Shown here: positions 1 through 33,144 of the stretch, piece by piece
How the letters are laid out: the number at the start of each line of letters is the position of its first letter
Position numbering within the stretch: position 1 is the first letter of the stretch
Source: Betaproteobacteria bacterium
GTDB lineage: Bacteria > Pseudomonadota > Gammaproteobacteria > Burkholderiales > Thiobacillaceae
NCBI GenBank assembly: GCA_020061585.1
Contig: JAGUXX010000302.1
Coordinates: 1 to 33,144 of the forward strand
Direction of reading: 5' to 3'
DNA length: 33,144 nt
Made by a program: the position numbers and the translations under genes
The notes under the pieces: model-generated
What the model was told of the DNA's origin: nothing
Seen by the model: only the letters and a program-made list of their open reading frames with translations
Databases searched by the model: none

Positions 1-456
1 CGCTGGCTGGCCGGCGGACTGCTGGTCGGCGGCCTGGCGGGGTTGATGGTCGGCATCCCGGCGCCCCAATACCGCTGGAGCGAGGAAACCCTGGCGCGCC
101 AGGAAATCCACCAGTTCATCGGCCGGGACGCGCATCTCAGCGCGCGCTGGGGCGCCATCCTCAACCATGCCCATCAGGCGTCACTGAGCTTCGATGACTT
201 GGCTGGTCGTATCGAAAGCGAAGTCAGCGGCCCCTATGCCCGCAGTTTCGAGCAGTTGAGCAAACTCCATCTGGACGCGGCGGCCCCGTCCGCCGCCGCG
301 CTGTCCAGCCTGCGCGACTACGCGGAACTGCGCCGCGACGCGTCGCGCGCGCTGGTCGAAGGCTTGCGCGCGCAAGATCCGCAGCGCATCCGCGACGCGC
401 TGGAAATGGTCACCAAGCAGCCGCAACCAGAACGATCCGGCGCGATGAAGAATTAA
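1..456 (+). CDS. C-terminal part of an unidentified membrane protein (5' end outside the window)
   Basis: The reading frame is open from the first base, so the gene begins upstream; 151 residues plus the stop are visible. The first ~18 visible residues are Gly/Leu/Ala-rich and hydrophobic and look like the last membrane helix. The rest is soluble and helical, rich in Ala, Arg and Glu, with short repeated helix patterns. A rhomboid-type protease whose last helix is followed by a helical tail is one possibility, but the catalytic Ser/His region is not in the window, so this is a guess. The TAA stop lies just before a run of inverted repeats and the gene converges on acs. Confidence 0.6.
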   Translation, partial: RWLAGGLLVGGLAGLMVGIPAPQYRWSEETLARQEIHQFIGRDAHLSARWGAILNHAHQASLSFDDLAGRIESEVSGPYARSFEQLSKLHLDAAAPSAAALSSLRDYAELRRDASRALVEGLRAQDPQRIRDALEMVTKQPQPERSGAMKN

Positions 457-466
457 CCTTGCGGAA

Positions 467-556
467 ACACAAAGCGCGGCCGCGGCCGCGCTTTGTGTGG
501 GTTTTAGCTGCGCTGAAACCCACCCCCCGGCTGCGCCGGGAAGCGGCTGACGCCGC

Positions 557-558
<2 letters not shown>
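467..558. terminator. Four adjacent inverted repeats between convergent genes (probable bidirectional terminator)
   Basis: Four dyads lie end to end. 467-498 is a perfect 32-bp palindrome centred on a NotI-like GCGGCCGC core. 499-521 is GGGTTT-t-AGC, a 3-nt loop, then GCT-g-AAACCC. 526-540 is CCCGGC-tgc-GCCGGG. 541-558 is AAGCGGC-tgac-GCCGCTT and includes the acs stop codon. Only a short TTTT run (502-505) is present, so classical intrinsic termination is inferred from hairpin strength and convergent position. Confidence 0.6.
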
Positions 559-2548
<1,990 letters not shown>

Positions 2549-2655
2549 GACGGGCGTCTCCTCAGACGGCAAATTGACAAAATCGAACGCTTTCCTCCCC
2601 CAAGGAAGGCGCAAAATTAGGCCACTTCCAATCATTTGGCATTTTGCACTGCAAC

Positions 2656-5373
2656 ATGACCAGCACACCAGAGCAAACCGCAACACCTCCGGATGATGCG
2701 CTGAACCGCGCCATAGCCTATAGCCGCTGGTTGAACGGCCGCCTGAATGCGCGGCCGGAGTTGGCGGCATGGTTGCGCGAAACGTTGGCGAAGGCGGTAT
2801 CCCGCACTGAAATGCTGGATTTTTTGTTGCAGGGCATCAGCACCGAACACGACCTGAAGCAGCAACTGCGTCGCTTGCGCGAACGGGTGTTCGCGCGGGT
2901 GATGACGCGCGACCTCTGCGGTCTGGCGGATCTCGCCGAAGTCACCCGCACGCTGACTGAACTGGCCGAAGTCAGCCTGCGCGCCGCGCTGGAGTTTCAC
3001 CACCGCGACCTCGCCGCGACCCATGGCGAACCACTCGACAGCGCCGGCAACGCGCAACGGTTGATCGTGGTCGGCATGGGCAAACTGGGCGGCGGCGAAC
3101 TCAATGCCTCATCCGACATCGATCTGATTTTTGTTTTCCCCGAGGACGGCAAAACCGCCGGCGGGCCTGGTCACACGCGGGTCATCAACAACTTCGAATT
3201 CTTTACGCGGCTCGGCAAGCGTCTGATCAACGCCATCGACGACAATACCGGCGACGGCTATGTGTTTCGCGTCGATATGCGGCTGCGGCCCTATGGCGAT
3301 TCCGGACCGCTGGTCTCCAGCTTCGGCATGCTGGAAGAATATTTCTACGCCCAGGCGCGCGAATGGGAGCGCTACGCCTGGATCAAGGGCCGCGCGCTGA
3401 CCGGCGCGCCGGAACGCATCGAAGAACTGGAAAAACTGCGCAAACCGTTCGTGTTCCGCAAATATCTCGACTTCGGCGCGTTTGGTTCGATGCGCGACCT
3501 GCACGCGCAAATCCGCCGCGAGGTGATGCGCCGCGACAAAGCCGACAACATCAAACTGGGCCCCGGCGGCATCCGCGAGATCGAATTCATCGCCCAGGTC
3601 TTCCAGTTGATACGCGGCGGCCAGCATGCCTCGCTGCAAATGCGCCCGACCCGCTCGCTGCTGCACCAACTCGCCGCCTACGGCCTGATGCCGGAAGCGC
3701 AAACCACGGAACTTGAAGCCGCTTACGTCTTCCTGCGCAACCTGGAACATCGTTTGCAATACCTCGACGATGCGCAAACCCAGACTCTGCCCAGCGGCGC
3801 GGAAGATCGTCGACGGATCGCCGAGGCGATGGGTTATGCCGACTGGAACGCGCTGCTGGCGCGACTCGATCCGCTGCGGCGCAAGGTCTCCGGGCAATTC
3901 GAGCAGGTGTTCGGCGCGCCGCAGGAAGACCAGTCCGGCCATCCGCTGGCCGGGTTATGCGAGGCCCCCGACGAGGAAGCGCTGGCGCGTCTGACTCGCG
4001 CCGGCTATGCCGACCCCGCCACCGCCCTCAGCCAGTTGCGGGCGCTGCGCGCGGGCAATCGTTACGCCAGCCTGCCGGCCGCCAACAAGGCGAAGCTGGA
4101 CAGTCTGCTAACGCCGCTGATCGAGGTCGCGGCCGGCTTCCCCAACGCCGGCGAGACCCTGGCCCGCATACTCGACCTGCTCGACGCCATCGCCCGGCGC
4201 GGCCCGTATCTGGCGTTGCTCAAGGAATATCCGCAAACCTTGCGCCAGGTCGCCCGGCTGCTGAGCAGCAGCCCGTGGGCGGCGCAATATCTGACCCGGC
4301 AACCGCATCTGCTCGACGAACTGCTCGATACCCGGCAACTGATGGCGCCGCCGGACTGGACGCGCGCGCGCCAGGAACTGAGTCCGCGCCTGCACGGTTT
4401 CAAGGGCGATGTCGAGCGCCAGATGGATGAATTGCGCCACTTCAAGCAATCGGAAACCTTCCGTCTGCTGGCGCAGGACCTGAGCGGCATGTGGACGCTG
4501 GAAAAGCTTTCCGACCAGCTTTCCGCCCTCGCCGATCTGCTGCTCGGCGTGACTCTCGACCTGATCTGGGCCGGCTGCCTGAAACCGCACCGCGCCACGC
4601 CCGCCTTCGCGGTCATCGCCTACGGCAAGCTGGGCGGCAAGGAGCTCGGCTATGCCTCGGACCTGGACATTGTGTTTCTCCACGACGACCCGCACCCCGA
4701 TGCGCAAGAGGTCTATGCCCGGCTTGGCAAACGCCTCAACACCTGGATGAGCACGCTCACCCCGGCCGGCATCCTCTACGACACCGATATGCGCCTGCGG
4801 CCGGATGGCGCGGCGGGCCTGCTGGTCAGCAACATCGAGGCGTTCGAGGATTATCAGCTGCACCACGCCTGGACCTGGGAGCACCAGGCGCTGACCCGCG
4901 CCCGCTTCTGCTGCGGCGATGCGGCGGTGGGCGAACGCTTCGCGACGATCCGCGACAGCGTGCTGCAACAGCCGCGCGACGCGCCAAAACTGTGCGCCGA
5001 AGTCAGGGAAATGCGCCGCAAGATGCACGACGGCCATCCCAACACCAGCGGTCTGTTCGACATCAAGCACGATGCCGGCGGCCTGGTCGACGTCGAATTC
5101 GCCGTGCAATATCTGGTGCTGGCGCACGCCCGCGCGCATCCGGAAATGACCGCCAACATCGGCAATATCGCGCTGCTCAAACGCGCCGGCGAGCTGGCCC
5201 TGCTGCCGCTGGAAATCGCCCTGGCCGCCGCCGATGCCTACCGCGAACTGCGCCGCCGCCAGCATGCGGCGAAATTGCAGGGCGGCGAACACGCGCGCGC
5301 CGAGCATGGCGGTTTGGGCCAGGAAATCCAGGCGGTGAAAATCTTGTGGATGCATCTTTTCGGCGCCGATTGA
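2656..5373 (+). CDS. glnE: Bifunctional glutamine synthetase adenylyltransferase/adenylyl-removing enzyme
   Basis: Adds AMP to glutamine synthetase when nitrogen is plentiful and removes it when nitrogen is scarce, under control of PII proteins. The 905-residue product is slightly shorter than E. coli GlnE (~946). Two nucleotidyltransferase domains are visible: the N-terminal adenylyl-removing one has [17 protein letters not shown] at about 141-157, and the C-terminal adenylyltransferase has [16 protein letters not shown] at about 655-670. Both keep the paired acidic residues. The start is uncertain: ATG 2656 is preferred over an in-frame TTG at 2644, and neither has a clear ribosome site. 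The 107-bp gap to acs must hold both divergent promoters. Confidence 0.95.
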
Positions 5374-5419
5374 AAGAATCCCGCGCCGCTCCGAGCCAAG
5401 CCCATTCCGGATAGCCACG

Positions 5420-6256
5420 ATGATTGCTGTATTTCGGTTGTTTCTGCTGATCCTGATTGGGCCAGGCGTGCCGCACGCGGCAGAATCCCTGCGTTTCGCC
5501 AGCATGGAGCTGGAAAGTCGGGAGGTCGTGATCCGCGAATTTTCGCCGTTGCTCAAATGGATGGAAAAAGGCCTCGGTCGACCGATACACATCGCTTACC
5601 ACGAAAATTATGACGATATCCTTGACGCTTTCGCCAAGCGCCAGATCGATCTGGCGTATCTCGGTCCGCTGCCCTACGTCCTTCTGCGTGATCGCTACCC
5701 CGCCGCCGAACCGATGATCCGCTTCAACGAAGCGGATGGCGGCGCCGGCTATCGCTGCGTGCTGGCGGCGTTTCGCGGCGACGCGATTCGTCTTGCCGGA
5801 CTGAGGAACAGGACTATCGGCCTGACTCAGCCGCTGTCCACCTGCGGCCCGCTGTCGGTTGACGCGCTGCTGCGCAAACAGGCCGGTTTCGGGCTGGAAC
5901 AGACCCGACAGCGGCTGCTGGGCAATCATCAGAATGTCGCTCAAGCGATCGTCGGCGGCGAAGTCGCCGCCGGCGGATTGAAAGAATCCATCGCCAAAAA
6001 ATACGCCGGCTTGGGGTTGGAAGTGCTGGCCAGCACCGCCTCGCTACCCGGATTCGCGCTGATCGTGAATCGCGCCACCCTGAATGACGCGCAAGTCGCC
6101 AGCCTGAGGCGGCATCTCCTCGCCGCGCCGCCGTCGGTCTATCGCCTCTGGGGAGCACCGCTGCGGCATGGCATGCAATCCGCGGCCGACGCCGACTATG
6201 ACGGCGTGCGGGCGCTCGCCGACAAATCGCGGCCGGTTGGCGCCGGCTCGCCATGA
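5420..6256 (+). CDS. Periplasmic PhnD-type (phosphate/phosphonate-like) substrate-binding protein
   Basis: A 278-residue exported protein. An N-terminal hydrophobic stretch (residues ~5-18) ends at a likely signal-peptidase I site (PHA-AES). The mature part has the hallmarks of the PhnD/PtxB binding-protein family: an early LRFASMELESREVV-type strand, then DLAYLGPLPYVLL near 76-88, the family's ligand-loop signature, then a hinge around GLTQPLSTCGPLSVDALL. No permease or ATPase gene is nearby. Its stop overlaps the next start (ATGA at 6253), which ties it to the membrane diguanylate cyclase, so a role as extracytoplasmic sensor partner is more likely than uptake. The ligand cannot be read from sequence. 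The ribosome site is weak. Confidence 0.85.
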   Translation: MIAVFRLFLLILIGPGVPHAAESLRFASMELESREVVIREFSPLLKWMEKGLGRPIHIAYHENYDDILDAFAKRQIDLAYLGPLPYVLLRDRYPAAEPMIRFNEADGGAGYRCVLAAFRGDAIRLAGLRNRTIGLTQPLSTCGPLSVDALLRKQAGFGLEQTRQRLLGNHQNVAQAIVGGEVAAGGLKESIAKKYAGLGLEVLASTASLPGFALIVNRATLNDAQVASLRRHLLAAPPSVYRLWGAPLRHGMQSAADADYDGVRALADKSRPVGAGSP

Positions 6257-8976
6257 GATTCCGCGCGCCGCTGCTGTTCGCCCTGGTGGCGCTGCTGGCG
6301 GCGGCGGGTATCGGCTATTACTTTCACGCCAATTTCCGGAGTCAGGCACGGCATGTCGCGCGGCAAAACCTGGTCGCGCTGGATGTCGCCTACCGCGCCA
6401 GCGTCTCGATGTACCGACTCGACGTGGAAACCCGCCTCAAGAACCAGATCCTGCGCGAAGAGATACTCGATCTGCTCGAGCGCGCCAATGCCGCCGACGC
6501 CAACCAACTGCCGCTGATCCGTGGCCTGTTGTACCGCGCTTTGCGCACCGAATACCGGGACATGGCGCAAGCCGGCCTGTGGCAACTGCACTTTCATTTT
6601 CCGGATGGCCGGTCGCTGCTGCGTTTTCACAGCCCCGGCCATTGGGGTGATGCCAGTCTGTTCGATATCCGCCCCTCGATCCGTATCGCCAACACCGAAC
6701 TACGCCCCGCCAACGGTTTCGAAGGCGGCCGGGTTCTGCCGGGTTTCCGCAATGTCTATCCGATACTCCGCGCCGGCGGGCACTTGGGCAGCGTCGAGGT
6801 TTCCCTGCCTTTCGAACTCATCCATCAGAGCCTGCTCGATCTGCTGCCGCGTGGCGACTACACGCTGCTGCTGCATCGCGACACCGTCGACCTGGTGTTC
6901 GAGGATCAACGCGACAAATTCTCGCCGGCGGAGGTTCATCCCGATTATTTCAAGGAAAACCCGGAGATTTCCCATGTCAACCGCGCCTTTGCGCTGTCCG
7001 AAACCGGCCACTTGCTGAATGCCGTGTTGCGCCAGCAAGCCGCCACGCAGCGCGACCTCGCGACCGGCGACAGCTTCGCCACGCATGTGCTGAGCGGCGG
7101 GCGCGGCTATATCGCCTCGTTTCACGCGATCCAGGACCTGCAAGGCAAGCATGCCGCGTATGTCGTCGGCTACAACGAAGCGCCGGTGTTGATCGGCATC
7201 CGCGACACGATGCTGCGGGAAGCCGCCATTGTTTTCATACTGCTGGGGGCGCTGGCCTTGTCGGGCTGGACGCTGATACGGCATCGCCAGCGTCTGGCGG
7301 ATGAGAAGAACCGTCTGCAGACCATTACCGAAACCATGAGCGACGGCCTGTACGTGATCGACACCCATGGCGCGACGGTTTTCGTGAATCATGCCGCTTG
7401 CGAGTTGACCGGCTACGCCAAGGAAGACCTGCTGGGCCGCATCGCGCACGACCTGTTCCATAACCATGCCCACAATGAAGACCAGCCGGCGACGCAATGT
7501 CCGATCATCCGCGCCGCGCAAACCGGCGACGATTTTCACGGCGAGGAATGGTTCATCAGCCAATCCGGCCGCTCGTTCCCGGTCGAGGTCAGTTGCCGGG
7601 CGCTGGTTGAGCATGGCAGCATCGTCGGCACCGTCATTCTGTTCCGCGACATCTCCGCCGCGCGCGCAACGCTGGAGCGCCTGCGCCTGCAAGGCGCCGC
7701 GCTGGACGCCGCCGCCAACGCCATCGTCATCACCGATGTGGAAGCGAACATCGAATGGACCAACCCGGCGTTCAGCGAATTGAGCGGTTACCCGGCGCAC
7801 GAAGCGCTCGGCAGCAAGCCCAAGGAACTGGTGCGCTCCGGCCTGCAACCCATCGAGCTGTATCAGAATATGTGGCAAACCATCCTGTCCGGCAAATCCT
7901 GGCAAGGCGAACTGATCAACCGCAAGAAAAACGGCGAACTATATGACGAGGCCATGACCATCACGCCGGTCCGCGACATACAAGGCCAGATTCGCCATTT
8001 CATCGCCATCAAGCAGGACATCACCCAACGCAAGCGGGAAGAAGCGGCGGCGGCGCGCGCCCAGGCCGAGATCGAACGGCTCGCCGCGCGCAATCAACTA
8101 CTGCTGAATTCGGCGGGCGACGGCATCTACGGCACTGACGCAAACGGCCTGTGCACCTTCATCAACCCAGCCGCCCTGAGCCTGCTGGGTTACGCCCGAG
8201 AAGAAGTCATCGGCGGCGACTCGCACGCGCTGTTTCATCACCATCACGCCGACGGCAGGCTGTACCCGCACGCGGAATGCCCGATCCATCTGACCCAGTC
8301 GGACGGGCAATATCGTAATGTCGAGGATGCGTTCATCCGCAAGAATGGCGAGCCTTTCGATGTCAATCTGTCGGTTACTCCGATCATCGAGGCGGAGCGG
8401 AACGCCGGCGTCGTGGTGGTGTTCCAGGACATCACCAGCCGCAAACGCATGCAAGCCGAATTGCAGCGTCTGGCCACCACCGACACCTTGACCGGCATCG
8501 CCAATCGCCGCCAGTTCATGCGGCAGCTCGATCTGGAACTGGAGCGCGTGCGGCGCTACGGCAAACCCGCCGCGCTGCTGATGCTGGACCTGGATCACTT
8601 CAAACAGGTCAACGACCAATATGGCCATGCCGCCGGCGATGCCGTGCTGCGCCACTTCGTCGACCTGACGCAACGGCGACTGCGCCGCGTCGACATCTTC
8701 GGCCGCATCGGCGGCGAGGAATTCTGCATCTTGTTGCCGGGTACGGATATCGATGGCGCGCGGGATTTCGCCGAAATGCTGTGCCGGCAAGTGGCTGTAA
8801 GCGCCTGCGACGCTGCGCGGGCGGCGAGCCCGGCGATCCATTACACGGTCAGCATCGGCGTCGCCAGTTGCGGCGATGGCCAGCGCGACGCGGACGCTAT
8901 CCTGGCGCAAGCCGACCACGCGCTGTATCAGGCCAAGACCGACGGCAGAAACCGAGTTGTGGCGAATACCGCTTAA
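6253..8976 (+). CDS. Membrane diguanylate cyclase with Cache-like sensor, three PAS domains and GGDEF
   Basis: Predicted to make c-di-GMP from two GTP in response to a periplasmic signal. Order in the 907 residues: membrane helix ~5-24; periplasmic domain ~25-320, by layout a Cache-type sensor; second helix ~322-343; PAS ~355-465, ~482-590 and ~612-730; GGDEF ~738-905. The active-site motif is GGEEF (820-824), and an inhibitory RxxD (RRVD, 811-814) sits exactly five residues before it, so the enzyme looks active and feedback-inhibited. The first and third PAS share an H-rich/Cys-Pro-Ile motif. It begins inside the stop codon of the PhnD-type binding protein, so the two are translationally coupled. 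Confidence 0.93.
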   Translation: MRFRAPLLFALVALLAAAGIGYYFHANFRSQARHVARQNLVALDVAYRASVSMYRLDVETRLKNQILREEILDLLERANAADANQLPLIRGLLYRALRTEYRDMAQAGLWQLHFHFPDGRSLLRFHSPGHWGDASLFDIRPSIRIANTELRPANGFEGGRVLPGFRNVYPILRAGGHLGSVEVSLPFELIHQSLLDLLPRGDYTLLLHRDTVDLVFEDQRDKFSPAEVHPDYFKENPEISHVNRAFALSETGHLLNAVLRQQAATQRDLATGDSFATHVLSGGRGYIASFHAIQDLQGKHAAYVVGYNEAPVLIGIRDTMLREAAIVFILLGALALSGWTLIRHRQRLADEKNRLQTITETMSDGLYVIDTHGATVFVNHAACELTGYAKEDLLGRIAHDLFHNHAHNEDQPATQCPIIRAAQTGDDFHGEEWFISQSGRSFPVEVSCRALVEHGSIVGTVILFRDISAARATLERLRLQGAALDAAANAIVITDVEANIEWTNPAFSELSGYPAHEALGSKPKELVRSGLQPIELYQNMWQTILSGKSWQGELINRKKNGELYDEAMTITPVRDIQGQIRHFIAIKQDITQRKREEAAAARAQAEIERLAARNQLLLNSAGDGIYGTDANGLCTFINPAALSLLGYAREEVIGGDSHALFHHHHADGRLYPHAECPIHLTQSDGQYRNVEDAFIRKNGEPFDVNLSVTPIIEAERNAGVVVVFQDITSRKRMQAELQRLATTDTLTGIANRRQFMRQLDLELERVRRYGKPAALLMLDLDHFKQVNDQYGHAAGDAVLRHFVDLTQRRLRRVDIFGRIGGEEFCILLPGTDIDGARDFAEMLCRQVAVSACDAARAASPAIHYTVSIGVASCGDGQRDADAILAQADHALYQAKTDGRNRVVANTA

Positions 8977-9000
8977 GCCGCAAGCGGAGCGTCCAGCCGC

Positions 9001-9065
9001 GTCACCGCGAAGGCGGGAACCCAGTTAAATCAAGGCACTGGATAGCGGTTTTCGGGGATATACGA
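9001..9065. repeat. Degenerate REP-like inverted repeat
   Basis: The left arm 9001-9025 contains CCGCGAAGGCGGGAACCCAG. The right arm 9037-9065 read on the other strand is a diverged copy (CCCGAAAACCGC...TCCAGT). This resembles the CCCGCGAAGGCGGGAATCCAG family of short dispersed palindromes common in proteobacterial intergenic DNA. Only one copy is in the window. It lies between the diguanylate cyclase stop and the methyltransferase. Confidence 0.5.
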
Positions 9066-9129
9066 ATAATCAGCGATTCTCCAGTTAGTGTACCCTCGCC
9101 GTCCGATTGTCATTTTCCACGGAGTTCGC

Positions 9130-10185
9130 GTGTCCGATACCCCCTCCGCCCCCGCCTTGATCGACCCCGCCGTCGCCCCCCTCGTCGAACATCTCGCCGC
9201 CGCCTTTGTCGCGCGCGAAGCCTTGCTCAATCAATGTCACGCCGAGCACACCGACGCTTATCGACTGTTGCACGGCAGCGTCGAAGGTGAGCCGGGCCTG
9301 ACTGTCGACCGCTATGGCGAACTGCTGCTCGCGCAGAGCTTTCATCGACCGCTGGAGCCGGCGCAACTCGCCGCGCTGGAGACCTTCTACGGCGAGGTGC
9401 TGCCCGGTCTGATCCTGGTTTACAACGATCGCAGCCAGTCCAACTCGCGCATCGCCAATGCACTTTCAGCCGAGGCGATGACGATCGCCACGCAACCACG
9501 TCAGTTCCAGGAACTGGGCGTCAATTACCGCATCCAGGCGCGCCATGCCGGGCAGGACCCGTGGCTGTTCCTGGACATGCGCGCCGGCCGTCGGCGGGTG
9601 CTGCGCGAGGCGGCCGGCAAATCGGTGCTCAACCTGTTCGCCTATACCTGCGGCGTCGGCATCGCCGCCGCCAAGGCTGGCGCGAAGCTGGTGGTCAACG
9701 TCGATTTCGCCGAATCCAGCCTGGCCATCGGCCGTGAAAACGCCCGTCTCAACGAACTGGCGACCCGCCCGCGCTTCGTCAAGAGCGACTTCTTTCCCGC
9801 CGCCCGCCAGTATTCCGGCATCGGCCAGCCCAAGTTCGTGCGCGGCCGCAGCCTGCCGCCGTTCCCGAAGTTGGAGAAACACGCTTTCGATCTGGTGTTT
9901 CTCGACCCGCCGCGATACGCCAAGAGCATCTTCGGCGTCGTCGATGTGGTCAACGACTATCCGGCGCTGTTCAAGCCGGCGTTGCTCAGCACGGCGGAGG
10001 GCGGCACGCTGATCTGCTGCAACAACGTCGCCGAAGTCGACCGCGCGACCTGGCTGGCGCAACTGCGGCGCAGCGCGGAGAAGGCCGGCCGCGCGGTGCG
10101 CGAATTCGAATGGATCGCGCCGGAAGCCGATTTCCCCAGCCCGGACGGCAATCCGCCGCTGAAGATGGTGTTGCTGCGGGTCTGA
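9130..10185 (+). CDS. Class I SAM-dependent methyltransferase, RlmI/RlmK type (probable 23S rRNA m5C methyltransferase)
   Basis: A 351-residue protein related to the RlmI group (COG1092 type), which methylates cytosine in 23S rRNA. An N-terminal RLLHGSVEGEPGLTVDRYG motif (~45-63) is the family's EEHEE-like domain. The SAM-binding loop LNLFAYTCGVGIAAAKAG is at ~167-184, the acidic strand end is NVDFAE, and the catalytic LDPPRYAKS sits at ~258-266. The PUA domain of true RlmI appears missing or very short, so target assignment is not safe. The start is GTG 9130, supported by GGAG five bases upstream (9121-9124); an in-frame upstream start at 9088 has no such support. It ends 11 bp from the convergent HD-GYP gene. 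Confidence 0.85.
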   Translation: MSDTPSAPALIDPAVAPLVEHLAAAFVAREALLNQCHAEHTDAYRLLHGSVEGEPGLTVDRYGELLLAQSFHRPLEPAQLAALETFYGEVLPGLILVYNDRSQSNSRIANALSAEAMTIATQPRQFQELGVNYRIQARHAGQDPWLFLDMRAGRRRVLREAAGKSVLNLFAYTCGVGIAAAKAGAKLVVNVDFAESSLAIGRENARLNELATRPRFVKSDFFPAARQYSGIGQPKFVRGRSLPPFPKLEKHAFDLVFLDPPRYAKSIFGVVDVVNDYPALFKPALLSTAEGGTLICCNNVAEVDRATWLAQLRRSAEKAGRAVREFEWIAPEADFPSPDGNPPLKMVLLRV

Positions 10186-10196
10186 ACGAGGGTGGG

Positions 10197-11510
10197 TCAT
10201 GCCGGCTTCAATACATAGGCCAGCATAGGCTGATGCTCCGCGGCTTCCAGCTTGACCAATTGAGCGACGACCGGAAGGTCGATGACATAGCCTTTCGCCA
10301 ACAGCATGTAGCCGTCGCGATGCATCAGGTCGCGTGACAAGACCATGCCGGGCCGCAAGCTGCCGACGCGGATCGGCAGTTCGTCGATGATGTGCTTCAA
10401 CTGTTCGCCGAGTACCTCCAGGTAGCAATCGATGACCGCCGGGTCGTAGCGTTTGCCGCGATTTTCGATCAGGTAGGCCAGCGCGTCCTTGGGTTTCATC
10501 GGCTGTTGAACCAGGGTGCCGCTGATCAGGCCATCGTATTCGTTGGCGGCGGAGATGATGCGTGCGCCCATCGGTATGGCGAGGCCGACGAGGTGGTCCG
10601 GGTAACCGCTGCCATCGTAATGCTCGTGATGGTGGCGGATCAGCAATGCCGCATCCTGGAGTTGTTCGATCTGCATCAACGCCTGTTGACCGCGCTCTGG
10701 GTGGCGCATCATTTCGGCGCGCTGCTCCTGGGTCAAGGCGCCGAACGACTTATCCAGGATGTCGTCGGGCAGGCCGATTTTGCCGATATCGTGCAGCAAC
10801 GCGGCGAACAACACGGTTTGTTGCTCGGCCTCGCTCAAGTCCAGCATGCGCGCCAGTATTCGGGTATGGTCGGCGACCCGGCGAGCATGACCCGAGAGAT
10901 TCTTGCCGCGCATTTCGGTCAGTCCGGCGAACGCCTGTACGGTGGCCAGGAATCCGGTTTTCAGCCGGGCATGCGCCGATTTTACGTACTTGATCGCCTT
11001 GTTCAACTCGGCGGTGCGCTCCTCGACCTTCTGTTCCAGGCCGCTGTTGAGTTCGCGCAGTTCGGCCATCTGGGCTTCCACCACCGAGTTCAGTCGGCCG
11101 TTTTCCTGTTCCAGGCGCCGCCGTTCCAGGGCTTCGCGCACGATCAGCACGATCTCGTTATCGTCCCAGGGTTTGTTGATGTAGCGGTAGATCTGGCCTT
11201 GGTTGATGGCGGCGATGGTGGATTCGATGTCGGCATAGCCGGTGAGCAGGATGCGGGTGGTTTCCGGCCAGCGCACACGCACCTGCTCAAGAAAGCGGGC
11301 GCCATCCATCACCGGCATGCGCATGTCCGAAATCACCAGGTCGATCCGCTCCCGCTCCAGGACTTCCAGCCCCGGCGCGCCGCCCTCGGCGGTGAATATG
11401 CGGTAGCCGTGCGGCCGAAACAGACGTTTGAGCGAGGCCAGGATGGACGGCTCGTCATCCACCAGCAGCAGGGAGAAAGCCGGGGCCTCGACGGCCGGTG
11501 GTTCAGTCAT
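10197..11510 (-). CDS. Response regulator with HD-GYP output domain (putative c-di-GMP phosphodiesterase)
   Basis: 437 residues; last gene of the signalling operon. REC domain ~12-128 with phospho-acceptor D62 and K113 in the KPWDD segment; coiled-coil linker ~130-185; HD-GYP ~186-400 with HD at 240-241, HPERG at 270-274 and HHEHYDGSGYP at 294-304. HD-GYP enzymes hydrolyse c-di-GMP at a two- or three-metal site. At the position where the family normally has the metal-ligand Asp (consensus ..AD.(Y/F)DAL, 28 residues after the second His of HHE) this protein has Asn323, so activity may be altered. The start ATG overlaps the preceding kinase by 8 nt, so that kinase is the likely phosphodonor. 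Confidence 0.93.
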   Translation of the reverse strand: MTEPPAVEAPAFSLLLVDDEPSILASLKRLFRPHGYRIFTAEGGAPGLEVLERERIDLVISDMRMPVMDGARFLEQVRVRWPETTRILLTGYADIESTIAAINQGQIYRYINKPWDDNEIVLIVREALERRRLEQENGRLNSVVEAQMAELRELNSGLEQKVEERTAELNKAIKYVKSAHARLKTGFLATVQAFAGLTEMRGKNLSGHARRVADHTRILARMLDLSEAEQQTVLFAALLHDIGKIGLPDDILDKSFGALTQEQRAEMMRHPERGQQALMQIEQLQDAALLIRHHHEHYDGSGYPDHLVGLAIPMGARIISAANEYDGLISGTLVQQPMKPKDALAYLIENRGKRYDPAVIDCYLEVLGEQLKHIIDELPIRVGSLRPGMVLSRDLMHRDGYMLLAKGYVIDLPVVAQLVKLEAAEHQPMLAYVLKPA

Positions 11511-12636
11511 GGGCGTTCTCCTGGCTTTCGTTGGGATGGATGGGCAGCGTGACGCGGAATACCGATCCGCGCCCCGCCTCACTGTCGACCTCGATCCGGC
11601 CGCCATGTTTGTGCACGATGCCGTAGGAAATATAAAGCCCGAGTCCGGTTCCCTTGCCCACCTGTTTAGTGGTGAAGAACGGGTCGAATATCCGGGTCAG
11701 CAGATGCCGCGGAATGCCGCGCCCGCTGTCGCGAATTTCCACCCAGACCTCGCCAGCCTTTTCCGGGTCCCCTTCGACGCCGGTGCGCACGACGATTTCG
11801 CCCTGTTCGTCAATGGCATGCGCGGCGTTGACCAGCAGATTCAGGAATACCTGATTGAGTTGCGAGGGCAGGCAGCGAATCATCGGCAAGACGCCATATT
11901 CCTTGATCACCCGCGCCTTGTATTTGATCTCGTTGTTGACCACGTTGAGGGTGGAGTCAAGCCCCTTGTGCAGATCGGCGTAGCCCCATTCGCCCTGGTC
12001 GTTATGCGAAAAATCTTTCAGGTCCTGGACGATGCGGCGTACCCGCGCGAGTCCGTCGCTGGATTCGTCGAGCAGATCGGTGATGTCGGATTTCAGATAC
12101 TCCAGCTCCGCCGTAGCTCGGACGGTTTCGATGCGTGCACGCGCCGGCCCGTCGGGCACATATTCAAACGCTGCTTCATGCGCGTCCAACACCACCAGCA
12201 ACTGTTCGACATAGCCGCGCAAGGTGCCCATGTTGGAGTTGACGAAGCCGATCGGATTGTTGATCTCGTGCGCCACGCCGGCGGCGAGTTGGCCGATCGA
12301 GGCCATTTTCTCGGATTGCAGCAACTGGTGATGCGCCGCCTCAAGATGGTGGATCAGTTGCGCCTGTTCGGCCTTTTCACGCATCAACGCGGCTTCGGCT
12401 TCCTGCATCAGCCGCACCCGTTCGCTCAATTCCTGATTGCGTTGATTCAACTCCTCCGACATCAGATCGAGTGAACGCGCGACCAGATCGTGTTGCAGGT
12501 CGGCATGTCGATACGCTTTGTCGACGGCGGCCAGAAAGCCACGCAGGGCCGGCGCGTCGCGCATTTCCGCCTCCAGATGCCGCCGCAATTGACGGTCCAG
12601 CATGGGGTGCCGCGCAACGTCTGATTCACGCGACAT
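11503..12636 (-). CDS. Soluble sensor histidine kinase without a sensor domain
   Basis: 377 residues with no membrane helix. A helical N-terminus and coiled coil (~55-110) lead into the dimerisation/phospho-acceptor helix, with H123 in GVAHEINNPIGFV. The ATPase domain follows: N-box asparagine N270, G1 box DSGRGIP from 303, F box FDPFFTTK, G2 box GKGTGLGL at 327-334. It closely resembles the kinase half of the preceding membrane kinase, including the HEINNPIGFV box and the DLKDFS segment, so the two are paralogues. Overlaps are 11 nt with the upstream kinase and 8 nt with the downstream REC-HD-GYP gene. What it senses is unclear; it may form mixed dimers or be driven through its N-terminal helices. 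Confidence 0.92.
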   Translation of the reverse strand: MSRESDVARHPMLDRQLRRHLEAEMRDAPALRGFLAAVDKAYRHADLQHDLVARSLDLMSEELNQRNQELSERVRLMQEAEAALMREKAEQAQLIHHLEAAHHQLLQSEKMASIGQLAAGVAHEINNPIGFVNSNMGTLRGYVEQLLVVLDAHEAAFEYVPDGPARARIETVRATAELEYLKSDITDLLDESSDGLARVRRIVQDLKDFSHNDQGEWGYADLHKGLDSTLNVVNNEIKYKARVIKEYGVLPMIRCLPSQLNQVFLNLLVNAAHAIDEQGEIVVRTGVEGDPEKAGEVWVEIRDSGRGIPRHLLTRIFDPFFTTKQVGKGTGLGLYISYGIVHKHGGRIEVDSEAGRGSVFRVTLPIHPNESQENAHD

Positions 12637-15052
12637 CGGCGCCCTCCCGATGCTTGATCGGCAAGGTGACGCGGAACACGCTGCCTTGGCCGATTTGGCT
12701 TTCGACCTCGATGCGGCCGTAGTGTTTTTGCACGATGCCGTAGGCCAGCGACAAGCCCAAGCCGGTGCCCTTGCCCACCGCCTTGGTGGTGAAGAAGGGG
12801 TCGAAAATGCGGCCGCGCAATTCTTCCGCAATGCCCTTGCCGGTATCCGCCACTTCCACCCAGACCGCTTCGCCATCGACGCCGGTACGCAAGGAGATGG
12901 TGCCGCGCGCGCCCTCGATGGCATGCGCGGCGTTGACCAACAGGTTCATGAAAACCTGATTCAACTGTGACGGCAGACATTCGATTTCCGGGATTTCGCC
13001 ATAATCCTTGACCACGTCGGCACGGTACTTGATCTCGTTCTGGGCGATGTTCAGCGTGCTGTCCAGGCCTTGGTGCAGATTGGCGTATTGCCAATCCGGC
13101 GTGCTGTCCAGACGCGAGAAATCCTTCAGGTCCTGGACGATCTTGCGCACCCGGGTGATGCCGTCGCGGGACTCGCTCATCAACGCCGGGATATCTTCCT
13201 TCAGATAGGGCAGGTCGAGCCGCTGTTTCAGTTCGGCGAGATCGCCAAGCGGCAACACATTCGGCGACAGTTTTGCCTCGTACAGCTCATAGGCCTCGAT
13301 GATGCGGAACAGATCGCGGATGTAGTTTTCCAGTGTTCCCAGATTCGATTGCACGAAGCCGATGGGGTTGTTGATTTCATGCGCGACGCCGGCCGCGAGC
13401 TGGCCGATGGAGGCGAGTTTTTCGGATTGCAGCAATTGACCCTGCGCGTCCTGCAACTCGCGGTGCAGTCCTTCGAGTTGGACGTACTGCCGCTGTAGCA
13501 GGACTTGCGCCTGATTGCGTTCATCGATATCCGCTTCCAGTTGCTGCTTGGCCTGAGACAGCGCCAGCGTGCGTTCGTCGACACGTCTTTGCAGTTCAGC
13601 GTTGATGTTCTGCAACGACGCTTCCATGCCCTTGCGCGCGCTGATGTCGGTGCGGATGCCGATGTACTGGCTGGGTTTCCCTTGTGTGTCGAGAAACGGC
13701 ACGATGGTCGAATCAACCCAATAGAAACTGCCGTCGCTGCGACGGTTGCAGATTTCGCCGTGCCAGACGTTTCCGCTTTGGATGGTCCGCCAGAGTTCCT
13801 CGAAAAAAGCCGGCGGGTGCAGGCCGGAATTGACGATGCGATGATTCTGTCCCAACAACGCCTCGCGGCTGTAGCCGGATATGGCGCAGAACTTGTCGTT
13901 GACGTAAGTAATGCGTCCCGCGGTGTCGGCGATACTGACGATGGCGTGTTCGTCCAGCGCGGTCTTTTGCGCTTGCAACTCCATATTCGATGCTTCAAGC
14001 AGATCGTTCATCCGTTCCAGCGCGGTCAGGTCGTTGGCGACGCATAACACCCCGCGCCAGTCGCCGGCGTCGTCGGCGATGGGGGTGCGGGCGATGATGA
14101 AATGACTTTCGGGCCCGCCTGACGATTTCAGACGTCGATCCTGACGCTGCACCTGGCCGCTTTCCAGCGCCTTGCGGTCGCTGTGCTCGCTGGTCTCGCC
14201 CTCGGCCTCGCCCCATAGATCGCTTTCCCGTTTGCCGCCCAGCTCGACCTGTTCGACACCGGTGACACGCGCAAAGGCGTCATTGCAGCGGGCGATGCGG
14301 CCCTTCATATCCTTGAACCAGACTGGCACCGGGATGTTGTCCAGCAACAGCGCGGTCTCGCGCTCACGTGTCCGCAAGCTCGACAACAGGCGCGCCTGGC
14401 GCCGAATCGTCAACACCGCGATGACCAACGCCAACAGCGCCGCCGCCATGGCGCTGGTCAACATCAAGGAACGCGCCAACCGATACCGGCTTTGCGCGGC
14501 TGCGGCGGCGGCATGGCCTTCCTCGACCTGACCATCGAGAAACCGGCGCAACTGCGCCGTGCCCTGGCTTTGCTCGGGCAAGGCGCGGGTGATCAACAGT
14601 CGTTCAGCCTCTTCCTGCCGGTCGGCCAGCGCCAGATCCAGCACTTCTTCCTGCAACGCGGCGCCCTTGACGGTACTTTTCGCCTGTTCTTCGAGTATCC
14701 GTTGCTCGTCGACCGACAAGCCCAGCGTCAACAACTTTTCCCGCGCACGTCGAAAGGTGCCGGCGAATTCGTAAAACGCCGGCACCAGCTCGTCGCGCGC
14801 GAACGGGTCCCGCTCTTGCAAGATGGCGTGCAGACGCAGCGATCGCTCGCGTGAGGCGATATACATTTCAAACGCCAGACGCGTGCGCTCGTTGTTGACT
14901 TCAACCAGATGGGTGATGGTTCGATTCAAACTGTCCAGATAGAAAGTGCCGATGCCGGCCAGCGCCAACAATAAGCCGATGATCAGCGCGAAGCCGGTCA
15001 GCAGGCCGCCGGTTCCGCTCGAATGCGCCACACGTGTCGGCATCGAGGTCAT
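12626..15052 (-). CDS. Membrane sensor histidine kinase with periplasmic four-helix sensor and two PAS domains
   Basis: 808 residues. Membrane helix ~17-39; periplasmic helical domain ~40-192, probably a four-helix-bundle sensor as in chemoreceptors; second helix ~196-216; PAS ~230-345 and ~362-472; long coiled coil ~475-545; phospho-acceptor H558 in GVAHEINNPIGFV; ATPase domain with N707, G1 DTGKGI at 736-741, F box FDPFFTTK and G2 GKGTGLGL at 760-767. No receiver is fused, so it needs a separate one; three response-regulator genes lie in the same operon. It begins inside the stop of the HDOD gene (4-nt overlap) and its end overlaps the next kinase by 11 nt. Confidence 0.94.
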   Translation of the reverse strand: MTSMPTRVAHSSGTGGLLTGFALIIGLLLALAGIGTFYLDSLNRTITHLVEVNNERTRLAFEMYIASRERSLRLHAILQERDPFARDELVPAFYEFAGTFRRAREKLLTLGLSVDEQRILEEQAKSTVKGAALQEEVLDLALADRQEEAERLLITRALPEQSQGTAQLRRFLDGQVEEGHAAAAAAQSRYRLARSLMLTSAMAAALLALVIAVLTIRRQARLLSSLRTRERETALLLDNIPVPVWFKDMKGRIARCNDAFARVTGVEQVELGGKRESDLWGEAEGETSEHSDRKALESGQVQRQDRRLKSSGGPESHFIIARTPIADDAGDWRGVLCVANDLTALERMNDLLEASNMELQAQKTALDEHAIVSIADTAGRITYVNDKFCAISGYSREALLGQNHRIVNSGLHPPAFFEELWRTIQSGNVWHGEICNRRSDGSFYWVDSTIVPFLDTQGKPSQYIGIRTDISARKGMEASLQNINAELQRRVDERTLALSQAKQQLEADIDERNQAQVLLQRQYVQLEGLHRELQDAQGQLLQSEKLASIGQLAAGVAHEINNPIGFVQSNLGTLENYIRDLFRIIEAYELYEAKLSPNVLPLGDLAELKQRLDLPYLKEDIPALMSESRDGITRVRKIVQDLKDFSRLDSTPDWQYANLHQGLDSTLNIAQNEIKYRADVVKDYGEIPEIECLPSQLNQVFMNLLVNAAHAIEGARGTISLRTGVDGEAVWVEVADTGKGIAEELRGRIFDPFFTTKAVGKGTGLGLSLAYGIVQKHYGRIEVESQIGQGSVFRVTLPIKHREGADVA

Positions 15053-15933
15053 CCGTCCGCCTCCAGCATGGCGGAAAACGCTTCATGTTCCGGCAGGATA
15101 CCTTCCAGCAGGCCATGCAAGGATTTCTCGTCCAAGCCGAGACGTCGTCCAACCGCCGGATGGAAGCAGCTCAGCAGCTCACGCTCATCCGCATCGGCCA
15201 GCGCGCAGCCGGCAAGCTCATAGGCCAGCATGTTGGCGGCATGCACCACATCGACCATGATTTCGCCGGCGGCGCTCTCCGGTTCATGATGCCGCGCCAC
15301 CGCCAGCACGATTTCGGGTGGAAAACGCCAGCGCACGGCCAACGCTGCGCCGACAGCGGCGTGATCGAAGCCTAAGATCCGCCGTTCGACCTGATGCAGC
15401 TTGCGATCCTGTTGGTTGCACGCGGCGAGTACCTCGGCGTAATGCGCCGGGCGCGTCGTGGCCAACAGCAAGGCGCCGATGTCATGCAGCAAACCAGCGG
15501 TAAAGGCGCTTTCCGGATTCAGCTTCGATGCATTCTGGCGTAGATTGCGCGCCAGCGCGCGCGCGCACAGCGCGGCGCCGAAACAATGCCGCCAGAAAGG
15601 TTTGAGATCGAAACCGCTGTCGGCGCTCGGCTTGAAATAACCGGTGACGGAAGCGGCGGTCACCAGACTGCCGACGGCGCTGAAACCCAGCACGACGATG
15701 GCTTCGTGTATGCTGGAAACCTTGTGCCGCAGGCCATAGAACGCGGAATTGGCGACCCGCAACGCGCGTGCCGCCAGCACCTGATCCTTGGCGATGCCGC
15801 GCGCCAGTTCGTCGATGCTGATGTTCTCATCGCCGAGAGCGGCGACCAGCGCATCGACAGCCGCTGGCAGCGAGGGTAATCGTTCGATATCCGCCAATAC
15901 GGCATCGAGGGTCAGAGCTACCAGTTCGGGCAT
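15049..15933 (-). CDS. HDOD domain protein
   Basis: 294 residues, almost entirely one HDOD domain. Family marks: LPSLPAAVDALVAAL near 19-33, DQVLAARALRVANSAFYG near 50-67 and FTAGLLHDIGALLL near 144-157. HDOD proteins are related to HD hydrolases but usually lack catalysis and act as signalling or c-di-GMP output scaffolds. This one keeps an HD pair at 150-151, but not the GYP motif. The start is set by AAAGGA seven bases before the ATG. It follows the REC-PAS gene by 42 bp, the only real gap in the operon, and overlaps the membrane kinase by 4 nt. Its partner is unknown; the neighbours suggest it acts with the kinases. Confidence 0.9.
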   Translation of the reverse strand: MPELVALTLDAVLADIERLPSLPAAVDALVAALGDENISIDELARGIAKDQVLAARALRVANSAFYGLRHKVSSIHEAIVVLGFSAVGSLVTAASVTGYFKPSADSGFDLKPFWRHCFGAALCARALARNLRQNASKLNPESAFTAGLLHDIGALLLATTRPAHYAEVLAACNQQDRKLHQVERRILGFDHAAVGAALAVRWRFPPEIVLAVARHHEPESAAGEIMVDVVHAANMLAYELAGCALADADERELLSCFHPAVGRRLGLDEKSLHGLLEGILPEHEAFSAMLEADG

Positions 15934-15975
15934 GGCATATTCCTTTATTGTTCACCCCGCTCCCCGGCGCGCGAG

Positions 15976-16788
15976 TCAATTCGATACCTCGCACGGCAAA
16001 AACGCCAGCAGCGCGCCACGTGATCTGGAATGCTGGCCCATGTGTCTGAAGATGACGCGGTAGGTCATGCCCGCGAGTTGGACCCGCTGCGGAATCAGGC
16101 TGGTATCGAGCAACCAGTCGCGCATCTGTTCCGGCAGCCCGGTTCGTACCTCCTTGCCCAGTAAAGGTGCGCCGGATTGACCGAGTTGCGCGTCCGCCGC
16201 CGGGTTCGACAAGGCGACCATGCCGTCTTCATCGATGCCGACAATGGGCCAGGGGATCAGTTGCAGCACTTCCTGCAAGGTGTCCAGCACCGTTTCGAGC
16301 CGTTTCGCCTGTCGCTCTTTGTCTTCAATAAGCGCCTGCAATCCGACATTGGCCTGGCGCAGCGCATCGCTCAGGCGCAGATTCTCGTCGGCGATTTCCT
16401 TGCCGCGAAACGCCTCGCGCACCTGTTCGCGCAATTGCCCGTCATCCCACGGCTTGGTCAGAAACTTGTAGATCGCGCCTTCGTTGATCGCATCGGTGAT
16501 GAACTGCAGGTCGGTATAGCCGGACAGCACGATGCGCACCGTTTCCGGATAGGACGCCTTGACCCGGCGCAGAAACTCGACGCCGCTGATGCCCGGCATG
16601 CGCTGATCGGACAAGATCACGTCGACCGGCTGGACGGCCAGCATGCGCATCGCTTCATCGGCATTGTCCGTCGCCAGGATGGTGTAGCCATCACGCCGGA
16701 ACAGGCGTTTCAACGCCGACAGGATGTTAGGTTCGTCATCGACCAGAAGCAGGGTTTGCGGGTGGATTGCCGACATGGACGGTCTCAT
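15976..16788 (-). CDS. Response regulator with REC and C-terminal PAS-like domain
   Basis: 270 residues. REC ~12-125 with VDDE, phospho-acceptor D61 and K112 (KPWDD); helical linker ~128-175; then a PAS-like domain ~176-262 (PWPIVGIDEDGMVALSNPAA). There is no DNA-binding or enzymatic output, so it probably works by protein contact. The REC is close to the C-terminal REC of the preceding protein and to that of the HD-GYP regulator. The start is ATG 16788, overlapping the upstream stop by 4 nt; ATG 16776, four codons in, is possible. Confidence 0.88.
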   Translation of the reverse strand: MRPSMSAIHPQTLLLVDDEPNILSALKRLFRRDGYTILATDNADEAMRMLAVQPVDVILSDQRMPGISGVEFLRRVKASYPETVRIVLSGYTDLQFITDAINEGAIYKFLTKPWDDGQLREQVREAFRGKEIADENLRLSDALRQANVGLQALIEDKERQAKRLETVLDTLQEVLQLIPWPIVGIDEDGMVALSNPAADAQLGQSGAPLLGKEVRTGLPEQMRDWLLDTSLIPQRVQLAGMTYRVIFRHMGQHSRSRGALLAFLPCEVSN

Positions 16789-19700
16789 TCGTAAGCGCCG
16801 CTACGCGGTCCGAGCACCGCGTCGTGAAAATGAAAGGCATCGCGGATATGGCCGCGCAACAGATCATCGTCCCAAGGTTTGATCAGGAATTTATAGATCG
16901 CGCCCTGATTCACCGCTTCAATGATGCTGGACAACTCGGTGTAACCGGACAGCACGATACGCACGGTATCGGGATGCAGGTCCTTGACCCGGCTGAGGAA
17001 TTCGGTACCGGTCATCTCGGGCATACGCTGGTCGGACAGAATCACCTGGACATCGTTGAGCGCCAGGATTTCCAGGCCTTCGCGGGCGCTGCCGGCGATC
17101 AACACGCGATAGCCTTCATTGCGCAACATGCGCCGCAAGGCTTTCAGGATGCTGACCTCGTCGTCCACCAGCAACAGGGTGCGCTCACGCCGCGCCTCGG
17201 TCGTGAACGCGGGCAAGCATTTGCCGGCGCGCAACATCTCCGTAAATTCGCCCTCCGGCACTGGCCGGCTGAAGTAATAGCCCTGCATCACCTCGCAGCC
17301 GAGTTTCCTCAGGAACCCCAGTTGCGCCTCGGTCTCGACGCCTTCCGCGATCGTTCTCAACTTCATGCGCTGGGCCAGGCCGATGATGGTGGAAACAATG
17401 CCGGCGGCATCCGGGTCGGTGATGATGTCGCGCACGAAGGATTGATCGATCTTCACCACGTCGATCGGAAAACGGCTGAGGTAGGCGAGGCTGGAATAGC
17501 CGGTGCCGAAATCGTCTAGCGACAGCTTCACGCCGAGCAGCTTGAGCCGCTTCAACAAGGCGGCTACCGCGTCCGGATCCTGCATCAGGATGCTCTCGGT
17601 CAGCTCCAGTTCCAGGTGCTGGGCCGGCACGCCATGCCGTCGCAACGTTTCGGCCAGATCGCGATCGAAATCGACGACGTGCAACTGGCTGGCGGAGACG
17701 TTGACCGCCAGGCGCACGTCGCTCAGACCTTGATCCAGCCAGGCGCGCAGTTGGCGACAGGCGGTGTCGATGACCCAGGCCCCGATCGGCACGATGAGGC
17801 CGGTTTTTTCGGCCAGCGGAATGAACTGCCCCGGCGCGGTCAACCCGCCGGGCGCGTTGTCGCGAGCCTTGCGGCGCCAGCGCAGCAAGGCTTCCGCGCC
17901 GACAATCTGACCGCCGCGCAAGTCTACTTTGGGCTGGTAATGCAGTTCCAGCTCGTCGCGTTCCAGCGCGCGCCGCAGATCCGCGTCCAGTTCCAACAGG
18001 ACCAGCGCGTCGGCATTCATGTCGGCGGTGTAGAAGCAGAAGCGGTTGCGGCCGCGCTCCTTGGCGCGATACATGGCCGCCTCGGCATCGCGCAGCAGCT
18101 CGGCGACGCTGCCGCCGTCGTCCGGATAAACACTGATGCCGATGGAGGCGCCGAGGAACACTTCGTGCGCCAAGTCTCGCGCATCCCGGCAGGCAAACGG
18201 CGGCGCCAGCAGATCAAGCAGATCGCGCGCGATTTCAGCCACTTCTCCGGTTTCGTCGATGCTCTCCAGCACCAGCAGGAAATCGTCGCCGCCAAGCCGG
18301 CCCAGTACATCTTCCTTGCGCACCCGGCCGCCCAATCGTCGCACCACCTCCAGCAACAGCGTGTCGCCGATGGTCGGACCAAGACTGTCGTTGACTTGCT
18401 TGAAACGATCCAGGTCGATATGCAGCACGCCGATCCGATGAACATGCCGTTTGGCCCGCTCCAGCGCGTTCCCCAAGCGCATTTGCAACATCGCCCGGTT
18501 GGGCAGATCGGTGAGCGGATCGTGGTGCGCCAGGTGGTCAAGCTGCGCCTGGCTGCGCTTGATCAGGCTGAGATCGGTGGACACCCCGACGTAATGGCTG
18601 ACGACGCCCCAACTGTCGCGCACGCAGTTGATGCTCACCCATACCGGATAGACTTCGCCATTCTTGCGCCGGTTCCAGATTTCGCCTTGCCAGCAATCGG
18701 TGGCGCGAATATCCGCCCACATGCGCTGGTAGAACCCGGATTCGTGCCGGCCGGAACGCAGGAAATTCGGGCGTTGCCCGCGCGCTTCCGCTTCACTGTA
18801 GCCGGTGATTTCGGTAAACGCCCGATTGACGCTGAGGATATACCCCTCCGGGTCGGTGATCATCAGACTGTCGCGTGTGTTCTCGAACACCAGCGCGGCC
18901 AGGCGCTGCCGCTCCTCGGCGCGTTTGCGCGCACTGATGTCGAAGAACGTCGCCACCGCGCCGACTACCTTGCCGTCACGGTGCATCGGGTAGGACCAGC
19001 ATTCCACCGGTACCGGATGGCCGTCCTTGTGCCAGAACACTTCATCGTCGAGATGGATTTCCTCGTCGCGTATATACGCTTTGTAAATCCGGCAATCCGT
19101 GCTCGGATAAGGCAAACCGTCCGCATGCGAGTGATGGATCAGTTCGTGGATAGGCTGGCCGATCAGCTCATCCGCGTGCTGGTAACCCAGCAGTTTCAGG
19201 CAAGACGCGTTGACGAAGGTGCAACGACCATCCAGATCGACGCCGTAGATCGCCTCGGCGGCGGAATCGAGCAGCAAGCGGACGCGCTGTTCACTGTCTT
19301 GCAGCGCGGCCCGTTCGTGCAGCAATTCATAGCGGTGGCAGATGCTTTCGATGGCAGCCGGTAACTTGTACAGATAGCCGGGTTGTTTGATCAGGTAATC
19401 GTCAACGCCGAGCGACATGGCTTGCGCGGCGATTTCCTCGCTACCCTGGCCGGTGACCAGGATCAGCGGCAGGTCGAGGCCGCGTTGGCGGCGCAATATC
19501 TCGACGATGTGCAGCGCGTTGCCATCCGGCAAGCGATAGTCCAGCAGCACCGCGTCGAAGTCGCAGCGCTCGACACGGCTTTGCGGCAATCGCGCCAGCA
19601 CGCCGGCGACGTCATGCGCGACATCGATCTGGATATGCGGCGCGTGCAGCGCCAGGTGGCGCCGAGTCAGCTCGATATCGGCACTGGTGTCTTCGCCGTA

Positions 19701-20111
19701 CAACACCTTCAATGGGCGGATCCGGTACGCCCCGCCGGTGCGCACGTTGGTCAGGGCATGGGCGAGGATGCGTGGCAGCAGGTCGAGCGGCTGTTTGTGC
19801 TTGATCAGATAGGCATCGGCGCCGGCCTTGAGCGCCGCCGCCACCGTATCCTGATCGCCTGTGCCGGTGAGTATCACCACTGCCAGCGGCAAGCCCCGCG
19901 CGCGTATGTGGCCGAGCAATTCCAATCCGGAACCATCCGGCAGGGACAAATCGCAGATCACCGCGTCGAGATCGCTCGTATCGACCAGACGCGCCATCGC
20001 TTTCGCCCGGCTGTCCACGACTTCGACGACATACTCGGACGCCGCCCGCGCAAGGACATGACAGACCAGTTTGGCGTCGATCGGGTTGTCTTCAACGTAG
20101 AGAACTTTCAA
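16785..20111 (-). CDS. REC-REC-PAS-PAS-GGDEF-EAL-REC c-di-GMP signalling protein
   Basis: 1108 residues, cytoplasmic, no membrane helix. REC1 ~1-118 (D54, K104), REC2 ~133-255 (D191, K242), PAS ~275-395, PAS ~402-520, GGDEF ~525-697, EAL ~705-960, REC3 ~976-1095 (D1027, K1078). The GGDEF signature reads GGDDF (607-611) with an RxxD I-site at 598-601. The EAL domain is complete: EAL at 740-742, ELTES, DDFGTGYSS at 866-874, KIDQSF and EGVETEAQ. It is thus probably a phosphodiesterase, with synthesis uncertain. The start is TTG 20111: GAGG lies eight bases upstream and an in-frame TGA five codons upstream excludes a longer form. It is the first gene of the operon. Confidence 0.94.
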   Translation of the reverse strand: MKVLYVEDNPIDAKLVCHVLARAASEYVVEVVDSRAKAMARLVDTSDLDAVICDLSLPDGSGLELLGHIRARGLPLAVVILTGTGDQDTVAAALKAGADAYLIKHKQPLDLLPRILAHALTNVRTGGAYRIRPLKVLYGEDTSADIELTRRHLALHAPHIQIDVAHDVAGVLARLPQSRVERCDFDAVLLDYRLPDGNALHIVEILRRQRGLDLPLILVTGQGSEEIAAQAMSLGVDDYLIKQPGYLYKLPAAIESICHRYELLHERAALQDSEQRVRLLLDSAAEAIYGVDLDGRCTFVNASCLKLLGYQHADELIGQPIHELIHHSHADGLPYPSTDCRIYKAYIRDEEIHLDDEVFWHKDGHPVPVECWSYPMHRDGKVVGAVATFFDISARKRAEERQRLAALVFENTRDSLMITDPEGYILSVNRAFTEITGYSEAEARGQRPNFLRSGRHESGFYQRMWADIRATDCWQGEIWNRRKNGEVYPVWVSINCVRDSWGVVSHYVGVSTDLSLIKRSQAQLDHLAHHDPLTDLPNRAMLQMRLGNALERAKRHVHRIGVLHIDLDRFKQVNDSLGPTIGDTLLLEVVRRLGGRVRKEDVLGRLGGDDFLLVLESIDETGEVAEIARDLLDLLAPPFACRDARDLAHEVFLGASIGISVYPDDGGSVAELLRDAEAAMYRAKERGRNRFCFYTADMNADALVLLELDADLRRALERDELELHYQPKVDLRGGQIVGAEALLRWRRKARDNAPGGLTAPGQFIPLAEKTGLIVPIGAWVIDTACRQLRAWLDQGLSDVRLAVNVSASQLHVVDFDRDLAETLRRHGVPAQHLELELTESILMQDPDAVAALLKRLKLLGVKLSLDDFGTGYSSLAYLSRFPIDVVKIDQSFVRDIITDPDAAGIVSTIIGLAQRMKLRTIAEGVETEAQLGFLRKLGCEVMQGYYFSRPVPEGEFTEMLRAGKCLPAFTTEARRERTLLLVDDEVSILKALRRMLRNEGYRVLIAGSAREGLEILALNDVQVILSDQRMPEMTGTEFLSRVKDLHPDTVRIVLSGYTELSSIIEAVNQGAIYKFLIKPWDDDLLRGHIRDAFHFHDAVLGPRSGAYE

Positions 20112-20339
20112 GCGCTTGCCTCGTCACGCAACGATTTGTCTGTGAAAGAAATTGCGATCACCGCGCAGATGCCTCTCTCAAGAAATACCTCCTAAGTAAT
20201 TGGTAGTTATATTGGTCAATTCTCCAAGGCATAGTGAAGTGATGTTTCTTCGGCGCGATTTGTGACTGCGGGCCGATTACTTCGATAATCTGGAGGTCGC
20301 GGTTATATCGGACGTCGGCGCGACAAACTTGAACAGGTA
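20112..20339. other. AT-richer intergenic stretch upstream of the signalling operon
   Basis: This 228-bp stretch is clearly less GC-rich than its surroundings and should hold the operon promoter (- strand). TATAAC-like hexamers occur near 20207 and 20303, but no -35 with proper spacing is evident, so I call no promoter. It contains the leader-like mini-ORF listed separately. Confidence 0.5.
20158..20193 (-). promoter_or_regulatory. Possible leader mini-ORF with a consensus Shine-Dalgarno
   Basis: On the minus strand a perfect AGGAGG (20188-20193) is followed, six bases later, by TTG and six more codons before TGA (20181-20158; MREASAR). It ends 46 bp before the TTG start of the REC-GGDEF-EAL gene. 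It could be a short translated leader or a chance match; nothing else supports it. Confidence 0.25.
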
Positions 20340-20985
20340 TTATGTGCTGCAATCCGCCTGGATAAACCGCGCCCAAAACTCCGCAAGCAACAACTCGAAC
20401 TCAGCCAATGGCACCGCCTTGCCGAACAGGAAGCCCTGGTAGGCCGCGCAGCCGTACTGATCAAGCCGTTCCAGTTGCGCCTCGGTTTCCACGCCTTCGG
20501 CGATCACATGCAGGCCCATCGTGTGGCCCATCGTGATGATGGTCTGCACGATCGCCGCGTCATGCGGGTCAGTGGCCAGATCGTCGACGAAGGAACGGTC
20601 GATCTTGAGTTGATCCAGCGGCAGGCGCTTGAGGTAGGACAGCGAGGAAAACCCGGTGCCGAAATCGTCCATCGAAAAGCCGATGCCCAGCGCCTTCAGC
20701 GCCTGCATGCGGGCGATGCTGTCGGCGACGTTGTCGATCACCAGACTCTCGGTCAGCTCGATCTTCAACCGGCTCGGATCGGCGCCGGTCTCGACCAGTA
20801 TCTGCTCAACCTCGGCGACAAAGCCGGGCTGACGGAACTGGCGCGCGCTGACATTCACCGCCAGGCGCAGGTCGCGCGTCGCGGCGTGCGCAGACCAGTC
20901 CTTGATCTGGGCGCAGGCGGTGGACAGCACCCAGTTGCCGATCGGCACGATCAAGCCGCATTCCTCAGCCAGCGGAATGAACAAT
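20340..20985 (-). pseudogene. EAL-domain remnant lacking its N-terminal part
   Basis: About 215 codons encode an EAL (c-di-GMP phosphodiesterase) domain from the FIPLAEECGLIVPIG segment to the end. ELTES, MDDFGTGFSS, KIDRSF and EGVETEAQ are kept. The start of the domain (the YQP strand and the EAL motif with its metal-binding Glu) is missing: homology begins at about 20985, 40 bp after the stop of the upstream gene. The frame stays open to 21080, overlapping that gene's end, but those residues are not EAL-like and no ribosome site is seen. Probably a dead 3' fragment of a GGDEF-EAL gene; a non-catalytic product translated by read-on from the upstream gene cannot be ruled out. It resembles, but is not a recent copy of, the EAL domain in the operon. 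Confidence 0.75.
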
Positions 20986-21024
20986 GGCGGGGCGGCGGGC
21001 GCAAGGCGCCTGCCGTTGCGTGCA

Positions 21025-22071
21025 TCACGCCGCCGGGTGTTCCAGCATCCGTTCGAGCAACGGACCGACCCGGTCGCCATGCTGATGAAATGATTCGATC
21101 ATGCGCCACGCGGTGGCCCGCCATTGCGTCAGACCGGCGGCGCTGACGCGTTGCAGTTCGGCGAGTTCGCCGCTGTCCAGCCAGACCTGATAGGCCGCCG
21201 CCAGTTGCGGAAACAGCAGGCGCCGCATGCCGGTGAAATTGGCGAAGTAGAAGTGGATCGCGGCGGGGTTTTCGCGTGTCAGCAGGCCCGGCAAGGTCGA
21301 CAGGCAATCGGCATACAGATCGCGCACCGCGCGGGCGATTATTTCCGCCCGGGTGCGCATCACGGCGGCCAGCAGTCGCGACCAGTCCTCTCCCAGTTCG
21401 GCGCCGACCCGCGCTTCGCCGAGTTCATGCAGGATCACCGATTCGGTCTCGGTCTCGGTCATTTCCCGCAGCGCGGTTTCCGGCGCGCCTTGGAAGTCAT
21501 AACAGCCGATCGCGCGGGTCATCGCCTGATTGCGATGGTTCCAGTTCCACTCCTCATATTTTTCCCACAGCCAGCGCTGCAACGATTCGGTGCGCACGAA
21601 GATCGTGTCATCCAGCATCATGCCCGGTGGCGCATCCAGATCACGGGCGAATTCGCAGCCGGAAACGTAGACTTTGAAACCATCGCGGATCTCTTCGCGC
21701 AACAGGTTGCCAAGGAAGAAATGCGGCTTGCAGGCGCGCCCGAAACCGCCGGAATAAACCAGGCCATGCGGCGCCAGTTGGCGGTTCGCCAACGCCACCT
21801 CGAACGGGTCGACGCCGCCGCTGACCAAGGGCAAGGGCTCGTAGGGCGCGGCCTCCACCGCCTCCCAGTAGCGCTCGCGTTCGTTCATCCAGTCGCCGAC
21901 CTCGCGCTTCGGCATGTCCTGTGACAGCGGAATCTCGTTTTCCCAACGGTACAGTTCGCGCATCTTCAGCAAGAAGCTGCACAGCGTCAGATCCGCCGCG
22001 AACTGGGCATCGGAAATGTGGCAGTTTTTCTGTACGGCGCTGACAATTGCGCCCAGTCTGAGTTCGTTCAT
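21025..22071 (-). CDS. Conserved hypothetical protein (possibly Sfum_1244 family)
   Basis: 348 residues, soluble, no signal peptide or membrane helix. Visible blocks: LLKMRELYRWEN near the N-terminus, PLVSGGVDPFEVALANRQLAP, LVYSGGFGRACKPHFFLG and GCEFARDLDAPPGM, then a long helical C-terminal half containing ETESVILHELGE. The overall pattern recalls the uncharacterised Sfum_1244 family, from memory only. A HE-x(2)-H-like metal motif is not complete (HELGE), so no enzyme class is proposed. The start is ATG 22071 because AAAGGA lies eight bases upstream; longer in-frame starts would put the operator-like dyad at 22090-22110 inside the gene. It is divergent from the EVE gene and followed by the EAL remnant. 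Confidence 0.75.
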   Translation of the reverse strand: MNELRLGAIVSAVQKNCHISDAQFAADLTLCSFLLKMRELYRWENEIPLSQDMPKREVGDWMNERERYWEAVEAAPYEPLPLVSGGVDPFEVALANRQLAPHGLVYSGGFGRACKPHFFLGNLLREEIRDGFKVYVSGCEFARDLDAPPGMMLDDTIFVRTESLQRWLWEKYEEWNWNHRNQAMTRAIGCYDFQGAPETALREMTETETESVILHELGEARVGAELGEDWSRLLAAVMRTRAEIIARAVRDLYADCLSTLPGLLTRENPAAIHFYFANFTGMRRLLFPQLAAAYQVWLDSGELAELQRVSAAGLTQWRATAWRMIESFHQHGDRVGPLLERMLEHPAA

Positions 22072-22089
22072 GGCGAGCGTCCTTTCCAT

Positions 22090-22110
22090 ATCCGAGTAAT
22101 TTAGTCGGAT
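22090..22110. promoter_or_regulatory. IscR-like (Rrf2-family) operator dyad
   Basis: A 21-bp dyad, ATCCGA-N9-TCGGAT, in which the inner bases also pair (TAA/TTA) apart from the centre and one position per arm. Read on the minus strand with two bases either side, it agrees with about 20 of 25 positions of the IscR type 1 consensus as I remember it (ATASYYGACTRWWWYAGTCRRSTAT). It lies 19 bp upstream of the hypothetical gene's ATG, in the divergent gap with the EVE gene. Confidence 0.45.
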
Positions 22111-22142
22111 TATGGCGCGACTCAATTCAATTAGGAATCCAT

Positions 22143-22592
22143 ATGCGTTATTGGTTAATGAAGTCCGAACCCTCCGAATACAGCATCGACGATCTGGCCC
22201 GCGATGGCGGCGTGGCGTGGTTCGGCGTGCGCAACTACCAGGCGCGCAATTTCATGCGCGACCAGATGCAAGTCGGCGACGGCGTACTGTTCTATCACTC
22301 GACCTGCGCCGAACCGGGCATCGCCGGCCTGGCGGAAGTGGCGACGCCGGCTTATCCGGATGCCACGCAATTCGATGCCGAAGGCAAATACTTCGATCCC
22401 AAGGCGACGCCGGAGAATCCGCGCTGGTTCAACGTGGAAGTGAAGTTCGTCCGGAAGACGCGCTTGATCCCGCTGTCCGAACTGCGCGAGGCGCCCGAAT
22501 TGGCGACGATGCGCATCCTGGCCAAGGGCAACCGGCTGTCGATCACGCCGGTCGATCCGGATGAGTGGAATTTCATCCAGCGCCTGTTTTAG
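22143..22592 (+). CDS. EVE domain protein (ThyN1-like)
   Basis: 149 residues, nearly a single EVE domain. Family marks: YWLMKSEPSEYSIDDL at 3-18, WFGVRNYQARNFMR at 26-39, GDGVLFYHS at 45-53 and a C-terminal LSITPVDPDEWNFI. EVE domains belong to the PUA-like fold and bind modified bases in DNA or RNA; single-domain proteobacterial versions have no settled role. AGGA sits seven bases before the ATG. Its stop TAG shares its last base with the likely GTG start of the next gene, so the two are probably co-transcribed. Confidence 0.93.
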   Translation: MRYWLMKSEPSEYSIDDLARDGGVAWFGVRNYQARNFMRDQMQVGDGVLFYHSTCAEPGIAGLAEVATPAYPDATQFDAEGKYFDPKATPENPRWFNVEVKFVRKTRLIPLSELREAPELATMRILAKGNRLSITPVDPDEWNFIQRLF

Positions 22593-23395
22593 TGGAAATC
22601 TATCTCGCGCTGTATTTCGGTCTCGGCCTGGCGGCCGGCTTCATGGCCGGTCTGCTCGGCGTCGGCGGCGGTCTGCTGATGGTGCCGGCGCTGAGTTGGG
22701 CGTTCATGCGGCAAGGCTTTTCGCCGGACTACAACATCCATCTGGCGCTGGCCACATCGCTGGCGGTGATCATTCCAACCTCGCTGTCCAGCCTGCGCAC
22801 GCACCACGCGCATGGCGCGGTCGACTGGCTGACGGTGCGCCGCATGTTGCCCGGGATACTGATCGGCACGCTGGCCGGCGGTCTGGCGGCGGCCAAGTTG
22901 CCCGATGCCGGTCTGAAAATCTTCTTTACCGTTTTCCTGTTCTACGCCGCGACGCAAATGCTGCTCGGCTTCAAGCCGCCCGCCTCGCGCCAGATGCCGG
23001 GCATGGTCGGGATGACGCTGGCGGGCGGCTTGATCGGCGTGGTGTCGAGCTGGGTCGGCATCGGCGGCGGCACCCTGTCGGTGCCGTTTCTGACCTGGTG
23101 CAATGCCGGCCTGCGCCGGGCGATCGGCACGTCCTCGGCGATCGGCCTGCCGATCGCCCTGGGCGGCAGCATCGGCTACATGGTCTCCGGGCTGGCGATC
23201 GAGGGCTTGCCGCCGGCCAGCATCGGTTTCGTCTACTTGCCGGCGCTGTTGACGATTGCGCTGGGCAGTTGGCTGACCGCGCCGTTCGGCGCGCGCGCCA
23301 CGCACCGCCTGCCGGTGCAACGGGTCAAGCGCATTTTTGCCGGCTTGCTGTATCTGCTGGCTGTACGAATGGCCTATGGCTTATGGGCCGGATGA
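22592..23395 (+). CDS. TauE/SafE family membrane permease
   Basis: 267 residues with about eight hydrophobic helices and the two-fold repeat of the TauE/SafE (sulfite/organosulfonate exporter, DUF81) family: GLLGVGGGLLMVPAL in the first half and VVSSWVGIGGGTLSVPFL in the second. The family moves sulfur-containing or other small anions across the inner membrane; the substrate here is unknown. The start is uncertain: GTG 22592 overlaps the EVE stop (TAGTG) and gives a typical N-terminus, while GTG 22565 would add nine residues inside the EVE gene. Neither has a good ribosome site. The exported hydrolase follows after 42 bp. Confidence 0.92.
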   Translation: MEIYLALYFGLGLAAGFMAGLLGVGGGLLMVPALSWAFMRQGFSPDYNIHLALATSLAVIIPTSLSSLRTHHAHGAVDWLTVRRMLPGILIGTLAGGLAAAKLPDAGLKIFFTVFLFYAATQMLLGFKPPASRQMPGMVGMTLAGGLIGVVSSWVGIGGGTLSVPFLTWCNAGLRRAIGTSSAIGLPIALGGSIGYMVSGLAIEGLPPASIGFVYLPALLTIALGSWLTAPFGARATHRLPVQRVKRIFAGLLYLLAVRMAYGLWAG

Positions 23396-23437
23396 CCGGA
23401 GAATCCGGATTTGTTCAATTTGCTCAAAGGAGTTGCC

Positions 23438-24193
23438 ATGCGTGCTCTCTCGCTATTGCTGACGTTTGGATTGACCCTCGGGTTGGTGCTGCCCGCCGTC
23501 GCCGCGCCGGATTATGCGCGCGAGAAAAACTGGGCCGGGGAAGTAGAGCCTTCGGTGATGATCGGCGATGCGGTCTGGCTGGAGTTGGCCAGCGGCCATA
23601 AATTCCTGACCTTGTACACCGAAGCCGAATCCGCCAAGGCCAGAGACGGCGTCGGCGTGATCGTGATTCACGGCATGGGCGTGCACCCGGATTGGGGATT
23701 GATCGGCCCGTTGCGGCAAAACCTGCCGGAACACGGTTACGCGACGCTGTCGGTACAGATGCCGGTGCTGAAAGCCGACGCCAAGGGCGACGAGTATCCG
23801 CCGACCTTCGACGAGGCGGCGGCGCGCATCCAGACCGCGATCGATTTCATGGCCGCCAAGGGCTACAGCAAAATTGTGCTGGCGACGCACAGCCTGGGCT
23901 GCCGGATGACCGCGCATTACCTGCAACGCAACCCCAAAGCCGGGGTGGCGGCCTGGGTGGCGATCGGCGCGCCGGCGGCGCTGGATTACGCCAAGCTGAA
24001 GTTTCCTGTACTCGACCTGTATGGTGAAAACGACCTGCCGCAGGTACTCAGTTCGGCCAAGGCTCGCGCCAAGGGGCTGAGTGGCAAGCCTAAATCAGCG
24101 CAGAAAGTGGCTCCGAAAGCGGATCACTTCTTCAATGGCAAGGACGCTCTGTTGCTGGACATGGTGCGGGAATATCTGGACAAGACGCTGTAA
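23438..24193 (+). CDS. Exported alpha/beta-hydrolase-like protein (DUF3530-like)
   Basis: 251 residues with a clear signal peptide (MRALSLLLTFGLTLGLVLPA, cut after AVAA). The mature part has an alpha/beta-hydrolase layout: VIVIHGMGVHPDW (oxyanion-hole HG), LSVQMPVL, ATHSLGCRMT carrying the nucleophile serine in a HSLG elbow, and late LYGENDLP and ADHFF segments that would supply the acid and histidine. The pattern fits the DUF3530/periplasmic hydrolase group; the substrate is unknown. AAAGGAG five bases before ATG 23438 fixes the start; an upstream in-frame start would put residues in front of the signal peptide. It ends at an all-G/C hairpin shared with pilU. Confidence 0.85.
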   Translation: MRALSLLLTFGLTLGLVLPAVAAPDYAREKNWAGEVEPSVMIGDAVWLELASGHKFLTLYTEAESAKARDGVGVIVIHGMGVHPDWGLIGPLRQNLPEHGYATLSVQMPVLKADAKGDEYPPTFDEAAARIQTAIDFMAAKGYSKIVLATHSLGCRMTAHYLQRNPKAGVAAWVAIGAPAALDYAKLKFPVLDLYGENDLPQVLSSAKARAKGLSGKPKSAQKVAPKADHFFNGKDALLLDMVREYLDKTL

Positions 24194-24202
24194 TCGGGTT
24201 GC

Positions 24203-24232
24203 CCCGCCCCGCCCCGAGCGGGGCGGGGCGGG
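24203..24232. terminator. All-G/C hairpin between convergent genes
   Basis: Arms 24203-24215 and 24220-24232 form 13 perfect G-C pairs round a 4-nt loop (GAGC). There is no T-run on either side. It lies between the hydrolase stop (+) and the pilU stop (-), so it could serve both. Confidence 0.6.
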
Positions 24233-24238
24233 CAAGGC

Positions 24239-25366
24239 TCAAACGATGTTGAGGTGATCCAGACCACCCAGCATGCCTTCCTTGCTGGCTTCCTTGGCGT
24301 GCAACTTGATCTTCAGCCGCAGGTCATTGAAGGAATCGGCGTTGCGCAGGGCGTCTTCGGCGCTGACGATGCCGACCGCGTGCAGATCGAACAGCGATTG
24401 ATCGAAGGTCTGCATGCCCATGTCGCGTGAACGCGCCATGATGTCCTTCAATTCATCCAGACTGCCTTTCATGATCAAGTCGCTGATCAATGGCGAGTTG
24501 AGCATGATTTCCACCGCCGGTATGCGGCCCTTGTTGTCGGTGCGCGGAATCAGCCGCTGCGAGATGATGGCCCGCAGATTCAACGACAGGTCCAGCAGCA
24601 GTTGCTCGCGCCGCTCGCCGGGGAAGAAGGTGAGGATGCGATCCAGCGCCTGGTTGGCATTGTTGGCGTGGATGGTCGACAGACACAGGTGGCCGGTTTC
24701 GGCGTAGGCCATCGCATAGTGCATGGTTTCCTGGTCGCGAATTTCACCGATCAGTATCACGTCCGGCGCTTGCCGCAAGGTGTTCTTCAGCGCCGCGTTC
24801 CAATCCAGCGTGTCCATGCCGATTTCACGCTGGGTGACGATGCATTGGCCATGATCGTGGACGAACTCGATCGGGTCTTCCACGGTAATGATATGGTCCT
24901 GCGCGTTCTGGTTGCGATGCCCGATCATCGCCGCCAACGTCGTGGACTTGCCCGAACCGGTGGAGCCGACGATGATCACCAGGCCGCGCGGCATCATGGT
25001 GATGTCTTTCAGACTCGGCGGCAGATGCAGGTCTTCCAGCTTCGGGATGGTGGTGTTGATGTGCCGCAACACCACGCCGGTGCGCCCCTGTTGCAGGAAT
25101 ACGTTGACCCGAAAGCGCCCGACCTCCGGTTGATAGATGGCGAAGTTGGCCTCGTGGGTGGCGGCGAACTCGGTCTGTTGCCGTTCCGTCATCAGCACTT
25201 TGGCGAACATCGCGCTGTCGCTCGGCGTCAGCGACTGTTTGGTGATCGGACTGACCTTGCCGTTGAGTTTGATGGCGGGCGGAAAACCGGCGGTCAGGAA
25301 CAGATCGGACGCTTTGCGCGCGACCATGAAGCGCAACCATTCGTGAACTCGAGTCAGATGATCCAT
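24239..25366 (-). CDS. pilU: Type IV pilus retraction ATPase PilU
   Basis: 375-residue hexameric ATPase of the GspE/PilT family that assists PilT in pilus retraction on the inner-membrane cytoplasmic face. Visible: Walker A GSTGSGKST, Asp-box ITVEDPIEF, Walker B IGEIRD and the His-box TIHANNA. The HANNA form and the longer, Lys-rich C-terminus (KIKLHAKEASKEGM) mark PilU rather than PilT. The start is ATG 25366, with CGGAGG six bases upstream. It follows pilT by 13 bp on the same strand, the usual order, so the two are co-transcribed. Confidence 0.95.
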   Translation of the reverse strand: MDHLTRVHEWLRFMVARKASDLFLTAGFPPAIKLNGKVSPITKQSLTPSDSAMFAKVLMTERQQTEFAATHEANFAIYQPEVGRFRVNVFLQQGRTGVVLRHINTTIPKLEDLHLPPSLKDITMMPRGLVIIVGSTGSGKSTTLAAMIGHRNQNAQDHIITVEDPIEFVHDHGQCIVTQREIGMDTLDWNAALKNTLRQAPDVILIGEIRDQETMHYAMAYAETGHLCLSTIHANNANQALDRILTFFPGERREQLLLDLSLNLRAIISQRLIPRTDNKGRIPAVEIMLNSPLISDLIMKGSLDELKDIMARSRDMGMQTFDQSLFDLHAVGIVSAEDALRNADSFNDLRLKIKLHAKEASKEGMLGGLDHLNIV

Positions 25367-25379
25367 GGCTGGCCTCCGT

Positions 25380-26423
25380 TCAGACCGCGAACATGTCTTT
25401 GTTGACGGCGATCGCGCGCGCGTCGGCGGAGTGGATGACATTGCGCCGTACCAGTTCGACCAGTGCCTGATCCAGCGTCTGCATACCCAGCGATTGGCCG
25501 GTCTGGATCGAGGAATACATCTGCGCGACCTTGTTTTCGCGGATCAGATTGCGGATCGCCGGGGTGCCGAGCATGATTTCGTGCACCGCCACCCGGCCAT
25601 TGCCGTCCTTGCGCTTGAGCAGGGTCTGGGAAATCACCGAGCGCAAGGATTCGGACAACATCGAGCGCACCATTTCCTTTTCCGCCGCCGGGAACACGTC
25701 GACGATCCGGTCGACGGTCTTGGCCGCCGACGAGGTATGCAGGGTGCCGAACACCAGATGGCCGGTTTCGGCGGCGGTCAACGCCAGCCGAATGGTTTCC
25801 AGGTCGCGCATTTCGCCGACCAGGATCACGTCCGGGTCTTCGCGCAGCGCCGAACGCAGCGCTTCCGCGAAGCCGTGGGTGTGCGGTCCCACCTCGCGTT
25901 GGTTGACCAGACATTTCTTGCTCTTGTGGACGAATTCGATCGGGTCCTCGATGGTCAGAATATGACCGAACTCCTTCTCGTTGACGTAATCGACCATCGC
26001 CGCCAGCGTCGTCGATTTGCCGGAACCGGTCGGCCCGGTGACCACCACGATGCCGCGCGGGGTATCGGCGATGTCTTTGAAGATCTTTGGCGCTTCGAGC
26101 TGTTCCAGGGTCAGCACCACGCTGGGAATGGTCCGGAACACCGCGCCGGCGCCACGTTCCTGATTGAAGGCGTTGACCCGGAAGCGCGCCACGTCGCGCA
26201 GTTCGAAGGAGAAATCGACCTCCAGTTGCGCCTCGTAAGCTTTACGCTGCGAGTCGCTCATGATGTCGTAGACCATGGCGCGCACTTCCTGATTATTCAG
26301 GGCGGGCACGTTGATACGCCGGATATCGCCATGCACCCGGATCATCGGCGGCAGTCCGGCGGACAGGTGGAGATCGGAAGCTTTGTTCTTGACCGAGAAG
26401 GCAAGAAGCTCGGAAATTTCCAT
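25380..26423 (-). CDS. pilT: Type IV pilus retraction ATPase PilT
   Basis: 347 residues, the standard length. It powers pilus disassembly, hence twitching motility and DNA uptake. Visible: N-terminal KNKASDLHLSAGLPP, Walker A GPTGSGKST, Asp-box TIEDPIEF, Walker B VGEMRD, His-box TLHTSSA and the PilT-specific AIRNLIRENK near the C-terminus, needed for retraction. The start is ATG 26423 with GGGGAA upstream. It is divergent from yggS across only 46 bp, a layout seen in many beta- and gammaproteobacteria. Confidence 0.97.
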   Translation of the reverse strand: MEISELLAFSVKNKASDLHLSAGLPPMIRVHGDIRRINVPALNNQEVRAMVYDIMSDSQRKAYEAQLEVDFSFELRDVARFRVNAFNQERGAGAVFRTIPSVVLTLEQLEAPKIFKDIADTPRGIVVVTGPTGSGKSTTLAAMVDYVNEKEFGHILTIEDPIEFVHKSKKCLVNQREVGPHTHGFAEALRSALREDPDVILVGEMRDLETIRLALTAAETGHLVFGTLHTSSAAKTVDRIVDVFPAAEKEMVRSMLSESLRSVISQTLLKRKDGNGRVAVHEIMLGTPAIRNLIRENKVAQMYSSIQTGQSLGMQTLDQALVELVRRNVIHSADARAIAVNKDMFAV

Positions 26424-26469
26424 TACAATTCCCCGAGTTAAGTGATTATTCAAGAGAGCGCGAGGCATT

Positions 26470-27186
26470 ATGGGCGCAATCGCCGCCGCCTTACAAGCCT
26501 GTCGAAAGCGCATCGCCGATGCCTGCGTGGCGGCCGGCAGGGCGCCGGACTGCGCGCGTCTGATCGCGGTCAGCAAGACCTTTCCGGCCGACGCGATCCG
26601 CGCGGCGCATGCCGCCGGCCAAACGGCTTTTGGCGAAAGCTATGTCCAGGAAGCGCTGCCCAAATTGCGGCAGCTAGCCGACTTGGCGCTCGAATGGCAT
26701 TTCATCGGCCCGCTGCAAAGCAACAAGACGCGCCAGATCGCCGCGCATTTCGACTGGGTGCATGGTCTGGATCGCCTGCACATCGCGCAACGCCTGTCCG
26801 AGCAGCGCCCCGCGGCGCTGCCGCCGTTGCAGGTCTGCATTCAGGTCAATGTCAGCGGCGAGGCCAGCAAGCATGGCGTCGCGGCGGATGCCGCGCTGGC
26901 GCTGGCCGAGGCGATCGCGACCTTGCCGAATCTGCGCTTGCGCGGTTTCATGGCGATTCCCGAAGCCGATCTTGATCCGACCGCGCAACGCCTTCGCTTT
27001 CGCCAGGTGGCCGGACTGCCGCCGGCCGGGCGTCAACGCGGCCTGGATCTCGACACCTTGTCGATGGGCATGTCCGCCGATCTGGAAGCGGCGATACACG
27101 AAGGCGCGACACTGGTCCGCGTCGGCAGCGCCATTTTCGGCAACCGGCGGCGCATTGATAACAACCAACTGGAGCAGGGACTATGA
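26470..27186 (+). CDS. yggS: YggS family pyridoxal-phosphate homeostasis protein
   Basis: 238 residues, single-domain PLP-binding TIM barrel related to the N-terminal half of alanine racemase. It binds PLP without known catalysis and keeps B6 vitamers and amino-acid pools balanced. The PLP lysine is K36 in LIAVSKTF. Other family blocks are FGESYVQEALPK, WHFIGPLQSNKTR, QVNVSGEASKHG, LSMGMSADLEAAI and VRVGSAIFG. The start ATG has GAGG four bases upstream. Its stop overlaps the proC start (ATGA, 27183); the yggS-proC pairing is widespread. Confidence 0.95.
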   Translation: MGAIAAALQACRKRIADACVAAGRAPDCARLIAVSKTFPADAIRAAHAAGQTAFGESYVQEALPKLRQLADLALEWHFIGPLQSNKTRQIAAHFDWVHGLDRLHIAQRLSEQRPAALPPLQVCIQVNVSGEASKHGVAADAALALAEAIATLPNLRLRGFMAIPEADLDPTAQRLRFRQVAGLPPAGRQRGLDLDTLSMGMSADLEAAIHEGATLVRVGSAIFGNRRRIDNNQLEQGL

Positions 27187-28010
27187 AATTGGGTTTTGTG
27201 GGCGGCGGCAACATGGCGGCGGCGATGATCGGTGGTCTGTTGCAAAAGGGTTTCCCGCTATCGGACATCCAGGTCAGCGAAACCAGCGCCGATCGACGCG
27301 CCTGGCTGGAACGCGAGTTGGGCATCCCGGCGCGGGCGGACACGGCGGCGACATTGGCGGCGGAGGTGGTGATCCTGGCGGTCAAGCCGCAGCAGTTGGC
27401 GGAGATCCTGCGTGGCTGGCCGCCGCTCGCCCCCGAACAACTGGTGATCTCCATCGCCGCCGGGGTGCGCGCCGAGGACATTTCGCGCTGGCTGGGCGGA
27501 CATGCCGCCGTGGTGCGGGCGATGCCCAATACGCCGGCTCTGGTCGGCGCCGGCATCGCTGGTCTGTACGCCTTGCCCGGCGTCAGCGATACGCAAAAGG
27601 CGCAAGCCAGCCGGGTGCTGGAAGCGGTGGGTCGCGCGGTCTGGGTCGATCAGGAAGCGCAAATCGACGCGGTGACGGCGATTTCCGGCAGTGGCCCCGC
27701 CTATGTGTTCTTTTTCATCGAGGCCCTGGAACAGGCCGGCATCGACTTGGGTTTGCCCGCCGATACCGCGCGTCTGTTGACCCTGCAAACCTTTTTCGGC
27801 GCCGCCGCGTTGGCGATCAAGGATTCATCCTCGCCGGCCGAGTTGCGCGCCCGCGTCACCTCCAAAGGCGGCACCACCGAGCGCGGCATCCTGGCGCTGG
27901 AAGAAGGTGGCGTCGCCTACGCGATTGCCCTGGCCGCCAGAGCCGCCGCCGAGCGGGCGGCGGAAATGGGTGAGTTGCTGGGCAAAAACGGCGACGGCGG
28001 TACGCTTTGA
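27183..28010 (+). CDS. proC: Pyrroline-5-carboxylate reductase
   Basis: 275 residues. Last step of proline synthesis: reduces 1-pyrroline-5-carboxylate with NAD(P)H. The Rossmann loop GFVGGGNMAAAMIGGL is at 4-19, VILAVKPQQ near 62, VRAMPNTPALVGAG near 115, the substrate-side AISGSGPAYVFFFIEAL near 163-179, and the C-terminal signature SPAELRARVTSKGGTTERGI is complete. It shares four bases with yggS and its TGA overlaps the next ATG (TGATG), so translation is coupled on both sides. Confidence 0.97.
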   Translation: MKLGFVGGGNMAAAMIGGLLQKGFPLSDIQVSETSADRRAWLERELGIPARADTAATLAAEVVILAVKPQQLAEILRGWPPLAPEQLVISIAAGVRAEDISRWLGGHAAVVRAMPNTPALVGAGIAGLYALPGVSDTQKAQASRVLEAVGRAVWVDQEAQIDAVTAISGSGPAYVFFFIEALEQAGIDLGLPADTARLLTLQTFFGAAALAIKDSSSPAELRARVTSKGGTTERGILALEEGGVAYAIALAARAAAERAAEMGELLGKNGDGGTL

Positions 28011-28588
28011 TGTTTGGCGACGCCGCCCAGTTCCTGCTGCGCACGCTGTTCGACCTGGCGGCCTGCGCGTTTTTCCTGCGTTTCTGGATGCAATGGGCGC
28101 GCGTGCCGTTTCACAACCCGTTCGCCCAGTTTGTGGTGCGCGTCACCGACTTCGCGGTCAAACCCTTGCGCCGCGTGTTGCCCGGCCTGTTCGGACTCGA
28201 CTGGGCCAGCCTGCTGCCGTTTTTTGTCGCCGAATTGTTGATGGTGTTGAGCGTGCACTGGGTCATGGGCTATCCGTTCGCCATCGCCGGCAGCGCGGTG
28301 ATTCCCGGTTTTCTGCTGCTTGCCCTGGCGTCGGCGCTGCGGCTGGTGCTGTATTTGCTAATCGGGTTTGTCGTGCTGCAAGCCATCCTGAGCTGGATCA
28401 ATCCCTTCTCGCCGCTGGCGCCGGTGTTCTATGCCCTGGCCAGGCCGGTGCTGGCGCCGTTCCAGAAGATCGTGCCGCCGTTGGGCGGCATCGACTTGTC
28501 GCCGTTGGTGGTGCTGATCGTCTTTCAATTGCTGCTGATCGCGCCTTTGGCGGGGCTGGAGCGCTATGCTCGCGGACTGGTCTGGTGA
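28010..28588 (+). CDS. YggT family membrane protein
   Basis: 192 residues, four or more hydrophobic helices in two YGGT repeats: RFWMQWARVPFHNPFAQF...VTDFAVKPLRRVLPG in the first half, and AILSWINPFSPLAPVFYALARPVLAPFQKIVPP in the second. An inner-membrane family linked by genome context to cell division or osmotic tolerance; its molecular role is not established. The ATG overlaps the proC stop and its TGA overlaps the GTG of the next gene (GTGA, 28585). Confidence 0.92.
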   Translation: MFGDAAQFLLRTLFDLAACAFFLRFWMQWARVPFHNPFAQFVVRVTDFAVKPLRRVLPGLFGLDWASLLPFFVAELLMVLSVHWVMGYPFAIAGSAVIPGFLLLALASALRLVLYLLIGFVVLQAILSWINPFSPLAPVFYALARPVLAPFQKIVPPLGGIDLSPLVVLIVFQLLLIAPLAGLERYARGLVW

Positions 28589-28881
28589 GCGCATGGATCA
28601 AACCGGTGCCTGGCGGCGCGGAAATGAACATTCACATTCAGCCCGGCGCGACCAGAAGCGAGATCGCCGGCCTGCATGGCGACGCCTTGAAGATCCGGAT
28701 TCGGGCCAGACCGATCGATGGCGCGGCGAACGCGGCATTGATCGATTTCATCGCGACATGGCTTGGCGTTCCGCGCAAGGCGGTTAGAATCCTGCGCGGT
28801 GAGAAGTCACGGCAAAAATCAGTATCGGTAGCGGTTCAGGTTGATGCAATCGAGCGGCGGCTAATGGGGAACATCGGATGA
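28585..28881 (+). CDS. DUF167 (YggU) family protein
   Basis: 98 residues from GTG 28585, which overlaps the yggT stop. The DUF167 pattern is clear: HIQPGATRSEIAGLHGDALK, then RARPIDGAANAALIDFIATW, then ILRGEKSRQKSVSV. The family is small, conserved and of unknown function, often next to yggT. A start at ATG 28624 would cut the first strand, so GTG is preferred. Its TGA overlaps the ATG of the dynamin-like gene (28878). Confidence 0.9.
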   Translation: MSAWIKPVPGGAEMNIHIQPGATRSEIAGLHGDALKIRIRARPIDGAANAALIDFIATWLGVPRKAVRILRGEKSRQKSVSVAVQVDAIERRLMGNIG

Positions 28882-30842
28882 ATTATGGTTTGGAAAGCGG
28901 CATCACCCGGTTCAAGAACCGGCGTGACAGGCTGGTGAAGGTGGTCACTGCCTACAAGGAGTGGCTGGAGCACTACGCCGTGCCCGAGCCGGAGCAATTG
29001 CTGCGTCTGTTCGACCTGACCGAGACCTTGAAGCATGATCGTCTGATGGTGGCGTTCGTCGCCGAATTCAGCCGCGGCAAGACCGAACTGATCAACGCCC
29101 TGTTTTTCTCCGACTTCAAACAGCGCCTGCTGCCGTCGGATGCCGGTCGCACCACGATGTGTCCGACCGAGATCTACTACGATGTCGATACCGAACCCTA
29201 TATCCGGCTGCTGCCGATCGAAACCCGCTTCCGCGACGACAGCATCACCGCGCTGAAGCGCCATCCGGTCGAATGGAGCACGATCAAGCTGGAGGTCAAG
29301 GACCCCAACGCGATGGTCACCGCGATGCGCAAGCTGGCGGAAACCAAGGTGGTGTTCAAGGTCGAGGCGCGCGCCCTCGGGTTATGGGACGAGAACGACC
29401 CCAATCTCGGTTACATGGTGAAGGACCCGGAACGCGTGGAGATTCCGGCCTGGCGCTACGCGATGATCAACTATCCGCATCCGCTGCTCGAATCCGGCCT
29501 GGCGATTCTCGACACGCCGGGCCTCAACGCGATGGGCGTCGAGCCGGAGTTGACCATTTCCTCGATTCCCAACGCGCATGCGCTGCTGTTTCTGCTGGCC
29601 ACCGATACCGGGGTGACGCAGTCCGATTTCGAAATCTGGAACAAGTGGGTGTCGCGCCATTCCGGCCAGCATTATGCCGTGTTGAACAAGATCGACATGC
29701 TGTGGGACGACTTGAAGACGCCGGAGGAGATCGGCCGCACCATCCAGCGCCAGATCGAATCCACCGCCGCGCAACTGAATATCGCGGCGTCCAGTGTCAT
29801 GGCGATTTCGGCGCAAAAGGCGCTGGTCGGCAAGATCCGCAACGATGCCGAGCTGCTCAAGCGCTCCGGCATCCAGGGTCTGGAAGTGATGCTGGCGCGG
29901 GAAATCATCCCCTCGCGCGAAAAAATCATGCGCGAATCGATGGCCCGCGAAATCGGCCCGCTGTTGTCCGAAACCCGCGAAACCGCGCACAACCGCATCC
30001 AGGCATCGCGCCAGAATCTGCTTGATCTGCAAGCCCTGTCGGGCAAGAACCAGCAGATCGTCGGCCAGATGCGGGAAAAAATGCTGTATGACAAACAGCT
30101 ATACGACGAGACAACGCGCAACTTCACGGTCACCCGCAAAGTCGTCGCGCAGCAAGGTTGGGAATTGCTGGCCCGCCTCGACGACGACCGGATGGACAAG
30201 ATCATCGAGGAATCGATGATGGCGATCAACGACAGTTGGACCACCGCCGGCCTGATCAAGGGCATGCATCTGCTGATCCGCCGGATGGGCGCCGAATTCG
30301 ATTTCGCCCACCAACAGGCCGGCGGCATCAAACAACTGCTCAACTCCGCCTATCAGCGCTTCCATGAAGTGCATGGCCTGGAACTGTGCGACCCGCCGAT
30401 GCTGGATCTGTCGCGCTATCGCGCGCGGCTCGACGAGTTGATGATCAGCACCCAGGAATTCTGCGCCGACCCGCTGAACATCATGCTGGAAAAGCGCTTC
30501 ATGGTGAAGAAGTTCTACATCGCGCTGGTCACCCAGGCGCGCATCCTGTTTCAGCAGGTGCGCATCGAATCGGAAACCTGGCTGCGCCTGACCCTGGATC
30601 CGATCGTCGAGCGAATTACCGAACACAAGTCGCAACTGGAACACCGTCTGGAAAACCTCAACAAGGTGCACGCCAATCTCGGATCGATACAGGAGCGCAC
30701 CGCTGTGGTAAGTCGCGAAATCGTCGAAATACGTGCTCAAGTCGAACAGATCGAAACCATCGCCAAGGAGTTTTCGCTGCTCACCGGCGTCGCTTTTCGG
30801 GCGCTGGAGTTGGCCCCCGGTCAACTCGCGCAGAACAAGTAA
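28878..30842 (+). CDS. Dynamin-like GTPase
   Basis: 654 residues. G domain ~50-330: P-loop VAEFSRGKT at 61-69, switch-I TTMCPTE at 92-98, DTPG at 212-215 and NKID at 270-273. Long helical stalk ~350-650 with coiled-coil stretches, and no obvious membrane helix or paddle. The P-loop has Ala where the canonical GxxxxGK[ST] has its first Gly. About 110 residues are inserted between switch I and DTPG. Bacterial dynamin-like proteins bind and reshape membranes; the role of this one is unknown. It overlaps the DUF167 gene by four bases and ends the yggS-proC-yggT operon, suggesting an envelope-related job. Confidence 0.88.
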   Translation: MNYGLESGITRFKNRRDRLVKVVTAYKEWLEHYAVPEPEQLLRLFDLTETLKHDRLMVAFVAEFSRGKTELINALFFSDFKQRLLPSDAGRTTMCPTEIYYDVDTEPYIRLLPIETRFRDDSITALKRHPVEWSTIKLEVKDPNAMVTAMRKLAETKVVFKVEARALGLWDENDPNLGYMVKDPERVEIPAWRYAMINYPHPLLESGLAILDTPGLNAMGVEPELTISSIPNAHALLFLLATDTGVTQSDFEIWNKWVSRHSGQHYAVLNKIDMLWDDLKTPEEIGRTIQRQIESTAAQLNIAASSVMAISAQKALVGKIRNDAELLKRSGIQGLEVMLAREIIPSREKIMRESMAREIGPLLSETRETAHNRIQASRQNLLDLQALSGKNQQIVGQMREKMLYDKQLYDETTRNFTVTRKVVAQQGWELLARLDDDRMDKIIEESMMAINDSWTTAGLIKGMHLLIRRMGAEFDFAHQQAGGIKQLLNSAYQRFHEVHGLELCDPPMLDLSRYRARLDELMISTQEFCADPLNIMLEKRFMVKKFYIALVTQARILFQQVRIESETWLRLTLDPIVERITEHKSQLEHRLENLNKVHANLGSIQERTAVVSREIVEIRAQVEQIETIAKEFSLLTGVAFRALELAPGQLAQNK

Positions 30843-30884
30843 GCCGCGTGGGTCGGAAAAGCCGGCGCCTTCCGTCATCCCGCT

Positions 30885-32336
30885 CTACAGCAGAATGATG
30901 TCGTACTGCTCCTGGGTGAACAGACTTTCCACCTGTAGCGAAATCGGCTTGGCGATGAAATCCGACAACTGCGCCAGACTCTGCGATTCCTCGTCGAGAA
31001 ACTGGTCGATCACCGTCTGCGAGGCCATGATGCGGTACTCGCGCGCGCTGAACTGGCGCGCCTCGCGCATGATGGCGCGGAGTATCTCGTAACAGGTGGT
31101 CTGCGCGGTCTTGATCTGGCCGCGCCCCTGGCAGGTCGGACAGGGTTCGCACAACACCCGGGTCAGACTTTCGCGGGTGCGCTTGCGGGTCATTTCGACC
31201 AGTCCCAATGACGTGAAACCGTTGATGGTCATGCGCGTGCGGTCGCGCGCCAGCGACTTGGTGAACTCGGCCAGCACGGCGTTCTTGTGCTCCGGATTGT
31301 CCATGTCGATGAAATCCAGAATGATGATGCCGCCCAGATTGCGCAGACGCAGTTGCCGGGCGATGCTCTGCGCCGCCTCCAGATTGGTCTTGAATATGGT
31401 TTCGTCGAAGGTGCGGCCGCTGGTGTAGCTGCCGGTATTGACGTCGATGGTGGTCAACGCCTCGGTCTGATCGACCACCAGATAACCGCCGGATTTCAGA
31501 TCGACGCGCCGGCCGAGCGCCTTTTCGATCTCGTCCTCGACGCCATACAGATCGAACAGCGGCCGATCCGCCGTGTAATGGCTGATCTTGCCGGCGCCGT
31601 TGCGGGTGAATTCCTCGGCGAAGGACTGCATGCGCAGGAAGGTCTCGCGCGAGTCGACCAGGATGCGGCTGGTCTCCTGATTTGAGAAATCGCGCAGCAC
31701 ACGGTGCGCCAGATCCAGTTCCTGGTAGATCAGTTTCGGACCGGAGGTGTTTTCCGAGCGCGCCTGGATGGCATCCCACAAGGTGTGCAGGTATTCGACG
31801 TCGGCGGCCAGTTCGTCGTCCTCGGCGATGTTGGCCATGGTGCGGATGATGAAACCGCCATGTTCATCCACCGGCAGAACGCGTGTCAGACGTTGGCGCA
31901 ACAATTCACGCTCGCTTTCGTCCTCGATCTTCTGCGAAATGCCGATGCGGGTTTCCTGCGGCAGGTAAACCAGAAACCGCCCGGCCATGCTGATCTGGGT
32001 CGACAGCCGCGCGCCCTTGGCGCTGATCGGGTCCTTGATCACCTGCACCAGGATGCTCTGGCCTTCATGCAGGACCTTCTCGATCGGCCGCGGACAGTTC
32101 TCGCAACGCGCCTCGACGATATCGCCGACATGCAGGAACGCGGCGCGATCCAGGCCGATGTCGACGAACGCCGACTGCATGCCCGGCAACACCCGGCTGA
32201 CGCGGCCGAGATAGACGTTGCCGACCAGGCCGCGCTGGCTGTCGCGCTCGATATGCAGCTCCTGCACCTCGCCGAGATAGACCACGGCGACCCGGGTCTC
32301 CTGCGGGGTGATGTTGATCAGGATTTCTTCGGTCAT
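30885..32336 (-). CDS. rng: Ribonuclease G
   Basis: 483 residues, the typical length. An endonuclease that matures the 5' end of 16S rRNA and cuts mRNAs in A/U-rich single strands. An S1 RNA-binding region lies at ~37-120 (GNVYLGRVSRVLPGMQSAFVD). The two metal-binding aspartates D298 (TIDVNTGSY) and D341 (ILDFIDM) are 43 apart, as in RNase E/G. The zinc-link cysteines are in CPTC (399-402). It lacks the long C-terminal scaffold of RNase E. Its ATG overlaps the maf stop by four bases (maf-rng operon, a conserved pair). It converges on the dynamin-like gene across 42 bp that hold only a weak dyad (CGGAA...TTCCG, 30854-30874). Confidence 0.96.
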   Translation of the reverse strand: MTEEILINITPQETRVAVVYLGEVQELHIERDSQRGLVGNVYLGRVSRVLPGMQSAFVDIGLDRAAFLHVGDIVEARCENCPRPIEKVLHEGQSILVQVIKDPISAKGARLSTQISMAGRFLVYLPQETRIGISQKIEDESERELLRQRLTRVLPVDEHGGFIIRTMANIAEDDELAADVEYLHTLWDAIQARSENTSGPKLIYQELDLAHRVLRDFSNQETSRILVDSRETFLRMQSFAEEFTRNGAGKISHYTADRPLFDLYGVEDEIEKALGRRVDLKSGGYLVVDQTEALTTIDVNTGSYTSGRTFDETIFKTNLEAAQSIARQLRLRNLGGIIILDFIDMDNPEHKNAVLAEFTKSLARDRTRMTINGFTSLGLVEMTRKRTRESLTRVLCEPCPTCQGRGQIKTAQTTCYEILRAIMREARQFSAREYRIMASQTVIDQFLDEESQSLAQLSDFIAKPISLQVESLFTQEQYDIILL

Positions 32337-32971
32337 AAGAATTCGAATCCCACGGTTTTCAATAATTCGGCGGTCTCGTACAAAGGCAGCCCCATGACGC
32401 CTGAATAGCTGCCGGACAAGTGTTGAACGAACAACGCCGCGCGCCCCTGGATGCCGTAACCGCCGGCTTTGTCGTAGCCTTCCCGGCTGTCCAGGTAGGC
32501 GGCGATTTCGGCTTCGGAAAGCGATTTGAACGTCACCACGCTCTCGCTCAGAACCACTTCCAGACGCCCCAGATGCGCCGCCGCGACGGCGGTCAGGACG
32601 CTATGCGCGCGGCCGGAATAGCGGCGCAGCATGGCCGCCGCCGCCGCGCGGTTTTCTGGCTTGCCGAGTATCTGCCCGTCCAGGGTCACCGTGGTGTCGG
32701 CGGCCAGGATCGGCCAATGCGGCAGGTTGCGCACGCTCTGCGCCTCCACCCCGGCCTGCGCCTTGACGCGCGCCAGGCGCAGCACATAGTCGGGGACCGG
32801 CTCGCCCGGCAACGGCGATTCATCGACATCGACCCGCCCGGGAGACGAGCGCAATGGCAGCACCGTCGGTTCCAGACCGATCTGGCGCAGCAACTCCAGG
32901 CGTCGCGGACTTTGCGAGGCTAGATAGAGCCGCTTGGCGGTCAAGGGATTGGAATGCGACAAGATGGCCAT
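32333..32971 (-). CDS. maf: Maf-type nucleotide pyrophosphatase (YhdE-like)
   Basis: 212 residues. Hydrolyses dTTP, UTP or modified pyrimidine nucleotides to monophosphates (house-cleaning). Visible: LYLASQSPRRLELL near 15-28, the catalytic-Asp segment ILAADTTVTLDG, LGKPENRAAAAAML, then YDKAGGYGIQGRAALFV and SGSYSGVMGLPLYETAELL. The DKAGGYGIQG block and overall spacing fit the YhdE (dTTP/UTP) branch. The ATG at 32971 has only a weak ribosome site, but gives the expected N-terminus plus about 14 extra residues. Coupled to rng. Confidence 0.94.
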   Translation of the reverse strand: MAILSHSNPLTAKRLYLASQSPRRLELLRQIGLEPTVLPLRSSPGRVDVDESPLPGEPVPDYVLRLARVKAQAGVEAQSVRNLPHWPILAADTTVTLDGQILGKPENRAAAAAMLRRYSGRAHSVLTAVAAAHLGRLEVVLSESVVTFKSLSEAEIAAYLDSREGYDKAGGYGIQGRAALFVQHLSGSYSGVMGLPLYETAELLKTVGFEFL

Positions 32972-32998
32972 GGGCGGCGAGTGTAACCGCTGCCGGCT

Positions 32999-33144
32999 CT
33001 ACTCGGCGCGTAGTGCCCGCACCGGATCCATGCCGGCGGCGCGGCGCGCCGGATCGACCCCGGCGGCGATGCCGATCAGCACCGCCACCGCTTCGGCGGC
33101 GAGCACATAATCCCAGGCCAGACTGACCGGCAAGGCCGGGATCA
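32999..33144 (-). CDS. C-terminus of an FtsX/MacB-type ABC transporter permease (rest outside the window)
   Basis: The last 47 codons are visible. They encode a hydrophobic helix (DYVLAAEAVAVLIGIAAG) followed by DPARRAAGMDPVRALRAE and TAG. The Px(2)RAA...DPxxALR tail is the hallmark of the FtsX-like permease family (MacB and LolC relatives). The stop is 27 bp upstream of the maf start on the same strand, so co-transcription with maf-rng is possible. Which subfamily it belongs to cannot be told from this piece. Confidence 0.8.
   Translation of the reverse strand, partial: IPALPVSLAWDYVLAAEAVAVLIGIAAGVDPARRAAGMDPVRALRAE

Follow-up and report, generated by a model that had tools for sequence, protein, structure and literature searches.

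A dynamin-like GTPase linked to yggT: a candidate membrane-remodeling protein with a predicted mitofusin/BDLP-like fold

Bacterial dynamins are known from few examples, which are mostly paired or accessory. In the 33,144-nucleotide stretch of betaproteobacterial DNA analyzed here (the window), a dynamin-like GTPase gene follows yggS, proC, yggT, and a DUF167 gene on the same strand (Table 1), raising the question of whether the GTPase is a dedicated partner of the membrane protein YggT or shares the locus for other reasons. The junctions and coordinates given in the first-pass annotation are correct, with overlaps of 4, 1, 4, and 4 bases between consecutive genes. The ribonuclease G gene (rng) lies 3' of the GTPase and DUF167 lies 5', and neither a second dynamin-like protein (DLP) gene nor an rdcB-like partner was found next to it. 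The source genome carries one yggT-type and one mutM-type dynamin, the latter on a different contig.

Table 1 Features of the yggS-to-GTPase region, in window coordinates
Feature	Coordinates	Strand	Evidence and remarks
yggS, PLP-binding protein	26470..27186	+	TIGR00044 2e-69
proC, pyrroline-5-carboxylate reductase	27183..28010	+	TIGR00112 1.3e-76; 4-base ATGA overlap with yggS
yggT, YGGT-family membrane protein, two YGGT stretches	28010..28588	+	PF02325 4.4e-30; ATG start; TGATG junction with proC, 1 base
DUF167 (YggU family), GTG start	28585..28881	+	TIGR00251 3.9e-26; GTGA junction with yggT, 4 bases
Promoter-like TTGGCG-16-TAGAAT inside DUF167	28763..28790	+	87 bases separate it from the GTPase ATG
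Dynamin-like GTPase, yggT-linked clade (DLP-Y, name coined here), 654 aa	28878..30842	+	PF00350 3.5e-14; ATGA overlap with DUF167, 4 bases; model pLDDT 86.7; fold matches
G1 P-loop AEFSRGKT, residues 62-69	29061..29084	+	First position Ala 107/120, Gly 13/120 rows
G3 DTPGLNA, residues 212-218	29511..29531	+	D212-L216 invariant in 39/39 aligned proteins; N217, A218 nearly so
G4 NKID, residues 270-273	29685..29696	+	N270, K271, D273 invariant in 39/39
SWTTAGL turn, residues 453-459, putative stalk tip	30234..30254	+	W454, T455 mark yggT clade; helix map
FCADPLNIMLEKRFMVKKF, residues 528-546, second putative tip element, candidate membrane contact	30459..30515	+	Conservation; tip placement from helix lengths

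The G1 to G4 Dynamin_N domain identifies the protein as a bacterial DLP of the BDLP/mitofusin-like kind. Its PF00350 match scores 53.6 bits against a cutoff of 27, and G1, G3, G4, and Thr93, presumably the switch threonine, are conserved in the protein alignment. While the P-loop does read AEFSRGKT, the leading alanine, which the first-pass annotation had contrasted with GxxxxGKT, is a family trait. The general P-loop pattern is [AG]xxxxGK[ST] (PROSITE PS00017), and a defective P-loop was ruled out, alanine at this position being ordinary for the family. The absence of a membrane anchor noted earlier is borne out, as no transmembrane-like stretch is present in the GTPase (top 19-residue Kyte-Doolittle mean, 1.18). 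A profile search of PDB sequences returned BDLP (4e-22), mitofusin-2 (5.9e-9), SynDLP (6.3e-8), LeoA (1.5e-7), and IniA (2.4e-6), and ordinary GTPases such as EngA (7.4e-7) were matched as well. None of the four members scanned (the GTPase of the window, two yggT-type proteins from different lineages, and one mutM-type protein) reached an NCBIfam cutoff.

In the predicted model (pLDDT 86.7, pTM 0.64), the G domain is followed by helices at residues 332-433, 456-499, and 539-636, which form neck and trunk bundles. Foldseek matched the model to BDLP (E = 5.6e-21), IniA (2.2e-16), SynDLP (2.8e-15), and Cj-DLP (8.8e-14). Because the full-length superposition is poor (TM-scores of about 0.4, and an rmsd over 50 for BDLP) and the pTM is 0.64, the arrangement of the G domain relative to the stalk is unsure. 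VIA-align gave Z scores of 26.9 for Mfn1 (rmsd 3.4, 356 aligned), 22.8 for Cj-DLP 5owv_B (4.1, 312), 21.8 for IniA (4.5, 326), and 21.7 for BDLP (4.6, 370). Collectively, these matches point to a predicted mitofusin/BDLP-like fold and to kinship with the mitochondrial fusion GTPases. BDLP1 of Nostoc punctiforme (2j68/2j69), the best match by both sequence profile and Foldseek, shares the G domain as well as the neck and trunk helices, although identity to the GTPase is only about 14-18%. Mitofusin 1/2 gives the best structural Z, and the P-loop region aligns with that of Mfn2; however, the GTPase lacks a transmembrane anchor, and the likeness covers the protein short of the far stalk, as the solved mitofusins are truncated. 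Cj-DLP1 and Cj-DLP2 of Campylobacter jejuni are alike in fold and have a long stalk, but they are described as an operon pair in which GTP hydrolysis needs both proteins (PMC6104087), whereas here there is one gene per locus.

Judged from helix lengths rather than from coordinates, residues of about 434-460 and 528-546 would lie at the tip of the stalk. In the 85 rows of the yggT-linked branch of the dynamin tree, the SWTTAGL turn retains W454 (0.89), T455 (0.88), T456 (0.96), and G458 (0.94). At the same positions in the 35 mutM-branch rows, 454 is mixed (Leu 0.23) and 455 is mostly Phe (0.63), while T456 (0.49) and G458 (0.71) are partly common to both. Within the second element, F528 (0.86), E538 (0.86), and F546 (0.96) are retained on the yggT branch, and the mutM branch has His (0.51), Glu (0.46), and Phe (0.86) there. 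The clade-marked tip motifs can be written as SWTT-G-L and [DS]P...E..F..KKF. Such conservation only suggests a lipid-binding tip or paddle. For Cj-DLP2, the tip is termed the equivalent of the BDLP paddle, and the tip mutation FVLF530-534EEEE is described as inhibiting lipid binding (PMC6104087).

We next considered how widely the GTPase is tied to yggT, counting a locus as linked when yggT, proC, or DUF167 was recognized in the 4 kb before the GTPase and on its strand. In the first locus set, 33 of 37 loci have yggT upstream in the same orientation, at a distance of about 1.0-1.3 kb from the GTPase in six of them (L058, L059, L060, L062, L064, L065), and in the remaining four (L048, L056, L061, L063), the contig stops within 645 bases of the match. 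Outside the order, 66 genomes matched, and regions were fetched from 48 of these, mostly one per family and chosen before their contexts were viewed. A quick, midpoint-rooted tree with long branches flagged was built from 120 of 240 dynamin ORFs, leaving off repeat fetches of the same places, extra loci of the source genus, extra mutM-type loci, and partial ORFs; one gene, L030 and L102, is counted twice. The tree separates two branches, one linked to yggT (in 81 of 85 rows) and the other to mutM (in 30 of 35), and this split spans the class that holds the beta and gamma lineages. The yggT linkage is thus no local accident: the gene order is retained far outside the genus, and the GTPase was not found mainly in unrelated contexts, which the first-pass annotation had named as evidence against its proposal. 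Of the four unlinked rows on the yggT branch, L105 retains rng and maf, L173 is a further copy that has recJ in its vicinity, and L206 and L208, near a homoserine O-succinyltransferase gene and a HemN_C radical-SAM gene, respectively, possibly keep remnants of a yggT-type cluster. The unlinked mutM-branch rows are L134, L139, L182, L209, and L237, the first three of which recur as L076, L081, and L151. The off-tree loci classed as other comprise L077 and L085, both assigned to the mutM type by identity; L166, for which the flank is just 1.5 kb; L169, with 409 bases upstream; and the contig-end pieces L029, L056, L061, and L063. The downstream side of the GTPase varies; among 100 clustered regions, the metX family occurs within 5 kb in 20 loci and the rng family in 18, all of the yggT clade. 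Among the matches listed in the open literature, none gave an account of a dynamin in a yggT locus. A DLP that a transposon screen had turned up in Pseudomonas was ruled out as the same gene, since it is termed a LeoA orthologue and is followed by a phage integrase gene (PMC6344628).

A hand count across 120 Burkholderiales genomes found the yggT type in 32, the mutM type in 52, both in 14, and no match in 49; G116 holds divergent fragments only. The mutM type was assigned to 47 genomes by at least 43% identity to the query and to 5 by tree place, and the yggT type by the tree or, for G022, G042, G090, and G148, by at most 40% identity, while a broken second copy in G147 and additional divergent copies in G050, G069, G097, G113, and G115 were left untyped. 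As 13.9 genomes with both types would be expected under independence, an obligate pairing of the two types as the default was ruled out.

The earlier claim that the GTPase is translationally tied to its neighbors holds for some lineages only. With start codons beyond the window picked by script, the GTPase overlaps the preceding recognized gene, as it does at the source locus, in 18 of 32 beta-side rows, but in none of the 49 gamma-side rows, where the gap is 18-614 bases; the tie is lineage-specific, and to call the gene locked into the operon is too strong. The region contains three promoter-like sites against 1.0 expected, a weak excess when taken alone. However, GTTANAATC, which lies mostly within DUF167 and falls there in rare codons, precedes the GTPase in all 24 loci of the source genus and near genera. 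It is absent from six genomes of the family that lack the yggT-type GTPase and still keep yggS-proC-yggT. The strict promoter pair is present in 18 of the 24 related loci versus 0 of 169 windows inside GTPase genes. Elsewhere, it occurs in 8 of 60 gamma-set rows (some of them mutM type), 1 of 43 mutM-set rows, and 1 of 38 other beta-side rows, and a promoter common to all yggT-type loci was ruled out. In the source genus and near genera, the GTPase thus probably has its own promoter inside DUF167. Separate transcription, which the first-pass annotation had said would count against its proposal, is therefore predicted from sequence in these genera but not as a rule at the other yggT-type loci.

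The explanation that we favor, and hold to be somewhat more probable than its negation, is that a soluble GTPase of mitofusin/BDLP fold uses the tip of its stalk to remodel the inner membrane, being co-expressed with yggS-proC-yggT-DUF167 and locally also from its own promoter. The GTPase would self-oligomerize, its tip would make a peripheral contact with the inner membrane from the cytoplasmic side, and GTP binding and hydrolysis would swing the stalk such that the membrane is tethered, curved, or stabilized, with YggT as a possible dock. Expression would come through read-through and translational overlap, and a probable own promoter besides the read-through would allow the GTPase dose to be set apart from that of the upstream genes. 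Most bacterial DLPs are described as operon-paired (PMC6104087), and the single state of the GTPase at its locus counts against this explanation. So do the profile matches to ordinary GTPases, the poor full-length superposition, the placement of the tip by helix lengths, and the precedent of E. coli RdcA, described as a soluble dynamin-like GTPase that acts on a protein (PMC6510439).

A nearly even chance is left to a plainer account, in which the GTPase gains steady expression from its place beside yggS-proC-yggT, the order being kept by descent with no physical link to YggT. The six GTPase-less family genomes that keep yggS-proC-yggT, in two of which (L259 and L260) rng stands directly 3' of DUF167, and the probable own promoter in the source genus favor it, as does the lack of YggT-specific co-evolution with the DLP among 73 loci with all five proteins, where shared descent dominates. 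Yet the yggT side persists while the downstream side varies, which this account does not readily accommodate. The converse proposal, that the stalk tip binds YggT and thereby places GTPase oligomers at sites of division or envelope assembly, draws on the class-wide linkage and on the tip residues W454 and T455 that mark the clade. Precedents are the YggT/YlmG homologue SepG, described as placing the division complex and affecting nucleoids in Streptomyces (PMC4852450), YlmG homologues described as affecting how nucleoids are distributed in cyanobacteria and plastids (PMC2923531), and RdcA, described as docking on DgcE at the transmembrane MASE1 domain (PMC6510439). However, of 14 genomes chosen because they lack the yggT-type GTPase, 13 have YggT, the DLP-YggT partial correlation (0.31) is below those of DLP-ProC and DLP-PilT (0.45 each), and plant YlmG1 was tied in 2026 to preprotein import (PMC13399175). 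We consider this proposal unlikely, and the partnership with YggT at the membrane put forward in the first-pass annotation is possible but unsupported.

We regard as equally improbable a nucleoid or signaling switch like E. coli RdcA (CrfC/YjdA), a soluble GTPase with a protein partner instead of lipid. Neither protein is anchored, the G-domain profiles match (hhalign probability 95.1, E = 3.3e-8), and the sister clade adjoins the DNA glycosylase gene mutM, but hhalign finds no match to RdcA outside the G domain (profile columns 54-324), whereas matches to membrane-active DLP folds run from the first to the last helix. An anti-phage dynamin of the LeoABC/Eleos kind is very unlikely. PADLOC matches to LeoBC (7.7e-12) and LeoA (8.1e-10) score low, at 43.1 and 36.4 bits, and may stem from the dynamin G domain, the fold match to LeoA has a Z of 15.9 but an rmsd of 21.6, and the NCBIfam LeoA/HP0731 subfamily (NF041922) scores 10.1 bits against a cutoff of 325. 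Moreover, the GTPase is a lone gene in a housekeeping locus, unlike the paired LeoA/LeoBC genes. A phage or plasmid gene was ruled out: the phage collection gave no match, and the plasmid collection yielded two, both cyanobacterial and distant. More doubtful than YggT docking itself is its extension, in which an unpaired mitofusin-like GTPase would use YggT as receptor through the clade-marked tip, making the yggS-yggT cluster the home of a division- or envelope-linked membrane-remodeling machine with a parallel in the mutM-tied sister clade.

Returning to membrane remodeling through the stalk tip as the favored explanation, the GTPase is a real candidate for such a role, in which it may act by GTP-driven oligomerization, and not a locked partner of its neighbors. 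The two dynamin types represent two old groups, each retained class-wide beside one housekeeping gene set. The natural absences of the GTPase, its predicted own promoter, and the mutable clade-marked residues of the putative tip offer a genetic handle on YggT and on single bacterial dynamins.

The GTPase closes a five-gene run, yggS-proC-yggT-DUF167-GTPase, in which successive genes overlap by 4, 1, 4, and 4 bases, as the first-pass annotation had laid it out, and family profile matches assigned all five genes to the families named there. The genome is a 4.59 Mb draft of 336 contigs, and the named relatives are metagenome bins, e.g., Hydrogenophilales, Thiobacillaceae, and Betaproteobacteria.

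Features around the GTPase gene
Feature	Position	Orientation	Remark
Two PilT/PilU-family genes	upstream of yggS operon	divergent	
Ribonuclease G (rng) and Maf-family gene	downstream of GTPase	convergent	
Promoter-like TTGGCG-16-TAGAAT	28763-28790		inside DUF167 reading frame, rare codons; generic scan

Motifs and predicted fold identify the GTPase, which is 654 residues long and carries a Dynamin_N domain, as a bacterial dynamin-like protein (DLP). Residues A62, E63, R66, G67, and K68 of G1, T93 (taken as the switch threonine), D212-L216 of G3, and N270, K271, and D273 of G4 are invariant in all 39 aligned relatives. The alanine that opens the P-loop, noted earlier as a departure from GxxxxGKT, is the usual residue of the family (Ala in 107/120 rows, Gly in 13), which rules out a P-loop defect. 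The protein does lack a membrane anchor, as proposed: maximum hydropathy is 1.18, and every stretch stays below transmembrane-like values. In an AlphaFold2 model built from the 39-row alignment (pLDDT 86.7, pTM 0.64), the G domain leads into helices of ~100 residues that run out and back. Structure comparison matched the model to mitofusins, Cj-DLP, IniA, BDLP, and SynDLP, per domain rather than as a single rigid body (Foldseek TM-scores ~0.4). Judging from helix lengths, the far tip of the stalk would lie near residues 434-456 and 531-541; at this predicted tip, W454, T455, and F528 are markers of the yggT-linked clade across 120 rows, and T456, G458, and F546 are partly common to the mutM-linked clade as well.

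The window's genome carries both GTPase types, which are 36% identical. The second (L133:5944-7902, contig C264) follows mutM at a distance of ~120 bases, and coaD and rsmD are convergent there. The window GTPase is not an operon-paired DLP, its paralogue lying on another contig; it is not LeoA by family score, and its match to RdcA is confined to the G domain. An NCBIfam cut-off was reached by neither GTPase nor by two gamma-side relatives, and the literature matches listed contained no description of a dynamin in a yggT locus. Genome G235 has three dynamins (L171, L172, and L173): one linked to mutM, one linked to yggT, and a further member of the yggT clade near recJ. Three mutM-linked copies (L130, L131, and L132; families f17 and f23) sit on long branches, L132 with the P-loop AESGRGKS. 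Some yggT-clade GTPases (L058-L065, L105) have long C-terminal extensions, Ala- and Pro-rich in L105, that bring the proteins to 760 to 891 residues in total; among them, L063 is without a start and L064 has a stop.

Relatives were found in 71/120 genomes of the order, 69/274 of the class draw, and 17/200 of the phylum draw, all 17 within the window's class. In loci from named genomes, yggT lies upstream in 33/37, the contig end being reached in the other 4. Context was read from 100 fetched regions of 4.6 to 13.5 kb. Across the tree, yggT, proC, or DUF167 occurs ≤4 kb upstream on the same strand in 81/85 rows of one branch and mutM upstream in 30/35 rows of the other, and context labels change 9 times versus a mean of 35 in shuffles. 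The GTPase is therefore not found mostly in unrelated contexts. Within 5 kb downstream, 20 loci have a metX family member and 18 an rng family member, and every one of these loci belongs to the yggT clade, so the GTPase is tied to the yggT side while its downstream neighbors vary.

The overlap behind the proposed translational tie, between the GTPase start and the preceding recognized gene, is present in 18/32 beta-side rows (one gene counted twice) but in 0/49 gamma-side rows, where the gap to the nearest recognized gene is 18 to 614 bases. For 9 rows of the beta side and 19 of the gamma side that nearest gene is yggT, DUF167 being either missing or diverged past detection. In L058, L059, L060, L062, L064, and L065, ~1.0-1.3 kb separate yggT from the GTPase. 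Six family genomes keep yggS-proC-yggT without a yggT-type GTPase: DUF167 is followed by rng in L259 and L260 (28 and 136 bases between match ends), L257 has rng with no DUF167 match, L258 has DUF167 ~0.9 kb past yggT, and L261 and L262 show neither within the fetched stretch.

Separate transcription from a promoter of its own, which would count against the proposed tie, is partly borne out near the window's genome, on sequence grounds. The generic scan is weak on its own, with 3 sites in the region versus 1.0 expected. However, 24/24 related loci of the window's genus and near genera (GTPases 77-100% identical) have a TANAAT within GTTANAATC whose start lies 93-180 bases ahead of the GTPase, and 18/24 also have a TTG box, at 16 bases; 0/169 comparison windows, all inside GTPase genes, held such a pair. 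The 24 loci are kin and hence not independent events, and a conserved DUF167 protein motif accounts for part of the conservation. The codons of the element are rare in GTPase genes: GTT, AGA, and CTT, which make up 4.9% of Val, 0.2% of Arg, and 2.7% of Leu codons in GTPase genes, reach 30/48, 19/62, and 19/42 inside the element stretch of DUF167 versus 22/115, 13/199, and 12/138 outside it, a contrast that persists but is smaller than that with GTPase genes. The residue over the element's free base varies among Arg, Lys, and Thr while the surrounding bases are constant, and locus L049 (3280-3420, before the GTPase) keeps the GTTACAATC element in a frame unlike DUF167, with no DUF167 match at 1e-5. 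Three GTPase-less DUF167 carriers of the family read GTC AAG CTG, GTC CGG CTG, and GTC GTC CTG at the same codons, and the element is missing from 6/6 GTPase-less family loci searched (3.6 kb each). A GTPase promoter inside DUF167 is thus probable, on sequence grounds, in the window's genus and near genera; the strict pair occurs in 1/38 other beta-side rows.

The suggestion that the GTPase acts with YggT drew no YggT-specific signal from co-evolution analysis, in which its partial correlation was 0.31 with YggT versus 0.45 with ProC and 0.45 with PilT. Two points would nonetheless make YggT attractive as its membrane dock: YggT/YlmG proteins have roles in division-complex placement and nucleoid distribution (excerpts of PMC4852450 and PMC2923531), and a dynamin-like GTPase that docks on a membrane protein has a precedent in RdcA (excerpt of PMC6510439). 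The 2026 link of plant YlmG1 to protein import (excerpt of PMC13399175) counts against it. On balance, the GTPase is best read as a peripheral membrane dynamin that shares its expression with the yggS-yggT cluster and, near the window's genome, is probably also expressed separately.
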